From Bacteroidota bacterium (lineage in GTDB: Bacteria > Bacteroidota > Bacteroidia > M30B66): a stretch of 64,000 bases of DNA. How positions within the stretch are numbered: the first letter of the stretch is position 1; each line of letters opens with the position of its first letter. Below are positions 1 to 64,000 of this stretch, in pieces. The notes beneath the pieces are model-generated. The model was not told the origin of the DNA, ran no database searches, and worked only from the letters and a program-made list of their open reading frames with translations. Made by a program: the position numbers and the translations under genes. The stretch is from NCBI GenBank assembly GCA_027483445.1, contig JAIXUS010000018.1:124001-188000 (forward strand), in the 5' to 3' direction.

Positions 1-62
1 AATCAGGGCTTTTGCCCGCAGTTGTGCCCGTTCGCTTTGTCGAAATAAATACAGAATTCTGA
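1..62 (+). CDS. 3' end of an upstream gene, possibly a PstS-like substrate-binding protein (partial)
   Basis: Reading from base 3, an open frame runs to a TGA at 60-62 and ends in SGLLPAVVPVRFVEINTEF. Only about 19 residues are visible. The ending reminds me of the C-terminus of PstS-type phosphate-binding proteins that often precede a TPR gene in TonB/ExbB operons of Bacteroidota, but this is an inference from very little sequence. If right, the TPR gene at 87 would be the last gene of such an operon. A 24-base gap separates the two. Confidence 0.3.
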   Translation, partial: SGLLPAVVPVRFVEINTEF

Positions 63-86
63 ATTTTTTACTCGAAATAAATCCAC

Positions 87-1688
87 ATGAACCGACTTGT
101 TTTAATGATTCTCACACTTTGGGCTACCATAGCAGGGGCGCAAACATTAGAGGATGCCAAGCGATTAACCCTTAATGAGCAGCACGAAGCGGCCTCCTCA
201 GCTTTTCGTCAGCTTGTAGCTAAATTCCCGGTTAAAGGAGATTACTGGTTTTACTTTGGCGAAAACCTGTATAAGAGCGAAAACCCTGATTCAGCCAAAG
301 TGCTGTATACGCTTGGTGTTCAAAATGAGCCAACCAATCCACTTAATTTTATCGGCTTGGGTAAGGTAGCTCTATCTGAAGGCAACCAAGCAGAAGCCGA
401 TCAGTTGTTAAAGAAAGGACTTGATTTAGGTGCAGGAAAAAATGTAGAGGCTTTAATTCGACTTGCTGAGGTTTATATCACAGCGGAAAAGAAAAATTTA
501 CCTGAAGCCTTTAAGTTGTTGCAATCGGCTGAAAAACTCCAACCTAAAAATCCGGAAATACAAATTCTTAATGGCGACGCTTTCCTCGAAAATAATGATG
601 GAACTTCAGCTATCAAGTATTACGAAAAGGCGAAGGCTTTAGATCCCAAATCGCCAGCTGCTACCTTGAGAATTGGTCAGCTTTGGCTTCGAGCCCGCAA
701 TTACCAAGGTAAAGATAGCCAGAAAGGAGCATTAGAGTATTATCAGGAGGCCATTCAGCTAAGTCCGGATTTTGCACCGGCCTACCGAGAATTAGGCGAC
801 TTATATGCACTTGCCCAGCGCTATCCTGAAGCCAAGGAGAATTACACCAAATACCTCGAACTGTCGAAAGGAAATACTACTGCTAAGCGTCGCTATGCGG
901 CCTTCCTTTTCCTGACCAAAGACTATGAAGGAACACTTAATCAGGTTGATGAATTGTTGAAGGTAGACACTTCGTACAACATACTCAATCGCTTAGCAGC
1001 CTATGCGGCATTTGAAGCAAAGAAGTTTGATGTAGGTTTGGCCGCAATTGAAAAGTTCCTTGCTCGCCAGCCGGAAAACAAGATAACAGCGAACGATTTC
1101 ACCTACTATGGTAAAATTCTCTCCGCACTGGGAAAGGATTCCCTTGCTGTGGTTAAATTAGAGACCGCTCTGTCGAAAGATTCTTCGAATACCGATTTGT
1201 TTAGTGATTTAGCGGTTATCTACTCCAAGCAAAAGCGCTATGAAGATGCAATCCGCATGTATCAGAAAAAAGTTAGTGCCGGCAAAGCCATCACCAACGA
1301 TTACTTTAGAATGGGCCAGGCTTACTATCAGCTTCAGCAATTTGGTAAGGCCGACACCGCATTTGAACAAATCACCATTCAACAGCCTAAACTGATTACT
1401 GGCTATGTGTGGAGAGCCAAAGCAAACTCAAGTCTCGACGCTGATTTAAGTAAGGGCCAGGCAAAGCCGTTTTACGAAAAGGTGGTTGAGATAGGTGAAG
1501 CCGACGAAGCCAGCGCCAACAAGTACAAGAAAGATCTCGGTGAAGCATACCGTTATCTTTATTCATACTACAACTTTACTGCGAAAGACAAAGCCCAAGC
1601 GCAGGTTTGGCTTGAAAAATTAGTGAATGTGTATCCTGAAGACCAACAGTTGAAAAAAGCCCTTGAGGAAATGAAGGCCGGAAAGTAA
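87..1688 (+). CDS. Exported tetratricopeptide-repeat protein
   Basis: A 533-residue protein with an N-terminal signal peptide (residues 1-18, MNRLVLMILTLWATIAGA, then QTLED). The rest is a nearly continuous run of TPR helices with typical spacing and residues, such as A..YY..A..LDP at about 175-190 and APAYRELGDLYALAQRY at about 230-246. TPR arrays are scaffolds for protein-protein contacts; the signal peptide places it in the periplasm or at the envelope. No enzymatic domain is visible. It may close a TonB/PstS-type operon that begins before the window. Its stop codon directly abuts the stop codon of yajQ on the other strand. Confidence 0.8.
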   Translation: MNRLVLMILTLWATIAGAQTLEDAKRLTLNEQHEAASSAFRQLVAKFPVKGDYWFYFGENLYKSENPDSAKVLYTLGVQNEPTNPLNFIGLGKVALSEGNQAEADQLLKKGLDLGAGKNVEALIRLAEVYITAEKKNLPEAFKLLQSAEKLQPKNPEIQILNGDAFLENNDGTSAIKYYEKAKALDPKSPAATLRIGQLWLRARNYQGKDSQKGALEYYQEAIQLSPDFAPAYRELGDLYALAQRYPEAKENYTKYLELSKGNTTAKRRYAAFLFLTKDYEGTLNQVDELLKVDTSYNILNRLAAYAAFEAKKFDVGLAAIEKFLARQPENKITANDFTYYGKILSALGKDSLAVVKLETALSKDSSNTDLFSDLAVIYSKQKRYEDAIRMYQKKVSAGKAITNDYFRMGQAYYQLQQFGKADTAFEQITIQQPKLITGYVWRAKANSSLDADLSKGQAKPFYEKVVEIGEADEASANKYKKDLGEAYRYLYSYYNFTAKDKAQAQVWLEKLVNVYPEDQQLKKALEEMKAGK

Positions 1689-2180
1689 TCAGCCTTTCAT
1701 ATTGGTGAACTGAATCGGGATGTCCAGAGTTGCTGCTCTGAGCATCCCGATTACTTTTTGAAGGTCGTCAATCTTTTTTCCAATCACTCTTATTTGATCC
1801 TCCATTACTTGAGCTTGAACTTTTACTCCAGAGTCTTTAATGAGCTTCATGATTTTTCTCGCTTCTTCTTTATCTACGCCCTGGCGGATGGCAATGTCTT
1901 TCCTGACCATCGCCCCGCTGGCATATTGTGGTTTTCCGAAATCCATGCAATTGGGGTCGATCTTCTGTTTGATGAGTCTTGAACGTACAATGTCCTCCAT
2001 GGCGGTGAGACGCATCTCATTTTCAGTGAGTAACTTGAGCTGAACAGCTTTTTTATCAAGCTCAAGCTCCGATTTTGAATCCCGAAAGTCGAAACGTGTT
2101 TGAATTTCTTTTTTGGCGGCATTGATGGCATTGTCGAGCGTTTGTAAGTCGACTTTAGACACGATATCAAATGAGGGCAT
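1689..2180 (-). CDS. yajQ: YajQ family nucleotide-binding protein (DUF520)
   Basis: A 163-residue cytoplasmic protein of the YajQ/DUF520 family; members bind nucleotides and some bind cyclic di-GMP. The hallmark N-terminus MPSFDIVSKVD and the C-terminal IRVIGKKIDDLQKVI and PIQFTNMK motifs are intact. The start is set at the ATG at 2180 because family members begin MPSFDIVS; an upstream in-frame ATG at 2213 would add 11 atypical residues. It lies tail to tail with the TPR gene without any gap, and back to back with rpsU, about 100 bases away. Its specific role here is unknown. Confidence 0.93.
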   Translation of the reverse strand: MPSFDIVSKVDLQTLDNAINAAKKEIQTRFDFRDSKSELELDKKAVQLKLLTENEMRLTAMEDIVRSRLIKQKIDPNCMDFGKPQYASGAMVRKDIAIRQGVDKEEARKIMKLIKDSGVKVQAQVMEDQIRVIGKKIDDLQKVIGMLRAATLDIPIQFTNMKG

Positions 2181-2231
2181 GGGTAAATGAATGAAGATGG
2201 GGCTAAAGTTCAAAAATTTCTGAGGAATTGA

Positions 2232-2260
2232 TTGTACTGTTTTCGAATTTACTATATTTG
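2232..2260 (+). promoter_or_regulatory. rpsU promoter (Bacteroidota type)
   Basis: TTG at 2232-2234, an 18-base spacer, and TATATTTG at 2253-2260, an exact match to the TAnnTTTG -7 element. The rpsU ATG lies 24 bases beyond the element. Confidence 0.7.
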
Positions 2261-2284
2261 CAACCCTAAAACAGAGAAAATCAA

Positions 2285-2479
2285 ATGTTGATCATCCCAG
2301 TTAAAGAAGGCGAATCTATCGAGAAAGCACTGAAGAAGTTCAAGCGCAAGGTTGAAAAAACCGGTCTCATCAAGGAATTACGCGAGCGTCAGAAGTTTAC
2401 CAAACCTTCTGTTGAGCGTCGTGAGGAGATTAAGCGCGCGATTTACAGCGCTAAGTTTCGCACCGAGCAGCAAGGGTAA
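2285..2479 (+). CDS. rpsU: 30S ribosomal protein S21
   Basis: A 64-residue basic protein with the S21 signature: MLIIPVKEGESIEKALKKF at the start, FKRKVEKTG and LRERQKFTKPSVERR in the middle. It is part of the small subunit near the anti-Shine-Dalgarno region of 16S rRNA. The length fits Bacteroidota S21. It has its own promoter (TATATTTG at 2253-2260) and is followed by a terminator hairpin (2509-2538) before xerC, so xerC may be expressed by read-through. Confidence 0.97.
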   Translation: MLIIPVKEGESIEKALKKFKRKVEKTGLIKELRERQKFTKPSVERREEIKRAIYSAKFRTEQQG

Positions 2480-2508
2480 TCCTTAACAGGGTTTACGCAT
2501 ATATATTC

Positions 2509-2538
2509 AGGGGCTTCCTCAACGGAGCTCCTTTTTTT
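2509..2538 (+). terminator. Intrinsic terminator after rpsU
   Basis: AGGGGCT (2509-2515) pairs with AGCTCCT (2526-2532) with one G-T pair, loop of 10, followed by a run of seven T. It lies 30 bases after the rpsU stop. Confidence 0.75.
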
Positions 2539-2612
2539 GTTTACAACCGTATTGTTTATTTGTTTCTGATTTCGGCACCCGATTAACCGCGTTTTTCTCG
2601 TTATTCGCACAC

Positions 2613-3512
2613 ATGGAGCCGATTGCAGCATTTTTGCATTACCTCAAGTTTGAGCGAAGGTATTCATCGCATACCCTGGAAGCATATCGTTCAGATTTAT
2701 TGCAATTCGAAAGCTTTTTGCATGAAGAAGGATTGGACAGGGAAACCGCATTGGCAGAGGCAGACGCCGGACTGGTAAGGGCTTGGTTGATGAAACTTAT
2801 GGAGTCAGGAATAACCGCAAGGTCGGTTAATAGAAAGATTACAGCATTGAAGGCCTTTTACAAACTAAGTGTTCAAAATGGCAGGCTGAACCAAAACCCT
2901 ATGCTTAAAGTGGTCTCACCGAAGGTTCCTAAACGCCTTCCTGAGTATGTGGAAGCTTCAAAACTCGATCAACTGCTCGATAACGTTGAGTTTGGAGACG
3001 ACTATGATGGTGTATTAACCAAGCTGATACTTGAGTTATTCTATGGTACCGGAATGCGACGAGCAGAACTGATCGGTTTAAAACTATCCGACTGGGAGGC
3101 CGGCACACAACAGCTCCGGGTTACCGGGAAAAGAAACAAACAACGGATTGTACCTGTTTTCCCCAATCTTGCTCAATTACTGCAGCAATACATGAGCTTT
3201 CGGGTTCAAATTAAAACGCAATCCGAAAATTTGCTTCTTCGTTCGGACGGCTCAGCCTTATACCCTGAATGGGTTTATAGGCTCGTCAAAAAGCATCTTA
3301 ATATTGTAAGTACTCAAAAGAAAAGAAGCCCTCATGTTCTTCGCCATTCCTTTGCAACAGAAATGCTTAACAATGGCGCCGACCTAAATGCCATCAAGGA
3401 AGTTCTTGGGCACGCTAACCTATCTGCCACACAGGTTTATACCCACAATTCCTTTGAAAAGCTGCGATCCACTTACACCAAAGCCCATCCGCGTGGAACC
3501 CGCAAAGATTAA
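2613..3512 (+). CDS. xerC: Tyrosine recombinase XerC/XerD
   Basis: A 299-residue site-specific recombinase for resolving chromosome dimers at dif. The N-terminal core-binding (SAM-like) domain covers about residues 1-95, the catalytic domain about 105-295. The catalytic set can be read: R149 (GTGMRRAEL), K173 (TGKRNK), H241 and R244 (HVLRH), H267 (LGHANL) and the nucleophile Y276 (VYTH). Length and the location after rpsU match the housekeeping Xer recombinase of Bacteroidota rather than a phage or transposon integrase; no att sites or mobile genes are nearby. XerC versus XerD cannot be told from the sequence alone. In relatives a ribosome hibernation factor often follows; here a phosphate transporter does. 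Confidence 0.92.
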   Translation: MEPIAAFLHYLKFERRYSSHTLEAYRSDLLQFESFLHEEGLDRETALAEADAGLVRAWLMKLMESGITARSVNRKITALKAFYKLSVQNGRLNQNPMLKVVSPKVPKRLPEYVEASKLDQLLDNVEFGDDYDGVLTKLILELFYGTGMRRAELIGLKLSDWEAGTQQLRVTGKRNKQRIVPVFPNLAQLLQQYMSFRVQIKTQSENLLLRSDGSALYPEWVYRLVKKHLNIVSTQKKRSPHVLRHSFATEMLNNGADLNAIKEVLGHANLSATQVYTHNSFEKLRSTYTKAHPRGTRKD

Positions 3513-3557
3513 ATGCTCTCTAGACATACTCCTCTTTAAGTGCTGTCGAACCACTGC

Positions 3558-3582
3558 AGAGGTTAAGGAATTGTTAACCTCT
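3558..3582. promoter_or_regulatory. 9-bp inverted repeat overlapping the PiT promoter
   Basis: AGAGGTTAA (3558-3566) and TTAACCTCT (3574-3582), perfect, 7-base spacer. Its right arm runs into the presumed -33 element of the following phosphate transporter gene. It could be an operator or, less likely, a terminator for xerC, since no T tract follows directly. Confidence 0.5.
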
Positions 3583-3611
3583 TTAGGGCTTTCATTTTCC
3601 GATTAGTTTTG
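3582..3611 (+). promoter_or_regulatory. Promoter of the PiT transporter gene, probably leaderless
   Basis: TTTA at 3582-3585 as a near -33 element, 18-base spacer, TAGTTTTG at 3604-3611 (exact TAnnTTTG). The ATG follows after only four bases, so transcription should start at or next to the start codon. Confidence 0.65.
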
Positions 3612-3615
3612 AGCC

Positions 3616-5025
3616 ATGTTCGGATTAGACCCAGCTACCACCACACTTCTTATTTTCTGCATTGTTTGTGCATGCGCTTTTGAGTTTATCAATGGCTTTC
3701 ATGATACCGCCAATGCAGTAGCAACAGTAATCTATACCAACTCTATGAAGCCTGTAACGGCAGTAGTATGGTCTGGATTCTTCAATTTTCTCGGAGTGTT
3801 TTTGGGAGGTATTTCAGTGGCCGTTGGTATTTTAAAACTATTGCCCCCCGAATCACTGGTTGATCAAACCGTAGGACATAACATCGCTATCGTTTTAGCC
3901 TTATTGATTTCGGCCATTATTTGGAATTTGGCTACATGGTGGCTGGGCATACCAGCCAGTTCTTCGCATACGCTCATCGGATCAATGCTCGGTGTTGGAA
4001 TCGTGTTTTCTTTGCTTGCCGGTGATTATTCGCTGTCGGGAGTAAATTGGTCGAAAGCCAAAGACACCGGACTTTCTCTGCTTATTTCTCCATTAATGGG
4101 ATTTGGCTTCACCATGGGGCTTATAGCACTGTTACGGACTTATGTAAAAAACAAAATCATTTTTCAATCGCCAAAGTCTGGGCAAGAACCGCCAGTTTGG
4201 ATTCGTGGTTTACTGATTCTAACCTGTACCGGTGTTTCCTTTGCACACGGTTCTAACGATGGGCAAAAAGGAGTTGGATTAATCATGCTTATTTTAATTA
4301 GCATTGCCCCTTTGCATTTCGCCCTGGATGCAACAAAAGATCCGCTCCAAATGGCGAAGCCTGCTCAGGAAGTTTTCTCCGGGATTTCATCCATGGAGAA
4401 TCAACTGAAAGACCCGCTCTATAAGGTTACCACCGAAAGATTAAAGGCAGAATTGCTAGACATCTCTCAGGTAATAAATAAAAGCGCATCCTTGGGTAAG
4501 CTTCAAGACGATGACAAAATTGCGCTTCGTAAAGACATATTATTTATTAGCGCCAACTTCGACAAAATCAGGAAAGAGGGCGGTTTTAAAACCGTAGACA
4601 AAACACAACTTGCTAAGGTAGAGTCTGGTATCAAGCAATTGCGTAGCTACACAGAATATTCTCCTACCTGGGTATTGTTAATGGTGGCTTTGTCTTTGGG
4701 TATTGGCACCATGGTGGGTTGGAAAAGAATCGTTGTAACCATTGGTGAGAAAATCGGTAAGAACCATCTCACCTATGCTCAGGGAGCCAGTGCTGAACTG
4801 GTAGCCGCCGGAACAATTGGTCTGGCCACATTTACTGGTTTACCTGTAAGTACGACACAAGTTCTCTCCTCAGGTGTAGCCGGGAGTATGGTAGCCACCG
4901 ATGGAGTAAAAAACATACAGGGCGGTACAGTGCGTAACATTGCCATCGCTTGGCTGTTGACCTTACCTGTAACCATGATTTTAGCAGGAGGCTTGTATTA
5001 TCTCTTTCTGCAATTCACCGCTTAG
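3616..5025 (+). CDS. pitA: PiT family inorganic phosphate transporter
   Basis: A 469-residue inner-membrane permease that imports inorganic phosphate with a cation. Both halves carry the PiT signature: FINGFHDTANAVATVIYTNSM at about 25-45 and FAHGSNDGQKGVGLIML at about 208-224. A hydrophilic segment of about 110 residues (roughly 238-345), rich in charged helices, separates the halves, as is common in Bacteroidota PiT proteins. The C-terminal half contains GLPVSTTQVLSSGVAGS, the second conserved repeat. An inverted repeat overlaps its promoter. Its end overlaps the end of the opposite-strand gene by four bases. Substrate could be sulfate in a few homologues; phosphate is the usual one. Confidence 0.92.
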   Translation: MFGLDPATTTLLIFCIVCACAFEFINGFHDTANAVATVIYTNSMKPVTAVVWSGFFNFLGVFLGGISVAVGILKLLPPESLVDQTVGHNIAIVLALLISAIIWNLATWWLGIPASSSHTLIGSMLGVGIVFSLLAGDYSLSGVNWSKAKDTGLSLLISPLMGFGFTMGLIALLRTYVKNKIIFQSPKSGQEPPVWIRGLLILTCTGVSFAHGSNDGQKGVGLIMLILISIAPLHFALDATKDPLQMAKPAQEVFSGISSMENQLKDPLYKVTTERLKAELLDISQVINKSASLGKLQDDDKIALRKDILFISANFDKIRKEGGFKTVDKTQLAKVESGIKQLRSYTEYSPTWVLLMVALSLGIGTMVGWKRIVVTIGEKIGKNHLTYAQGASAELVAAGTIGLATFTGLPVSTTQVLSSGVAGSMVATDGVKNIQGGTVRNIAIAWLLTLPVTMILAGGLYYLFLQFTA

Positions 5026-6170
5026 TCTTCGCTCTTCTGGCTTTTGGATTTTAACCTGAGTGTGCTTACCACCGGGTAATGGTCACTCAGTTTCTTCTTG
5101 AGTACCTTGAAGTATAGTGAATTGAAAAACTGAGGAGAGTAGAGGATGTAATCAATCCGAAGAAACGGAATAATACCAATGTATGTCGAACCCCAACCTG
5201 CACCAGATTCTATAAAAGCGTCATGGAGGTTTGATGAAATCTGATGATAGGTGTATGAATTCGGAGGATCGTTGAAATCTCCGCAAACAATAACAGGATG
5301 TGGCGATTTTTGAATGTGTTCAGCGATAACGTCGGTTTGCCTCGCTCTTCTGATGTAGGCTCTGCGCATTCGGGAGATGATGCGCTGTGGGCCATCAAGA
5401 TTCGTTTGATCTTCGTTACCTGTTATGGTCTTTAGTGCTTTGTAATCTTCTCTTCGAAACCGAACTGATTCTAAATGAAGATTGTAGACGCGAAAAGTGT
5501 CGCCGTAGGCTTTAATGTCGGAGAAAATGGAAATGTTGTCGGTACTGTCACGAAATGGGATAGTACCTCTATGGATGATTGGGAATCTACTTAAGGTGGC
5601 TATGCCCCAGTGATTTACCTCCTTTACTGTAGCAGTGTGTGCAATATGCTTGTAGCGCGCAGGCTGAATCTGAAGCAAAGTATCTAGGGTGTTAAAACTC
5701 CGGGTGTCGTCATAAAAAAACTCTTGAAAACACAGAATATCAGCCTGTTCTTTTCGAACCACATCCATGATTTTGTTCCTCGTGAGTTTGTTGTTTGTCC
5801 AGTTGTACAAGTCGAATAATCGCACATTGTACGACATAATGTGAAGGGATGAATCGGCTGCCCGAATATTGACAATTTCTTCGCGATTTGCAGGCGCTGA
5901 AAAATTGTAGAAATCACCCACTTTGGTTAAACTCAATACGACGAGGATACCTGAAAAAAAGGCTCTTCTCCATTGGATGACCATCCAGTACATTAAGAAT
6001 AGGACGTTCACTGCAAACAAAAATGGAAAGGCCAAGCCCATGAAAGCTAACATCCAGAAGTGTTCCGGGCTGATAAGCAAAGCTAGCAATGAAAGCAATA
6101 AGCCAATGACTGCCGCCATGTTAAGCCCAAACATGATTTTTCTGAATACTTCGGCACCAATCTTTTTCAT
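5022..6170 (-). CDS. Membrane-anchored endonuclease/exonuclease/phosphatase family protein
   Basis: A 382-residue protein. Residues 1-75 hold two or three hydrophobic segments (AAVIGLLLSLLALLI, FMGLAFPFLFAVNVLFLMYW). From about 110 on it is an EEP-fold domain: SYNVRLFDLYNW, ILCFQEFF (metal-binding Glu), YNLHLESVRF, VIVCGDFNDPPNS (catalytic Asp/Asn) and the final LSDHYPVVSTL (catalytic His). The fold hydrolyses phosphodiesters or phosphomonoesters in DNA, lipids or inositol phosphates; the substrate here cannot be told. The membrane part suggests the active site faces the periplasm or membrane surface. TACATTTG at 6178-6185 (minus strand) lies seven bases before the ATG. It converges with the PiT gene with a four-base overlap. 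Confidence 0.88.
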   Translation of the reverse strand: MKKIGAEVFRKIMFGLNMAAVIGLLLSLLALLISPEHFWMLAFMGLAFPFLFAVNVLFLMYWMVIQWRRAFFSGILVVLSLTKVGDFYNFSAPANREEIVNIRAADSSLHIMSYNVRLFDLYNWTNNKLTRNKIMDVVRKEQADILCFQEFFYDDTRSFNTLDTLLQIQPARYKHIAHTATVKEVNHWGIATLSRFPIIHRGTIPFRDSTDNISIFSDIKAYGDTFRVYNLHLESVRFRREDYKALKTITGNEDQTNLDGPQRIISRMRRAYIRRARQTDVIAEHIQKSPHPVIVCGDFNDPPNSYTYHQISSNLHDAFIESGAGWGSTYIGIIPFLRIDYILYSPQFFNSLYFKVLKKKLSDHYPVVSTLRLKSKSQKSED

Positions 6171-6177
6171 GGCTGCT

Positions 6178-6185
6178 CAAATGTA
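6178..6185 (-). promoter_or_regulatory. -7 element of the EEP-family gene
   Basis: TACATTTG read on the minus strand, exact TAnnTTTG, seven bases before the ATG at 6170. A very short or absent leader is implied. Confidence 0.55.
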
Positions 6186-6772
6186 CGCGTTTAGTGGAAT
6201 GTTCATCAAGTCTAACGCCCGACAAATAAAAATCTTACCCAGTCATCGCCCACCAAAGGGGAATTGGATTTCGAATGCCGGCCTTAAATGAAGAAATGAT
6301 CTAAACGATTTTGACTGATTTCTACCACCTAAGCCAATCAGATATGTTGATTTAAGTTTAATCGATAATCACACAACCTGTAGCTTCGGTTTGTAGCTGC
6401 CTATTTGCTGAATTTCAGACCTTTCAGTTGGTCAAGATTCCTAAATTTAAAAGGATGTAAATTCTCGAATGATAGCAGTGGGTAAAGCGCCAGCGGTTGA
6501 AGCGAATACCCCGCAGCCCGGATGCATCGCAATCCGGGTGAGGAGTAGCAGCGAAAAACGCGGTGCCAGAAGTTAGTGCCAAAATGGTAAGATGCTGCTC
6601 ATTAGGCAGGCGCCCCAACTTGAATCAGCCATACAAAGATGCTTTTAAGCGCAATTGAAGTTTGATGGGCAGTTTGCCCACAACTAAGCGTTCGTTCAAT
6701 GAATGTGAATGATGGGTCTATGCTTTTCTAACGCGCTTTTGGCCGACGAGTAGGTTCTGTTACCCTTTGATT
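6186..6772. other. Gene-free stretch with structured repeat copy 1
   Basis: About 590 bases between two divergent promoters. No supported gene. It holds the structured repeat at 6487-6615 and a small perfect hairpin at 6666-6680 (TGGGCA, three-base loop, TGCCCA). The short open frames here lie across the repeat and lack family features. Confidence 0.7.
6487..6615. repeat. Structured intergenic repeat, copy 1
   Basis: Shares three blocks with 45729-45940. Block 1 (6487-6512) begins GCGCCAGCGG and ends ATACCCC, 23 of 26 bases identical. Block 2 (6539-6567) begins TGAGGAGTAGCAGCGAAA and ends CGCGGTGCC, one mismatch in 29. Block 3 is AGGCAGGCGCCC near the end, identical. Between blocks 1 and 2 lies a hairpin, CCCGGAT (6517-6523) with ATCCGGG (6532-6538), whose stem differs in sequence from that of copy 2. 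The ends carry GCGCC and GGCGC, which can pair. Confidence 0.75.
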
Positions 6773-6780
6773 TACCTTTG
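6773..6780 (+). promoter_or_regulatory. -7 element of the phosphoesterase gene
   Basis: TACCTTTG, exact TAnnTTTG, five bases before the ATG at 6786; implies a leaderless or nearly leaderless mRNA. Confidence 0.6.
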
Positions 6781-6785
6781 CCAAT

Positions 6786-7895
6786 ATGCGGGGATTTTTC
6801 CTGACCTTTTTTACGCTGATTTCGAGTGTGATTTTTGCGGCCGATGAGCCCAAGGTGCTGTTTTCTGTGTATCTGATTGGCGACACCGGAAGCGATACGA
6901 TTCCATCGGAAGTGTTGTTTTTGTTGGCTTATGAAGCCTTAGATCAATCTAACTCTGCTGTTGTGTTTTTGGGTGATAATGTTTATCCGGCCGGCAATTC
7001 GGCGATTTCAGGTACCCGCGCAAAAGTCGAAAAGCGCATTTTGGAGTCGCAGCTTGAGTTGTTTAGTACTTACCCGGGGCAGCTTTATATGATTCCCGGT
7101 AATCATGATTGGGCCAACGGCAAAGGAAAAGGTAAGCAGGCTGCGCTTCGTCAGAAAGCATTGGCCGATACTTTTACCCGCCGTAGCACTTTAATTAGCA
7201 ATGCCGGGAGTGTTTATTTTCCAAGCGCAGGCCTGCCAGGTCCCGTTTCAATAGCCATTGATTCTGTTTTTCAATTGATTTTGATTGATACGCAATGGTG
7301 GCTGCACAAAAGCATATTTCGAACGGTTAAAGGTTCAGGAAATCGAAGCTACTCCGAAGAGAAACGTTTTTTTTTGGCCTCAATGGATAGTTTAATTCTG
7401 GAGGCTCGGAAACAAGGGAAAGTGCCAATTGTCGCAGGGCACCATCCGTTAATGAGCAATGGAAAACATGCGCATACAAAAGAACCCTTTCGCTTTTTGT
7501 TCAACTATACTCCATTGGCCCTTTTCCAGACCTTTGGACTTGATCGTTGGTTAAGTCAGGATTTGTTTCAGCCTCGCTACCGCCGACTCAGAAAGGCATT
7601 AACACAAATTTTCGATAAGCACGAGCGTGTGATTTATGCCTCCGGTCATGAGCACAATTTACAGCTGTTTCAAGTCGGAGTTAATTATCAGATTATCAGT
7701 GGTTCGGGCTCGAAATTAAGTTACACCGATCGGTACCGCTACCCTGCATTGTTCATGGAAGACCGCCAACATGGTTTTTTTAAGTTGGATTTTCTGTCTA
7801 ACGGCACAGTTCAAATTTCGGCGTATGGTGTGCGCGATCGTGGAGAATATTGGAGAAAAACCTTATTTCAAATGCCATTTCCACCTGCGAATTAA
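6786..7895 (+). CDS. Secreted calcineurin-like metallophosphoesterase
   Basis: A 369-residue phosphoesterase with a signal peptide (about 1-18, FFLTFFTLISSVIFA). The metal-binding motifs of the calcineurin-like fold can be read in order: LIGDTGSD (about 31-38), VVFLGDNVYPAG (about 59-70), MIPGNHDW (about 101-108), VAGHHPL (about 217-223) and ASGHEHNLQLF (about 289-299). Distantly similar to tartrate-resistant acid phosphatases. Probably acts on phosphate esters outside the cytoplasm; the substrate is unknown. The presence of a PiT transporter nearby is suggestive of phosphate scavenging but they are not in one operon. The next gene may have its own promoter at 7901. Confidence 0.87.
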   Translation: MRGFFLTFFTLISSVIFAADEPKVLFSVYLIGDTGSDTIPSEVLFLLAYEALDQSNSAVVFLGDNVYPAGNSAISGTRAKVEKRILESQLELFSTYPGQLYMIPGNHDWANGKGKGKQAALRQKALADTFTRRSTLISNAGSVYFPSAGLPGPVSIAIDSVFQLILIDTQWWLHKSIFRTVKGSGNRSYSEEKRFFLASMDSLILEARKQGKVPIVAGHHPLMSNGKHAHTKEPFRFLFNYTPLALFQTFGLDRWLSQDLFQPRYRRLRKALTQIFDKHERVIYASGHEHNLQLFQVGVNYQIISGSGSKLSYTDRYRYPALFMEDRQHGFFKLDFLSNGTVQISAYGVRDRGEYWRKTLFQMPFPPAN

Positions 7896-7900
7896 TTCTC

Positions 7901-7907
7901 TATTTTG
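7901..7907 (+). promoter_or_regulatory. Possible -7 element of the DedA gene
   Basis: TATTTTG, one base shorter than TAnnTTTG, 23 bases before a GTG at 7931. It supports the GTG as the start rather than an ATG at 7850 inside the previous gene. Confidence 0.4.
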
Positions 7908-7930
7908 CACCTGTATTAGCGCTAAGTTTT

Positions 7931-8587
7931 GTGACAGAGTTTTGGGAGACCCTTAAAGAGGCATTTGTTTTTTTTCAACCAGAGAATATTATCCGATATG
8001 GAGGGTTGATTTTATTGTTGAGCATTGTATTTATCGAAAATGGGCTCTTTTTCGGGTTCTTTCTTCCGGGTGACTCACTCATGTTTACCGCAGGGTTGTT
8101 ATGTGCAACTGGTGTATTGAATCACCCTTTCTCACTCGTGATTTCAAGCATCTTTATTACCGCCGTTCTGGGAAGTGCCTTCGGTTACTATTTTGGGGCA
8201 AGGGCCGGCCGTTCACTATACTCCAGAAAAGACACATTCTTTTTTCGGAAAAGCCATATTAAAACCGCTGAGGGATTTTACAACCGCTATGGAATGAGAA
8301 CGCTCGTTATTGGCCGTTTTTTGCCTGTTGTAAGAACATTTGCACCCATAGTCGCTGGAGTTATACAAATGCCATTTGGACGCTTTATGTTAGCCAATAT
8401 TGCCGGTGCTCTGGCTTGGGTCGGTTCTTTGGTCACCATAGGGTACTATTTGGGAAAGGTTTGGCCGCAAGCGGAGGAATATTTGGGTTACATCATAATC
8501 GCTTTAATCCTAATTACAGCCATTCCGGTCATCAAGACCTATATTGGAGCCAAAAAGCGGAACCGCGACGAGCGGATGATTGATTAG
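7931..8587 (+). CDS. DedA family membrane protein
   Basis: A 218-residue integral membrane protein of the DedA/SNARE-associated (VTT) family, which includes flippases for undecaprenyl phosphate and phosphatidylethanolamine. Hallmarks: FIENGLFFGFFLPGDSLMF in the first half, and GRFLPVVRTFAPIVAG plus ANIAGALAWV in the second. A GTG at 7931 is preferred; the alternative ATG at 7850 would overlap the upstream gene by 46 bases and add an unusual N-terminus, and a promoter-like TATTTTG lies at 7901. Ends in a basic tail (KKRNRDERMID). Confidence 0.88.
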   Translation: MTEFWETLKEAFVFFQPENIIRYGGLILLLSIVFIENGLFFGFFLPGDSLMFTAGLLCATGVLNHPFSLVISSIFITAVLGSAFGYYFGARAGRSLYSRKDTFFFRKSHIKTAEGFYNRYGMRTLVIGRFLPVVRTFAPIVAGVIQMPFGRFMLANIAGALAWVGSLVTIGYYLGKVWPQAEEYLGYIIIALILITAIPVIKTYIGAKKRNRDERMID

Positions 8588-8729
8588 CCACACCTTACAG
8601 AGGAGGCGCTTAATCCTTTATTTTGGATTGGTGCAATACACGCTAACATCCCAACGTTCATAAGTTCAGTTAACCCTAAAATCTGCCGCATACCTACGTC
8701 CTATTTTTACAGTTTGTAAAAGTGTATCT

Positions 8730-11700
8730 ATGCGTATAGCGGCTTTCATTCTGCTTTGCTTAGGAAGTTTGGTGATAAAGGCTCAACAGTCAACTGTTTG
8801 GCTGGATCCCGATTTTTCTTTTCGCGAAGGCCTTGAATTGTATGATGTAGAAAAGTATGGTGCGGCACAGAATACGTTTCGTAACTTCATCGAACAGAGG
8901 AATACTCCACAGTCGGAAGTGAGCAAGGCAGCGCAATACTATGCCGCTCTTTGTGCTGTTGAGCTTTTTAATCCTGATGCAGAATTTTTGCTCACTCAGT
9001 TTGTGGCTCAACATCCTGAAAGCCCACTAGTTAAACAAGCTTGGTTTCAATTGGGGAAATTCTTCTTCCGCGATAAGAAATACAAAAAGGCTGTAGAGTG
9101 GATGCAAATGAGCGATCCCGAGTTGCTTACCGAAGAGGAGCAAGCGGAGTATCACTTCAAATTGGGCTACGCATATTTTAAAGTAGATAACTACAATCGC
9201 GCTTTAGCCGAATTGGCGGCCGTCAAAGACCAGGACTCTGAGTACAGCACCGTGGCCACCTATTACTATGGGCATGTGCAATATCATCAGGGGAATTTTG
9301 AGTCGGCTCTGGAACATTTCTTAAAGCTCTCAAACGACGAAACCTTTGGACGAATCGTTCCCTTTTATATCTCTCAGATTTACTATCTGCAAAAGCGTTA
9401 CGATCAGGTGATTAATTACGCGCAGCCGGTTTTAGATACAACTAAGAGTAAGCGCGGACCGGAAATCGCGCGACTAATCGGCGAATCGTACTACAACACA
9501 AACAGATACAAAGAAGCAATTCCTTACTTGGAGCGCTTTCGCGATGAAGCCAATGCCATCCGTTCCCGTGAAGATGAGTACCAACTCGGGTTCGCTTACT
9601 TTAAAGTAAATGCCCATGAAAAGGCTGTTACGGCTTTCGAAAAGGCAACAGGTTCTGAAGATGCTTTAGGCCAAAACGCTTGGTATCACTTAGGTTGGTG
9701 TCAACTTCAACTGGGCAATAAAAAGTTTGCACGCAGCGCCTGGGCCGAAGCGGCTAAGCTTTCTTTTGATACACTGTTAAAAGAGCAAACACTCTTTGAC
9801 TATGCAAAGTTGGCTTACGAGTTGGGGCACGACCCTTACGATGAGGCGGTTAGAGCCTTGCAGGATTACATCAACGCCTACCCGCAGAGTACAAGAATGG
9901 ATGAGGCCTATACCTTTTTGGCCAATATCTACATGACCACCCGGAACTATCGAACAGCTTTAATGTCGCTCGATCGCATAAAAAGCAAAAACGATAAACT
10001 CAAAGAGGCTTATCAAAGAGTGGCCTTTTATCGTGGTATTGAATTGCTCAACGATCGCAATAATCCAGAAGCCATCCGCCATTTCGATTTATCTCTTCAG
10101 TTCGCAACCAACAAAGAATTGGCAGGCCTTGCCAATTATTGGAAGGCAGAAGCGCAATACCGAAGCGGCGATTATGCCGAGGCTGTTAAAGGGTTTCAGC
10201 AATTTATTTACTCACTCAATGCCTTCAACCAAAAAACCTTTAACAGAGCCAATTACAATCTTGGTTACGCATTTTTTAAACAGCGCGATTATACCAATGC
10301 CTTAACCTGGTTTAGAAAATACACTGCGAGTTATGCTTCCGCCGAGCAAAAGATTGCCGCCGATGCATTTATCCGTTCCGGCGACTGTTTTTTCATGAAA
10401 GGCGACTATTCTGGAGCTGCTGAAAGCTACGATAAGGCTGTAACCATGCGCATTGGTGAAACAGATTATGCGCTTTATCAGCGCGGGATGGCCTTGGCCG
10501 TTATGGGGAAGTCTGAGGCTCAAATCAAAGTGCATCAACAGCTACTCTCCGATTTCCCACAATCCTCGTTTGTGGATGATGCAAAATGGGAAATAGCCCG
10601 CACCTATGAAAATATGGGCCGTTACGAGGAAGCCTATTCAACGTACAACGGAATTCTAATCAATCACGAAGCCTCGGCTTACGTACCCATGGCTAAGCTT
10701 CAAATGGCCGGCATTCGCTACAACCAAAATCGCGATCAGGAAGCGAAAGTGCTGTTCCTTGAGGTGATTGAGCAATATCCGGGAACACCACAGTTTACCG
10801 ACGCCCAAATTGGACTCAAGCGAATTTATACCGATGAAGGAAAAGTGATTGAATACCAAGAGTTCGCCAAAGAAAAGGGCCTTGAGCAATTGAGTGGAGC
10901 AAGCTACGACTCAACAGCTTGGGAGGCCGCCGAGAACGTATACCTGAAAGATGGAGATTGCAATAAGGCCATCACCCGTTTCGAGGCATACCTGAAAAAT
11001 TTTCCAACGGGTATATTTTCCTTGAAGGCCTTGGGAATGAAAGCCGATTGCCAAATGAAGCTTCGCCAAATTGATAGTGCAGCTGTAACCTATCAGCTAA
11101 TTACGCAACGACCCAGAAACAAGTATACATCGGAAGCCAATCAGATGCTGGGAATTTACTTCCGTCAAAAGGAAGAATACACGGAGGCTTTGCGCTACTT
11201 CAAAGATTTGGAAAATACGGCCGAAAATGCCGAACAAACCCTTACCGCCCGAAGCAATATTATGCGGATTGCACTTCGAACCGGTAATGAAACAGAGGCA
11301 GAACAGTATGCCCGTAAACTGGTAGAAGCCGATAAGGCCAATGAGGATTTGCGACAAGAAGCCCGATTGATTATTGCCCGTGGGCATTTTCGCCGGGGTG
11401 AGGAAAAACAAGCCATGGAAGAGTTTAATCGTCTGAAAAAGGTAAACAGCGAAATCGGTGCTGAATCAAGGTTTTACATTGCTCAAATTCATCACAACAG
11501 CGGCGACTACAAAAAATGTGAGAAAGCGGTATTCGACCTCGTAGATGAAATGCCTTCATACGATTACTGGCTTGCCAAGGCCTTCATATTGCTGTCGGAA
11601 AACTACCTGAAGCTTGGGAACATATTTCAGGCACGTCGAACACTTCAAAGTGTAATCGATAACCATGAAGGTGAAGAGTTGAGAAATCTGGCCATTCAAA

Positions 11701-11861
11701 AGTTGGCTGCAATTGACCAACAAGAAGCGAAACCGGATCCCATCAGAAATACTGAATCAGAGAGTATTCCAATGGGAAATGAACGCGACGAAAAGCTCTT
11801 CGATACTCCGCCTTCTGAAACCGTTCCGCCATCCGCGAACCCTGTTGAACCACAAAACTAA
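8730..11861 (+). CDS. Large exported TPR protein
   Basis: A 1043-residue protein with a signal peptide (about 1-18, ending VIKAQ) and TPR-type helical repeats over almost its whole length (for example YNLGYAFFKQRDYTNALTWF around 515-535 and ARTYENMGRYEEAYSTYNGIL around 625-645). It ends with a low-complexity Pro/Glu-rich tail. Long periplasmic TPR proteins of this layout in Bacteroidota are commonly found next to outer-membrane barrels, as here, with only 17 bases to the next gene. A near-consensus -7 element, TATTTTTA, lies at 8702-8709. Specific function unknown; a role as an envelope scaffold is inference. Confidence 0.82.
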   Translation: MRIAAFILLCLGSLVIKAQQSTVWLDPDFSFREGLELYDVEKYGAAQNTFRNFIEQRNTPQSEVSKAAQYYAALCAVELFNPDAEFLLTQFVAQHPESPLVKQAWFQLGKFFFRDKKYKKAVEWMQMSDPELLTEEEQAEYHFKLGYAYFKVDNYNRALAELAAVKDQDSEYSTVATYYYGHVQYHQGNFESALEHFLKLSNDETFGRIVPFYISQIYYLQKRYDQVINYAQPVLDTTKSKRGPEIARLIGESYYNTNRYKEAIPYLERFRDEANAIRSREDEYQLGFAYFKVNAHEKAVTAFEKATGSEDALGQNAWYHLGWCQLQLGNKKFARSAWAEAAKLSFDTLLKEQTLFDYAKLAYELGHDPYDEAVRALQDYINAYPQSTRMDEAYTFLANIYMTTRNYRTALMSLDRIKSKNDKLKEAYQRVAFYRGIELLNDRNNPEAIRHFDLSLQFATNKELAGLANYWKAEAQYRSGDYAEAVKGFQQFIYSLNAFNQKTFNRANYNLGYAFFKQRDYTNALTWFRKYTASYASAEQKIAADAFIRSGDCFFMKGDYSGAAESYDKAVTMRIGETDYALYQRGMALAVMGKSEAQIKVHQQLLSDFPQSSFVDDAKWEIARTYENMGRYEEAYSTYNGILINHEASAYVPMAKLQMAGIRYNQNRDQEAKVLFLEVIEQYPGTPQFTDAQIGLKRIYTDEGKVIEYQEFAKEKGLEQLSGASYDSTAWEAAENVYLKDGDCNKAITRFEAYLKNFPTGIFSLKALGMKADCQMKLRQIDSAAVTYQLITQRPRNKYTSEANQMLGIYFRQKEEYTEALRYFKDLENTAENAEQTLTARSNIMRIALRTGNETEAEQYARKLVEADKANEDLRQEARLIIARGHFRRGEEKQAMEEFNRLKKVNSEIGAESRFYIAQIHHNSGDYKKCEKAVFDLVDEMPSYDYWLAKAFILLSENYLKLGNIFQARRTLQSVIDNHEGEELRNLAIQKLAAIDQQEAKPDPIRNTESESIPMGNERDEKLFDTPPSETVPPSANPVEPQN

Positions 11862-11878
11862 TCCGGCAGATACCCCTT

Positions 11879-13573
11879 ATGAAACGCCTTTGTTTATTGC
11901 TCTTGGTTTTCAGTGTAGCCGGCATCAACGTAATATTCGCGCAGCCTGGCCACTCAAACGTGGACATTATTGGAGCTTACAGACCCAAAATTCCGGATGT
12001 TCAAAAAATTACCGAACAGCCCACCATTACCGATAGTGGCGCAACCAAATTTGCCATCGACTACGAATTGCATAGCCGAAGAATAAACACCTTCTATGAA
12101 GTTGACCCCATCAAGGCGGCAACCATGCGTGGCGAAAAACTCACAAAGCTGTATCGTGGGTATGCCAAAGGGGGCTTTGGAACATACACAACTCCTTACG
12201 CCGAACTATTTTACAATACCGCCCGCTCAAAAAAGCATTCATCAGGCGTGCATTACCGACATTTGTCATCGGCCGGACAAATCGCAGAAGTTGGATATTC
12301 CGGATTTAGCCAAAACACCCTCAATTTACAGGGAAAATCATTCATCAAAAAAGCAACGCTTTCAGGAGCCATTGATTATGATCGCAATGTGATGCATTAT
12401 TATGGCTTTAACACCAATCCGATTGATCCCAAATGGGATACACTGGACGTGAATAAAGCATTTAACTTAGAAAGAGACGGAATTCGACAACGGTATCAGC
12501 TGGTTTCTGTATCAGCCGGAATCAACGATAACTACCCTGTAGATTCGCAAGCGACCAAATATCAGGCAGGACTGAATTACTACAACTTTAGCGATCGCTT
12601 CGGTGCCCAGGAAAACCAATTTTCAGTGAAAGGAAACGTCTCGTTTTATTACAAGCAATACGATTTGTTTGTGAAAGGAGGCCTCAACTACTTTAAAAAT
12701 AATGTTGGTGATTTTGAATCACAAGTAACCTTGTTCAACCTGCGTCCCGGTATTCGCTTTAAACAAGACAAATGGCGACTTATTGCAGGTCTCGCCATTC
12801 AGGGTGCCGGTGGCGATGAGTCGGATTTTAAATTCGCGCCTGAGCTCGATTTTGACTTACATCTCTTTCGAAACATTCTTATTCTGAATATTGGAACCGA
12901 TTCGCGTTACAGTCGCATTTCATACCGCGACATGGTAACGGAGAACCCATTCCTGATTAACACAATTGAGCTTCGGAATACCTGGCAACCGTTCCGCTGG
13001 TATGCCGGTTTGCGAGGTGCTGTTAGCTCCCGTCTCGCCTTTAATCTGAAAGCCAGTTACGTTCAAATCACCAATCAACACTTCTTTGTAAACGATACCA
13101 GCCTTGGGAATTGGAATAAAATGAACGTGGTTTGGGACAATGCCTCTCTCTTCGAATTCAACGGAGAGCTAACCTGGCAACAACACGAGAAACTCCGCCT
13201 TATCGGTCGTGTCGATTACTTTGGATTTACACCCGACGGTGAGGAAAGAGCCTGGCATGTTCCGTCTTTAAGAATTTCATTTACAGGCAAGTATAATCTT
13301 AAAGACAAAATTCTGCTTTCAGCCACAGTGCTTACACTCAATCGTCAGTTTGGCCGAGAGTTTCTATACTCCACTACCGCTCCTCCTGTTCAGGAAGCCC
13401 GAAGAATCAATGGTTTAGCCGATATAAATTTGGGAGCAGAGTACCGGTACACCAAAAGATTGGGAATGTTCTTGCAGCTAAATAACATTCTAAACGTTCG
13501 CTATTTTCGTTACCTGAACTATCCAACACAACGATTCAATGTGCTGGGTGGAATCAGCTACTCGTTTGGATAG
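11879..13573 (+). CDS. TonB-dependent-receptor-like outer-membrane beta-barrel protein
   Basis: A 564-residue protein with signal peptide (about 1-21, FSVAGINVIFAQ). Residues 60-564 are an amphipathic alternating pattern with strands separated by short turns and many aromatic residues, and it ends in a typical barrel terminus (FNVLGGISYSFG). The part AEYRYTKRLGMFLQLNNILNVRYFRYLNYPTQ before the end resembles the last strands of TonB-dependent receptors, but there is no plug domain and no TonB box, and it is shorter than receptors (usually over 650 residues). It follows the large TPR gene by 17 bases and is probably co-transcribed, so the two may form an envelope complex. A hairpin lies just after the stop. 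Confidence 0.75.
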   Translation: MKRLCLLLLVFSVAGINVIFAQPGHSNVDIIGAYRPKIPDVQKITEQPTITDSGATKFAIDYELHSRRINTFYEVDPIKAATMRGEKLTKLYRGYAKGGFGTYTTPYAELFYNTARSKKHSSGVHYRHLSSAGQIAEVGYSGFSQNTLNLQGKSFIKKATLSGAIDYDRNVMHYYGFNTNPIDPKWDTLDVNKAFNLERDGIRQRYQLVSVSAGINDNYPVDSQATKYQAGLNYYNFSDRFGAQENQFSVKGNVSFYYKQYDLFVKGGLNYFKNNVGDFESQVTLFNLRPGIRFKQDKWRLIAGLAIQGAGGDESDFKFAPELDFDLHLFRNILILNIGTDSRYSRISYRDMVTENPFLINTIELRNTWQPFRWYAGLRGAVSSRLAFNLKASYVQITNQHFFVNDTSLGNWNKMNVVWDNASLFEFNGELTWQQHEKLRLIGRVDYFGFTPDGEERAWHVPSLRISFTGKYNLKDKILLSATVLTLNRQFGREFLYSTTAPPVQEARRINGLADINLGAEYRYTKRLGMFLQLNNILNVRYFRYLNYPTQRFNVLGGISYSFG

Positions 13574-13586
13574 GCTGTTTTAACTC

Positions 13587-13617
13587 TGCATTAGGCCGGT
13601 AAAAAGCCGGCAATGCA
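13587..13617. other. Hairpin after the beta-barrel gene
   Basis: TGCATT plus GCCGG (with a two-base AG bulge) pairs with CCGGC plus AATGCA around a seven-base loop. No T tract follows, so it is not a classical terminator; it may stabilise the 3' end of the mRNA. Confidence 0.5.
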
Positions 13618-13659
13618 ACTGATGTAAGGCCGACAAGCGAAGCTGTATATTGCGTATCG

Positions 13660-13836
13660 CGAGCCGCGGGCAACGAAGCAGATGCTGCATTTCTGGTTAA
13701 AGAAAAGCTGAGCTCCAGGAATTCAAGCGTGCATGGTTTTTCAAAAGCCGAACTCAAAACCCTTGCATTAAGCCTCATTCAAACATGGGCTAAAGCATTA
13801 AAAATAAGACTAATGAGTGTTTTTCAGTAAGCCCTA
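13660..13836 (+). repeat. Diverged direct repeat, copy A
   Basis: Starts CGAGCCGCGGGCAAC and ends GCCCTA; matches 18533-18699 in the same orientation with indels. Shared blocks include the start, GCAGATG, ATTTCTGG, AAAGCCGAACT and the end. Copies A and B flank the peroxidase/MbnP-like/tRNA/yebC segment. Confidence 0.65.
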
Positions 13837-13973
13837 CAATATTGGATGAATAGTCGCACCATATTACCAACTAAATCTGGATGCAGGCAAAGCACCAGTT
13901 TACCGCAAGTCTGATGGGCATGTGAACAGTTTGGCTCTAAGAAAAACGATTAACCAAAATCAGTTACAGAGCC

Positions 13974-15032
13974 TCACTTGAAAGGATCGGAGAAGTCTGG
14001 GTTGGTGATAAATGTGCTATCTGTAAGGGCTTTCAGGAAGGCAACAAGATCGGCTTTCTCCTGATCGCTTAAGTTTAGGCCGGTACCCACATGTTTCATA
14101 AGTGGATCAACCGTTGCTGAAGGCTTTCCACCGGAGTTATAATGCTCAACAACTTCCTCGAGTGTCTGGAAGCGCCCATCATGCATATATGGCGCTGTGA
14201 GTGCTATATTACGAAGGGTAGGAGTGAGAAATTTCCCCATGTCAGCCGGATTCCCGGTAACCGTATATCTACCCTGATCGGTAAAAACAGAATCAAGGCC
14301 ATTGTTGTGAAAGCGATTGTCGGTAAATAAACGCCCCCCATCCATATTGTGGCAATGAAAACAGTCGCCACGTTCTGTTTGGAAGATTACCAGTCCATTT
14401 AATTCAGAAGGACTTAAATCAATCTCATACCTAATCTTTTTATCTACCCGTGAATTGGAAGAGATCAATGTTCTCATAAACTGGGCAAGCGCTTTAGCCA
14501 CATGGGTAGAATCAAAGTCATCCGTTCCAAAAGCGCTGTAGAATTCTTTTTTGTAATTCTCGTTCTGCTTCAGCTTAGCCACGGCTGCCGGCCACGATTG
14601 GTGCATCTCAATAGGATTCGGTACCGGCTCCAGGGCTTGGATCTCCAAACTCGACGCACGGCCATCCCAAAAAAAGTGCAAGTTAAACCCAATATTGATG
14701 ATTGGTTGGGCATTTCTATGGCCTTCAATGCCATCAATCCCGCGGCTAAACCGATTACCATTGTCGGAAAACGCCAACGTTTGATTGTGGCAGCTTCCAC
14801 AGGATTGCGTGTTATTTCCCGAAAGCAGTTTTTCGTAAAATAGCTTTCTGCCTAAAGCAACACCTTCCTTCGTAAGCGGATTGTTTGTTGGAATAATCAT
14901 CTGTGGAAATCCAACAGGTATCTCCAGTGGGTAAGGTGTAGGGTTAAAATCAGGGTAAGGGCTTTCTTTTTTACACCCACCAATGGATGCAAAGGCAATC
15001 AACAGCGAAAAAAAACATGCAATTCTACACAT
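13974..15032 (-). CDS. Di-heme cytochrome c peroxidase/MauG family lipoprotein (second copy)
   Basis: A 352-residue periplasmic lipoprotein. The signal peptide ends in a lipobox, SIGGC, with the lipidated Cys at residue 20. Two heme c sites: CGSCH at 78-82 and CFHCH at 224-228. The stretch FFWDGRASSLE has the tryptophan (W122) that lies between the hemes in bacterial peroxidases and MauG. FLTPTLRNIALTAPYMHDG near 270-290 is the usual C-terminal signature. The ATG at 15032 is preferred over a TTG at 15056 because a perfect -7 element (TATATTTG, minus strand 15054-15061) overlaps that TTG. Such enzymes reduce hydrogen peroxide or oxidise protein residues; the operon points to the latter. It follows the first peroxidase gene by 80 bases. 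Confidence 0.9.
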   Translation of the reverse strand: MCRIACFFSLLIAFASIGGCKKESPYPDFNPTPYPLEIPVGFPQMIIPTNNPLTKEGVALGRKLFYEKLLSGNNTQSCGSCHNQTLAFSDNGNRFSRGIDGIEGHRNAQPIINIGFNLHFFWDGRASSLEIQALEPVPNPIEMHQSWPAAVAKLKQNENYKKEFYSAFGTDDFDSTHVAKALAQFMRTLISSNSRVDKKIRYEIDLSPSELNGLVIFQTERGDCFHCHNMDGGRLFTDNRFHNNGLDSVFTDQGRYTVTGNPADMGKFLTPTLRNIALTAPYMHDGRFQTLEEVVEHYNSGGKPSATVDPLMKHVGTGLNLSDQEKADLVAFLKALTDSTFITNPDFSDPFK

Positions 15033-15053
15033 GCCCAACCTGAATTTTTTTTG

Positions 15054-15061
15054 CAAATATA
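15054..15061 (-). promoter_or_regulatory. Internal promoter of the second peroxidase gene
   Basis: TATATTTG on the minus strand, exact TAnnTTTG, 21 bases before the ATG at 15032. It suggests this gene can be expressed apart from the upstream operon. Confidence 0.5.
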
Positions 15062-15112
15062 CGATGCCTTTCTTTGGTGCGCTAGTTCGCTAACCAACGA
15101 TAACGACAAACA

Positions 15113-16132
15113 TTAGTACGCCTGAAATGCCGGATTGTTTAGAAAACTACTATCGGTGAGTGTGAGTAGGAAGGCCTTGAGGTCGGCTTTTTCTCCTTCG
15201 TTTAGCCCAAGTGGTTGAATTTGCTGGTCTTTATTGAAAAATGCTGTGCCGCCTTCATTGTATCTTTCAAGTACTTCTTCCAATGAGGTTATACTCCCAT
15301 TGTGCATGTAAGGAGCTGTTACCGCAATATTTCGGAGTGATGGCACAAGGAACTTTCCCCGGTCAGAAACTAAAAATGTAATGCGTTGACGGCCACTGTC
15401 GGGATAGCTCTCAAACAATCCATTGCAGCGAAATTCTTCATTGCTGAAGTTAAACCCTCCATGGCAGGAAGAACAACGGGCTTTAGGGCCAAAAAATAGT
15501 TCATAGCCTCTTTGTTCAGCCTCTGTAAAAGGTATTGGCTTGTTTTGAATAAACTTTTGATCATATCGGGAGTGTCCGGAAATGAGCAGGCGTTGAAAAA
15601 TAGCCAGTGCTCGAATGGTGTTTTGGGCTGTTGCCGTATCGTCAAAGGCTCGCCGAAAAAGAGTTTGGTATGACGGATCTTCATTCAACCGTTTCAATAC
15701 TCCCACAATATTGAAACGCATCTCATGTGGATTGTTGATTGGGTTTAGGGCGCTCAAGGCCAAATCATCAACACCGCCGTCGCGAAACAAGCGTGTTCTC
15801 CAGGCCAGATTAAACAGCGGCTGGGCGTTCCTTTCACCCGGTAAGCCATTCACACCCTCAGAAACAGTGCGAGGGTCACTGAATGCGTTCCCCTGAAAAT
15901 GACAACTACCGCAACTAATAGAGTTGTTGATGGATAGCCTTGTATCAAAAAACAAGCGCCTGCCTAAGGCTACTCTTATTGGGCTTATTTCTTCGCCGGC
16001 TGAAGAGTTGAATTCGGGGAAGCCTTCAGGTGATTGGATTTCAATAAACGATTCCTCAAGCGTTTCAGTGTCATTACTGCATGAGCATATAAGCGCGCAT
16101 ATCAGCCCAATAAAAACAACTGAATACCGCAT
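15113..16132 (-). CDS. Di-heme cytochrome c peroxidase/MauG family lipoprotein (first copy, inter-heme Trp missing)
   Basis: A 339-residue periplasmic lipoprotein; lipidation at C16 or C18 (LICSCS). Heme c sites CGSCH (74-78) and CSSCH (220-224). It aligns along its whole length with the second copy, but where that one has FWDGR this one has FRDGG, so the inter-heme tryptophan is an arginine (R117). The C-terminal signature FLVPSLRNIAVTAPYMHNG is kept. The gene starts eight bases after the MbnP-like gene, a distance that implies one mRNA. By position it is the natural partner of the MbnP-like protein, as MbnH is of MbnP, but the changed residue could alter electron transfer. Confidence 0.9.
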   Translation of the reverse strand: MRYSVVFIGLICALICSCSNDTETLEESFIEIQSPEGFPEFNSSAGEEISPIRVALGRRLFFDTRLSINNSISCGSCHFQGNAFSDPRTVSEGVNGLPGERNAQPLFNLAWRTRLFRDGGVDDLALSALNPINNPHEMRFNIVGVLKRLNEDPSYQTLFRRAFDDTATAQNTIRALAIFQRLLISGHSRYDQKFIQNKPIPFTEAEQRGYELFFGPKARCSSCHGGFNFSNEEFRCNGLFESYPDSGRQRITFLVSDRGKFLVPSLRNIAVTAPYMHNGSITSLEEVLERYNEGGTAFFNKDQQIQPLGLNEGEKADLKAFLLTLTDSSFLNNPAFQAY

Positions 16133-16140
16133 GGATACAA

Positions 16141-16917
16141 CTATTGAATCACGAGAGCCTTTCCTAGCCCTTCGATTATTCGTCGGGCCAACGGGAGATT
16201 GTCGGTGGTGTGGGTAAAGTATGAATCGACCATGTTCAAAGTGTCGCCATCTTCAACAAATATTTGATTCACCTCAAGGCCAACTTTTAACGTTGTGGTT
16301 TTCCCTTTCTCTATCGAAAAGTCAAGGTTTTCAAACTTTCGTTTGGTATACGTGGTATCCATTCCTGAATGGTAAAACCAAGTAAAGGTCGGAGTTTGGT
16401 TTTGGGCTGAACTGGTATCGAGTTTCCCTTCCAATTTTGCAAAAATGTATCCTGTAGCCCATGTCCAATACATGTTGTTATAGATGCTAAGCGGATGATC
16501 AATGCTAAATTGAGCTTCGTTAAAGTCTGGATCGTTTGTGCCATTTAGCGCCGGAGTCACACCAATACCGATTCGCATTGCAGTATAAGAACCCGGTTTA
16601 AGACGGAATTGCAAGCTTTTCCCATTCGAAGTATTCATGTCGGCCAGCTCAATATCTGAGGCTAAAAGGCTGTCGTTATCATTCAACAACCAAATGTCGG
16701 ACAGATAGAACTTAAATGTTTCCATGTTCATTCTCAATCCATTGGGCCCAATAAAAACTTGATTCGGCTGATATGGTGCTCCATTCATGGTTGGCTCAAA
16801 CAACAATTCAAGGGTGCCGTTTTCATCGACCTCGTCTGGAGGCACTGGCGCATCTTTACTGCAGGAGAAAGCGAACAGAACAACAAGTATGGAAAGGGTA
16901 AAACGAATATTTTTCAT
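16141..16917 (-). CDS. MbnP-like copper-binding lipoprotein
   Basis: A 258-residue lipoprotein (lipobox FAFSC, Cys at 19). It shows the features I associate with the MbnP family (formerly AZL_007920/MXAN_0976 type): ETFKFYLSDIWLL at 66-78, RLKPGSYTAMRIGIGV at 105-120, the motif MYWTWATGYIFAKLEG at 149-164, and FTWFYHSGMD at 178-187. In MbnP and the related copper proteins CorA and MopE, a MauG-like di-heme enzyme converts a Trp to kynurenine to build a copper site; candidates here are W76, W151, W153 and W180. Start at the ATG 16917; an upstream in-frame start at 16959 would lie inside the previous gene. It is two bases after the Mpo1-like gene and eight before the first peroxidase gene. Confidence 0.75.
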   Translation of the reverse strand: MKNIRFTLSILVVLFAFSCSKDAPVPPDEVDENGTLELLFEPTMNGAPYQPNQVFIGPNGLRMNMETFKFYLSDIWLLNDNDSLLASDIELADMNTSNGKSLQFRLKPGSYTAMRIGIGVTPALNGTNDPDFNEAQFSIDHPLSIYNNMYWTWATGYIFAKLEGKLDTSSAQNQTPTFTWFYHSGMDTTYTKRKFENLDFSIEKGKTTTLKVGLEVNQIFVEDGDTLNMVDSYFTHTTDNLPLARRIIEGLGKALVIQ

Positions 16918-16919
16918 AT

Positions 16920-17360
16920 TTATAGGATGGATGGTCTTGTTACTTGGTGCATTAGCCAAAGCGGACCAATCAGCAGAAATTGAACATCTTTAAGGAAGGA
17001 AGGTTTTTTGCCTTCCAAGGAGTGGCCATAAAATTGGCCAAGCCAGGCGGCAGCAAACACTGCGGTGGCCGGCAACCAGGCTTGAACTTTCAATAAATCG
17101 AAAAGCCATCCATTGATGAATAGTAGCATCGAACATGTAAAAAGAAATACGACTGCCAGCCACTTATTCAGCCGCAAATAATACACTGTTGCCAGGAATA
17201 CAGCAATCCATCCAGCGTGTAATGCGCCGAATGAAATTTCCGAAATCAAAGTGAGAATGCTCCACAAAATCGCCGGCACACAAATCCAATGAATCTTTTT
17301 ATTCAAGGTGTTTTGATGACTTTCACCATATTCTGCTAACCAGGATTCCAGGCTTCTCAT
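16920..17360 (-). CDS. Mpo1-like (DUF962) membrane protein
   Basis: A 146-residue membrane protein with about four hydrophobic segments (between 25 and 110). It fits the DUF962 family, whose yeast member Mpo1 is an Fe(II)-dependent dioxygenase in alpha-oxidation of 2-hydroxy fatty acids. The likely metal-binding histidines are present: H15 (ESHQN), H24 (KKIHWICVP) and H113 (QFYGHSLE). The ATG at 17360 is chosen; the open frame continues upstream but crosses the tRNA-Pro gene, which rules that part out. First gene of the operon with the MbnP-like and peroxidase genes, two bases before the next. TACTTTTA (minus, 17378-17385) is a near-consensus -7 element. Its link to copper or heme chemistry is not obvious. 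Confidence 0.85.
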   Translation of the reverse strand: MRSLESWLAEYGESHQNTLNKKIHWICVPAILWSILTLISEISFGALHAGWIAVFLATVYYLRLNKWLAVVFLFTCSMLLFINGWLFDLLKVQAWLPATAVFAAAWLGQFYGHSLEGKKPSFLKDVQFLLIGPLWLMHQVTRPSIL

Positions 17361-17406
17361 TCTTAGGGCAACTGTGGTAAAAGTACCTAAAAAATTGGAA
17401 GGGTGT

Positions 17407-17436
17407 TTTGATGGATTTTTAATTTTTGTAGGTTTG
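17407..17436 (+). promoter_or_regulatory. tRNA-Pro promoter
   Basis: TTTG at 17407-17410, 18-base spacer, TAGGTTTG at 17429-17436. Both elements match the Bacteroidota consensus; the tRNA begins 11 bases later. Confidence 0.75.
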
Positions 17437-17447
17437 CAGCCCCATTT

Positions 17448-17522
17448 CGGGATGTGGCTCAGCCCGGTTAGAGTGCTCGTCTGGGGGGCGAGAGGTCGCG
17501 GGTTCAAATCCCGCCATCCCGA
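17448..17522 (+). tRNA. tRNA-Pro (anticodon GGG)
   Basis: A complete cloverleaf: acceptor stem CGGGATG/CATCCCG, D stem GCTC/GAGT, anticodon stem CTCGT/GCGAG around loop CTGGGGG (anticodon GGG at 17483-17485), T stem GCGGG/CCCGC with loop TTCAAAT, discriminator A at 17522. CCA is not encoded. It has its own promoter and terminator. Confidence 0.97.
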
Positions 17523-17523
17523 C

Positions 17524-17552
17524 AAATACCCGCGATATGCGGGTATTTTTTT
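17524..17552 (+). terminator. Intrinsic terminator after tRNA-Pro
   Basis: A perfect 10-bp stem, AAATACCCGC and GCGGGTATTT, five-base loop, followed by T residues to 17552. Confidence 0.88.
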
Positions 17553-17567
17553 GCTTCGTGATGCAAT

Positions 17568-17597
17568 TTTGAATTACGAAGAATCAATGTAGTTTTG
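17568..17597 (+). promoter_or_regulatory. yebC promoter
   Basis: TTTG at 17568-17571, 18-base spacer, TAGTTTTG at 17590-17597, then 20 bases to the ATG. Confidence 0.7.
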
Positions 17598-17617
17598 AAT
17601 CCCCAAATCACCAAGTC

Positions 17618-18325
17618 ATGGGACGGATTTTTGAAAAGCGAAAGCATAAGATGTTTGCCCGCTACGACAAGATGGCGAAGGCCTTCACCCGTATCGGAAA
17701 GGAAATTGCCATTGCGGTAAAACAAGGTGGTGCAGATCCTGATGGTAATCCTCGACTTCGCGCCGCGATGCGGAACGCCAAATCGGTCAACATGCCCAAA
17801 GACCGCATCGAGGCCGCTGTGAAAAGAGCATCCTCTAAAGAGGCGGGTGATTTTGCTGAAGTTGTTTACGAAGGGTATGCCCCTCATGGAGTGGCGATAC
17901 TTATTGAAACTGCAACCGATAATCCTACCCGTACCGTTGCAAATGTGAGAATGTATCTTACCAGATCGGGAGGATCTTTAGGAAAAACAGGCTCATTAGA
18001 TTTTATCTTCGAAAGAAAGGCTCTGTTTAAAGTACATGCTGAAGGCTTGGATAAAGATGAGTTAGAATTGGAATTGATCGATGCCGGTTTGGAAGAAATT
18101 AGCGAAGACGAAGGGTTACTTTATATCTATACAGCCTTCACTGATTATCATAAAATGCAAACTGAGCTTGAGCGCCGAAACCTGAATATTTCCGGTTCAG
18201 AGTTGGTCCGGATTCCGACCACTACTGTTGAGCTTACCGCGGAACAAGAAGAAGAAATCGACGAACTTGTAGAGAAAATTGAGGAAGACGATGACGTTCA
18301 GCAAGTTTTCGTGAATGTGAAATAG
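17618..18325 (+). CDS. yebC: YebC/PmpR family regulator
   Basis: A 235-residue cytoplasmic protein of the YebC/TACO1 family, known as DNA-binding regulators and, more recently, as factors that help ribosomes translate difficult sequences such as proline runs. Landmarks: MGRIFEKRKHKMFARYDKMA at the N-terminus, MPKDRIEAAVKRAS at about 62-75, YEGYAPHGVAILIE at about 83-96, and an acidic C-terminus. Length is normal. The position beside tRNA-Pro(GGG) is notable given the proline link but may be chance. It has its own promoter. Confidence 0.95.
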   Translation: MGRIFEKRKHKMFARYDKMAKAFTRIGKEIAIAVKQGGADPDGNPRLRAAMRNAKSVNMPKDRIEAAVKRASSKEAGDFAEVVYEGYAPHGVAILIETATDNPTRTVANVRMYLTRSGGSLGKTGSLDFIFERKALFKVHAEGLDKDELELELIDAGLEEISEDEGLLYIYTAFTDYHKMQTELERRNLNISGSELVRIPTTTVELTAEQEEEIDELVEKIEEDDDVQQVFVNVK

Positions 18326-18752
18326 TTTTTTCTCTCAACGTCTTTGCTGCTTGAGGCCCGAACTCTACTACCACCTAAATGTAGTTGGCCGTAAAAAAAA
18401 ATTCAATTTTGAGATTTGGATTACTGTGAATCTTCAATGAGGTTTTGATTGGACCTCATCATTAGCGCGCACTGAAAAAGTCGGAAATGCTTTAGATGTC
18501 TAGCGCTAAATGTAGCCGTATGTTTAATCAATCGAGCCGCGGGCAACAAAAGCAGATGTTGTATTTCTGGCTAATGAAACATTGAGTATTAAATATGGCT
18601 TTTCGAAAGCCGAACTAAAATTCCTTTCAGAAAGCCTATTCAGAAATGATGCTAAAGTACTATGATTAAAACAATTGAATGTTTTTTCAATCAGCCCTAA
18701 TAACCCTTAGTTATTGTATTTATAGCCCGCTAGACCGTGTTTGAATATCAGC
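18326..18752. other. Gene-free stretch with repeat copy B
   Basis: 427 bases between converging genes. Contains repeat copy B (18533-18699). No terminator with a T tract and no supported gene seen. Confidence 0.65.
18533..18699 (+). repeat. Diverged direct repeat, copy B
   Basis: Starts CGAGCCGCGGGCAAC and ends GCCCTA like copy A at 13660-13836, same orientation. A short frame through both reads GFSKAELK and ends at a stop, so the pair may descend from a coding sequence. Confidence 0.65.
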
Positions 18753-20942
18753 TTATTGGTTCAGCTTTAGTAACTTTTGTGTGAAAAGCGTTTGCCCATC
18801 TGAATTGATGAGCGTAACTGCATATACACCGGGTGCAAGATTTTCACAATGAATAGGCAGGCCATCCCAAGGTAAAGCTTTAACAATTGTTCCGGTCACT
18901 GAGCTTATTAAAATGGTCAATTTGTTATTGTTGATAGAGTAGGGGAGTTGAATATTAAAGTGACTTTTCGCTGGGTTTGGGAATAATTTCACAACCTGTT
19001 GTTCAATATTGGTGGTTGAGGTTGGAATACCACCAAGGTAAGCCGTTAATCCACCACGACCATTGCCAGAAATAAAGTCTGGAAAACCATCTGCGTTGAG
19101 GTCTGCGGTGCTCACACTGGTATTTCGTCCTTCATCAATAAATGAAATCAGAGAGTCTGGTATCCCTAAATTTTGAGTATTCAACGGGTTTGGCCAAAGA
19201 AAAAAGCTGCCTCGTGCAGAACCACTGATTAATTGAATATTCCCGTTCATCGAAATCAACCCGGGACTACTGAAGCCATTGTTACTCACGCCTTCTTCTA
19301 TAGTTTCGGCATTTCCAAACCCCGTTATATTTGGACTTCCTGAAAAGGCTGGTGCACTCGTACTGCCTTGATTATAAAACACTTTAAAGTCGCCTTGACG
19401 TGAACCACTGATGATATCGTAAAGTCCATCGGCATTGAGGTCGTAAAGTAGAGGTGTTGCTAATTCTCCAGCGTCCGATTGGAGTTCTATAGCATTCGTT
19501 GTATTAAATTGAAAGGGTATTGGCCCATTGTTTTGGAAATAAATTCTAAATCGGCCATCTGCTAGTCCTAAGATCATATCCTTTCGCCCATCACCATTGA
19601 GGTCGGCGCATGCCGGGGCTAAATGCTGCGCGTTTAAGGTTGAAAGTGAGGCTAAATCGGTTTGGCGAAGTCTGAATTCCGGAGCATTTTGATTTCCAGT
19701 GTTTTCAAACAATGCAATTGATGCTAGGTAATTTCCTTCCTCACCGGGCTGATTCGATGGAATAAATCGTCCTCCGGAGCCCACGAGTAAATCCTGATCC
19801 CCGTCATTGTCCAGATCGCACAAATGCGGGAACGAATTTCTTCCAAAATCGAGCATTTCATCGCTAAGGAAAGGGGTTTCGCCTCCGGTAAAATGGAAGT
19901 TTCCCGGTTCCCCCCGAAACATCAATAAGGTTCTTCCGCTATTTCTGGATTGATTGTCGGTATTGGCCCCAATAATCAAATCGGGTAAGCTATCGTTGTT
20001 TGCTTGTATGGCTGATAAGGTAGGGAAGACGGGGATCCCAACACTATTCCATGCCATTGGATAGGTGGCGGGTGTATTGATAATGATATCTCTTCCATTT
20101 TGTGGCTCGTTAATCAGAAAAAGTGCCTCGCTGTAGGAGACGTCTCCCAGAATCAGGTCTTTATCACCATCATTGTCTAAATCGTAGGGCAGAAGCGTTG
20201 AGCCGGCGTGTCGTTCACCATCTGCAAAGCGGCCGCAACTGTCGTTAAGCTGGATGCTATTGGAGGTAGCATTCTCTGTAAATACTCCCCAATTGTCGCT
20301 TTCAAGCCGATACACGAGGCTGTCGGCGTGCCCATATTGTTCAATACTCATATTACGGTGATACTCCACGCAAGTCCCTAAAATGTAAAAGGTGAGAATA
20401 TCTAGATCGCCATCATTATCAATGTCTTCGATGCCCGGAATATCAACACGACTCACAAACAGATTGAGATTTGATTGACCGTAATCTGATAAAATCAATG
20501 GTGTTACTAATTCCCAGTCCAAAGTATTATTGATATATCCTTTATTTTGATAAACGCGAATGCCATTTACAGAAGAACTAAAGATATCTGGTTTGCCATC
20601 CAAATTATAGTCCTTAACAACAACCCAATCCTGAATTGGCGGCAGCGATTTCTTGAGCTCTGGATTGAATATCCATGATTGTGAAATACCTTGTTTTTCA
20701 AAGGTTAGAATACTATTCCCTGTTCTATCAGTTATCAGCAAATCATTTGAACCATCGTTGTTGAGGTCAAGTTGATTTACTTTCACAGCATTCATTCCTC
20801 CTGTCCATGGGTTCCTTAGCGGTGCAGCTGCATTTAGCTCATATACCGGGAAACTATTGGTGTAGCTTAAACCAATTTGCGTAGTTTGCCCGAAGAGTAT
20901 CTCACAGAAAAGGAATAGCCATATGTTGAGGAGCGATTTCAT
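18753..20942 (-). CDS. Secreted FG-GAP/VCBS-repeat protein with type IX sorting domain
   Basis: A 729-residue protein with a signal peptide (about 1-18). Many FG-GAP/VCBS-type repeats with calcium-binding DxNxDGxxD loops are visible, for example DLNNDGSNDLL, DIDNDGDLDIL, DLDNDGDKDLIL, DLNGDGRKDMIL and DLNADGFPDF; they predict a beta-propeller. The last 75 residues (VKLFPNPAKSHFNIQ ... GVYAVTLINSDGQTLFTQKLL) are a type A C-terminal sorting domain of the type IX secretion system, so it is exported to the surface or medium. It follows apt with a three-base gap (ATG 20942; a GTG at 20945 would abut apt). Ligand unknown. Confidence 0.9.
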   Translation of the reverse strand: MKSLLNIWLFLFCEILFGQTTQIGLSYTNSFPVYELNAAAPLRNPWTGGMNAVKVNQLDLNNDGSNDLLITDRTGNSILTFEKQGISQSWIFNPELKKSLPPIQDWVVVKDYNLDGKPDIFSSSVNGIRVYQNKGYINNTLDWELVTPLILSDYGQSNLNLFVSRVDIPGIEDIDNDGDLDILTFYILGTCVEYHRNMSIEQYGHADSLVYRLESDNWGVFTENATSNSIQLNDSCGRFADGERHAGSTLLPYDLDNDGDKDLILGDVSYSEALFLINEPQNGRDIIINTPATYPMAWNSVGIPVFPTLSAIQANNDSLPDLIIGANTDNQSRNSGRTLLMFRGEPGNFHFTGGETPFLSDEMLDFGRNSFPHLCDLDNDGDQDLLVGSGGRFIPSNQPGEEGNYLASIALFENTGNQNAPEFRLRQTDLASLSTLNAQHLAPACADLNGDGRKDMILGLADGRFRIYFQNNGPIPFQFNTTNAIELQSDAGELATPLLYDLNADGLYDIISGSRQGDFKVFYNQGSTSAPAFSGSPNITGFGNAETIEEGVSNNGFSSPGLISMNGNIQLISGSARGSFFLWPNPLNTQNLGIPDSLISFIDEGRNTSVSTADLNADGFPDFISGNGRGGLTAYLGGIPTSTTNIEQQVVKLFPNPAKSHFNIQLPYSINNNKLTILISSVTGTIVKALPWDGLPIHCENLAPGVYAVTLINSDGQTLFTQKLLKLNQ

Positions 20943-20945
20943 CAC

Positions 20946-21479
20946 TTAGGTGTAGCTTACCAATGAATGTACGGTATCGCAGTGTTTTTCGAGATTTGCT
21001 CGACCAGGCAGGAAGGCTAATTCTACTAGAAATGAAAATCCCTTGACTCTGGCATTTTGCATTCTAATGAGCTGCGCTGCTGCGGCTGCTGTGCCTCCAG
21101 TTGCCAGAAGATCATCATGGATAAGCACATTCCATTCCGGCCGAATGGCATCAGTATGCATTTCAATTACAGCCTTTCCATACTCCAATTCATAAGAAGT
21201 AGAAATCGTTTTGTATGGTAGTTTTCCTGCCTTCCTAACAGGAATAAATGGAACATTAAAGTGTTGAGCCAATAACATTCCAAATAAAAAGCCGCGACTT
21301 TCAACGCCAACAATCGCGTTGATTTCATCATCTGCAAAGGGTTTTGCGAGCTCTTCTGTGATTTCCCGGCACAAAATCGGATTTTCCAGTATTGGCGTAA
21401 TGTCCTTAAACAAAATTCCGGGCTTAGGAAAGTCGGGCACATCGCGGATCACCGCCTTTGTTTTTTCTTCAATAGTCAT
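20946..21479 (-). CDS. apt: Adenine phosphoribosyltransferase
   Basis: A 177-residue enzyme that makes AMP from adenine and PRPP in purine salvage. The PRPP-binding motif VLIHDDLLATGGT is at about 118-130; IVGVESRGFLFG at about 56-67 and FIPVRKAGKLPYKT at about 78-91 are family hallmarks. Length is standard. Its start overlaps the stop of the upstream HhH-protein gene by four bases, and the downstream secreted-protein gene begins within three bases, so all three are probably one transcript. Confidence 0.96.
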   Translation of the reverse strand: MTIEEKTKAVIRDVPDFPKPGILFKDITPILENPILCREITEELAKPFADDEINAIVGVESRGFLFGMLLAQHFNVPFIPVRKAGKLPYKTISTSYELEYGKAVIEMHTDAIRPEWNVLIHDDLLATGGTAAAAAQLIRMQNARVKGFSFLVELAFLPGRANLEKHCDTVHSLVSYT

Positions 21480-22360
21480 TCAAATCGCAGATAATGGATG
21501 ACCTTCTTTCTCTGCTCTTCGCTCAATGCATAAATTTTACTGAGATCAGCCGCCGAACGGAAGGGTCCGTGTTTACTGCGGTAATTTACGATGGATTTTG
21601 CAACACCTTTCCAGAAATATGGATGATTTTGCACCTCTTCAAAGGTAATCGTATTGATGTTGAATCTTTTAACCTGATGGCTATCGATCCAACAGGCCAA
21701 CTTTAACTTTTGAACAACAGAGTCAGGTAAGCTCCTTATCTCATGCAGTTGATCTGTAGAGTAAAATCCACCGAGTCGGTTTCTTTGTCGAAGAATTGCC
21801 GATGCCCGATATGCTCCGATGCCCGGTAGAGTAAGTATCTTCAGGCTATCGGCGGTGTTGAGTTCGATTGGTGTTTTGATTTGTTTCGATTTTTGGGTTG
21901 CCGCAGAGACATTGTTTGCGCTTCTTTCTGACTGCCCGAGTTGAATAAAGGGTTCAAGCTGAACGTAACGCTCCGGGCTCATGCAGTAAAGTTTTTTCAA
22001 GTCTTCCGGCTTTCTGAAGCGGCCTCCCTTTTCTATAAACTTTCGTATTGAAGCGGCCTCTTTTTGGCTAAAGCCCATCGATTCCCATTCACTCCTGCTC
22101 AGTAAGTTCGGGTCGAATGGTTTGTCTGTTCCTTTAAATACGCGTTTAGCCCCTTTTGGTTTTGAATTGAACCGAGGTACGTCCAACTCAAAAGCGGCCA
22201 GTTTCTCGCTCGTTTCTATTGTAATCTCAATAGGTTCAGGCGCTTTGTCTGGAAGTATATTCTTGTAAAATCCGACCGCCATCATCAGTAACCCTAAAAT
22301 GAGGATACCTCTCTGCTCGGTAGGCGAGAATGTAAAAAAATGTTTAAGCCAGTCTTTCAT
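21476..22360 (-). CDS. Membrane-anchored helix-hairpin-helix protein (ComEA-like)
   Basis: A 294-residue protein with one transmembrane segment near the N-terminus (GILILGLLMMAVGF, about 19-32) and several helix-hairpin-helix units afterwards: IELNTADSLKILTLPGIGAYRASAIL at about 161-187 is the classic one, NINTITFEEVQNHPYF and the KHGPFRSAADLSKIYAL part form another. Such proteins bind DNA non-specifically; ComEA does so during DNA uptake. Bacteroidota ComEA-like proteins of this size, with several HhH units, are common and mostly uncharacterised. It overlaps apt by four bases. A perfect 14-bp inverted repeat lies 40 bases upstream. Confidence 0.85.
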   Translation of the reverse strand: MKDWLKHFFTFSPTEQRGILILGLLMMAVGFYKNILPDKAPEPIEITIETSEKLAAFELDVPRFNSKPKGAKRVFKGTDKPFDPNLLSRSEWESMGFSQKEAASIRKFIEKGGRFRKPEDLKKLYCMSPERYVQLEPFIQLGQSERSANNVSAATQKSKQIKTPIELNTADSLKILTLPGIGAYRASAILRQRNRLGGFYSTDQLHEIRSLPDSVVQKLKLACWIDSHQVKRFNINTITFEEVQNHPYFWKGVAKSIVNYRSKHGPFRSAADLSKIYALSEEQRKKVIHYLRFE

Positions 22361-22399
22361 GCCGATAATGTTAGCGCTGAATTTCTGGTTAAGACTTTC

Positions 22400-22433
22400 T
22401 TTAAACGTTTATACTCGTTTATAAACGTTTAAA
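22400..22433. promoter_or_regulatory. 14-bp perfect inverted repeat upstream of the HhH-apt operon
   Basis: TTTAAACGTTTATA (22400-22413) and TATAAACGTTTAAA (22420-22433), six-base spacer. Each arm contains the palindrome AAACGTTT. Both flanking genes are on the minus strand. No T tract follows in that direction, so an operator is more likely than a terminator. Confidence 0.6.
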
Positions 22434-22466
22434 ACATAAGTGTATATGAATGAGGCTATTAGGTGT

Positions 22467-23909
22467 TTAAGGTTTAGATGATTTCAGATAATCTTGGAGG
22501 TCACGCTTTACTTCAGATGATAAGATGAACAATGCCAATAAGTTAGGTATAGCCATGGAAAGTATCATCATGTCGCCTAAGTCGGTTACTGCTTTCAGAC
22601 TCATGGTACAGCCTAAAACAGTAAATGTTAGGAATATCACATTGTACAATACGTTTCCAATTCGACTCGAACCAAATAAGAACTGCCAGCTTTTAAGTCC
22701 ATAATACGACCAGGATATCATCGTAGAAAAAGCAAAAAGGAAAACCGATAATGTTAGCACATAAGGAAACCAGCTAATAACGCTTCCAAACGCTCTACTG
22801 GTAAGCATGGTTCCTTCCATATTTCCTGTTGTATATTGCCCGGTGAAAACAATTACTAAGGCCGTCATAGTGCAGATGACTATCGTATCGATAAAGGGTT
22901 CCAATAGGGCTACTAGGCCTTCACTGATTGGTTTTGATGTTCTTGCAGCAGCGTGAGCGATAGATGCTGAGCCAATTCCCGATTCGGATGAAAAAGCGGC
23001 ACGCCTGAAGCCGGTCATCATTACCCCTAAAAAACCTCCTGCAATTGCGGTTTGACCAAAGGCTTCTCTTAGGATTAGGCTAAATACCTCAGGGATTTTT
23101 GAGGTATGGCTAAATATAATGTACAGGGCTGTTCCCACGTAAATGAGGGCCATTAACGGGACAATTTTCTCTGCTACGCGAGCAATTCCTTTTAAGCCTC
23201 CAAGAATTACCGAACCGGTTAGGAGAGCCAACAATACTCCGAAGAGTAGGGCCTGACTTTGCACCATAGGCACCATTCCCGAAACTTGCGCAAAGGCTTG
23301 GTTAGATTGCAGCATATTTCCCCCTGCGAGTGCACCTCCAATGCACAAAACAGAAAAAAAGCCTGCCATCAATTTACCTGTCTTGGGCATTCGAATTCTC
23401 TCAAAGGCAACAGGTATGTAGTACATTGGGCCGCCAGACACTTCTCCTTTGGTGTTTAACTTTCTGTATTTAAGGCCGAGGGTACATTCTGTGAATTTTG
23501 ATGCCATTCCCAGGAAACCCGCTATGATCATCCAAAAAGTGGCACCTGGCCCTCCTACCGAAATGGCTACTGCAACTCCAGCGATGTTTCCGAGACCAAC
23601 AGTTGCAGAAAGTGCAGTGCTTAAAGCTTGAAAGTGGCTTACTTCACCTTTCTCATGGGGCTTGTCGTGTTTCCCCCTCACTAGTTCAATGGCTTTGATG
23701 AAGCCTCGGACATTGATAAATCTCATTTTCAAAGTCAGGAAGAGTGCTCCTCCAATAAGCCATAGTACGATTATCGGAACATCTGCGCCGGTTTCAATGC
23801 CCAGTGATTTGAGCGGATCCCAGAAAATCAGATTTTCGAGTAATTGAATAATGGGTTGTAGAATGTCATCACCGGAAAAGCACCGGAACACATTTATCAG
23901 GATTTCCAT
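22467..23909 (-). CDS. Alanine/sodium symporter (AGCS family)
   Basis: A 480-residue inner-membrane transporter with about 10-11 hydrophobic segments. AGCS signatures: ALSATVGLGNIAGVAVAI at about 98-115, GGPMYYIP at about 158-165, and the conserved SSESGIGSASIAHAAA at about 308-323. It imports alanine or glycine with sodium. Last gene of an operon: its start overlaps the end of the RmlD-like gene by 13 bases. Confidence 0.93.
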   Translation of the reverse strand: MEILINVFRCFSGDDILQPIIQLLENLIFWDPLKSLGIETGADVPIIVLWLIGGALFLTLKMRFINVRGFIKAIELVRGKHDKPHEKGEVSHFQALSTALSATVGLGNIAGVAVAISVGGPGATFWMIIAGFLGMASKFTECTLGLKYRKLNTKGEVSGGPMYYIPVAFERIRMPKTGKLMAGFFSVLCIGGALAGGNMLQSNQAFAQVSGMVPMVQSQALLFGVLLALLTGSVILGGLKGIARVAEKIVPLMALIYVGTALYIIFSHTSKIPEVFSLILREAFGQTAIAGGFLGVMMTGFRRAAFSSESGIGSASIAHAAARTSKPISEGLVALLEPFIDTIVICTMTALVIVFTGQYTTGNMEGTMLTSRAFGSVISWFPYVLTLSVFLFAFSTMISWSYYGLKSWQFLFGSSRIGNVLYNVIFLTFTVLGCTMSLKAVTDLGDMMILSMAIPNLLALFILSSEVKRDLQDYLKSSKP

Positions 23910-24811
23910 TTTGCCAATTGTTTCTCTACAACAGCTAGTCCTTCCTCAAAAGAATGAGGTTCATAACCCAATACTGATTTTGATTTATTTAAAGTAAAAC
24001 CTGTTCTAGGTGGTCGTTTTGCAGGTTGATTAAGCGTACTCGAATCAGAGCGTTCAACCATCGAAGTATCGAGGTTGAAATACTTGGCCACTCTATGAAC
24101 CAACTCGTAAATATTCATGTATTCTTTTCCGCTGATGTTAAAGATGCCTTTGGCTTTTTGAGTGGCAGCCAAAAGGCAACCTTCGGCCAGGTCTTCGGCC
24201 AGTGTGGGCATTCTATATTGATCATCTACAACCTTTATCGGGCTCCCTTTTTCGAGAGCCGATTTGGCCCAAAGCACAACGTTAGATCGGCTTGCATTAT
24301 CTACAACGCCGAATACAAGAATCGTTCTTAGAATAGCCCACGAATGTGAGCTTTGTTGAATGATGTTTTCTGCTTCGGCTTTTGACCAGCCATAATAGGA
24401 AACCGGATTAGCTTGTGCTTCTTCATCATAAGGACCATTTTCGCCATCAAAAATGAAATCGGTTGAAACATGAACCAAATGAGCACCTGTTAAATTGCAT
24501 GCTTCTACAATATTACTTACCGCATCTACATTGTTGGCCTTACAACCAGTTCTGTCGGTTTCACAGGCATCTACATTGGTCATTGCTGCGGTGTGAATAA
24601 CCACATCAGGTTTAAAGCGGGAGATAACCTCTAAAACGTCGGTTTTTGATGTAATATCTAGAGGCACATATTCATAACCTTGTTTTTGAAGTAACCTGTT
24701 TTCTCCTCTGGCAGTTGCGATAAGCTCAACTTTAGCGTGGTATTTATCAAGGCAAGCATACACGATTTTTTGTCCCAATAGACCATTGCTTCCGGTTACA
24801 AGTATTTTCAT
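23897..24811 (-). CDS. RmlD-like sugar-nucleotide reductase (SDR family)
   Basis: A 304-residue NAD(P)-binding protein. The Rossmann motif is GSNGLLGQKI (8-17), followed by DVVIHTAAMTNVDACE (about 69-84), VHVSTDFIFDGENGPYDE (about 113-130) and the catalytic YGWSKAEAE (about 139-147), all as in RmlD (dTDP-4-dehydrorhamnose reductase). No other rhamnose genes are nearby, so the true substrate is uncertain. Its start overlaps the end of the channel gene by four bases. Confidence 0.88.
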   Translation of the reverse strand: MKILVTGSNGLLGQKIVYACLDKYHAKVELIATARGENRLLQKQGYEYVPLDITSKTDVLEVISRFKPDVVIHTAAMTNVDACETDRTGCKANNVDAVSNIVEACNLTGAHLVHVSTDFIFDGENGPYDEEAQANPVSYYGWSKAEAENIIQQSSHSWAILRTILVFGVVDNASRSNVVLWAKSALEKGSPIKVVDDQYRMPTLAEDLAEGCLLAATQKAKGIFNISGKEYMNIYELVHRVAKYFNLDTSMVERSDSSTLNQPAKRPPRTGFTLNKSKSVLGYEPHSFEEGLAVVEKQLAKWKS

Positions 24812-25854
24812 GCTTTGTGAAGGTAGATGTTTTTAAGTGCGTCGAATTGAGGTTTTTTGCCCAAAACGAATAGTTGTAATTGCTCACCCAGCAGAGTCTG
24901 TGGCGAAGGGTTAACCTCAAACTGGCCAAGTTTATTTCTGATTCCGATGATATTTAACCCTGTATTTTGGGAAATCTGCGAATCAAGTAGCGACATATTT
25001 AGGTAGTCGGTTTTAAATTCGGAAACCAATACTTCCTCAAGTTTGGCGCCTTGTTTATCGGATTGGCTGGAGAGGAAGTCGATAAATTCAATGAGCTCAT
25101 ATCGAGCAATTAGTGCTGCCATGTGCGCGCCTCCGATTTTATCGGGCATGATGACATGATTCGCTCCGGCAATGCGAAGTTTAGAATCGTTTATTTCTGA
25201 TGAAGCTCTTGAAATAATATTCAAATTTGGATTTAGATTTCTGGCGGAAAGCACTACAAAGACATTGTTGGTATCATTGTCGAGTGTAGAAATTAATGCA
25301 TTGGCATGAAGGATATTTGCTTTTGTAAGGGTGAGGTCGTCGGTGGCATCGCCTTGAACAACAAGGTGCTTTTTGCTTTCCAAAAGCGCTTTACAGATTT
25401 GCTCATCTTTTTCGATAATAACCACTTTATTGTCGAACTCTATAAGTTTCGCAACGGCTTGGCTCCCATTACGCCCAAAGCCACAAACAATTACGTGGTT
25501 TTTTAATTTCTCGATTTCTGCGTTCACTTTAAACCCTTTGATGTAATGTTGGAATTGGCCTTCAACAATTATGGATGTAATCGCTGAAAGGCTATAGGCA
25601 AAAGTACCAAGGCTAAACAAAATAAGCATTGCGGTAAACCATCTGCCAAACTCTGAAAGTGGATGAACCTCCATGAAGCCCACTGTTCCGACGGTAATAA
25701 CAGTCATGTAGAAAGCTTCTGAAAACGTGTAGCCTTCTAGGGCAACATACACAAATGTTCCACCAAGAATAACTGATAGAATCAGTGCAATTGCAATCCG
25801 AAGCTGCTTAAGTTCGGCAAGCTGAAAGAGGCTTTTTAGGTTTACAAATCCCAC
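24808..25854 (-). CDS. Potassium channel with RCK/TrkA domains
   Basis: A 348-residue ion channel subunit starting at a GTG. Two transmembrane helices (about 15-35 and 75-100) flank a pore loop with the selectivity filter TVGTVGFMEVHP, where most channels have TVGYGD; the GF variant is a notable departure. Residues about 115-235 form a TrkA-N/RCK Rossmann domain (VIVCGFGRNGSQAV, VIIEKDEQ, GDATDDLTL), and the end is a TrkA-C-like domain. This is the MthK-type layout, gated by a ligand such as calcium or nucleotide. It overlaps the PspC gene by 13 bases and the next gene by four. Confidence 0.88.
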   Translation of the reverse strand: MGFVNLKSLFQLAELKQLRIAIALILSVILGGTFVYVALEGYTFSEAFYMTVITVGTVGFMEVHPLSEFGRWFTAMLILFSLGTFAYSLSAITSIIVEGQFQHYIKGFKVNAEIEKLKNHVIVCGFGRNGSQAVAKLIEFDNKVVIIEKDEQICKALLESKKHLVVQGDATDDLTLTKANILHANALISTLDNDTNNVFVVLSARNLNPNLNIISRASSEINDSKLRIAGANHVIMPDKIGGAHMAALIARYELIEFIDFLSSQSDKQGAKLEEVLVSEFKTDYLNMSLLDSQISQNTGLNIIGIRNKLGQFEVNPSPQTLLGEQLQLFVLGKKPQFDALKNIYLHKA

Positions 25855-26063
25855 ACCCTAGTTCGGCTGCTTTGAATGTACTCTTTAATTTTTAGAATGA
25901 AGGCCAGATGTAAATACACAATGAGTGGAGAACCCAGAGTGAGGAATGAGGCATAAATGAAGAAGAATCGGATGTTGGAAGTCTTCATTCTGAGTTTGTC
26001 GCCAAGCCAAGAACAAACGCCAAAGGCTTGTTTTTCAAAGTAGTCTGAGATTTCCCTTATCAT
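25842..26063 (-). CDS. PspC-domain membrane protein
   Basis: A 73-residue protein: MIREISDYFEKQAFGVCSWLGDKL, then a hydrophobic stretch (FFFIYASFLTLGSPLIVYL) and a basic tail. This matches the short PspC family, inner-membrane proteins linked to envelope stress. The ATG at 26063 fits the family; a longer frame reaching 26177 would enter the divergent promoter region. First gene of an overlapping four-gene operon; CGAAAGTA at 26086-26093 read on the minus strand is a near-consensus -7 element (TACTTTCG). Confidence 0.8.
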   Translation of the reverse strand: MIREISDYFEKQAFGVCSWLGDKLRMKTSNIRFFFIYASFLTLGSPLIVYLHLAFILKIKEYIQSSRTRVWDL

Positions 26064-26143
26064 TTTCGATGTTCTATACTGAAAACGAAAGTACATAAAT
26101 ACATCTTGAAAATCAAAAGAATATTGGGATGATTTGTCACACG

Positions 26144-26172
26144 TTGAACCTGATAGTCTATTCTTAATTTTG
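26144..26172 (+). promoter_or_regulatory. pruA promoter
   Basis: TTG at 26144-26146, 18-base spacer, TAATTTTG at 26165-26172 (exact), 16 bases before the ATG. Confidence 0.65.
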
Positions 26173-26188
26173 CTCAAAATATCTTTCC

Positions 26189-27820
26189 ATGTTAAAAGGC
26201 TTTTTTCAAGTACCGAAAGCTCATAATGAGCCGGTAAAATCGTATGCTCCTGGCAGTGCAGAGCGCAAGGAATTGAAAGAAATGCTTGTCCGCTTGCAAG
26301 CGGAAGAGCTTGATATTCCTATGTATATTGGCGGGAAGAAAATATTTACGGATCAAAAAATCTCCATCCGTCAGCCTCACAAGCATGCTCATGTATTAGG
26401 TCAGTTTTCTCGGGGCGATGAGTCGCATGTTAGATTAGCGATCGATGCGGCTTTGGAGGCCAAAGAAAGGTGGGAATCGATGAGTTGGGAAAACAGAGCT
26501 TCAATCTTTTTGAAGGCTGCTGAATTGATTGCAGGTCCCTATCGCGCAAGGCTTAATGCGGCAACCATGCTTGGGCAAAGCAAGAATGTGTATCAGGCAG
26601 AAATTGATTCGGCGTGTGAGATCATTGATTTTCTGCGGTTTAATGTTCAGTTCATGACCGAGATTTATGCTCAACAGCCCATTTCCTCGCCAGGTATATG
26701 GAATCGTGTTGAGCAGCGACCTCTTGAAGGCTTCGTATTCGCTTTAACACCCTTTAATTTTACGGCAATTGCAGGCAATTTGCCAACTTCCGCTGCAATG
26801 ATGGGTAATGTGGTGGTCTGGAAGCCTGCTGATACTCAAATTTATGCGGCAAATGTACTTATGGAAGTGTTTCGTGAAGCCGGTGTACCTGATGGGGTAA
26901 TAAACTTGATTTTTGTTCCAGGGCCTGTGGCCGGCAAAGTGATTTTTAGTCACCACGACTTTGCTGGAATTCACTTTACCGGATCTACATCGGTATTCCA
27001 AAATGTTTGGAAAGCGATTGGCGAAAACATTCACACTTACAAAACTTATCCTCGCATTGTTGGCGAAACCGGAGGAAAGGATTTCATCATTGCACATCCT
27101 TCAGCAAATGCTAAAGAAGTGGCTACTGCAATTTCTCGTGGTGCCTTTGAATATCAGGGGCAGAAATGTTCTGCAGCTTCACGCTGTTACATTCCACAAT
27201 CGCTTTGGCCAGACATTCAGTCATTTGTTAAAGCCGATCTGGCTTCCTTTAGCATGGGCCCCGTCGATGAGTTTAATCATTTCATTAACGCAGTAATTGA
27301 TGAGAAATCATTCGATAAACTCGCCTCTTACATTGATGCTGCGAAGGTCGCTTCGGACGCCAAAATTGTTGTGGGTGGTGGTTACGATAAATCAAAAGGT
27401 TGGTTTATTGAACCCACTGTTATCGTTACCACCAATCCGCAGTATGTTACCTTGTGTGAGGAGTTGTTTGGTCCGGTGGTGACAATTTACGTGTATAATG
27501 ACCATGAATTTGAGGAGACATTAAAATTGGTCAATTCAACTTCTATTTACGCACTTACCGGTTCTATTTTCTCAAAAGATCGCTACGTAGTTGATCAAGC
27601 TACGTATGCGCTAAGAAATGCGGCCGGAAACTTCTACATCAATGACAAGCCTACCGGCGCGGTAGTCGGGCAACAGCCTTTTGGTGGTGCACGAGGATCC
27701 GGAACCAACGATAAGGCGGGCTCTATGATTAATCTGCTTCGTTGGGTTTCTCCCAGAACAATCAAGGAAACATTTGTTCCTCCCACTGATTATCTCTATC
27801 CGTTCTTGCAAGAATCGTAA
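26189..27820 (+). CDS. pruA: 1-pyrroline-5-carboxylate (glutamate-5-semialdehyde) dehydrogenase
   Basis: A 543-residue aldehyde dehydrogenase that oxidises glutamate-5-semialdehyde to glutamate in proline catabolism. The catalytic cysteine is C327 (GQKCSAASR), the general-base Glu lies in GETGGKDF at about 291-298, and the NAD loop is HFTGSTSVF at about 263-271. Length and the N-terminus match the stand-alone bacterial enzyme. No proline dehydrogenase gene is adjacent. A promoter precedes it and a strong hairpin follows. Confidence 0.95.
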   Translation: MLKGFFQVPKAHNEPVKSYAPGSAERKELKEMLVRLQAEELDIPMYIGGKKIFTDQKISIRQPHKHAHVLGQFSRGDESHVRLAIDAALEAKERWESMSWENRASIFLKAAELIAGPYRARLNAATMLGQSKNVYQAEIDSACEIIDFLRFNVQFMTEIYAQQPISSPGIWNRVEQRPLEGFVFALTPFNFTAIAGNLPTSAAMMGNVVVWKPADTQIYAANVLMEVFREAGVPDGVINLIFVPGPVAGKVIFSHHDFAGIHFTGSTSVFQNVWKAIGENIHTYKTYPRIVGETGGKDFIIAHPSANAKEVATAISRGAFEYQGQKCSAASRCYIPQSLWPDIQSFVKADLASFSMGPVDEFNHFINAVIDEKSFDKLASYIDAAKVASDAKIVVGGGYDKSKGWFIEPTVIVTTNPQYVTLCEELFGPVVTIYVYNDHEFEETLKLVNSTSIYALTGSIFSKDRYVVDQATYALRNAAGNFYINDKPTGAVVGQQPFGGARGSGTNDKAGSMINLLRWVSPRTIKETFVPPTDYLYPFLQES

Positions 27821-27829
27821 ATTCATTAA

Positions 27830-27865
27830 GAAAGGGTCGAGTAATCTTCGACCCTTTCTCGTTTT
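27830..27865 (+). terminator. Terminator hairpin after pruA
   Basis: Perfect 11-bp stem GAAAGGGTCGA (27830-27840) and TCGACCCTTTC (27848-27858), seven-base loop, followed by a weak T-rich stretch. Confidence 0.7.
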
Positions 27866-28381
27866 ATAGAGGTTTACTTGCAATCAGGATATTCAATCAG
27901 ACGAAAGTCTTTACAATAGGGTGGATTCTGTTTTTTGTGACCAATCTAAATGGTAAATTAATCTGATGATTAAAAATGAATTGATCTTCAAACTTTTTGT
28001 TGTTTTCTAAATGCAAACACTGTCATTATCAAGCAAACAAAAGCCCATAGATGTTTAATTGTAGACTTGGTGTTTTAAATAAATACAGCAATTACATGAA
28101 TGTATCAATTAAAGTTACTTCATGAGTTATCATTAATTGCACAACACTAAACAGCCCTCCCAGATCAACATGTCCAATCCGATTTTCCAGTACCTGGATA
28201 AAATATTCCAAGAAAGCTAATCCCCAATTTAATTGAATTAAACCAAAAGCTCCCCAATTTAGCAGCGGATTGCCTTTTTGAAGGTATAAGTACCCATACC
28301 AGGCAAGGATTAATATGCATTTGAAACAACCTGTAAGAGTATTGAAATTGAACTCTTTTCAGAGAGCATAAAAGCAATAAA
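27866..28381. other. AT-rich gene-free stretch between converging genes
   Basis: About 515 bases after the pruA terminator and before the end of the OstA-like gene. No supported gene; a 70-codon minus-strand frame (28165-28377) has no family resemblance or promoter. It contains TCCCCAATTTA twice (28221-28231 and 28251-28261) and the palindrome TTTAATT-G-AATTAAA (28228-28242) between them. Confidence 0.6.
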
Positions 28382-29899
28382 CTAAGGTAGGAAAATATCT
28401 TCTTTTCTTTTTGGGCGTATGGCGCCGAACCAGGAAAAACCTTTTAGTTTTAATTCTTTTCCCTTGAGTTTATTGATTGGGTAGAGTGTTGCGTCGGGTT
28501 TTTTGAGGAATGAGATTGTTCGCACCTCATTGCTGTCGATGTATATAATCATGTCGGAGCATTCAGCCTTATTTATTCCTATGTATTTTCCCTTTTCATC
28601 GCGCGCATAGTAAAATGATTGCCCGTTTCCAAAAACATCAACTTTTCGGAGGCTACTGTTTACAAAGTGACCCACTATATTTCTGCCCTTAATCTGGTTG
28701 TAATTCAGGCTGTCTTCCTCAGAAATAATAAATGCAGATTGGTTTAGAAAAAGCGTTTTAAGTTCTTCATTGGCAAGTTGAATTCTCACCGTGTCGCCAG
28801 TTAACTGATTTTCTTCATTCCATAATACTGGGATTCCGAATAATCTCATGGTACTGTCTTTTTCTGAATATACTAAAGAATCACACTTCCCCTGAAAGTC
28901 GGATTTAAAAAACTTGGCTTTTTGATAGGCAAATAGAGTTCGAACCTTGTTTACAGTATCTGTAATCGACTTTAAAGTATCGGCTGCCAGAAAAAGTGTG
29001 TCTTTGTCGAAGGTTTTTTCCATAGATGCTTTATCGGTAATAATAATTGTTTCCTGAGGCTCTAGATAATCCGCTAAATTCCCTTTAAGAACAACCGAGT
29101 TTGCGGAATCAGTGATTACAACATTTTTACGAGCAATTCCCTTTCCTGTTTTTCGGTCATACTGAAGGTTGTCGCCTTTAATGGTTCTTCCTTTAGAAGC
29201 GATAAACGCATTTTTCCCAAATTCTGAATAATCTGTTCTTGTATTGTAGAATCCATTTTCACAATAAATGGTATTTTCTTCAGATTTTATGGTAGTTGGG
29301 CCAATGAAGTATGCTATATCTGTAGTTGTATTGTAGTTTAATGTATCTCCGATCATGGTATAATCGGGATTTTTGAGTTGGACTTTATTTCTAAAAAAGA
29401 ACATTCTACTCTCTGACTTGTATTGCCCGAAAACACTTGTGAGTTCGTTATTTTCCTTAGTGCTGATAATTTTCCCTCCTGTGGTGTAAGTGGCAACTTT
29501 ATTTTTCAAATCATATTTTAGCGCATTTGTATTCAGTTTACTGCCGGGATCAGTAAGTTGAACATTTCCCAAAAGGTCGGCAACTCGCTCCGCACCGTTG
29601 TATTTGAGGTTGTTGGCTGTAACCGTAACACTATCACCAACAATTCTAACGTTTGAGAAGGCTTCCATCCTGTTGCTTCCTTCGTAGAAATAGGCGCTGT
29701 CACAATACAGGTATGTGCCTTCATGCTCAAAAACGACCTCTCCAATCAGCCTGCGGGCATCGGGCATGCGTTCGTTAAATTCGAGGACATTGGCATTTAC
29801 AATTCTAATCTTACGTTCTTCCTGCGCCCAACCTTTACGAGGGGTCATCCCCAATACCAGGAATAGAATAGTGAGAGTGGTTGAGAGCTTACCCGACAT
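28382..29899 (-). CDS. OstA/LptA-like envelope protein
   Basis: A 505-residue exported protein with a signal peptide (about 1-26, ending GWAQ). The body is a series of short beta strands of the OstA/LptA type (jellyroll), beginning IRIVNANVLEFNER, VVFEHEGTYLYCDSAYFYE, with repeated units like GDTLNYNT and GDNLQYDRKTGKG. In Proteobacteria LptA carries lipopolysaccharide across the periplasm; the long Bacteroidota OstA-like proteins are presumed to do related work. The ATG at 29899 is preferred over one at 29944: it gives a clean signal peptide and stands five bases after TATTTTTG (minus, 29905-29912). Confidence 0.82.
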   Translation of the reverse strand: MSGKLSTTLTILFLVLGMTPRKGWAQEERKIRIVNANVLEFNERMPDARRLIGEVVFEHEGTYLYCDSAYFYEGSNRMEAFSNVRIVGDSVTVTANNLKYNGAERVADLLGNVQLTDPGSKLNTNALKYDLKNKVATYTTGGKIISTKENNELTSVFGQYKSESRMFFFRNKVQLKNPDYTMIGDTLNYNTTTDIAYFIGPTTIKSEENTIYCENGFYNTRTDYSEFGKNAFIASKGRTIKGDNLQYDRKTGKGIARKNVVITDSANSVVLKGNLADYLEPQETIIITDKASMEKTFDKDTLFLAADTLKSITDTVNKVRTLFAYQKAKFFKSDFQGKCDSLVYSEKDSTMRLFGIPVLWNEENQLTGDTVRIQLANEELKTLFLNQSAFIISEEDSLNYNQIKGRNIVGHFVNSSLRKVDVFGNGQSFYYARDEKGKYIGINKAECSDMIIYIDSNEVRTISFLKKPDATLYPINKLKGKELKLKGFSWFGAIRPKRKEDIFLP

Positions 29900-29904
29900 T
29901 TGCG

Positions 29905-29912
29905 CAAAAATA
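29905..29912 (-). promoter_or_regulatory. -7 element of the OstA-like gene
   Basis: TATTTTTG on the minus strand, exact, five bases before the ATG at 29899. It decides the start in favour of 29899. Confidence 0.55.
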
Positions 29913-29994
29913 GCATGAAATTCAGAGTTCAGGTTTCTTTTCATGGCAATCTTGCTTTTCGGAGATATACTTTAGCTTTACACACCTTTTTGTT

Positions 29995-31047
29995 ATGGCT
30001 ATTTCAATAACCCGCACCACGCAATCTCGCCTTCCTCAGGTTGACTTTAATCAATTGCCTTTTGGAAGAATTTTCTCTGATCATATGTTTCAGGCTGATT
30101 ATGAAGGCGGATCATGGGTCAGCCCAAGAATTTTGCCGTATGGTCCTCTTTCTATGATGCCTTCAACGGCGGTGATTCATTATGGGCAGTCTGTTTTTGA
30201 AGGCATGAAAGTATACCGTGCAAAGTCGGGAGAACTGCTGCTTTTCAGACCTGAAGAGAACTTTAAGCGGATGCAGAATTCATCCGTACGCCTGAGCATG
30301 CCATTGGTGCCCCGAGAAATTTTCATGGATGGGCTGCATGCACTGTTAAAACTTGATGCCGATTGGGTCCCTTCGGGTGATGGCAAATCGCTTTACATTA
30401 GGCCCGTATACTTCGCTACAGACCCAGTAATTGGAGTTCATCCATCTGATTTGTACACCTTTTTAATTGTTACAAGTCCTACGGGACCATATTATACGTC
30501 GGAACTTAAGGTGCGTATTGAAAAAACATATTCGCGTGCCAGCCGAAGTGGGACCGGTTACGCCAAGGCGGCAGGAAATTATGCCGGCGCGCTCTACCCG
30601 ACACAGTTGGCTCAGCAAGCAGGTTATAATCAGGTAATCTGGACTGATGCTGCAACAAACACGAAGGTCGAAGAAAGTGGAACAATGAATCTCATGTTTG
30701 TGATCGATGGTGTTCTTGTGACTCCCTCTTTAAGTCCTTCGAAATTAGCGGGCATCACACGCGACAGCGTTATTGAGCTGGCTCGATATTGGGGCTTTCC
30801 TGTGCAGGAGCGTGATGTTTTTGTAACGGAAGTAGTGGAAGGCTTACGTAGCGGAAGGCTTACAGAAGCATTTGGAACTGGAACAGCGGCTAACATTGCA
30901 CCTATCAGTCTTATTTGTCATGAGGGTGAAGACTTTAGAATACAAGCACCAACAGCCGATACCTTCTCTATGAAAGCACTCACCTTCCTCGACGCGCTTA
31001 AACGTGGGGAGGTTGATGATCCTTTTGGATGGGTTATCCGACTTTAA
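29995..31047 (+). CDS. ilvE: Branched-chain amino acid aminotransferase
   Basis: A 350-residue PLP enzyme that transfers the amino group between glutamate and the keto acids of leucine, isoleucine and valine. The PLP lysine is K191 (GYAKAAGNYAG); HYGQSVFEGMK at about 62-72, the substrate site, and VEESGTMNLMFV at about 225-236 are family hallmarks. Its size and sequence fit the class found in Bacteroidota and in eukaryotic BCATs. It converges with purA with a 14-base overlap of their 3' ends. Confidence 0.95.
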   Translation: MAISITRTTQSRLPQVDFNQLPFGRIFSDHMFQADYEGGSWVSPRILPYGPLSMMPSTAVIHYGQSVFEGMKVYRAKSGELLLFRPEENFKRMQNSSVRLSMPLVPREIFMDGLHALLKLDADWVPSGDGKSLYIRPVYFATDPVIGVHPSDLYTFLIVTSPTGPYYTSELKVRIEKTYSRASRSGTGYAKAAGNYAGALYPTQLAQQAGYNQVIWTDAATNTKVEESGTMNLMFVIDGVLVTPSLSPSKLAGITRDSVIELARYWGFPVQERDVFVTEVVEGLRSGRLTEAFGTGTAANIAPISLICHEGEDFRIQAPTADTFSMKALTFLDALKRGEVDDPFGWVIRL

Positions 31048-32317
31048 ATCCTTTCCGTAAGATTGTTTGATCTCGGTCGGGCCCTACAGAAACGATGGTT
31101 ATAGGGATTTCCAACTCTTTTTCAAGGAATTCAATATACTTTTTCAGGCTTTCCGGAAACTGCGATTCTTCCTTAAGCCCTGTGAGGTCTTCGTTCCAAC
31201 CCTCCATTTCTTGATAAACCGGAGTAACGAATTCAGGATGAATGTCGAATGGTAGATTTTTACTTAAGCCGTCCTCTGTTTGGTAAGCGGTGCATACTTG
31301 AATAGTTTTAAAACCTGATAGGACATCAGACTTTGTCATAATCAATTGTGTAACACCGTTGAGCATAATTGAATAGCGCAGCGCCGGAAGATCAATCCAA
31401 CCACAACGGCGTGGGCGCCCTGTTGTAGCGCCAAACTCTCTTCCAATGCGTCGAATTTCCTCTCCGATTTCGTTGTCGAGTTCGGTAGGAAATGGGCCAC
31501 TTCCAACGCGAGTGCAATAGGCTTTGAAAATGCCGTACACTTCGCCAATGGAAGAAGGAGCTACACCTAAACCTGTGCAAGCACCGGCGCTGATTGTGTT
31601 CGATGAAGTTACGTATGGGTATGAGCCGAAGTCGATGTCGAGCAGAGAACCTTGCGCACCTTCGGCGAGGATTTTCTCACCGGACTTGCGTAGATTGTCG
31701 ATAAAGTGTTCGCTATCAACATGTTGGAATTTGCGAAGATTCTCAATGCCTTCAAAGAAATCGGCTTCCATTTCATTGAGATTGTATTCGAAACCATAGT
31801 GGCCAAGCATTTCTTCATGTTTCTTGACCAAAAAGCGATAGCGGTCCATAAAGTCGTCACGGTTAATATCGCCGACTCTTAGTCCATTACGACCGGTTTT
31901 GTCCATGTATGTAGGACCAATACCTTTGAGCGTGGAGCCAATTTTGGCCTGGCCTTTAGCGGCTTCAGAGGCCATGTCTAGTAGTCTGTGACTAGGCAAG
32001 ATCAGATGGGCTTTTTTGGAAAGTTGAAGTCGTGAAAACACGTCTACAGATTTGGCCAACAAGGCGTTCGTTTCTTTAAGAAACACAACCGGATCGATGA
32101 CCACACCATTTCCTACAATATTTAATGTTCCTTCGTGGAAAATACCGGAAGGAATGGTATGTAAAACGTGTTTTGTACCATTAAATTCAAGGCTGTGTCC
32201 AGCGTTAGGCCCACCTTGAAATCGTGCGATTGCCTTGTAGTGGGGAGTGAGTACGTCAACAATTTTTCCTTTTCCTTCGTCGCCCCACTGGAGCCCAAGG
32301 AGAACGTCAATGGCCAT
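31034..32317 (-). CDS. purA: Adenylosuccinate synthetase
   Basis: A 427-residue enzyme that joins IMP and aspartate with GTP, the first step from IMP to AMP. The GTP loop GLQWGDEGKGKIVD is at 8-21; FQGGPNAGHS and GIGPTYMDKTGRNGLR follow at about 34-43 and 129-144; TTGRPRRCGW lies at about 295-304. Full length. Last gene of the spoT-fur-STAS-purA operon; its start overlaps the STAS gene by 11 bases. (p)ppGpp is known to inhibit this enzyme in several bacteria, which fits its operon. Confidence 0.97.
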   Translation of the reverse strand: MAIDVLLGLQWGDEGKGKIVDVLTPHYKAIARFQGGPNAGHSLEFNGTKHVLHTIPSGIFHEGTLNIVGNGVVIDPVVFLKETNALLAKSVDVFSRLQLSKKAHLILPSHRLLDMASEAAKGQAKIGSTLKGIGPTYMDKTGRNGLRVGDINRDDFMDRYRFLVKKHEEMLGHYGFEYNLNEMEADFFEGIENLRKFQHVDSEHFIDNLRKSGEKILAEGAQGSLLDIDFGSYPYVTSSNTISAGACTGLGVAPSSIGEVYGIFKAYCTRVGSGPFPTELDNEIGEEIRRIGREFGATTGRPRRCGWIDLPALRYSIMLNGVTQLIMTKSDVLSGFKTIQVCTAYQTEDGLSKNLPFDIHPEFVTPVYQEMEGWNEDLTGLKEESQFPESLKKYIEFLEKELEIPITIVSVGPDRDQTILRKGFKVG

Positions 32318-32699
32318 TTTCCGGTTTATGTTTTATGGTTGAAATGCGTGATTTTTCAAAGAGATTTTCAGCCTGCTCGAGGTTGTTTACCTTAGCAAAC
32401 ACTTGGTCGAGGCGAGTCATCACAAGTAACTTGTTCAATTTTGAATTTGTGCCCGAGATCGCCACATCGCCACCTGCTTTTCTTGCCCTGGTCAAAACAC
32501 CTAAAACAACAGCCAGTCCGGAACTGTTGAGGTATTCGAGTGCAGAAAAATCAAGGAGCAAGAAGTGATTACCTTCTTCAATAGCGTATTCAATATTTTC
32601 CATTAATGTCGTTGCCTGCTGTTTATCCAGCAAGGACCCAACAAGGTTTATTTGCAAGTAGTTAGGATGGACGATTAAATCAAAGGAAAAAGTGGTCAT
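32307..32699 (-). CDS. STAS-domain protein (anti-sigma factor antagonist type)
   Basis: A 130-residue single STAS domain. The segment [21 protein letters not shown] (about 45-65) matches the SpoIIAA/RsbV phosphorylation site; the serine in NSSGL is the expected phospho-acceptor. Such proteins release a sigma factor by binding its anti-sigma kinase. No kinase or sigma gene is in the window. It overlaps fur by four bases and purA by 11, so it is translationally coupled to both. Confidence 0.88.
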
Positions 32700-33175
32700 T
32701 CTTCATTTAATTTATTCTCGCAAGCACCATTGGAACTCAATTTATTGCATTTGCCGTAGAAGGTAAGTGAATGGCTTTTGATGCTAAAGTTGAGTAGATC
32801 GCCGGCCATTTTTTGAATTTGCTGAATTCGTGGGTCACAGAACTCGAATACCTTTTCGCAGTCGGAACAGATTAGGTGATCGTGCTGCCGGTATTTGTAT
32901 GATTTTTCAAACTGTGCCTGGTTTTTTCCGAATTGATGCCGAGTAACCAAATTGCAGGTTAGTAGCAATTCAATCGTGTTGTACAGGGTAGCGCGACTAA
33001 CTCTGTACTTTTTATTTTTCATATACACATAGAGAGATTCAATGTCGAAATGCCCGCTATGCGAATAGATTTCATCGAGTATGGCAAATCTCTCCGGAGT
33101 TTTCCGGTGTCCATTTTGCTCGAGGTAATCTGAAAAAATTTGTTTTACCGTGTCTTTGGTTTCCTGATCAGACAT
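32696..33175 (-). CDS. Fur family transcriptional regulator
   Basis: A 159-residue repressor. An N-terminal winged helix (about 1-85; [42 protein letters not shown]) is followed by the metal-binding dimerisation domain ([15 protein letters not shown]). The first cysteine pair is CSDC; the second is C-x8-C near the end ([14 protein letters not shown]), wider than the CxxC usual in the family. Fur, PerR or Zur cannot be distinguished. Metal- or peroxide-dependent repression is expected. A perfect 16-bp palindrome lies 54 bases upstream and may be its own operator. It overlaps the STAS gene by four bases. Confidence 0.9.
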
Positions 33176-33192
33176 CCAGTTCGATTGAGCGG

Positions 33193-33200
33193 TAAAAGTA
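33193..33200 (-). promoter_or_regulatory. -7-like element before fur
   Basis: TACTTTTA on the minus strand, one mismatch to TAnnTTTG, 17 bases before the fur ATG. It would let fur, the STAS gene and purA be expressed apart from spoT. Confidence 0.4.
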
Positions 33201-33229
33201 ATACATTCTCTTCTTTGGCGAAACTATTG

Positions 33230-33245
33230 TTTCAATATATTGAAA
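33230..33245. promoter_or_regulatory. 16-bp perfect palindrome upstream of fur
   Basis: TTTCAATATATTGAAA, perfectly self-complementary, in the 93-base gap between the spoT stop and the fur start. It lies just upstream of the presumed promoter and is a good operator candidate, possibly for Fur itself. Confidence 0.55.
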
Positions 33246-33268
33246 ATGAGCTCTCAAGGTTGTTGCCT

Positions 33269-35509
33269 CTAGTTTGAGTCTACTCTCAATACAGAGGTAA
33301 CACCTTTAACTTGCTTAATTTTGCTCATCAGTTCTGTGAGGTGATGGGTATCGTGAACGAAAACCATAATGTTTCCTTCGAACACGCCATCGAGTGAATC
33401 GAAGCTAATTGAGCGCATATTGACATTGAGTTCGTTGGATATGATACGCGTGATGTTGTTCACGATTCCAACATCATCGATTCCGTTAACTCGAATTCCG
33501 GCCATAAATGCCAATTGATGTTGATTCATCCATCGGGCTTTTACGATGCGATATGCATAATTCGACATTAAGCTAATAGCATTCGGGCAATTGGTTTTGT
33601 GAATTTTAATTCCTTCATTGATTGTCACAAAACCAAATACCTCATCTCCGGGGATTGGTGTGCAGCAAGGGGCGAGCTTGTAATCTATCTTCTCCATATC
33701 TTCGCCGATAACAAGCATATCGCTTTTTCCCCGAATTTCTTTAACTATGTTTTCGAGGGTTGCGGGTGAGGCATCATTACCTGAGCTCCTTGTGAATTTA
33801 TTGCGCAGCATTTTATACCAGCTTTCACTTTTTTCGCCGCGCGCAATTTTCGCTAGATTATCCAATTTAATAACCTCTTCACCAATGCCGAAGTAAAGGT
33901 CGAGAGCACTATTCACTTTAAAGTGTCGGATAAGATTATTTACAACTGTGGTATCAAGGTTTATCTTCAGCGCTTTTAATTTCTTTTCCAGTATTTCTTT
34001 ACCCGTATCAGCTATGGCTCTTTTTTCCTCTTTTAAAGCAGACTTAATTTTGCTTCTTGCCTTGGCTGTCACAACAAAATTCAACCAATCTTCTTTGGGT
34101 TTTTGCTTAACCGAAGAAAGAATTTCAATTTGATCTCCACTTTTTAGTTTATGCGAAAGTGGGACTAGTTTATTGTTCACTTTAGCTCCAATACAAGCCA
34201 TTCCAACTTCAGAGTGAATATCGAAAGCGAAATCCAGTGCCGAAGAACCTGATGGAAGTGTTTTTAGTTCGCCTTTGGGAGTAAATACAAAAATTTCCTC
34301 TGAAAATAAGTTCAGTTTAAAATCATTGATAAATTCAAGGGCGTTGTAATCAGAGTTTTCCATCATTTCCCTGATTCTTCCTAACCAGTCATCAATGGAG
34401 CTTTCGTAATCATTTTTCTCTTTGTATTTCCAATGTGCAGCATAGCCTTTTTCAGCTATTTCATCCATTCTACGTGAGCGGATTTGGACTTCTACCCATT
34501 TTCCGGTTGGCGACATTACCGTTGTATGAAGAGATTCATACCCATTTGCTCTGGGTGTGGATATCCAGTCACGTAAACGATCAGGGTTGGGCTGATAAAT
34601 ATCTGTAATCAAGGAATATACGCGCCAACAGTCGGCCTTTTCAGTTTCTGGTGGAGAGTCTATAATTATACGAATGGCAAAAATATCGAAGATTTCTTCA
34701 AAGGGAATTCCCTTGACTTTGATTTTGTTGAAGATTGAGTATATTGATTTAGGTCTACCTTTAATGTCGAAATTAATGCCTATTTGCATTAAACTACTGC
34801 GAATAGGGTAAATAAATCGTGAAATGAAGCGTCGACGTACTTCATCGGTATTTTTGAGTTTAGTTGTTATTTCTTCATATACATCCGGTTGGGTGTACTT
34901 CAGACCAAGGTCCTCCATTTCGGTTTTTATATTGTACAGACCTAATCTATGGGCTAATGGTGCATAGAGGAATAGTGTTTCTGAAGCAATTTTTAGTTGT
35001 TTGTCTCTGGCCATGCTTTCCAAGGTTCGCATGTTGTGTAATCTATCGGCCAGTTTTATAAGGATAACTCGAACGTCATCGCTTAGTGTTAGTAATACTT
35101 TTCTGAAATTTTCGGCTTGGATAGAGGAACTCTGGTCGAAAACATTTTCGATTTTTGTAAGGCCATCAATAATTTTTGCTTCTGTTTCTCCGAACATAGT
35201 TCGGATGTCGTTCAGAGTAACATCGGTATCTTCAACGGTGTCGTGGAGAAGTGCACAAATAACACCTGTGGCCCTTAAGCCTATTTCACTGGAAACAATT
35301 TGCGCAACTGCAATCGGGTGATAGATGTATGGCTCTCCGGATTTTCGGCGCATGTCTTTGTGCGCATCAAGGGCCAGATTGAATGCTTTACGGATGAGTA
35401 GTTTTTCTTGCTTGTCGATTTTTTCGCCCAGAGATCGCAGAAGGGCGCCATATCGCTTGAGAATTTCCTTTTTTTCGGCTTCTAAATCAATGACAACTTT
35501 CGTGGACAT
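33269..35509 (-). CDS. spoT: RelA/SpoT bifunctional (p)ppGpp synthetase/hydrolase
   Basis: A 746-residue stringent-response enzyme. Domains in order: HD hydrolase (about 40-200, ALLHDTVEDTD at 87-97 intact), synthetase (about 230-370, with IDFAIRIIIDSP-like core FDIFAIRIIIDS and NGYESLHTTV), TGS (about 390-455, VFTPKGELKTLPSGSSALDFAF), a middle region with CCTPIPGDEVFG, and a C-terminal ACT domain (about 665-746). Intact HD residues imply both making and degrading (p)ppGpp. ATG at 35509 (MSTKVVIDLEAEKK) preferred; 35542 would add 11 hydrophobic residues. First gene of the operon that ends in purA; TACCTTTC (minus 35532-35539) is a near-consensus -7 element. Confidence 0.96.
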   Translation of the reverse strand: MSTKVVIDLEAEKKEILKRYGALLRSLGEKIDKQEKLLIRKAFNLALDAHKDMRRKSGEPYIYHPIAVAQIVSSEIGLRATGVICALLHDTVEDTDVTLNDIRTMFGETEAKIIDGLTKIENVFDQSSSIQAENFRKVLLTLSDDVRVILIKLADRLHNMRTLESMARDKQLKIASETLFLYAPLAHRLGLYNIKTEMEDLGLKYTQPDVYEEITTKLKNTDEVRRRFISRFIYPIRSSLMQIGINFDIKGRPKSIYSIFNKIKVKGIPFEEIFDIFAIRIIIDSPPETEKADCWRVYSLITDIYQPNPDRLRDWISTPRANGYESLHTTVMSPTGKWVEVQIRSRRMDEIAEKGYAAHWKYKEKNDYESSIDDWLGRIREMMENSDYNALEFINDFKLNLFSEEIFVFTPKGELKTLPSGSSALDFAFDIHSEVGMACIGAKVNNKLVPLSHKLKSGDQIEILSSVKQKPKEDWLNFVVTAKARSKIKSALKEEKRAIADTGKEILEKKLKALKINLDTTVVNNLIRHFKVNSALDLYFGIGEEVIKLDNLAKIARGEKSESWYKMLRNKFTRSSGNDASPATLENIVKEIRGKSDMLVIGEDMEKIDYKLAPCCTPIPGDEVFGFVTINEGIKIHKTNCPNAISLMSNYAYRIVKARWMNQHQLAFMAGIRVNGIDDVGIVNNITRIISNELNVNMRSISFDSLDGVFEGNIMVFVHDTHHLTELMSKIKQVKGVTSVLRVDSN

Positions 35510-35638
35510 AAGCAAGCTTGAAATAAGGCTTGAAAGGTACAATGTCGCAACGAATTAATCTACACGAATTTCATTGAAAATCATGTTTCACCTAATCGTT
35601 CTTTTGGGGGTTGGGGGAAATGAAAAGCGGTTGAAAAT

Positions 35639-37699
35639 TCAGGCCTGATTTTGATGCTTCTCTTTAAGATATTGGTAAATATCCATTTGAGCCCGTCTTT
35701 TCTCGATGGCTTTAGACTTACGGTAGGCGTTGTTTTGAATTTTGTTGATTGTCCTCGCTTTGCAGTTATCCTTCCACTGTAGATTCATTAAGTGAATCAT
35801 TTCATTGCGCAGGTCTTCTTGATAAATGGGAAAGCCCACTTCGAAACGTCTGCTTAAATTTCTCTCCATCCAATCGGCGCTGGAGAGGTATACTTTTGGA
35901 TTACCATCGTTGCCAAAGATGAGCACTCTTGAGTGTTCAAGGAAACGATCAACAAGACTAATTACTTTAATGTTTTCACTTAAATCTTTAACACCGGGAA
36001 TTAAACAGCAAATCCCTCGAATGATTAACTTCACTTCTACACCTTCTTGGCTCGCTTCGTAAAGTTTCTCAATAATTGCTCTGTCCTGCAAACTGTTTAG
36101 CTTTAGGAACAGTAGTGCTTTTTTACCCTTGAGGGCATTTTTAATTTCCTGATCAATCAATGAAAAGAGGTCATGTCGCATGTGATCAGGGGCTACTAAA
36201 AGATGACTGAATTCTCTCTTTATGCGTGTATCATTGAGAATATCGAACACTGAAGAAACCTCTCTGCCCATATATTTGTCGCGGGTGAGAAGTGCGCTAT
36301 CGCTGTAAAGTTTTGCGGTGTTTTCATTGAAATTACCGGTGCCTAAATAAGTGTAGCGACGAAGCTTGTCTTGTTCAATTCTTTCGATAAGAATCATTTT
36401 TGCATGAACTTTCAGTATGGGGAAACTGTATAGCACTCGGGCTCCGGCATCTTCTAATGCGCGGGCATACTGAATATTCGATTCTTCGTCGAAACGTGCT
36501 TTTAACTCCATAAATACGGTAACCTGTTTACCGTTTTCTATAGCATTTAGCAGTGCTTGAATTACTTTAGAATTGTGAGCTGCCCTATAGAGCGTCATTT
36601 TGATGGCTCTGACGCTTGAATCCATTGCTGCTTCTTCTAATAAACGAATTACATAATCGAAGCTGTGATAGGGGAAATGCAACAGGTAGTCGCGTTTAGA
36701 AATGGCTTCGAAGATGCTTTTTTCTGAATCCAATTCAGGGATATTCAAAGGTGTAATTGGTTCATAAAAGAGATCTTTTCTGTTAAAATTGGGAAAAGTC
36801 ATTAATTCCGAAAAATTATGATATCGGCCTCCCGGCTGAAGGTCGGTCTTTCCGATCCGAAATACTTTTCTCAGGTGACGAAGAAAATCCTCAGGCATGT
36901 TGCTATCATAGAGCAAGCGAGTTGGAATCCCTTTTTGTCTGTTGTGTAAGCCTCTTTTTATTTTCTTTAGTAAACTTCCGGTAAACTCATCCTCTAAAAC
37001 GAGTTCTGCATCTCTTGTTACTTTGATGCTGTAGGCCTCTAGCCATTCGTATTCGGGAAACACATCTTTCAGGCAAAGCCTAATTACATCACCTAAAATG
37101 AGTACGTTGTGAATTCCTTTTTCTTCGGGTAAAACGAGAAAACGACTTATTTTTCTAGATGGAATTTCAGTGATTGCATATTCAAAAGTTTTCGGGCCGG
37201 GTTTGTCGTAATCGCAGAGTTTAACCGCAAGATAAATTGATTTTTCATCGAGCTGCGGTGGTTCTTTATTTTCTTGTATTAATGTTGGTTTAATTAGTGG
37301 AAACACTTTATCGAAAAAATAACTTCGCACAAACTCTTTTTGAGATCTGGTTAATGTTTTTTCGTTAATAATGCGGATTTTATTTTCTTCTAATTCTTTG
37401 TGGATTTCATTCCAAAAAATACGATTAAATTCTAATTGGTGTTTCTGTACTGTTTGATTTATTTTTTTTAGAATTTCTCTTGGGTTTTCTTTGAGTACTT
37501 TTTTTGTTTTGATACTCAGTAAATTCAAACGTTTCCATTCAGCAACCCTAATTCTGTAAAATTCATCCAGGTTTGAAGAAAAGATAGCCAAAAACTTCAT
37601 TCGTTCATAAAGCGGAACTGAAGGATCTTTCGCTTCCTGCAGCACCCTTTGGTTGAAGGCCAACCAACTTAAATCGCGATTGAAAAAACGTTTAGGCAT
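35639..37699 (-). CDS. ppk1: Polyphosphate kinase 1
   Basis: A 686-residue enzyme that polymerises the gamma-phosphate of ATP into polyphosphate. The N-terminus RFFNRDLSWLAFNQRVLQEA is diagnostic. Catalytic-domain motifs are present: SVRAIKMTLYRAAHNSKVI, VHAKMILIERI with the autophosphorylated histidine, LGTGNFNENTAKLYSD, and FLEHSRVLIFGN with the second histidine. Full length. It lies four bases after sixA, so the two form an operon. Its 3' end is near the spoT promoter region. Confidence 0.96.
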   Translation of the reverse strand: MPKRFFNRDLSWLAFNQRVLQEAKDPSVPLYERMKFLAIFSSNLDEFYRIRVAEWKRLNLLSIKTKKVLKENPREILKKINQTVQKHQLEFNRIFWNEIHKELEENKIRIINEKTLTRSQKEFVRSYFFDKVFPLIKPTLIQENKEPPQLDEKSIYLAVKLCDYDKPGPKTFEYAITEIPSRKISRFLVLPEEKGIHNVLILGDVIRLCLKDVFPEYEWLEAYSIKVTRDAELVLEDEFTGSLLKKIKRGLHNRQKGIPTRLLYDSNMPEDFLRHLRKVFRIGKTDLQPGGRYHNFSELMTFPNFNRKDLFYEPITPLNIPELDSEKSIFEAISKRDYLLHFPYHSFDYVIRLLEEAAMDSSVRAIKMTLYRAAHNSKVIQALLNAIENGKQVTVFMELKARFDEESNIQYARALEDAGARVLYSFPILKVHAKMILIERIEQDKLRRYTYLGTGNFNENTAKLYSDSALLTRDKYMGREVSSVFDILNDTRIKREFSHLLVAPDHMRHDLFSLIDQEIKNALKGKKALLFLKLNSLQDRAIIEKLYEASQEGVEVKLIIRGICCLIPGVKDLSENIKVISLVDRFLEHSRVLIFGNDGNPKVYLSSADWMERNLSRRFEVGFPIYQEDLRNEMIHLMNLQWKDNCKARTINKIQNNAYRKSKAIEKRRAQMDIYQYLKEKHQNQA

Positions 37700-37703
37700 G
37701 GGA

Positions 37704-38201
37704 TTATAAATTTCTAGGGAACATCAATTCATTTCGAATTGCAGCTCCTTGTTTAATATCTTTCCACTGTGTGGTTTCAAGTTTTAGGATAGCCACAGCG
37801 CAAGTGGGAAAATCTTCAGGAAGCTTTAAGGTTAGATAGTAACACAATTCATGCATTCCCGGATTATGCCCAACGAGCATCACTGTTTCCAAATCGTTTG
37901 GAAGCTGACGGATAAGTTCAACCAGTTGGTTGTTTGAGGCTTCGTAAACGGTCGATTCACAACGAATGTGTCTAAGGTCATAGGCAAGTTCACGGGCAAT
38001 TCTTCTTGCGGTTGAGATGGCTCTAAATGCCGGACTACTGATGATGAGATCCAGCGAAATACCTTTTTCATGAAGCTTTTGACCCATGAATGGAGCATCC
38101 TTTAACCCACGTTCATTCAGCGGTCTTTCGAAATCTTCGAGTTGTTCGTCGGCCCAACTTGATTTTGCATGTCTTACCAAAATTATTGTCTTCTTCTCCA
38201 T
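37704..38201 (-). CDS. sixA: SixA-type histidine phosphatase
   Basis: A 165-residue protein of the histidine phosphatase superfamily. The catalytic RH motif is LVRHAKSSW at 8-16 (H11 nucleophile), with a second arginine in ISSPAFRAISTARRIA (about 52-67) and the later histidine in LVGHNPGMHEL (about 111-121). SixA dephosphorylates phosphohistidine on phosphotransfer proteins. In Bacteroidota it commonly precedes ppk1, as here with a four-base gap. A palindrome lies in its upstream region. Confidence 0.92.
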   Translation of the reverse strand: MEKKTIILVRHAKSSWADEQLEDFERPLNERGLKDAPFMGQKLHEKGISLDLIISSPAFRAISTARRIARELAYDLRHIRCESTVYEASNNQLVELIRQLPNDLETVMLVGHNPGMHELCYYLTLKLPEDFPTCAVAILKLETTQWKDIKQGAAIRNELMFPRNL

Positions 38202-38251
38202 GTAACACAGTCGTTTGCAAGTTTAGAGAAAAATTAACGTAATAAGTCCGG

Positions 38252-38270
38252 AATGTTAAAATTTAACATT
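38252..38270. promoter_or_regulatory. Perfect inverted repeat upstream of sixA-ppk1
   Basis: AATGTTAAA-A-TTTAACATT: 9-bp arms around one base, 51 bases before the sixA ATG. A -7-like TAATTTTT (minus, within 38228-38236) lies between it and the gene. A candidate operator for the phosphate-related pair. Confidence 0.5.
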
Positions 38271-38387
38271 GGAAAAGTTCCCCATCACTCATTTCTGATT
38301 CACTTATTGTTTGCCATCATTCAGATTAATGCCGTTCCCGTCGATTTTAGTTATTGGGGTTAACATCTTGTAACTAACGAATAATTA

Positions 38388-39860
38388 TTATTTGCTTTTC
38401 AACTCAACTGAAGTAAATGCTTTTTTTGAAGCAAGTGTTAGAAAATCGAGAATATGCGACTTGATGGTTTGTGAAGGAAGGCTAACGTTGTTAATAATAA
38501 TGGCAATAGCAAATGTCGAATTTCCTGTATCTTTAAAATATCCACTATAGGCTCGCACATTCGCCATGCTTCCACTTTTTAGGCGCATTCCTTCAATCTT
38601 GGGTAGATTTATTACAGTACCTTCCTTTCCAGACTCTGGAAGCACATTGTAAAAGGTCGAGAACAATAAACTGTCGGTACTTACCTTATACAATAGTTGT
38701 GTTTGAATTTTTGTGCTCAGGAGGTTGTTCCTCGATAGTCCCGAGCCATCAACAAATAAGGCATCTGAAAATAGATTGCCCCACTTGGCCTTAAGCCATT
38801 CGCTGATTTGTTTTCCTGATGGATATTCTTCAGATTTGAAATCGCTCGTTAACTTGGATAAAGTCTCAGCAAACAGGTTATTTGATTGGAATTCAATTTC
38901 TCTCACCAGACTTTCAATGGAGGGCGATTTTATTGAAGTTATCGAATCAGTTTTCCAATCATTTGTATTTTCAAAACGAATTTCTCCGTGAATTTCTATG
39001 CCTTTGGCTAACAAATACTGTTTTAGCTCCTCTGCAAAAATAAGTGGTGGGTTTGGTAAAGATCCTCTCTCACTTATTGATTTGCCAGCTTCAAGTTCGC
39101 CTTTTGCTAAAATTTCGCGATTGAAAGGGCCTCCGTAAAAGTAGATTTCTTTGGGACTGTTTTTAACAATTTTTATTTGTGGATGAATTACTAATTTTTT
39201 TGCCCAGGCAGAAATTGAATCTACACAAAGACCGTTTGCTGACATGGTATCCGCAGTAAATTTAACGGTAAACTCGTTATTTCTCCAATTCAAGCCCCAT
39301 GAGCCTGCACCGTAATAATTCCCAATGTCTTCCCAAATAAACTTTCGTGGAATTGCGGTATGGTCATAGGGCAGTATAAATGGATCAATAATCATGTCAC
39401 CATGAATACTTTCAATTTCTTTTTTCTCTAGTGCATTTGCAATTTGGGCAAGCACGCTGTCGGCATCTATTGCGCCTGCCAGTCCGCTTCCTAAAGAAGG
39501 ATCTCCTGAGCCTTTGATGATTAAGTTGCCCTTGAGTTTACTTCTTTTAATTTCTCCGGTTGAAAGGACTTTTGTTTCCAATTGTGTGTTTTTCCCTAGT
39601 CGGTCTAATACCATTGCACCTGAGAATAATTTGAGTGTTGAGGCCGGAATCAGTTTTTTTTCTGATTGAAATGCCTCCACCTCTAACCCTGTTTTTAAGT
39701 CTACAATGGACCAGGAAACTTGTCCTTTTTGATATTCCGGGTTTGTTTTCAGAAAATGAGTTAAACTCTCCCAGTTGTTTGACTGACCAATTGAGATGGA
39801 TTCAAGCAATAGAAAACAGGCAATCAATGCAATGATGAGATTTCTCTTTTTCATGAACAT
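38388..39860 (-). CDS. dacB: D-alanyl-D-alanine carboxypeptidase/endopeptidase (PBP4 family)
   Basis: A 490-residue periplasmic peptidoglycan hydrolase with a signal peptide (ending SISIGQ). Penicillin-binding motifs in order: SxxK in PASTLKLFSG (Ser about 74), SxN in FQSNNLFAE (about 333-341) and KSG in RLKSGSMANVRAYSG (about 429-443). It cleaves the terminal D-Ala of stem peptides or cross-links. Two starts are possible: ATG 39860 (MFMKKRN) lies five bases after TATTTTTG, while ATG 39854 (MKKRN) looks more typical; the difference is two residues. Divergent from aroC; the two -7 elements are 40 bases apart. Confidence 0.93.
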   Translation of the reverse strand: MFMKKRNLIIALIACFLLLESISIGQSNNWESLTHFLKTNPEYQKGQVSWSIVDLKTGLEVEAFQSEKKLIPASTLKLFSGAMVLDRLGKNTQLETKVLSTGEIKRSKLKGNLIIKGSGDPSLGSGLAGAIDADSVLAQIANALEKKEIESIHGDMIIDPFILPYDHTAIPRKFIWEDIGNYYGAGSWGLNWRNNEFTVKFTADTMSANGLCVDSISAWAKKLVIHPQIKIVKNSPKEIYFYGGPFNREILAKGELEAGKSISERGSLPNPPLIFAEELKQYLLAKGIEIHGEIRFENTNDWKTDSITSIKSPSIESLVREIEFQSNNLFAETLSKLTSDFKSEEYPSGKQISEWLKAKWGNLFSDALFVDGSGLSRNNLLSTKIQTQLLYKVSTDSLLFSTFYNVLPESGKEGTVINLPKIEGMRLKSGSMANVRAYSGYFKDTGNSTFAIAIIINNVSLPSQTIKSHILDFLTLASKKAFTSVELKSK

Positions 39861-39865
39861 GGCAT

Positions 39866-39873
39866 CAAAAATA
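39866..39873 (-). promoter_or_regulatory. -7 element of dacB
   Basis: TATTTTTG on the minus strand, exact, five bases before ATG 39860. Confidence 0.55.
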
Positions 39874-39913
39874 ACTTTTTAATGAGCCCGTTAGAATGCG
39901 TAGTTTCACAATG

Positions 39914-39921
39914 TATTTTTG
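39914..39921 (+). promoter_or_regulatory. -7 element of aroC
   Basis: TATTTTTG, exact, four bases before the ATG at 39926, with TTAG (39891-39894) 19 bases upstream as a possible -33 element. It decides against the ATG at 39896. Confidence 0.6.
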
Positions 39922-39925
39922 TTGT

Positions 39926-41011
39926 ATGGCGGGCAATACATTTGGGCAGATTTTTAGGTTAACCAGTTTTGGTGAATCGCATGGGCAGGCAATTGGAGGT
40001 GTAATTGACGGCTGCATACCTGGTTTTCGTCTGGATATTGAGGCTATCCAGCGTCAGCTTCAGCGCAGAAAACCTGGGCAGAGTGCACTTTCAACACCCC
40101 GAAAGGAAGAGGACTCATTGGAATGGCTTTCCGGTATTTTCGAAGGATTTACACTAGGGTCTCCTATTGCTTTTTTGATTCGGAATAAAGATGCTCGTTC
40201 TTCTGACTACGATTCACTTAAAGATGTTTTTAGGCCTTCGCATGCCGATTACAGCTATGTTGCTCGTTATGGTTTAAGAGATTATCGCGGTGGTGGACGT
40301 GCATCTGCCCGTGAAACCATTGCAAGAGTTGTAGCCGGGAGTATTGCCGAACAAATTCTTTCAACTTTAGGGATTCGCATTGTAGCCTGGGTGAGCCAAA
40401 TCGGTCCGGTGGTGATGCCTGAAAATGAAAAGTTATGGTTACGCGATGAGGTTGACCAAAGTATTGTACGCTGTCCCGATTTAATGATTTCTCCAGTCAT
40501 GGAGGATTATCTGAGACAGCTGCTTGATGAGGGTGACACTACCGGCGGAATCATTTCCTGCGCGATCGTGGGTGTTCCAGCAGGCTGGGGCGAACCCGTT
40601 TTCGATAAATTGCATGCTGATTTAGGAAAGGCCATGTTGAGTATTAATGCCGTGAAAGGTTTTTCTATTGGTTCCGGTTTTGCCTCCGTTTCTATGAAAG
40701 GTTCGCAACACAATGATGCCTTTGAAAGCATTGAAGGTCGGACATCAACAATTACTAATCATTCAGGTGGAATTCAGGGAGGGATTAGCAATGGGGAACA
40801 CATTCGTTTTGATGTGGCCTTTAAACCGGTTGCATCCATTAAAAAGACTCAAAGCACCATTGATGAAAGCGGAAATTCGCGCGAGATTTCGATTCAAGGG
40901 AGACACGACCCTTGTGTTGTTCCTCGGGCGGTTCCTATTGTGGAGGCGATGGCTGCAATGGTATTGCTCGATCATGCGTTACGAACACAAACTCTAAAGC
41001 TAAATTCATAA
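39926..41011 (+). CDS. aroC: Chorismate synthase
   Basis: A 361-residue FMN-dependent enzyme, last step of the shikimate pathway. Family signatures: GNTFGQIFRLTSFGESHG at 3-20, YRGGGRASARETIARVVAGS at about 117-136, and the C-terminal RHDPCVVPRAVPIVEAMAAMV. Start at ATG 39926 (MAGNTFGQ); the upstream ATG at 39896 would add ten residues not seen in the family, and a promoter lies between them. Followed after seven bases by the AsmA-like gene, suggesting an aroC-asmA-ompA transcript. Confidence 0.96.
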   Translation: MAGNTFGQIFRLTSFGESHGQAIGGVIDGCIPGFRLDIEAIQRQLQRRKPGQSALSTPRKEEDSLEWLSGIFEGFTLGSPIAFLIRNKDARSSDYDSLKDVFRPSHADYSYVARYGLRDYRGGGRASARETIARVVAGSIAEQILSTLGIRIVAWVSQIGPVVMPENEKLWLRDEVDQSIVRCPDLMISPVMEDYLRQLLDEGDTTGGIISCAIVGVPAGWGEPVFDKLHADLGKAMLSINAVKGFSIGSGFASVSMKGSQHNDAFESIEGRTSTITNHSGGIQGGISNGEHIRFDVAFKPVASIKKTQSTIDESGNSREISIQGRHDPCVVPRAVPIVEAMAAMVLLDHALRTQTLKLNS

Positions 41012-41018
41012 ATTGACT

Positions 41019-43718
41019 ATGAAAAAGTGGATAAAAATTACCGGTATCATTGTAGGTTTTCTTTTGTTGTTGTTGATTTTGCTTCCCTTTGCATTTAAAG
41101 GAAAGATAGTTTCAACCATTCAGGAGCAAGCCAATGCAAATCTCAATGCTAAACTGCATTTTAGTGATGTAGGCTTAGATTTGTTTCGATCATTCCCAAA
41201 TTTTAGCCTGCGGCTGGATGATTTTTCAATTGAGGGCCAGGGTGATTTTAAGGGTGATACATTAATCAGCGCCGATCAGATTGGATTTACACTCGATTTA
41301 ATGAGTGTTTTTAAGGGTTCGGAGATTGGCATCCGCAATATTTCATTGAATCGCCCCAAAGTATTTTTGAAGGTAAACCCTGACGGGAAGGCCAATTGGG
41401 ATATTACGAAACCTGCGCCAGAAGTGAAGCCTGAAAAGCCGGCTGAGCCCACCAATTTTAAAATCACTTTAAAGAAGTATTCCATAACTGATGCTCAGGT
41501 AGATTACATTGATGAGATATTGAACTTTTCTACCAGGCTCCAAGGCTTAAATCACTTTGGTTCAGGAGATTTCACAGCGGATCGTACGACCTTAAAGACT
41601 CAAACCACGATTGATTCTATGGATTTGAGCTTTGATGGAATTCAGTATTTAAGCAAGGTAAATGTTGAATACAATGCTGATTTCGATTTGGATTTAAAAA
41701 ATAGTGCTTATGCGTTTTTAGAGAATGCATTGAGGTTAAACGACCTCGAATTGAAATTCAGCGGTAAGGTAATGATGCCTTCAGATGATATCGGTTTCGA
41801 TTTACAGTTTGAGACACTCAAGAATGAAGTGAAGAGCTTTATTTCATTAGTTCCGGGGGCATTTACTCAAGATTTTAAAGATGTTAAATCATCTGGAAAG
41901 CTTGCCTTTAATGGTTTTTTGAAGGGTGTTTACAATGAGAAGACAATGCCTGGATTTGGGCTCAATTTACTCATTGAAAACGGCTCTATTCAATATCCTG
42001 CCTTGCCCAAAAAAATCAGCAATATTCAAACTGATTTGCGCGTATTGTGCAGCAATGGAATTCCGGATGCCACTACTATTGATTTGCGTAAACTTCATTT
42101 GGATTTCGGGCCGTTTCCGTTTGATATGAAGGCCTTTGTAAAAACGCCAGTTTCGGATCCTGACATGAATATCGGCATTAAAACAAATATGAATTTGGCT
42201 TCGATTAAGGAATTTGTTCCCCTTGATGCCAAAACAGCCTTAAGCGGAATGCTCAATGCCGATGCGAGTTTTAAAGGCCGATTGTCGTCGATTGAACGCG
42301 AGAAATACAACGAATTTGAGGCTCGCGGAAGCGCCCTGTTAAGTAGCTTCATTTATCAGAGCGCTGATCTTCCTCAGGATGTGAAAATTGCCAGAGCTGC
42401 CATGAATTTTAACCCGCAGTTTGTGGAGTTGACAGAGCTTAATCTCACCACCGGAAAAAGTGATATTCAGGCGAGTGGAAAGCTGAGTAATTACTTGGCG
42501 TATGTTTTCAACGATGAATTAATTCGGGGTGAGTTAACGTTGAATTCCAGTTATTTAGATCTCAATCCTTTCATGGTTACAGACTCTGCAACAAGTTCAA
42601 CGGCTGCTTCTCCGGCAGCATCAGATGTAGCAGGGTATATCAGAGTACCTGCCAATATAGATTTCAGGCTTAATTCAAGAATCAACAAGCTCATTTATGA
42701 CAATATGCAGCTGAGTAATGTTGCAGGTACGCTTCTGGTGCGAGACGAAACTGTTGATTTGAACGGATTGAGTATGCAAACTTTGGGAGGAACCATTGAT
42801 ATGTCGGGGCTTTATGATACACGCGATGAGAAAGGGCCGGCTGTTGATTTCATGTTAAACATGCAAAACCTTGACGTCCGTCAGTGCGCCACAACCTTTA
42901 ATACAGTTAAGCAACTTGCACCAGTGGCTCAGCATGCAACAGGGACTATTTCTGTGAAGGATTTCCATTTTGCCTGTAAGTCAGATAAGGCCTTTAATCC
43001 GATTTTGAATACTGTGAATGGAGGCGGTCGACTCATTACTTCGGTTATCGAAATTGAAGGGTTTGAAATGGTAAAGCGCACTGCTGAAGCCTTGAAGCTC
43101 GATAAGCTGAAAAAATGGAAGTTGGAGCAAATTAACGCCGGCTTTGTCATTACTGATGGCACGGTAACTCTCGAGCCTTTTGATACGAAGTTGGTGGGTT
43201 ATCCGGCAAGAATTGGCGGGAAGACCGGATTGGATCAAAGCATTGATTATGCAGTAAATGTTGAAATACCCAGGGCGGAATTCGGAGGGGCGGCGAACTC
43301 GGTGTTAAATGGAATGGTTGCTAAAGCCAACTCTGCCGGGTTTAAAGGGTCAATTGGTGATAAAGTGCCGGTTGCAGTTCGAATCCGTGGTACTTTCAAG
43401 GATCCTAAAGTTACTACCGATATTCGCCAGCAAGCGAATGATGTGATGAATGATTTGAAAAAGCAGGCCGAGGAGAAAGCCCGTGAGGAGCTTGAGAAGC
43501 GGAAAAAGGAATTGGAGGACCGAGCCAATGCAGAAAAAGATCGTTTGAAAAAAGAGGCTGAAGAGAAATTAAAAAGGGAGCAGGAGCGTTTGAAGTCTGA
43601 AGCGGACAAAGCCAAGTCTGAAGCTGAACGCAGGGCCAAGGAAGAAGCTGAGAAGGCCAAACGTAAAGCGGAGGAAGAAGCTAAGAAGGGATTGAATAAT
43701 CTTTTAAAGCGTAAATGA
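41019..43718 (+). CDS. AsmA-family envelope protein with charged C-terminal helix
   Basis: An 899-residue protein anchored by an N-terminal transmembrane helix (ITGIIVGFLLLLLILLPFAF, about 7-26). The AsmA N-terminal signature follows (ISADQIGFTLDLMSVFKGSEIGIRNISL region, FLKVNPDGKANWDI), then a long beta-rich body and an AsmA-like C-terminal part. AsmA-like proteins are thought to bridge inner and outer membranes and carry phospholipids. The last 85 residues or so are a highly charged Lys/Glu/Ala helix (from about 810), which may be a long single helix or coiled coil. ATG at 41019; a TTG at 41013 is less likely. The next gene overlaps by four bases. Confidence 0.87.
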   Translation: MKKWIKITGIIVGFLLLLLILLPFAFKGKIVSTIQEQANANLNAKLHFSDVGLDLFRSFPNFSLRLDDFSIEGQGDFKGDTLISADQIGFTLDLMSVFKGSEIGIRNISLNRPKVFLKVNPDGKANWDITKPAPEVKPEKPAEPTNFKITLKKYSITDAQVDYIDEILNFSTRLQGLNHFGSGDFTADRTTLKTQTTIDSMDLSFDGIQYLSKVNVEYNADFDLDLKNSAYAFLENALRLNDLELKFSGKVMMPSDDIGFDLQFETLKNEVKSFISLVPGAFTQDFKDVKSSGKLAFNGFLKGVYNEKTMPGFGLNLLIENGSIQYPALPKKISNIQTDLRVLCSNGIPDATTIDLRKLHLDFGPFPFDMKAFVKTPVSDPDMNIGIKTNMNLASIKEFVPLDAKTALSGMLNADASFKGRLSSIEREKYNEFEARGSALLSSFIYQSADLPQDVKIARAAMNFNPQFVELTELNLTTGKSDIQASGKLSNYLAYVFNDELIRGELTLNSSYLDLNPFMVTDSATSSTAASPAASDVAGYIRVPANIDFRLNSRINKLIYDNMQLSNVAGTLLVRDETVDLNGLSMQTLGGTIDMSGLYDTRDEKGPAVDFMLNMQNLDVRQCATTFNTVKQLAPVAQHATGTISVKDFHFACKSDKAFNPILNTVNGGGRLITSVIEIEGFEMVKRTAEALKLDKLKKWKLEQINAGFVITDGTVTLEPFDTKLVGYPARIGGKTGLDQSIDYAVNVEIPRAEFGGAANSVLNGMVAKANSAGFKGSIGDKVPVAVRIRGTFKDPKVTTDIRQQANDVMNDLKKQAEEKAREELEKRKKELEDRANAEKDRLKKEAEEKLKREQERLKSEADKAKSEAERRAKEEAEKAKRKAEEEAKKGLNNLLKRK

Positions 43719-45676
43719 CAGCAGTAAGACTGGTCTTTTTAATTGTTGGAATTTTCCTGATTCAGCATAGCGTTGTTGGTCAGGATAAAGAAGAGTTGTG
43801 TCCACTTTCGGAGAACAAGAAAGCCCGTAAGCTCTATGAAAAGGCCCTTGATGTGGCTCGAACTGATAAGAATGAGGCTAGAGTGTTGTTAAAAGAGGCC
43901 GTAGAGATAGACCCGGGGTTTGCACGCGCCAATTGGGTCCTTGCCGACATGCTGTACAAGCAGAAACGTCCATTAGAGGCAAAGGTGTATTTGGAAACGG
44001 TTACACGTATTTGTCCTGAATTTGAGCCTATTGCATTTTACCGTTTGGGTCTCATTTATTTTGAAGAAAAGAAATGGAAAGAGGCATCGCAGGTACTTCA
44101 GCAGTTTGTAGACAGTAAATCGAGGAAGGAGGCTGAGAAAAGTGAATCAAGGGAATTGATTACGGCGTGTCGGTTTTATTTGGATGGCTATGCCAATCCG
44201 GTTCCGTTTAATCCATCCACCCTTGATGCTATTTGTTCGGAGGCCGACGAGTATCTACCTATTATTACGCCCGACCAGGAGTTTGCGTATTTTACACGAA
44301 GCACGTTTATTGAAGACAGGTTTACCGGTGGAATCAACACTGAGAAAAAGCGGCAGGAGCGGTTTTGTTTGAGCAGTGTAGTTGGCTCCAATTCGTTTAC
44401 GAAGGGTGAGCCCTTGCCGGCGCCGTTTAACAGTAATAACAATGAGGGTGGAGCTACCCTTAGTGCTGATAACAGATTGATGTTTTTTACCATTTGCCGC
44501 AATGAGGGCGGTGAAGGGCTCAATTGCGATTTGTATTACAGCGTAAATTCGGGCGGGAAATGGTCTGAAATTAAAAATGCGGGCTCTACCATCAACGGGA
44601 AGACTTCGTGGGAGTCGCAGCCAAGCCTTTCGAGTGATGGTCGCACCTTGTATTTTGCCTCTAACCGCGAAGGCGGCAAAGGTGGAATTGATATTTGGAA
44701 AAGCACACGCGATGCAAAGGGTAATTGGGGAATTCCGGAGAATTTAGGCCCTGACATTAACACGCCAGGGAACGAAAAGTCGCCTTTCTTCCACTCTGAC
44801 GGCCAAACCCTGTATTTTTCATCTACTGGTCATGTGGGGTTTGGTGGCTATGATATTTTTTTATCGAAGTTGGGTAAGGATGACATTTGGGCGAAGCCTA
44901 AGAATATTGGTTACCCGATTAATTCTGAGAAAGATGATCTGGGCTTTTTTGTGAGTACAGATGGTCAACATGGTTACTTTGCTTCTGATAAAATGAAAGG
45001 TAAAGGCGGTTGGGATGTCTATTCGTTCGACTTGTACAAAGAGGCCAGACCTGAGAAAGTATTGTTTGTTTCCGGCGCTTTGAAGGATGAAAACAACAAG
45101 GTAATTTCAGATGCACGGGTGGAAATTAAAAACGTGAGAACCAAGGAAATACAGACCATCGATGTGGACTCGCTAACCGGAAAATATGTTGCTGTGGTAG
45201 CGTTTAATGATGACCATATTGTTACTGTGCAAAAAGAGGGGAAGGCCTTTACTTCGCAATACTTTTCAAAGGCCGATTCTTCGCTGGGCAAACCTGTGAA
45301 AATGGATATGAAGGTAGAGTCGATAGAGGTTGGAAAGCCCTACAAGCTGAATAACATTCGGTTTGGAACCAATTCATCGATGTTGAATCGAGAAACTCTG
45401 GTGATTATTGAGGAGCTCACTCGATTTCTACAAATGAATAAGTCGGTAAAAATTGCTATTCAGGGGCATACCGATAATGTTGGTAATCCGGCTGAAAACC
45501 AGCGTTTATCGGAGGCGAGGGCAAAGGTGATTTTTGATTTACTTATTCTCAATGGAATTGCTTCTGAGCGTTTGAGTTACAAGGGTTTTGGCTCTTCGCG
45601 CCCGGTGGCTTCCAATTTAACAGAGAAAGGCAAAGCCTTAAATCGCAGAACTGAGTTTCAGGTTGTGGCCAAATAA
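43715..45676 (+). CDS. OmpA-family protein with TPR and PD40 propeller
   Basis: A 653-residue outer-membrane-associated protein with a signal peptide (about 1-22, ending SVVGQ). Domains in order: TPR repeats (about 30-150), WD40-like PD40 beta-propeller repeats (about 175-445; LSSDGRTLYFASNREGGKGGIDIW, FHSDGQTLYFSSTGHVGFGGYDIF), a small beta-sandwich of the carboxypeptidase-regulatory type (about 450-530), and a C-terminal OmpA peptidoglycan-binding domain (IAIQGHTDNVGNPAENQRLSEARA ... RLSYKGFGSSRPVASN ... NRRTEFQVV). This architecture is frequent in Bacteroidota. Its ATG overlaps the AsmA-like stop by four bases. Confidence 0.93.
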   Translation: MTAVRLVFLIVGIFLIQHSVVGQDKEELCPLSENKKARKLYEKALDVARTDKNEARVLLKEAVEIDPGFARANWVLADMLYKQKRPLEAKVYLETVTRICPEFEPIAFYRLGLIYFEEKKWKEASQVLQQFVDSKSRKEAEKSESRELITACRFYLDGYANPVPFNPSTLDAICSEADEYLPIITPDQEFAYFTRSTFIEDRFTGGINTEKKRQERFCLSSVVGSNSFTKGEPLPAPFNSNNNEGGATLSADNRLMFFTICRNEGGEGLNCDLYYSVNSGGKWSEIKNAGSTINGKTSWESQPSLSSDGRTLYFASNREGGKGGIDIWKSTRDAKGNWGIPENLGPDINTPGNEKSPFFHSDGQTLYFSSTGHVGFGGYDIFLSKLGKDDIWAKPKNIGYPINSEKDDLGFFVSTDGQHGYFASDKMKGKGGWDVYSFDLYKEARPEKVLFVSGALKDENNKVISDARVEIKNVRTKEIQTIDVDSLTGKYVAVVAFNDDHIVTVQKEGKAFTSQYFSKADSSLGKPVKMDMKVESIEVGKPYKLNNIRFGTNSSMLNRETLVIIEELTRFLQMNKSVKIAIQGHTDNVGNPAENQRLSEARAKVIFDLLILNGIASERLSYKGFGSSRPVASNLTEKGKALNRRTEFQVVAK

Positions 45677-46013
45677 TGGCGCGGTTTGCTGGGGTTAAGT
45701 ATTGGCTTCAAAGTGCTGAGTAAATTTAGCGCCAGCGGGTGCAGCGGATACCCCGGAAAACAGAGTGAGCGCGGGAGTGGGAGGTGAGGGCGAGTGTGAA
45801 TATGAGAGCGAGGAGCGTGGGTGTCGAGGGTGAATGAAAAAGGAGTGCGATGGCGGCTCTGTTTGAGGAGTAGCAGCGAAACACGCGGTGCCCGGAGATA
45901 CAGTTTCAGGGTATCGAAAGGCTGAGCGAGGCAGGCGCCCAAAGCGAACCATGGAGGCCGACTGCCACTTTTTAGGGCCAATTAAGATTCGGGCCGGGAA
46001 TTGTTTTTCGTTT
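45677..46013. other. Gene-free stretch with structured repeat copy 2
   Basis: 337 bases between converging genes, most of it the structured repeat at 45729-45940. Long minus-strand frames cross it, but their translated sequences are low-complexity and only reflect the repeat. Confidence 0.7.
45729..45940. repeat. Structured intergenic repeat, copy 2
   Basis: Partner of 6487-6615. Conserved blocks: start (45729-45754), TGAGGAGTAGCAGCGAAA to CGCGGTGCC (45864-45892), and AGGCAGGCGCCC at the end. The interior is longer (about 107 bases, GA-rich) and bounded by an 8-bp inverted repeat, AAACAGAG (45758-45765) and CTCTGTTT (45857-45864), in the place where copy 1 has CCCGGAT/ATCCGGG. A further pair GATACCC (in block 1) and GGGTATC (about 45909-45915) is seen in this copy. 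Confidence 0.75.
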
Positions 46014-46931
46014 TTAGACTGAAAATTCAATTTCCCAGAGCATTACCGCGCGATCGTCGGAGGCGCTTGCGATGATGTTGGTATTTGGTATCCAGTGCAG
46101 GCTATTTACGGAATTGACGTGTCCCTGGTGCTTGTCTTTGTCGATTCGCAGCAGTATTTCGAACTGGTCGGTGTCCCAGATTTTTATCGTTTTATCGCGG
46201 CTTCCTGTGGCAAACCATTGGCCTGAGGAGTGCCAAACAATTTCGTAGATGGCGTAATTGTGGGCGGGGATGGTTTTGATGAGTGTCCAACTGCCGACGT
46301 CCCAAACCGAAAGGTGTGCGTCTTTGGATCCGCTGAGCAAAAAGCGGCCATCGGGGCTGAATGAAACAGTGTTTACGCTTTGTGTATGAGCCTGGTAGCT
46401 GTGTATAAGTTCGAGTGTTTCGGCGTTGAGTATTTTTATTTGACCATCGCCACAGGCCACCGCGAGTATGGAGTAATCGTGGTTGAAGGCGGTTCGGCGA
46501 ATTTTAGCGTTGCATAGCCATAATTCGCGGCTGCATTGAAATACTGAGGATTGCCAAACGGTAAGATTTCCGTCGGCGCCGGCTGCGATTACCTGATTGC
46601 GTTTCGCGTCGAAATTGAGGTGAAAGACGCCTTTGGTGTGCGCGAGCAGGTACTTCACCTCGGCTTTTTGTTGAAGATCGACCACATGAATTCCGCCCTG
46701 GTCGTTACCAATGAGCAGCAGTGGTTCGTTTGGCAGGATGAGTAAACTGTAAACTACTCCGGCTGAGCGAGCGATGAGTTTGGCTTCGTTAATACCATTG
46801 ATTTGCCATTCGGCGATTTGGCGGTCGGAACCGGCCGAAATGATACTTCCTGCAGCGGTACCTTGGGTTACCGTGTAAACTGCTCCTTGATGTCCGGTTA
46901 ATGCGATTACCCTTTTCGCTGAAACTTTCAT
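46014..46931 (-). CDS. WD40-repeat protein
   Basis: A 305-residue cytoplasmic protein made of WD40 repeats, with clear units such as VSFSPDGRFLLSGSKDAHLSVWDV, IVWHSSGQWFATGSRDKTIKIWD and LHWIPNTNIIASASDDRAVMLWEI; about seven blades are expected. No signal peptide and no catalytic domain. Such propellers serve as protein-binding platforms. Start at ATG 46931 (MKVSAKRVIALTGHQGAVYTV), four bases after a perfect -7 element; an earlier start at 46973 would precede that element. Divergent from htpG. Confidence 0.9.
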   Translation of the reverse strand: MKVSAKRVIALTGHQGAVYTVTQGTAAGSIISAGSDRQIAEWQINGINEAKLIARSAGVVYSLLILPNEPLLLIGNDQGGIHVVDLQQKAEVKYLLAHTKGVFHLNFDAKRNQVIAAGADGNLTVWQSSVFQCSRELWLCNAKIRRTAFNHDYSILAVACGDGQIKILNAETLELIHSYQAHTQSVNTVSFSPDGRFLLSGSKDAHLSVWDVGSWTLIKTIPAHNYAIYEIVWHSSGQWFATGSRDKTIKIWDTDQFEILLRIDKDKHQGHVNSVNSLHWIPNTNIIASASDDRAVMLWEIEFSV

Positions 46932-46935
46932 GGGA

Positions 46936-46943
46936 CAAAGGTA
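46936..46943 (-). promoter_or_regulatory. -7 element of the WD40 gene
   Basis: TACCTTTG on the minus strand, exact, four bases before ATG 46931. Confidence 0.6.
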
Positions 46944-47058
46944 GTGGGGCCTGATGAATAAAGTACGTTGCATTGAGCAATGCTTACTGCGCCAATTTGG
47001 CAGTTTCGGGGAGCTGGCACAGGGCTTGAAAACCGCGCATCACTTAACGAAAAAACCT

Positions 47059-48870
47059 ATGCAAACCGGAAGAATCAACGTTCATACTGAGAATATTTTC
47101 CCCATTATCAAGAAGTTTCTGTATTCTGATCATGAAATTTTCCTTCGTGAATTGGTCAGTAACGCAGTAGATGCGAGTCAGAAGTTAAAAACCCTTGGCT
47201 CGACGGGCGAATTTGCGGGCGATTTGGGAGAGTTGCGGGTAGATGTTCGCATTGATGCTGAAAAAAAGACACTTACGATTTCGGATCGTGGAATTGGCAT
47301 GACAGCCGAAGAGATCGACAAGTACATTAATCAGATTGCATTTTCGGGTGCTGAAGAGTTTGTTGAGAAGTATAAAGACAGACCGGAGGCCAATGCTATT
47401 ATTGGTCATTTTGGTTTGGGTTTTTATTCTTCATTCATGGTGGCCTCGAAGGTGGAGATTCTTTCGCGGTCGTATAAAACAGACGCTGTTGCTGCGCGAT
47501 GGGAGTGTGATGGAAGTCCTGAGTTTACTTTGGAGGAAGGCGTTCGTGAAGAGAGAGGAACCGACATTGTACTTCACATCCATGAAGATTCTTTTGAGTT
47601 TCTGGAGTCTTCCCGGATCAGTACGCTTTTAAATAAGTATTGCAAGTTTCTGCCTGTAGCGGTTTGTTTTGAGGATAAACAGATTAATAACACCCAACCG
47701 GCCTGGACTCGTAAGCCGTCGGATTTGCAGGCGGAGGATTATGAGAAGTTTTACGAGGAGCTGTATCCGTTTGCCGAAAAGCCGCTGTTTCACATTCATT
47801 TGAATGTAGATTATCCGTTTAATCTTACGGGAATTCTCTATTTCCCGAAGATGCAGCGGAACTTCGAGGTTCAGAAGAACAAGATTCAGCTTTACTGCAA
47901 TCAAGTTTTTGTGACAGATTCGGTAGAAGGCATAGTTCCAGAGTTCCTCACCCTGTTGCATGGTGTTATTGATTCGCCTGATATTCCGCTAAATGTATCG
48001 CGTTCGTATTTGCAGAGCGATGCGAATGTGAAGAAGATTAGCAGTCACATTACTAAAAAGGTCGCTGATAAGCTTGAGGAGTTGTTTAAGAACAACCGTG
48101 AGGATTATCAAAGCAAGTGGAACGATGTGAAGTTGTTCATTCAGTATGGCATGCTTAGCGACGAGAAGTTTGCGGAGAAGGCACCCAAGTTCAATCTTTT
48201 TCAAGATGTGAAAGGTGGTTTTCATACTGCCGAAGAGGTTCAGGAAAAGCTTAAATCTTTGCAAACCGATAAGGATGGTAATCTCATCGTGTTGTATGCT
48301 TCTAACAAGGAAGATCAGCACAGTTTTATCGAGGCTGCCGCTGAACGCGGATATGAGGTGTTGTTGATGGATTCGGCCTTAGACGCACACCTGCTGAATA
48401 TGTTGGAGAGCAAGTGGGAAAAGACACGCTTTGTTCGTGTAGATGCCGATACGCCCGACAAGTTGATTGTTAAAGATGAACCTGTGGTTTCGAAGCTAAG
48501 TGAGGAGGAGCAGAACACGCTTAAGAAAATTGTGGAGGAGCAAGGCAAATCTGGATTTAGTGTGCAGCTTGAGCCTATGAGTGAGACCGATCTTCCGGTG
48601 CTCATTACCCGCCCTGAGTTTATGCGGCGAATGAAGGATATGTCGGCTTTGGGTGGTCCCAATGCATTTATGCGCGATATTCCTGAGTCGTTGAATTTGG
48701 TGGTGAATACCAATCATCCTCTGGCCGGACGTATTCTCAATGAGGCGAATTCAGAGGAGCAGGCTCGTTTGATTCAGCAAGCCACCGACTTGGCGTTGTT
48801 GTCTCAGAATTTGCTGAAAGGCGAGGAGCTCACCCGGTTTATTCGTCGTAGCGCCGGCCAGCTCGTTTAA
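47059..48870 (+). CDS. htpG: Chaperone HtpG (Hsp90)
   Basis: A 603-residue ATP-dependent chaperone. N-terminal GHKL ATPase: FLYSDHEIFLRELVSNAVDASQK at about 15-37, LTISDRGIGMT at about 73-83, and GHFGLGFYSSFMVA at about 115-128. The middle domain and the C-terminal dimerisation domain are present (NLVVNTNHPLAGRI near 555). Start at ATG 47059 (MQTGRINVHTENIF), the family start; the frame extends back to 46954 but that part is unlike Hsp90 and includes the promoter region. A small inverted repeat, GCATTG-AG-CAATGC, is at 46970-46983. A strong terminator follows. Confidence 0.97.
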   Translation: MQTGRINVHTENIFPIIKKFLYSDHEIFLRELVSNAVDASQKLKTLGSTGEFAGDLGELRVDVRIDAEKKTLTISDRGIGMTAEEIDKYINQIAFSGAEEFVEKYKDRPEANAIIGHFGLGFYSSFMVASKVEILSRSYKTDAVAARWECDGSPEFTLEEGVREERGTDIVLHIHEDSFEFLESSRISTLLNKYCKFLPVAVCFEDKQINNTQPAWTRKPSDLQAEDYEKFYEELYPFAEKPLFHIHLNVDYPFNLTGILYFPKMQRNFEVQKNKIQLYCNQVFVTDSVEGIVPEFLTLLHGVIDSPDIPLNVSRSYLQSDANVKKISSHITKKVADKLEELFKNNREDYQSKWNDVKLFIQYGMLSDEKFAEKAPKFNLFQDVKGGFHTAEEVQEKLKSLQTDKDGNLIVLYASNKEDQHSFIEAAAERGYEVLLMDSALDAHLLNMLESKWEKTRFVRVDADTPDKLIVKDEPVVSKLSEEEQNTLKKIVEEQGKSGFSVQLEPMSETDLPVLITRPEFMRRMKDMSALGGPNAFMRDIPESLNLVVNTNHPLAGRILNEANSEEQARLIQQATDLALLSQNLLKGEELTRFIRRSAGQLV

Positions 48871-48889
48871 CCGACTATATCTTATATGG

Positions 48890-48930
48890 CCCGGTGGGAA
48901 GGATACCCTGTTTCTTCTCACCGGGTTTTT
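48890..48930 (+). terminator. Intrinsic terminator after htpG
   Basis: CCCGGTGGGAAG (48890-48901) pairs with CTTCTCACCGGG (48914-48925), one G-T pair in 12, loop of 12, then five T. Confidence 0.85.
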
Positions 48931-48955
48931 GTATTTTGCTCTCAAAACCAATATC

Positions 48956-49825
48956 ATGAAGCAATCTTTACTCGTTTTCTCCTTCTTGTTTTGTGTTCTT
49001 GTTCAGGCACAGGTGGAGTATCCTTATCCGATTAAAAAGTGGAGTTTGCAGCAGTTTAAATTGGTTGGTGGGTATAACGCTTATTCGCCTCAGTTAACCG
49101 ATTATTCCAGTATTTCACAGCTGGCTAAATCGAGTTCCGACCTTAACATACCCACTGATATTGCCTTGTTTAACCGGCGCGATGATTCTCAGCAAGGCTC
49201 CTTGGGGAATTTGGTTTTGTGGGCTTCGGCCGGATACAGTCCCGGTAATGCTGCTGAAAAGTCGATTAACACCCGAAGAATGCTTCAATTCAGTTTGGGT
49301 TATCAGGAGGTATCAACGTTAGAGGCGGCCTATTCGATTAATCAGAAGATTTTCAGCACTCCTGATAGCAGCTTATCGCGCGATTATTTTGTATTTGGAA
49401 GACAAAGGGCTGTAATACTGGAGAGCGTTTATCTTCTCCGTACCGATGTAGAGCGTGCGGTTTATGCCTACGGTGGAGTTGGTTTGCAGTTGGGAATGAG
49501 TCTTTCAAGCGTTCTGGAGGAGAACACCAACCGATCGTTTATTTACACAACCAGCGATAGTTCGGCCACTACTTTCATTCCCAATATTGAGGAGATCAAA
49601 GGAGTATCATATTTTAATACGGGCTTAGTGTTGCCTTTTGGGGCACATGCCCGAATCTACAAGAATTGGGGTGCTGTAGCTGATTTTCGCTATGTATTTG
49701 GCTTTTCACAAGCCCTGGGTGGTTTGGGCTTTACCCGTTCTTACTTTCAAGCATCCTTAGGCATCAGTTACACCTTAGGAAAGTTTCCTGACAGGAAGCC
49801 TGAAGACGAAATCGAGGAATTTTGA
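48956..49825 (+). CDS. Exported protein, probable outer-membrane beta-barrel
   Basis: A 289-residue protein with a signal peptide (about 1-19, FSFLFCVLVQAQ). The remainder alternates polar and hydrophobic residues with many aromatic ends of strands (VYAYGGVGLQLGMSL, FNTGLVLPFGAHARIYKNWGAVADFRYVFGF, FQASLGISYTLG), as in small beta-barrels of about eight to ten strands. I recognise no specific family. ATG at 48956 is preferred because a promoter-like TATTTTG sits at 48932-48938; the ATG at 48929 would lie upstream of it. The htpG terminator ends just before. Confidence 0.75.
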   Translation: MKQSLLVFSFLFCVLVQAQVEYPYPIKKWSLQQFKLVGGYNAYSPQLTDYSSISQLAKSSSDLNIPTDIALFNRRDDSQQGSLGNLVLWASAGYSPGNAAEKSINTRRMLQFSLGYQEVSTLEAAYSINQKIFSTPDSSLSRDYFVFGRQRAVILESVYLLRTDVERAVYAYGGVGLQLGMSLSSVLEENTNRSFIYTTSDSSATTFIPNIEEIKGVSYFNTGLVLPFGAHARIYKNWGAVADFRYVFGFSQALGGLGFTRSYFQASLGISYTLGKFPDRKPEDEIEEF

Positions 49826-49830
49826 GAGAC

Positions 49831-50082
49831 CTAGGCGGTTGGCTTCTCGCTGTTTTTCCAGTTTTTGTATGCCATGTAACCGAAGCCTGCAAGAATTAGG
49901 TAAGGCATGGTCATTAGGTAAAGGATGCCGTCGTTTAGTCCACGGCCTACCACTTTGCCTTGTCCGTTGATATTGGATTCAACCTGTGTACGACACATAG
50001 CACACTGAGCAAAGCTTGCAACAGGGCTAATCATCAACAGCACAAGAACAGAAATCGAAAGGATGAATCTGCGCATTTTCAT
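49831..50082 (-). CDS. Small membrane protein with CxxC, in a cytochrome oxidase operon
   Basis: An 83-residue protein: signal-like N-terminus (FILSISVLVLLMISPVASFAQ), then CAMCRTQVESN, and one transmembrane helix (GILYLMTMPYLILAGFGYMAY). The CxxC after the signal sequence would face the periplasm and could bind copper or take part in thiol exchange during oxidase assembly; this is inference from the operon, in which it follows DUF420 by three bases and SCO before that. Small proteins of this layout are common at this place in Bacteroidota and have no assigned function known to me. Confidence 0.8.
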   Translation of the reverse strand: MKMRRFILSISVLVLLMISPVASFAQCAMCRTQVESNINGQGKVVGRGLNDGILYLMTMPYLILAGFGYMAYKNWKNSEKPTA

Positions 50083-50085
50083 GGT

Positions 50086-50631
50086 TCAGGAAGGATAGTA
50101 AGGTGCAATCATGAGGTAAACCAACACCCCTGTAAAGGTAACGTACAACCAAAGGGGAAAGGTGATTCGGGCAATTTTTTTATGTCTGTCGAAACGGCTG
50201 GCCAATGCTCTCACGTAGGTAATCAGTACCAGAGGCACGATGGCAGCTGATAAAAGGATGTGGGTAATCAAGATGAAATAATAGGTGTATCGTAGAAAAC
50301 CTTCACCTTGATATTTCGTGGGTTCTGTAGCCGCGTGAAACAATACATAAGAGACCAGGAACATCACCGAGAGCGCAATGGCTGTGGTCATTAATGAACG
50401 GTGCAGGGTAATATTGCCTTTCTTGATTGCACTTACTGCAACGATGAGCAATAAGAAGGTAGTACCATTGATGATGGCATTAAATCGTGGCAGCAAATAA
50501 TAATCAAAGTCTCCTAAAATGCTTATTTGTGGGGCAAAAGCAAGGAGCGTTACAACAGCCGGAATGGCGAGAGTCGCCGCCACGATGAAGGGTATGTATT
50601 TTTTTTCCGTAGATGAATTGGAGTCGCTCAT
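50086..50631 (-). CDS. DUF420 membrane protein
   Basis: A 181-residue membrane protein with four to five hydrophobic helices and conserved histidines (ITLHRSLM, LFHAATEP, ITHILLSA). DUF420 proteins (CtaM-like) sit in cytochrome oxidase clusters and are required for oxidase biogenesis in some bacteria. Its start overlaps the SCO gene's end by four bases. Confidence 0.88.
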   Translation of the reverse strand: MSDSNSSTEKKYIPFIVAATLAIPAVVTLLAFAPQISILGDFDYYLLPRFNAIINGTTFLLLIVAVSAIKKGNITLHRSLMTTAIALSVMFLVSYVLFHAATEPTKYQGEGFLRYTYYFILITHILLSAAIVPLVLITYVRALASRFDRHKKIARITFPLWLYVTFTGVLVYLMIAPYYPS

Positions 50632-51302
50632 CGGATTGGGTTGATGTTTTTCTTCAATGCGAGGTTATATTCGGCTACGAGGACTTTGATTTCGTCGATT
50701 AGGCGCTTCACATCTTTCATATTCGTGCCTTCATAGATGCCTCGAATATGTTTTTCCCGGTCGATTAGAAAAATCAAATCGCTATGGAGGAACCCTCCAG
50801 GAGCGAGCGAGTCTTGAGCCGCGTTGGCCATGTAGCCGTTGTAAGCCAGGGCGTAGATGGAATCTCGATTTCCGGTCAAGAATTTCCAACGGTCATTATC
50901 GGCTTTAATTTGTTGGGCGAAATCTCTCAAGGCGCCAACTGAATCTCTTTCAGGGTCGACTGTAAATGAGAGTAGGCGAAAGTCGTTGATGCGCTCAAAG
51001 TCGTCTACATCGTGAACCATCTTCATGAGGGTTTGCATCTCAGGGCAGATGGTAGGGCAGGTGGTAAAAAAGAAATTGGCAACGTAAATCTTGTTTTCAA
51101 GATTTGCGCTGCCAAAAGATTTGCCGTTCTGGTCTATAAAACTGAACGGTGGGATGCTGTGGTAAACTGTATCTCCGGAGGCCGAAAGCTTCTTTGGACC
51201 AAAATAGCCCAATGGCTTAATGTTGTGCTTTCCGGTGGTCAGCAATATGTACCCAATCGAGGGCACCAATAGAATTAGGAATAACAGTCCAATCTTTCGC
51301 AC
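50628..51302 (-). CDS. SCO1/SenC family copper chaperone
   Basis: A 224-residue protein with an N-terminal membrane anchor and a thioredoxin-like fold. The copper ligands are present: TCPTICPEM (CxxxC, about residues 81-85) and the histidine in GFLHSDLIFLID (about 172-183). SCO proteins deliver copper to the CuA site of cytochrome oxidase subunit II. It follows subunit IV by two bases and overlaps DUF420 by four. Confidence 0.93.
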   Translation of the reverse strand: MRKIGLLFLILLVPSIGYILLTTGKHNIKPLGYFGPKKLSASGDTVYHSIPPFSFIDQNGKSFGSANLENKIYVANFFFTTCPTICPEMQTLMKMVHDVDDFERINDFRLLSFTVDPERDSVGALRDFAQQIKADNDRWKFLTGNRDSIYALAYNGYMANAAQDSLAPGGFLHSDLIFLIDREKHIRGIYEGTNMKDVKRLIDEIKVLVAEYNLALKKNINPIR

Positions 51303-51304
51303 AA

Positions 51305-51685
51305 CTACTTCATCAATTCTTCCACATATTGTATGATTGTCTCTCCTTCAAAGAGTGCTATGAAGATAAGATAAATCACAAACAACATTGGGAGCAGAAT
51401 TGTTGTGCGTAAGTTTTTTCTTTCGTCGCCAAGGTGCATAAACACCATTACAATATATCCGGCCTTTACGAGCGTAAGTACAATGTAAAACCACTTGATG
51501 AGCGTCCATGTACCCGGAGTAACGTGTGTTTTGGAGTAATAAACACCTACCAAGATTTCTACTACCGTAATAACGGAAAGCAAAAGTGTTACAAGGGCAA
51601 TTTTGCGGCGAACAGCGCGACTTTGCTCTGGCGTTCTGGCGTGACCGTGGCTGTATTCGTAGGATTGATCGTGCGTATGTTCCAT
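51305..51685 (-). CDS. Cytochrome c oxidase subunit IV
   Basis: A 126-residue membrane protein with a His-rich N-terminus (MEHTHDQSYEYSHGHAR) and three hydrophobic helices, matching the prokaryotic COX4 family of caa3-type oxidases. ATG at 51685; a longer frame to 51745 would run back into the subunit III gene. It is 19 bases after that gene and two before SCO. Confidence 0.88.
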   Translation of the reverse strand: MEHTHDQSYEYSHGHARTPEQSRAVRRKIALVTLLLSVITVVEILVGVYYSKTHVTPGTWTLIKWFYIVLTLVKAGYIVMVFMHLGDERKNLRTTILLPMLFVIYLIFIALFEGETIIQYVEELMK

Positions 51686-51704
51686 AGCGCTTTCTGTGTT
51701 AGAA

Positions 51705-52424
51705 TCAGAGTAAGTAGAAGAAGGTAAATACAAACACCCAAACAAGGTCTACAAAGTGCCAATACAAGCCCGCTTTTTCAACCATTTCGTAGTGCCCTCG
51801 TTTTTCATAAACGCCCTCAGCGGCTTGCCACCAAACAATGGCATTGATAACCACACCTGAAAATACGTGGAAACCATGGAAACCGGTGATAAAGAAGAAG
51901 AAATTGGCAAAAAGCGTATGCCCGTATTCGTTGTATTGAAGGTTGGCCCCTTGGATTAATACGTCCTTGACTTCTCCGTCGATTACAACGGTCTTCATAA
52001 CGCCTTCGCCACCTACGATAAATGTGTACCATTCCCAGGCTTGTGAGCCTAGAAATACCAAGCCACCGACCACAGTAAGTCCGAGCCAAAATAATACACC
52101 CTTTTTATCATTGCTATGACCCGCATCTACTGCCAGCACCATAGTTACTGAAGAAATGATGAGGATAAATGTCATCAAACCTACGTAGAGTAGTGGAAGA
52201 TGCGCATGGGTAAATGGGAAGTGGAAAAACACCTTCTCTACCAATGGCCAGGTGTCGGCGTGCACGTGGCGTGCGTAGCCCAACGAAATGAGGAGTGAAG
52301 AAAAGGTGAATGCGTCAGAGATGAGGAAAAACCACATCATGAGTTTTCCGTAACTCGCTCCAAAGGGTGAGGTGCCACCTCCCCAAAGGTTTTTAGCGGG
52401 AACGTCGATAGTTGCCTGAGCCAT
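51705..52424 (-). CDS. Cytochrome c oxidase subunit III (first of two types, longer)
   Basis: A 239-residue membrane protein of the heme-copper oxidase subunit III family. Landmarks: FGASYGKLMMWFFLISDAFTF near the N-terminus, GSQAWEWYTFI in the middle, and the C-terminal FITGFHGFHVFSGV and GLYWHFVDLVWVFVFTFFYLL, which are the family signature. It contains an insert with VVIDGEVKDVLIQGANLQYN. It lies 92 bases after another subunit III; paired subunit III genes are usual in Bacteroidota. Confidence 0.93.
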   Translation of the reverse strand: MAQATIDVPAKNLWGGGTSPFGASYGKLMMWFFLISDAFTFSSLLISLGYARHVHADTWPLVEKVFFHFPFTHAHLPLLYVGLMTFILIISSVTMVLAVDAGHSNDKKGVLFWLGLTVVGGLVFLGSQAWEWYTFIVGGEGVMKTVVIDGEVKDVLIQGANLQYNEYGHTLFANFFFFITGFHGFHVFSGVVINAIVWWQAAEGVYEKRGHYEMVEKAGLYWHFVDLVWVFVFTFFYLL

Positions 52425-52516
52425 GTAGTTTCTATTTTTTCGGTTGCAAGTTTAACCCAAAAATTTGAATTCAAAAACGGGAATTTTGAACTTAAAAATC
52501 TTTAATCTGCTTCGGC

Positions 52517-53098
52517 TTACTGCATGAAAAGCAGGAAGATAAACAGATAAATCCATAGTCCGTCGAGAAAATGCCAGTATAATGCGGCATTCTTTACGGG
52601 ACCAATTCGTCCTGAATTGTACCTGCCAAGCTGGGATTTCACCCAAACGATGAGCAGGTAAATAAGCCCTGAAATGATGTGTGCGAGGTGCAATCCTGAA
52701 AGTGCATACAGAAAGCTTCCTGATGGATTTGCACTTTTTCCTGCGAAATAAATTCCACCATCTACCAGTTCGGCCCATCCAAGGAATTGAGACACACCGA
52801 AACCTACTCCCAATAAAATTGTGAGTAAAAGCCCCAGTTTAAGCCCCTTTTGGTTGTCTTTTTTAACGCTTATCAAGGCGTAATGCATCGAAATGCTCGA
52901 CAAGAGTATTACCACCGAACTCACCCAAAACATAGGTGGTAAAGAGAAGCTTAGCCATTGGCCATCAGCCTGGCGTACGATGTATGCTGAAGTTAAGCCG
53001 GCAAACAGCATTACAATGCTGAAAATCCCGACATACAGCATGTTCCGGTTTACTTTTTCCTTGAGTAGTACGTTTTCGGAATCTACCATTGAAGCCAT
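52517..53098 (-). CDS. Cytochrome c oxidase subunit III (second type, shorter)
   Basis: A 193-residue membrane protein with about five helices and the subunit III end motifs LSGLHLAHIISGLIYLL and ALYWHFLDGLWIYLFIFLLF. It starts inside the end of ctaB (16-base overlap), so it is translationally coupled to it. The catalytic subunits I and II are not in the window. Confidence 0.92.
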   Translation of the reverse strand: MASMVDSENVLLKEKVNRNMLYVGIFSIVMLFAGLTSAYIVRQADGQWLSFSLPPMFWVSSVVILLSSISMHYALISVKKDNQKGLKLGLLLTILLGVGFGVSQFLGWAELVDGGIYFAGKSANPSGSFLYALSGLHLAHIISGLIYLLIVWVKSQLGRYNSGRIGPVKNAALYWHFLDGLWIYLFIFLLFMQ

Positions 53099-53997
53099 TT
53101 TTCCAACAAATAAAGGTTATCAAACATCATTGCCAATTGAACAACCGGCAGGTAAATGAAAGAGCCAAACATCACTTTCCGGGCATCGCTGATTTCTAAT
53201 GTTCGGTGAAGGTGTATCGCCCTAATCAAAAAGAATACGCCGCTCAGGGTAATGATGACCACTGCGATTGGACTGATCATTCTAAACATGAATGGTAACA
53301 AACCAATAGGCACGAGTCCGGCGGTGTAAATAAGCACTTGTAAAGCGGAAGTTTTCGATCGGCCATCCGCCGCAGGCAACATATCAAAGCCTGCCTTTTT
53401 ATAGTCGTCGTGCATTACCCAGGCCAATGACCAAAAATGAGGGAACTGCCAAATAAACTGAACGGCAAAAAGAATGAGCCCTTGAATTCCGATTTCACCG
53501 GTAGCTGCAACCCAGCCTAACATGGGTGGAATGGCTCCGGGGAAGGCCCCAACAAAAACGGCAAAAGGAGTGACTCTTTTGAGGGGCGTGTAAATCACCA
53601 CGTATGAAAGGAGCGCAATTAGCCCTAGGATGCCGCTCAGTGGGTTCATAAATTCCCAAAGCAGCCAAATGCCTAAAGCACCGGTGATGGCCGAGAAAAT
53701 GAGCGCCTCAGTATGGCTTAAACGGCCTTGAGGCATTGGGCGATTCTCGGTTCTAGACATTAACTTATCGAGGTCGCGTTCTATAATTTGATTAAACGCA
53801 TTTGAGGCCCCTGTAACCAGAAAACCACCCAAGATGAGCAGGAGTGGTGTATACCATTCGAAGCTCCGGGTTCCCATAAAAAAGGAGGTGAGCGCGCTAA
53901 ATACCACTAACCAGCTCAATCTGAGTTTGAGCAGCTGCATGAAGTCTTTTACTTTCGACTTCTTCTCTGTTTTATATGCGATTTCCTGTGTCAACAC
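53083..53997 (-). CDS. ctaB: Protoheme IX farnesyltransferase
   Basis: A 304-residue membrane enzyme that converts heme b to heme O for oxidases. The prenyl-donor motif NAFNQIIERDLDKLMSRTENRPMPQG (about 66-91) and YTPLKRVTPF (about 135-144), and the second aspartate region MHDDYKKAGFDMLP (about 194-207) are diagnostic. GTG start at 53997, 17 bases after TACTTTTG. First gene of the oxidase operon. Confidence 0.96.
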   Translation of the reverse strand: MLTQEIAYKTEKKSKVKDFMQLLKLRLSWLVVFSALTSFFMGTRSFEWYTPLLLILGGFLVTGASNAFNQIIERDLDKLMSRTENRPMPQGRLSHTEALIFSAITGALGIWLLWEFMNPLSGILGLIALLSYVVIYTPLKRVTPFAVFVGAFPGAIPPMLGWVAATGEIGIQGLILFAVQFIWQFPHFWSLAWVMHDDYKKAGFDMLPAADGRSKTSALQVLIYTAGLVPIGLLPFMFRMISPIAVVIITLSGVFFLIRAIHLHRTLEISDARKVMFGSFIYLPVVQLAMMFDNLYLLEKWLQW

Positions 53998-54014
53998 CCT
54001 TGTAAAATGCGCCG

Positions 54015-54022
54015 CAAAAGTA
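54015..54022 (-). promoter_or_regulatory. -7 element of the cytochrome oxidase operon
   Basis: TACTTTTG on the minus strand, exact TAnnTTTG, 17 bases before the ctaB GTG. Confidence 0.55.
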
Positions 54023-54077
54023 GCGAATTCAAAGCCCCTTGTTAACCCGATTTGAGGATAATTTGTTCGCTTCCGGG

Positions 54078-55715
54078 TTAAAAATCATAGTAGCGGTTAG
54101 GCAGTTGTGTTCTGAAGGCCAAAAACACCCATGTTGTATTGCGTTCTCCCCCCGGGAAGGCTTGCATACGTCTGCTTCCGCATAATTCCAAGCGCATACC
54201 GGTTATTGGATTGATTAAGTAACTTAAGGTGAGGTCGGCAAACATCACGGTGTTCTTCACCCCTTGCAGTATTTTATTGCCATAAATGGATGGCACTTCG
54301 GTTGGGCCTCCAACGATTTCGGCTGTACCTACAAAAATATTCTGCCCCAGGTTAGAACGGGTGCCGTCGGCTTTTAAGGAGTCGGCTCCATATTGGGCGT
54401 AGAGGAATTTTGCCTCGAGGCCAATTCGCCTGTAGCGCCACCGGAGGAATTGCACATTTTCCACAAAATTGGCTCCCAATGGATGGGCCATGGTTTGGGC
54501 AAAGTGAGTATAGCTCTGTTCTCCGGTAAAATGTCCATAGGTGTAGGGGCGAACCACGTTGATTTCATTCTGCCAGCTTAAATTGGGAATTCCAAAAAGC
54601 CGGAAGCACTTGTAGCCGAGCTGGAAGCCTTGTTTGTTGGCCCACCAGCCATTACGGGCACGCACTTCACGGAGCGAAAATTCATCCAGCACCAGCTGGC
54701 CGTATAAAACATACTTTTTTAAAATCGTGGCTTTAAAATTCAGGCCCATGATCACATTGTCGGGCGAACCACGTGAGAATTCTACAGGGCGGTAAAAAAT
54801 GATGGGGTTTAGGTAGTTCGGATCAAAGCCTCTGCGATTTCCAAGCGTGTCGCCCCCTTGCCATACAATGCTTTCAAAAAGCCCTATATTCAGCCATGGA
54901 GTTGCATTCAGACTTAAATGATGCATGGTGGCAAACTTCTGCAAATAGCCTCCAATTCCACTGTTGGCTGCATTTCCAATGTTTTGCCACGACATAAACA
55001 AATTCGTGTACCGAAGCTTCCAAAAGGTGGTAGTTATCTTGGCAAAAGGGTAATTAAAGGCATTGTCAGACAGCAGCAAAGATCGGTAGCCATCGCCAAT
55101 AAAGTTTTTGTCGTTGCCAACCTGAAAGTTAAAGAAACGAGAAGGCGTGTAAGAGATATATCCGGTGGCAAAGGCGTAGTCGTAACCGTTGGTGCCAAAA
55201 GGTTTTACGCGCCCCTGTCCGGGGATGACATTATTCCGCTGTACGAAGCTGTCGACGTAATTTACCTGAACACTTTGGTTTTCCCAGAAGGAGGTGTAAA
55301 ACGACACTTGAGAGCCAATGTTCCCCATTACCTGGGCACCGCGTGAGTTTGCCCAGGTACCGTTTCCGGTGAAGCGATCCTGACCGCCTTCGAAGGAAAA
55401 AAGCGGGTCAACAAACAAGGCGTAACCTTCGCCTTCGAAGCGCAACAAATGGTCGTTGAATACCTTTTGTGCCCATTTCCGGCTAAATGCTTTACCTGAG
55501 GGCAATCGCGCTCCAAACACGCTATCGGGGTTTACTACTGCACGCACATCACTCATCCTGAAGGGTTTTACCGCAGTGTGTGTGCCGGCACCTCTGGCAT
55601 TCATGGCTTCGTCGATGGCGGCATATCGAAAATTGTCGTGCAGTAGGTTAAACTGCTGTGCTGAAGTCCAATTCAAACCAAAAAGCAGAAACAACCAAAG
55701 GAACCGTGATTTCAT
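54078..55715 (-). CDS. RemB/Wzi-like outer-membrane beta-barrel protein
   Basis: A 545-residue protein with a signal peptide (about 1-19, ending WTSAQ). The core motif FFNFQVGNDKNFIGDGYRSL, followed by LLSDNAFNYPFAKI (about 190-225), is typical of the Wzi-like barrels annotated in flavobacteria as gliding motility protein RemB. In Wzi the barrel binds capsule; RemB homologues have a loose link to gliding. It ends with an aromatic-rich strand (FLAFRTQLPNRYYDF). It overlaps the WecA-like gene by four bases, which supports a role in surface polysaccharide. Gliding itself cannot be inferred. Confidence 0.75.
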   Translation of the reverse strand: MKSRFLWLFLLFGLNWTSAQQFNLLHDNFRYAAIDEAMNARGAGTHTAVKPFRMSDVRAVVNPDSVFGARLPSGKAFSRKWAQKVFNDHLLRFEGEGYALFVDPLFSFEGGQDRFTGNGTWANSRGAQVMGNIGSQVSFYTSFWENQSVQVNYVDSFVQRNNVIPGQGRVKPFGTNGYDYAFATGYISYTPSRFFNFQVGNDKNFIGDGYRSLLLSDNAFNYPFAKITTTFWKLRYTNLFMSWQNIGNAANSGIGGYLQKFATMHHLSLNATPWLNIGLFESIVWQGGDTLGNRRGFDPNYLNPIIFYRPVEFSRGSPDNVIMGLNFKATILKKYVLYGQLVLDEFSLREVRARNGWWANKQGFQLGYKCFRLFGIPNLSWQNEINVVRPYTYGHFTGEQSYTHFAQTMAHPLGANFVENVQFLRWRYRRIGLEAKFLYAQYGADSLKADGTRSNLGQNIFVGTAEIVGGPTEVPSIYGNKILQGVKNTVMFADLTLSYLINPITGMRLELCGSRRMQAFPGGERNTTWVFLAFRTQLPNRYYDF

Positions 55716-56788
55716 AAGAGGGAGCTTGGACTGGGGTTGGGGCAGGCGAATTCCTTGGTGCTAGTTTCGGCCTTAATGGTTCTGATTTTCTTAACTTTTA
55801 GCCACAAAATTCCGGTGAAGCCTAGGGGGAGTAAAGTCATTAATGTGATGGCAAAACTCAAAAGCTGGAGGTTGTTCAAGGGCAATTGTATCAATAAAAA
55901 AACCGAAGCACCAGTTAACAGGGTTAGCAATGTTAGCTGTAAAGTGGCGCCGACGTGGGAAAGGCCGGTTTCGAGCAACAAATGGTGCAGATGGTTGCGG
56001 TCGCCTAAAAACGGGTTTTGTCCTTGTCGTATGCGAATCACAAAAACCCGGGCCATGTCGAACAAGGGAAGGCTCATTACCGAAAAAGCCAGCAGTGCAT
56101 TGGGAAACCAGACTTCCACCGAGTTGGCATTACCGAATTGTGTAAGTCCGTAGGCCAAAAAGTACCCCGCCGGCAGCGAACCGCTATCGCCCATGAAAAT
56201 GCGGGGTTTGAGGAAATTGTAGTAAAGGAAAGCCAGCAGTGCACCTGCAAATGAGAAGGCGAGGTAGGCCGAATCAATTCCATCAAGCAGGCCCAGTGCG
56301 AGCAAGGCGATCATGCCTAGTGTTCCGGCAAGGCCATTGATTCCATCAATGAGGTTAAAGGCATTTACTGCCCAGAAAACAACAACGATGGTAATTGGCC
56401 ATTCAATCCAGGCGTATGGTTGAATTTCGGGGAAGGCCTCACAAATGGGTAATCGAGCCGAAAAGGTGAGTAAAGCGACCGGAATGAGTTCTCCAATTAA
56501 TTTGACCAAAGGCTTAACAGGCTGAAGGTCATCCCATAAACCCACAAAAAAAAGAATCAGTAAGCCGGCCAGAAAGTAGCGGGTATGCAATATGGTATCG
56601 GGCCCGGCAACCAATAAAATGCTAATTAGCGTAGCACTGATGATGGCCACACCGCCCAATCTCGGAATTTCGTGGGTGTGGCTTTTTCGTTCATCGGGAA
56701 TATCGAACCATCGCCGCTGACTCGCAAAGCGAATCACAGCAGGGCTTAAGATGAAGCACAGTAAAAATGAAACAACAAACGACAGCAA
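55712..56788 (-). CDS. wecA: WecA/MraY-family undecaprenyl-phosphate sugar-1-phosphate transferase
   Basis: A 358-residue enzyme with about ten membrane helices. It transfers a sugar phosphate from a UDP-sugar to undecaprenyl phosphate, the first step of surface glycan synthesis. Motifs: DIPDERKSHTHEIPRLGG (about 29-46), LWDDLQPVK (about 84-92), NAFNLIDGINGLAG (about 141-154) and IFMGDSGSLPAG (about 197-208). The frame begins with TTG at 56788, preceded by AAGGGA; no ATG is available before the first motif. It overlaps the RemB-like gene by four bases and follows the epimerase by 24. Confidence 0.9.
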   Translation of the reverse strand: MLSFVVSFLLCFILSPAVIRFASQRRWFDIPDERKSHTHEIPRLGGVAIISATLISILLVAGPDTILHTRYFLAGLLILFFVGLWDDLQPVKPLVKLIGELIPVALLTFSARLPICEAFPEIQPYAWIEWPITIVVVFWAVNAFNLIDGINGLAGTLGMIALLALGLLDGIDSAYLAFSFAGALLAFLYYNFLKPRIFMGDSGSLPAGYFLAYGLTQFGNANSVEVWFPNALLAFSVMSLPLFDMARVFVIRIRQGQNPFLGDRNHLHHLLLETGLSHVGATLQLTLLTLLTGASVFLLIQLPLNNLQLLSFAITLMTLLPLGFTGILWLKVKKIRTIKAETSTKEFACPNPSPSSLL

Positions 56789-56812
56789 TTTCCCTTAGCT
56801 AACGGGGCGAAA

Positions 56813-57784
56813 TTAAGGCTTTTTCAAACCGCTTTTATACCAACGTATCATTCGTTCCATTCCATCTTCCACGCGGTGGCTGGCTTTAAAGCCTAAGGCT
56901 TTGATGGCCTTAGCTTCATGATAGGTTTGGGTATTGAGTTTAAGCACGCGCTTAGAGGATATTTTCAGGTTTTTTCCGCTTAAGCGGATGGCCCAATCGA
57001 ATGGTTTTGCCAGCAATAAGGCGAAGCCAAGTGGCAAACGAAAACGAATCTTTTTGCCCAGCATTCGGGCCTGCATTGTGGCAATTTCGCGGCTCGACAA
57101 TTGGGGCTCATCCACGTAGTTAAACGTAAAGCCCCCGGGTGCAGCATTTTCGAGGGCAAAAAAGGAGGCCTCAACAATGTTTTCGACGTAGGCTAAGGAT
57201 TTGATGTTTTTGCCATCACCCACGTGAAAATATAAACCTTGGTCGATGGCTTTAATCAAGTTGAGTACATTGGCCAGGTTGAACGGTCCGAAAACCACGG
57301 TAGAGCGCACATTTACAAGTTTCCGGTTCGTGCCATCCTGCGACCAGCGGAAAAATAAATTTTCAGCCTCCAGCTTAGATTGTCCGTAGGCGTTTGTAGG
57401 CTCTGGAAGGGTTTCTTCGGTGGTTGGTCCGGGATTGCCTTTGTTTCCGTATACGGCTACCGATGAGAAGTTTATGATTTGTTGAATGCCATGCTTCTCT
57501 GCCGCTGCTATTACTTGCCGTGCGCCATTCACATTGGTATCGAAGTAGGCAGAGGGCTCAATGCCAAAATCGTGGTGCATGGCGGCAAGGTGAATGATCA
57601 GGTCGCAACCTTGCGCTGCAGTCATCACCGCGTGGGCATCGCGCACATCACCTTTGATGTATTGTGCATGCGAGGTGTAATCGGGATTTCTCAGGTCGAG
57701 CAACACCACCTCGGCTTGTTTCAGCCTGTCGGTGAAATATCTTCCGATAAATCCGGAACCGCCGGTGATGAGCACTTTCTTCAC
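56813..57784 (-). CDS. NAD-dependent epimerase/dehydratase (SDR family)
   Basis: A 323-residue protein with the extended-SDR layout: GGSGFIGRYF (8-17), DLIIHLAAMHHDF (about 60-72), INFSSVAVYG (about 105-114) and catalytic YGQSKLEAE (about 134-142). It acts on sugar nucleotides or related substrates; the neighbouring WecA-like gene suggests surface polysaccharide. GTG start at 57784; TACCTTCG (minus 57789-57796), one mismatch to the -7 consensus, is four bases before it. Confidence 0.88.
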   Translation of the reverse strand: MKKVLITGGSGFIGRYFTDRLKQAEVVLLDLRNPDYTSHAQYIKGDVRDAHAVMTAAQGCDLIIHLAAMHHDFGIEPSAYFDTNVNGARQVIAAAEKHGIQQIINFSSVAVYGNKGNPGPTTEETLPEPTNAYGQSKLEAENLFFRWSQDGTNRKLVNVRSTVVFGPFNLANVLNLIKAIDQGLYFHVGDGKNIKSLAYVENIVEASFFALENAAPGGFTFNYVDEPQLSSREIATMQARMLGKKIRFRLPLGFALLLAKPFDWAIRLSGKNLKISSKRVLKLNTQTYHEAKAIKALGFKASHRVEDGMERMIRWYKSGLKKP

Positions 57785-57812
57785 GCCGCGAAGGTAATCA
57801 AACCTGAGTCAA

Positions 57813-59063
57813 TCAGGCCAGATTGCGGCTTAACTCCAACACTGTGATTTCGGGGTGAATGCCCACCCTGCCCAAATAGCCCAAGAAACCAAGGCCACGA
57901 TTAACATATAAATGCTGATTGTTTTGGGTGTAATGCCCGGCCCAATGAGGGTACACATATTGACTAGGGCTCCATTTTATACCCGGAATCTCAATACCGA
58001 ACTGAAAGCCGTGAGTATGCCCTGATAAGGTAAGGTCTATATCCTTGTAGGTTTGAGTAATCACGGCATCCCAATGTGAGGGGTCGTGTGAGAGTAGAAT
58101 TTTTACGGGAACGGCTTCTAGGTTATTTTGAGCGGCCTGCATATCGCCTTTTTTGGGGAATCGCAGCGAACTCCCCCAGTTTTCCACACCAAGAAGGGCA
58201 ATTTTTTGGCCATCTTTTTCGATAATCCTGTGTTCGTTGCGAAGAAGGTCCCAACCCATTTCCTTGTGAATTTCGAGCAGGCGGGCAAAATTGGCTTTCT
58301 TGTCTTCCGCATTTTCCCAAATCACGTAATCGCCATAATCGTGGTTGCCGAGAATTGAAAACACGCCGAACTTCGCTTTTAACGTTTTCCAAACTTCGAT
58401 GAAAGGTTCGGCTTCTGAGGCACGGTCGTTTACAAGATCACCGGTGAAAAATACGGCGTCGGGGTTTTCTTGGTTGATGAGATCAACCGCATTTTTAAAG
58501 TGCGCTGCGCTGATGAATGAACCCGAATGGATATCAGAAATCTGAATAATCTTCATTCCTTCGAAAGCTTCCGGTAAGTTGGCAATCGGGATTTTTACTC
58601 TTCGCAGTTTAAAGTCGAAGGCCGTTTTTACCATTCCAAATAACATGGTCGAAAATGGAATTGCCGCAAGGCCAAGGGCTGAATAGCTGATAAACTTTCC
58701 GCGGCTCATTCCTGCGGTGTTCTGCGGCATGCCTCCTTTTTGGAAGAAAGCAATCAACCATTTAAATAAGCGGCTCACATCTTCAAGCATAAGTGGAAGA
58801 CTCCCAATGAGCTTTGAAACAAATAAAATGAGCAGGAAACAAAACACGTAGAGGTAATAAATACGCGGAACAACCGGGTTTTGATAGGTAATCAGACTGA
58901 ATAAGGTGAAAAGCAAACCGGCAACGGTTATTCCCCAATAAATTCTATAAGCCCAATACCGCTTAACTTCTTGTAAGGGGTTGAAAATGGTTTTTATGGA
59001 TTGAAAAAAATAAAGGTCAATCAGTAAAAGAAGGACAAGGAAAAAAAGAAATCTTAAAATCAT
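57813..59063 (-). CDS. Membrane-anchored metallophosphoesterase
   Basis: A 416-residue protein with four hydrophobic segments in its first 150 residues, then a calcineurin-like domain: KIIQISDIHSGSF (about 172-184), AVFFTGDLVNDRA (about 204-216), FSILGNHDYGDY (about 234-245), ILLSHDPSHWD (about 328-338) and LTLSGHTHGFQFG (about 348-360). This resembles the YkuE/YaeI group that removes pyrophosphate from lipid-linked substrates such as UDP-diacylglucosamine, but the substrate is unproven. It is 28 bases before the epimerase gene. Confidence 0.9.
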   Translation of the reverse strand: MILRFLFFLVLLLLIDLYFFQSIKTIFNPLQEVKRYWAYRIYWGITVAGLLFTLFSLITYQNPVVPRIYYLYVFCFLLILFVSKLIGSLPLMLEDVSRLFKWLIAFFQKGGMPQNTAGMSRGKFISYSALGLAAIPFSTMLFGMVKTAFDFKLRRVKIPIANLPEAFEGMKIIQISDIHSGSFISAAHFKNAVDLINQENPDAVFFTGDLVNDRASEAEPFIEVWKTLKAKFGVFSILGNHDYGDYVIWENAEDKKANFARLLEIHKEMGWDLLRNEHRIIEKDGQKIALLGVENWGSSLRFPKKGDMQAAQNNLEAVPVKILLSHDPSHWDAVITQTYKDIDLTLSGHTHGFQFGIEIPGIKWSPSQYVYPHWAGHYTQNNQHLYVNRGLGFLGYLGRVGIHPEITVLELSRNLA

Positions 59064-59119
59064 TTTGGAGGAATTACTGATATCTTGTCAAATGGCATGC
59101 TATTCGTCCGGCCCACTGC

Positions 59120-59923
59120 ATGGAAGATCTGCCAAACTCCAGTGAGAATGTCCGAGAGTACCGTAAATTCAGGACATACAGCCCAAACCGATGGAGTGAG
59201 GAAGATGTCAGGGCCGACCGGCGCAAACTATGGTTTAGTGCCATTTTTGCCGCTTTTTTACTGACAGTCATTTGGATTGTTCACCTTTTTAATTGGGCCT
59301 TTGATTTACACTTGTCGCGATTTGGGCTTGAGCCAAGAACGTTAAATGGATTGCTCGGAATTCTGTTTGCTCCGCTGCTGCACGGCGACTGGAATCATTT
59401 GCTATCGAACAGCCTTCCCCTGCTTTTGTTGTTTGGCGGTACACTTTATTTCTACAGGGGAATTGGCTTTCGGGTGCTTGTTTGGATTTGGATTTTTGGT
59501 GGATTAGGGGTTTGGCTGATCGGTCGCGACAGCTATCACATTGGTGCAAGCGGTCTGCTCTATGGTTTTGCCGCATTTCTGGCTACCAGCGGGGTCATCC
59601 GCAACGATACCCGATTGATGGCTGTATCGTTGCTGACCATTTTTCTGTATGGAAGTATGATTTGGGGTGTTCTTCCGCTGTTTAAACATGTCTCATGGGA
59701 GTCGCACTTGATGGGTGCATTGGTTGGGCTCATTTCTGCGATTGTTTATCGGCATGAAGGCCCACCTAAGCCGCAGTATTTCCTCGATGAGGACGAAGAG
59801 CCTGAAGAGGCCGCCGAGCAAGGCGTAGAGACGCCCGATACAACTCCACAGAGCACCACTGCGCCGGGTGTTCGGATTATTTACATCTACACTAAACCTG
59901 AAGAACCCGAAGCGAATCGCTAA
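59120..59923 (+). CDS. Rhomboid family intramembrane serine protease
   Basis: A 267-residue membrane protein. Rhomboid catalytic features: GIFLAPLLHGDWNHLLSN-type region at about 74-92 (HGDWNHLLSN), nucleophile serine in HIGASGLLYGF (about 140-150, GxSG) and the histidine in ESHLMGALVGL (about 194-204). It cleaves transmembrane substrates. After the last helix comes an acidic, Pro/Thr-rich tail of about 55 residues. Its TAA stop forms the first bases of the promoter element of the next gene. Confidence 0.92.
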   Translation: MEDLPNSSENVREYRKFRTYSPNRWSEEDVRADRRKLWFSAIFAAFLLTVIWIVHLFNWAFDLHLSRFGLEPRTLNGLLGILFAPLLHGDWNHLLSNSLPLLLLFGGTLYFYRGIGFRVLVWIWIFGGLGVWLIGRDSYHIGASGLLYGFAAFLATSGVIRNDTRLMAVSLLTIFLYGSMIWGVLPLFKHVSWESHLMGALVGLISAIVYRHEGPPKPQYFLDEDEEPEEAAEQGVETPDTTPQSTTAPGVRIIYIYTKPEEPEANR

Positions 59924-59928
59924 TTTTG
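59921..59928 (+). promoter_or_regulatory. -7 element of the ABC-F gene
   Basis: TAATTTTG, exact, overlapping the rhomboid stop codon and four bases before the GTG at 59933. Confidence 0.6.
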
Positions 59929-59932
59929 CCGC

Positions 59933-61792
59933 GTGAATTATCTACAGGTCGACAACTTGTCGAAAGCATACGGCGAACGGGTATTGTTCAATCAAATTTC
60001 ATTTGGACTTCAACAAGGGCAAAAGACGGCGCTCGTTGCCCTCAATGGTGCCGGAAAATCAACATTGATGAGAATCCTTGCCGGCAAAGAAATAGCCGAT
60101 TCCGGCGAGGTTGTATTTCGTAAAGATTTACGGGTCGCTTTTTTAGATCAGGAACCATCTTTTGACCCTCAGCAAAGCATTCAGGAGGCGGTGTTCGCCT
60201 GGAAAGACCCGCGCTTAGAGGCTATTCGAAACTATGAATTGTTGGTAGAAGCCGGGGCTGATGGCGATCAATTGCAGGAGGCAATTCGGTTGGTAGATGA
60301 CCTCAAGGCCTGGGACATGGAGGCCAAGGTTAAAGAAGTGTTAGGTCAGCTCGATTTGCACAACCTTGACCAACAGATGGGTAGTCTTTCCGGAGGGCAG
60401 CGCAAGCGCGTGGCCTTGGCTGCCATTCTTATTCAGGAGCCTGATTTGTTGTTTTTAGATGAGCCCACCAATCACCTCGACATCGACATGATTGAGTGGT
60501 TGGAGAGCTGGCTTCGTCAAAGCACCATGACCTTGCTGATGGTGACCCACGACCGCTATTTTCTCGACAATGTTTGCAACGATATTTTGGAGCTCGATCG
60601 GGAGGAAATGAAGCGGTACAAGGGTAATTATGCATATTACCTCGAGAAGAAAGCATCATTTAAAGAGGCCTTCAACAGTGAAGTAGAGAAAGCACGAAAT
60701 TTATTCACGAAGGAGCTTGAGTGGATGCGCCGAATGCCGAAAGCACGAGGCACAAAGGCCAAAGCACGAATTGATCAGTTTTACGATATCAAAGACAAAG
60801 CCTCGCAGCGTCTTAAAGAGGAACAGGTGCAGCTGAGTGTGAAGATGAACCGCTTAGGCGGAAAGATTCTGGAACTCATCAAGGTTTCCAAATCGTTTGG
60901 TGATCGGCAGATTATTGCGCCATTTACCTATACATTCAAGCGGGGTGAAAAGATTGGAATTGCCGGCAAAAATGGCAGTGGAAAATCGACACTGCTGAAA
61001 ATGATTATGGGAGAACTTGAGGTAGATAGCGGAAAAATTCAAACCGGAGAAACCGTTGTGTTTGGGTATTATGCGCAAGATAGCTTCAAGCCTGAGCCCG
61101 GCAAGCGGGTGATTGAGGTGGTACGTGAGGTGGCCGATGTGATTCCTTTGGCTGATGGGCGTAATCTTACGGCTTCGCAGTTGCTGCAACAATTCTTGTT
61201 CTCGCCACAAATGCAATACACCGTGGTCGACAAGCTCAGCGGAGGCGAGCGTCGCCGTTTGTATTTGTTAACGGTGTTGATGAAGAATCCGAATTTTTTG
61301 ATTCTCGATGAGCCGACGAACGACCTTGACCTGGAAACCCTCAACATTTTGCAGGATTTTCTGGAGCATTTTTCAGGCTGTGTGCTCATTGTTACGCACG
61401 ACCGTTATTTTATGGATACCCTAGCCGATCACCTTTTTGTGATGGAGGGCAATGGTCACATTCGAGATTTTAACGGGAATTATACCGATTACCGCAATGA
61501 GCTTGCGACCCAACAAAAGGCAAGCGAGCCGGTGAAGGTGAAAGTTGTGGAAGCACAACCAGAACCAAAGAAGGAGCGGAGCAAGCCTTCGTTTAAAGAG
61601 GTGCATGAATTCCAACAACTCGATTCGGAGATACCCAAGTTAGAAGAGGAGATTGCCGCACTCAGCACTCAATTAAATTCCGGAATCACCGACCATTCTG
61701 AGCTTTCGCGCATCAGCGCTAAGATTTCAGCGCTCAGTGAGGCTTTAGAATTAAAGTCGTTGCGCTGGCTTGAATTAGGAGAAAAAATGTAA
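59933..61792 (+). CDS. uup: ABC-F family ATPase (Uup-like)
   Basis: A 619-residue soluble protein with two ATP-binding cassettes. First: Walker A GAGKST (about 39-44), signature LSGGQRKRVALA (about 150-161), Walker B LLFLDEPTNHLD. Second: Walker A GSGKSTLLK (about 345-353), signature LSGGERRRLYLL, Walker B LILDEPTNDLD. No membrane domain, as in ABC-F translation factors that bind the ribosome. The C-terminal 75 residues are a coiled coil (HEFQQLDSEIPKLEEEIAAL), typical of Uup. It starts with GTG. Antibiotic resistance is not implied. Confidence 0.93.
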   Translation: MNYLQVDNLSKAYGERVLFNQISFGLQQGQKTALVALNGAGKSTLMRILAGKEIADSGEVVFRKDLRVAFLDQEPSFDPQQSIQEAVFAWKDPRLEAIRNYELLVEAGADGDQLQEAIRLVDDLKAWDMEAKVKEVLGQLDLHNLDQQMGSLSGGQRKRVALAAILIQEPDLLFLDEPTNHLDIDMIEWLESWLRQSTMTLLMVTHDRYFLDNVCNDILELDREEMKRYKGNYAYYLEKKASFKEAFNSEVEKARNLFTKELEWMRRMPKARGTKAKARIDQFYDIKDKASQRLKEEQVQLSVKMNRLGGKILELIKVSKSFGDRQIIAPFTYTFKRGEKIGIAGKNGSGKSTLLKMIMGELEVDSGKIQTGETVVFGYYAQDSFKPEPGKRVIEVVREVADVIPLADGRNLTASQLLQQFLFSPQMQYTVVDKLSGGERRRLYLLTVLMKNPNFLILDEPTNDLDLETLNILQDFLEHFSGCVLIVTHDRYFMDTLADHLFVMEGNGHIRDFNGNYTDYRNELATQQKASEPVKVKVVEAQPEPKKERSKPSFKEVHEFQQLDSEIPKLEEEIAALSTQLNSGITDHSELSRISAKISALSEALELKSLRWLELGEKM

Positions 61793-61810
61793 GCCTTTTT
61801 GAGCGCGGCT

Positions 61811-62230
61811 TTATCGGTTTACGACTTGGGTTTTCGACCAGCCATCGTGCCAGGCCTTGCGTTGTGGCGACAAAAGAATGGCAAGGATTCCACCAAATAC
61901 AGCAGCGATAGAAACGAACTTTGCCGCATTTCTGAAGATTGCCTGTAAAGCATCTGTCTGTTGAGCAGTATCACTTTGAATGCGAAGCCTCATTATCCAC
62001 TTTCCTGGTGAAGCCTGAAGCGCAGAGCTTTCCCAAATAGCCCAATACACGAAAATTCCGGAAGTGAACATCCATGCAATGCCTCGTTGAGCGATATCGG
62101 AACCCACATTCCCAACGATGAGGTAAATGAACAGGTTACTGAAGATGCTCATGATGGCTGCGTCGATCAAATCGGCCAAAGCCCTTTTCCAAAAGGCTGG
62201 GTAGGTATTTCGCGGTGAGATTGAGCTCAT
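61811..62230 (-). CDS. RDD family membrane protein
   Basis: A 139-residue membrane protein with the RDD signature: AFWKRALADLIDAAIMSI (Arg and two Asp), two further helices, and SPGKWIMRLRI. Function of single RDD proteins is mostly unknown; some act as ion exchangers. The ATG at 62230 fits: TAAGTTTG (minus 62258-62265) is a perfect -7 element, and the longer frame to 62260 would begin upstream of the transcription start. Divergent from the next gene. Confidence 0.87.
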   Translation of the reverse strand: MSSISPRNTYPAFWKRALADLIDAAIMSIFSNLFIYLIVGNVGSDIAQRGIAWMFTSGIFVYWAIWESSALQASPGKWIMRLRIQSDTAQQTDALQAIFRNAAKFVSIAAVFGGILAILLSPQRKAWHDGWSKTQVVNR

Positions 62231-62257
62231 GGGGCACGATTTTTCGTTGCCGGTTCG

Positions 62258-62265
62258 CAAACTTA
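62258..62265 (-). promoter_or_regulatory. -7 element of the RDD gene
   Basis: TAAGTTTG on the minus strand, exact, 27 bases before ATG 62230. Confidence 0.5.
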
Positions 62266-62314
62266 CGGTTTCAGCGTGAAATCGGTTTGTTGAATCTTCT
62301 TAAGTTTAGCGGCG

Positions 62315-63355
62315 ATGAAAAAATACTTCTTTCTACTGCTTATTCCCTTTTTGGGCCTAAGTGCTTGCAGAACAACGGTGAGTTATTCGGGCTTACGTCC
62401 GGCCGATATTACCCTGCCCAAGGATGTGCAATCGGTGGTGCTTGTGAACCGTTACAAGGCCGATCGGCAAAATCAGTGGATGAATGTGGTGGAAGGTATA
62501 TTCACCGGTGAGATGCTGTTTGCCGACCGGCGTGGCGTTGAGCAAGCTTTGGCAGCACTGCAAAATCGGCTTCAAAGCGGGCCTAAGTACGGCGTTTCTA
62601 TCGCATCAGAACAGCTTTTCGGAACAGGTACCGGAATTTTACCTCCGCCGCTTCCGGTAGGAGAGGTTCAGATGCTTTGCAACCGTTACAATGCACAGGT
62701 TTTAATTGCCATTGAGGGTTTTGACTCCGATATTCAGGTGAGTACACAACCTCGTCAGCGGAAGCGGACGGTGAACGGTCAGCAAATCGTGGAGAATTTT
62801 TTTGAGGCCAGGGAACTGGTACGCATCAATATGAGTTGGAGGCTTTATTTGGCCAGTACAGGAGCCGTATTCGACCAGCACACCTTGATGGCTCAAAGGG
62901 CATTTTCTGCGAATGGAAATACGCCTGATTTAGCGCGCCGAGCCTTGTTGTTTCCTGTGGATGCCATTATGCAAACCGCTTTTCAGGGTGGCGACTCTTA
63001 TGGAATACGAGTTTCGCCGAGCTGGGTAAATTATGTACGCCAGATTTATGGGCGCGCGGGAGGATCTTCTCAGTTGAAGAAAGCCCGTCGGATGGCACGC
63101 CGGGGCGACTGGGAAAATGCAGCAGTTGTGTATGAGCGGCTTTCTAAATCGACCAGGCCTAAGGTTGCGAAGCGTGCAATGTATAACAGGGCGGTTGCTG
63201 CAGAGTTTTTAGGCGATCTGGATGGAGCCTTGAACTGGGCTCGCCGTTCTGCAGATGAGTACGGGCTTCGCCAGGCCGACCGATACATTTTCACCCTTCG
63301 CGCAAGGCTAAACGAGTTACAGCGTTTGGATCAGCAGATGGAAGAAGGGAAGTAG
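62315..63355 (+). CDS. DUF6340 family lipoprotein
   Basis: A 346-residue lipoprotein (lipobox LGLSAC, Cys at 18). The N-terminal half with LRPADITLPKDVQSVVLVNRYK and FADRRGVEQALAALQNRL matches the Bacteroidota-specific DUF6340 family. Towards the end, about residues 250-335 contain TPR-like helices (MARRGDWENAAVVYERLSK, AEFLGDLDGALNWARRSAD). Function unknown; its place is the outer or inner membrane, facing the periplasm. TAAGTTTA at 62301-62308, one mismatch from the -7 element, is six bases before the ATG. Confidence 0.85.
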   Translation: MKKYFFLLLIPFLGLSACRTTVSYSGLRPADITLPKDVQSVVLVNRYKADRQNQWMNVVEGIFTGEMLFADRRGVEQALAALQNRLQSGPKYGVSIASEQLFGTGTGILPPPLPVGEVQMLCNRYNAQVLIAIEGFDSDIQVSTQPRQRKRTVNGQQIVENFFEARELVRINMSWRLYLASTGAVFDQHTLMAQRAFSANGNTPDLARRALLFPVDAIMQTAFQGGDSYGIRVSPSWVNYVRQIYGRAGGSSQLKKARRMARRGDWENAAVVYERLSKSTRPKVAKRAMYNRAVAAEFLGDLDGALNWARRSADEYGLRQADRYIFTLRARLNELQRLDQQMEEGK

Positions 63356-63479
63356 AACCTCTCTCTCCGCGGGAGAGTTACGATACTTCAAGGGCAAACA
63401 GTAATTATTGATAAGTGAAGGCAGGAGGAACAACTATGTATCTATTTGCTGTAAGTAATCTCTTTAGCCATGTTTTTCA

Positions 63480-63487
63480 TAACTTTG
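63480..63487 (+). promoter_or_regulatory. -7 element of the DUF433/DUF5615 operon
   Basis: TAACTTTG, exact, seven bases before the ATG at 63495. Confidence 0.5.
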
Positions 63488-63494
63488 ACTTGCT

Positions 63495-63734
63495 ATGGAA
63501 ATCAAAGAGTTAATTTGTATTGACGAGGAAATTCTTGGAGGTCAGCCCGTATTTAAGAACACAAGGGTTCCTATCGAGAGTTTATTTATGCATTTAGAGA
63601 AAGGAATTTCATTGGATGAATTTTTGGATGATTTTCCCAGCGTATCGAGAGATCAAGCAACAGCAATTCTGGCATTGGCAAAAAAACTCGTCACCTCTAA
63701 AAATATAGAAAAATTGTATGAAGCTGCTGCTTGA
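63495..63734 (+). CDS. DUF433 antitoxin-type protein
   Basis: A 79-residue protein of the DUF433 family: DEEILGGQPVFKNTRVPIESLF and a helix-turn-helix-like second half (ISLDEFLDDFPSVSRDQATAILALAKK). These are usually antitoxins or DNA-binding partners of PIN-like DUF5615 proteins. The partner gene begins inside its 3' end (17-base overlap), as typical for such pairs. Confidence 0.88.
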   Translation: MEIKELICIDEEILGGQPVFKNTRVPIESLFMHLEKGISLDEFLDDFPSVSRDQATAILALAKKLVTSKNIEKLYEAAA

Positions 63735-64000
63735 TGAAAATTTACCCAAAAAGCTCAAGCAAGATTTCAAAGAATTCGATGTTTACACAGTAAGGGATAA
63801 AGGTTGGAGTGGTAAGAAAAATGGAGAATTGATATCCTTGATGCTGGAGGAAAAATTTAGCGCTCTTTTAACTTTTGACAAGAATCTTCAGCATCAACAA
63901 AACTTCAAGAAATATCCATTGCCCATTTTGATTTTACATGCCGACGATAACTCCTATTTAACATTAAAAAGCTTGGTTCCAAGCATCAAAGAAGTGTTGA
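63718..64000 (+). CDS. DUF5615 PIN-like toxin-type protein (cut by the window end)
   Basis: Starts at ATG 63718 and is open to the end of the window (94 codons visible, no stop). It begins MKLLLDENLPKKLKQDF, the DUF5615 signature with the first acidic residues of a PIN-like RNase site, and continues GWSGKKNGELISLMLEEKF and LLTFDKNLQHQQN, which holds further acidic and polar site residues. Probably almost complete, as the family is about 110-120 residues. Expected to be an RNase-type toxin partner of the preceding DUF433 protein; not proven for this pair. Confidence 0.85.
   Translation, partial: MKLLLDENLPKKLKQDFKEFDVYTVRDKGWSGKKNGELISLMLEEKFSALLTFDKNLQHQQNFKKYPLPILILHADDNSYLTLKSLVPSIKEVL

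Follow-up and report, generated by a model that had tools for sequence, protein, structure and literature searches.

Two intergenic elements in the 64,000-nucleotide stretch of Bacteroidota DNA analysed here (hereafter, the window) belong to a dispersed repeat family that we judge probably to be an intergenic repeat structured at the DNA level: a three-arm form, specific to one lineage, that is related to the Rfam family Flavo-1 and in which frames would be inherited and tips exchanged. Two parts of a single site seem to follow different rules, the frame being inherited vertically and the tip changing between species. Flavo-1 has long been listed as a likely non-coding RNA without a function; our data argue for a structured repeat at the DNA level, add the fuller three-arm form, and suggest that what has been taken for a small RNA is in fact an element of DNA whose tip can be exchanged.

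The element consists of (i) a closing stem, P1 (GCGCC/GGCGC); (ii) an irregular arm, P2, in which short helices alternate with loops, both loop strands reading G-N-A, and whose tip is the exchangeable hairpin; and (iii) a third arm, P3, in which GCC and GGC pair around a variable hairpin. In window coordinates, the parts of the two copies are as follows.

6487 to 6614, plus strand: copy 1, three-arm element of 128 nt between divergent genes (match of the R1 covariance model)
6487 to 6491, plus strand: 5' side of closing stem P1, copy 1 (GCGCC), partner at 6609-6613
6493 to 6513, plus strand: 5' side of P2, copy 1 (GCGGTTGAAGCGAATACCCCG), G-N-A internal-loop strands conserved (113-copy pair table, Flavo-1 alignment)
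6514 to 6539, plus strand: exchangeable tip hairpin, copy 1, CCCGGAT (6517-6523) with ATCCGGG (6532-6538)
6540 to 6569, plus strand: 3' side of P2, copy 1 (GAGGAGTAGCAGCGAAAAACGC), then the start of P3; a block invariant in most copies
6570 to 6604, plus strand: third arm P3, copy 1, GCC (6565-6567) with GGC (6604-6606), variable hairpin inside; the whole arm spans about 6565-6608
6602 to 6614, plus strand: 3' end of copy 1, closing strand of P3 and 3' side of P1 (GGCGC, 6609-6613)
45729 to 45939, plus strand: copy 2, three-arm element of 211 nt between convergent genes (pattern and model matches)
45729 to 45755, plus strand: 5' sides of P1 and P2, copy 2
45756 to 45864, plus strand: exchangeable tip, copy 2, class A, AAACAGAG (45758-45765), a purine-rich GAGYG loop and CTCTGTTT (45857-45864)
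45865 to 45894, plus strand: 3' side of P2, copy 2 (GAGGAGTAGCAGCGAAACACGC), then the start of P3
45895 to 45939, plus strand: P3 arm and 3' side of P1, copy 2, P3 itself at about 45890-45933 (DNA fold)

A sequence-only reading had pointed to both copies. The three blocks that it reported as common to them (26, 29 and 12 bases with 3, 1 and 0 mismatches) are in the sequence as described, as are the two different, perfect stems at the same place, the divergent spacer around copy 1 and the convergent spacer around copy 2. It located the copies correctly, and erred at their ends, each taking in one extra C. Its variable hairpin is the P2 tip; the third arm it missed, taking it as spacer before the third block. 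Its remark that no transposase is present agrees with our domain search, in which the genes flanking both copies showed domains usual for host genes and none typical of a transposase. Directly downstream of copy 2 is a gene for a 319-residue protein made up almost wholly of WD40 repeats (46014-46973, minus strand). Copy 1 scores 94.6 bits with the R1 covariance model (G000:C71:130487-130614, G000 being this genome), and a scan of the window at Rfam gathering thresholds gave a tRNA as its sole match.

That the three arms represent a conserved fold is evident from covariation. In an alignment of 43 copies from this genome and from the metagenome-assembled genome RE-18aug17-170, cells with double changes numbered 49, compared with 21.2 in shuffles, and none of 500 shuffles reached as high. 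In the 113 copies that a script located and whose pairs were tabulated, pair 11-65 is GC in 82, TA in 20 and CG in 8; pair 5-119 is CG in 73 and AT in 26; pair 23-53 is CG in 103 and GC in 8; and pair 8-68 is CG in 106 and GC in 5. Even the purine mismatch 10-66, GA in 104 copies, is flipped to AG in 7, and the loop partners are nearly constant (13-63 GA in 113 of 113, 15-61 AG in 110, 18-58 GA in 112). The frame, comprising P1, P2 with its G-N-A loops and P3, thus keeps Watson-Crick pairing through double changes. P3 was recovered unprompted by RNAalifold and is backed by the pair counts as well. The end pairing GCGCC/GGCGC noticed by the earlier reading is P1, for which other copies provide the compensatory variants GCGCA/TGCGC, GTGCC/GGCAC and GCGGC/GCCGC; P1 thus gives 5-bp inverted ends, as the terminal inverted repeats of a MITE might, and as these ends covary they can be explained by the fold. 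With compensatory changes in P1, P2 and P3, and with pairing that holds across many copies in the interior also, the earlier proposal of a selected fold with a free interior stands. The RNA minimum-energy fold of copy 1 consists of P1, P2 and P3 (z=-2.2), as does the DNA minimum-energy fold of copy 2, at an energy no better than that of shuffles; DNA folding energies are not exceptional for either window copy.

The element is a repeat and not a chance resemblance, since a search of the 4.26-Mb genome with the 17-base block GAGGAGTAGCAGCGAAA, allowing up to two mismatches, gives 49 matches, compared with one for the reversed pattern, and the covariance model (E<=0.01) finds 110 three-arm copies there. 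With the same model, the sister species G198, whose genome is 86% complete, has 74 copies, three other congeners have 6, 7 and 13, and a member of another genus of the same family (G047) has 22; two more distant relatives have none. An order-level model search returned the same ten genomes as the family-level search. RE-18aug17-170 is the same genome as G198, because its loci match G198 at 99-100%. In the low-copy congeners, the regions around the flanking genes, which are short and come from diverged genomes, held no copy, and no orthologous elements were found in more distant congeners. These distributions fit a multiplication of the element in the line leading to the two high-copy sister species, for which the congener regions offer support, short of proof. 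A second dispersed repeat of about 185 bp, with some 25 copies in each of the two sister species, spread over many contigs of both, and 82-97% identity, sometimes adjoins three-arm elements; one copy is in the flank to the left of L012 (G000:C55).

The jump in copy number in one lineage makes a mobile element plausible, and to this extent the earlier suggestion of a non-autonomous mobile element is upheld; the other marks of such an element were not found. Neither a dedicated enzyme nor an autonomous copy was identified for the three-arm element. The concatenated flanks of 20 copies, searched in four congeners, of which those beyond the sister species are too diverged for such a comparison, yielded absent or decayed elements and no clean junction that would reveal an empty site or a target-site duplication, and none of L013, L025 and L105 gave a clean empty site against the sister species, L013 being missing there together with its surrounding spacer.

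To follow single sites, we used flanking sequence to match 31 elements here to their 31 counterparts in the sister species, a comparison of a single species pair of which one member is a metagenome-assembled genome. Mean frame identity at these sites is 0.93, a value inflated by the fact that pairing needs a recognisable frame in both species, and which partial concerted evolution of the frame would likewise raise. The adjoining 40 bases average 0.56 and 0.60 (0.47 and 0.51 for unrelated elements), P3 averages 0.69, and the tip only 0.50 vs 0.43 for unrelated elements. At 19 of the 31 sites the tip hairpin is less than 0.5 identical, and nine sites have a class A tip here (AAAACAGAG...CTCTGTTTT) and a class B tip in the sister species (GTAGGGGCGGC...GCCGCCCTAC), the classes being set by simple motif rules. 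Window copy 1 (L016) belongs to the sites with a replaced tip: at the sister site, L040, the tip is GAAAAACAGAG...CTCTGTTTT in a frame that is 89% identical. In tip-replaced pairs P3 is still orthologous (0.68 vs 0.58, P=1e-4), and several of them have a boundary with the neighbouring DNA that is clearly homologous (L270/L303, L014/L031, L016/L040). Rare P1 variants kept at the orthologous sites L021/L035 and L098/L041 indicate that the frame is inherited vertically. At one site (L265/L291) the tip has been inverted in place between its own arms, with an identity of 0.76 when inverted vs 0.40 when direct. As judged by these alignments, the comparison shows that the P2 tip is replaced in place while the frame stays at its orthologous site, which is stronger than the contrast of two paralogues on which the sequence-only reading relied.

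Tip class is associated with frame columns 19-27 and 48-57, beside the tip, whereas P1 shows no such association, and this sets limits to the exchanged tract; a leftover association with pair 11-65 and with columns 112-113 may reflect sub-families. The class A motif occurs at 31 sites in this genome, 30 of them within or beside model matches and one at a contig end; the class B motif occurs at one site here and at 11 in the sister species, every one inside an element. Among the tips tested in this genus, none was free-standing except the one contig-end site. In the distant genome G174, the Flavo-1 tip motif GAGCGRAGTCGAA lies outside Flavo-1 matches at 10 of 12 sites. The canonical Flavo-1 tips of the distant genomes G174 and G020 (L163-L182) carry other palindromes, some of which are also found outside Flavo-1.

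The earlier reading's mention of similar sequences in other Bacteroidota is supported by Rfam's Flavo-1, which is present in 81 of the 197 Bacteroidia genomes sampled. Copy 1 aligns to the whole Flavo-1 model (RF01705) at 19.2 bits in a permissive scan, and the short copy L028 at 25.4 bits, both short of the cut-off of 42. The window copies are therefore Flavo-1 relatives that fall below its threshold and are not formal members. The P2 arms of copy 1, L028 and L119 align with model positions 1-76 without truncation; furthermore, within the three-arm frame of L119 from G047 (GCGCC...GGTGCC...GGCGCC), the P2 arm scores 52.9 bits as Flavo-1, and this score above the cut-off inside such a frame supports the kinship. 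Both have the same order of 2-3-bp helices and purine loops and a variable tip, and both are intergenic and occur in many copies on both strands; in G174, a single contig, Flavo-1 copies lie on both strands throughout. The window copies differ in adding the P3 arm and a GC-rich P1, and in having tips of a few genome-specific classes. They differ, too, in that the RNA nature assumed by Rfam (type 'Gene; sRNA') is unsupported by the sequence data used here.

One alternative is that the element is a structured RNA, a small RNA or 3'-UTR element whose plus-strand transcript would fold and act in trans or protect mRNA ends. G-N-A loops are common in RNA too, and the RNA fold of copy 1 given above is the predicted three-arm fold. 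Flavo-1 is classed as a likely RNA by Rfam and by Weinberg 2010 (PMC2864571), and has been counted among the most abundant bacterial small-RNA families (PMC9029176). The position of the copies speaks for an RNA as well: with gene context taken from ORF calls of at least 100 aa rather than from annotation, 32 copies lie in convergent and 8 in divergent spacers (P=2e-4), against a window background of 8 and 8. However, helices almost never contain the wobble pair, G.T occupying 4 and A.C 8 of 2236 helix cells in the 113 copies, and G.T 3 and A.C none of about 270 helix cells in 27 distant Flavo-1 copies. Structured RNAs usually have G.U at several per cent of their pairs; the tRNA genes that might have served as a control for G.U use were too few. 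Nor is there an orientation bias, as between co-directional genes 15 copies are sense and 23 antisense (P=0.26), and free swapping of tips is also out of keeping with an RNA. In RNA-seq from F. psychrophilum, Flavo-1 matches are sense or antisense indiscriminately, and many lie outside transcripts (PMC9723704). Strong covariation with hardly any G·U is no proof of RNA, and since G.U is rare and strand preference relative to genes is lacking, DNA fits better; a DNA-level function appears to be the better reading, not a proven one. The structured RNA or 3'-end element named as one option by the sequence-only reading is thus not supported, G.U use and orientation being indirect evidence against it, and we regard an RNA as unlikely.

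For the DNA-level repeat, we propose that folding takes place whenever the plus strand is exposed as a single strand or extruded as a cruciform, and that a putative protein would read the three-way junction and the G-N-A loops, which may have allowed copies to multiply. The tip would be read only as a paired arm. If this hairpin stalls or is cut during replication, a new copy would be taken from another element, through ectopic conversion over short homology or through template switching, by way of the short conserved sequence that flanks the tip on either side, so that tips would spread from copy to copy while frames pass vertically. A stricter version, which we think quite unlikely, is that exchange is driven by a dedicated nuclease or recombinase that recognises the junction and the G-N-A loops, opens the tip and installs that of another element. 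Were exchange directed in this way, folded DNA sites throughout a genome would turn over their tips in concert while frames stay put, and the entire Flavo-1 family would then consist of DNA exchange elements instead of RNAs.

The bias towards convergent spacers, for which the window background is equal, would also be expected of a transcription-boundary hairpin selected by the host, that is, a two-way roadblock or protector of mRNA 3' ends in convergent spacers that is copied because it is useful. Such a hairpin would agree with a frame conserved at orthologous sites and with the toleration of any tip that pairs. However, no T-tract follows the hairpin on either strand, canonical Flavo-1 has no convergent preference (4 convergent and 7 divergent spacers), and the conserved G-N-A loops, the copy-number jump and the tips common to several loci are left unexplained, which makes a boundary function improbable.

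As a multi-copy, palindromic intergenic repeat, the element might instead be REP-like and moved by a RAYT (Y1, PF01797) transposase, and TnpA-REP genes of subclass 2.6 in Bacteroidetes are flanked by atypical structures (PMC6006769). Flavo-1 and Y1 genes co-occur weakly among the 197 Bacteroidia (odds ratio 2.6, P=0.008, without correction for kinship). Against this, the whole 110-copy genome has no Y1_Tnp match (PF01797), whereas low-copy congeners have 2-3, and thirteen Flavo-1 genomes lack Y1. In 20 regions surrounding Y1 genes, Flavo-1 never flanks the gene on both sides; three of these regions contain Acido-Lenti-1 matches instead, above the Rfam threshold or in arrays, and the lone Y1 gene with Flavo-1 nearby, on one side, is bracketed by its own, different inverted repeat. 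With no RAYT in this genome, and Y1 genes elsewhere adjoining other repeats, we rejected it as a likely partner and consider this origin very unlikely. Least credible of all is a purely mutational change of tips, in which stems arise anew through intrastrand template switching (quasi-palindrome correction) and nothing passes from copy to copy: tips are near-perfect palindromes and one is exactly inverted between its own arms, but many unrelated loci bear tips of the same classes (A, B, C and D), and these classes are species-specific (class B at one own site vs 11 sister sites), which is not expected of stems made de novo.

In the open-access literature, we found nothing on such repeats in Bacteroidota beyond the papers cited here. 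Like integron attC sites, to which the likeness is one of working only (PMC2727003), the three-arm DNA repeat would be a single strand that folds, with internal loops whose features are conserved and an end structure that varies; in contrast, its copies are single and scattered, no cassettes or cassette arrays were seen beside them, and the attC box sequence was not seen. With REP/BIME sequences it has in common short palindromic intergenic repeats at high copy number, a bias to the 3' side of genes and head-to-head pairs, but it has a larger fold, an exchangeable tip and no RAYT in the high-copy genome. Four stretches of at most about 600 bp each hold two three-arm elements in head-to-head arrangement, the minus-strand copy preceding the plus-strand one in every case (G000:C6:87219-87583, C55:102830-103258, C73:6382-6823 and C71:194299-194937); they resemble REP/BIME pairs. 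Acido-Lenti-1 RNA (RF01687), likewise listed by Rfam as an 'RNA' and present in Bacteroidota, shows the behaviour of a DNA repeat; it is unrelated in sequence and, unlike Flavo-1, adjoins some Y1 transposase genes (L155, L156). It forms an array beside one Y1_Tnp gene (L155:1246-2295) and lies on both sides of another (L156:1219-1264 and 1864-1908), and it is possibly not an RNA but the REP sequence that goes with a RAYT.
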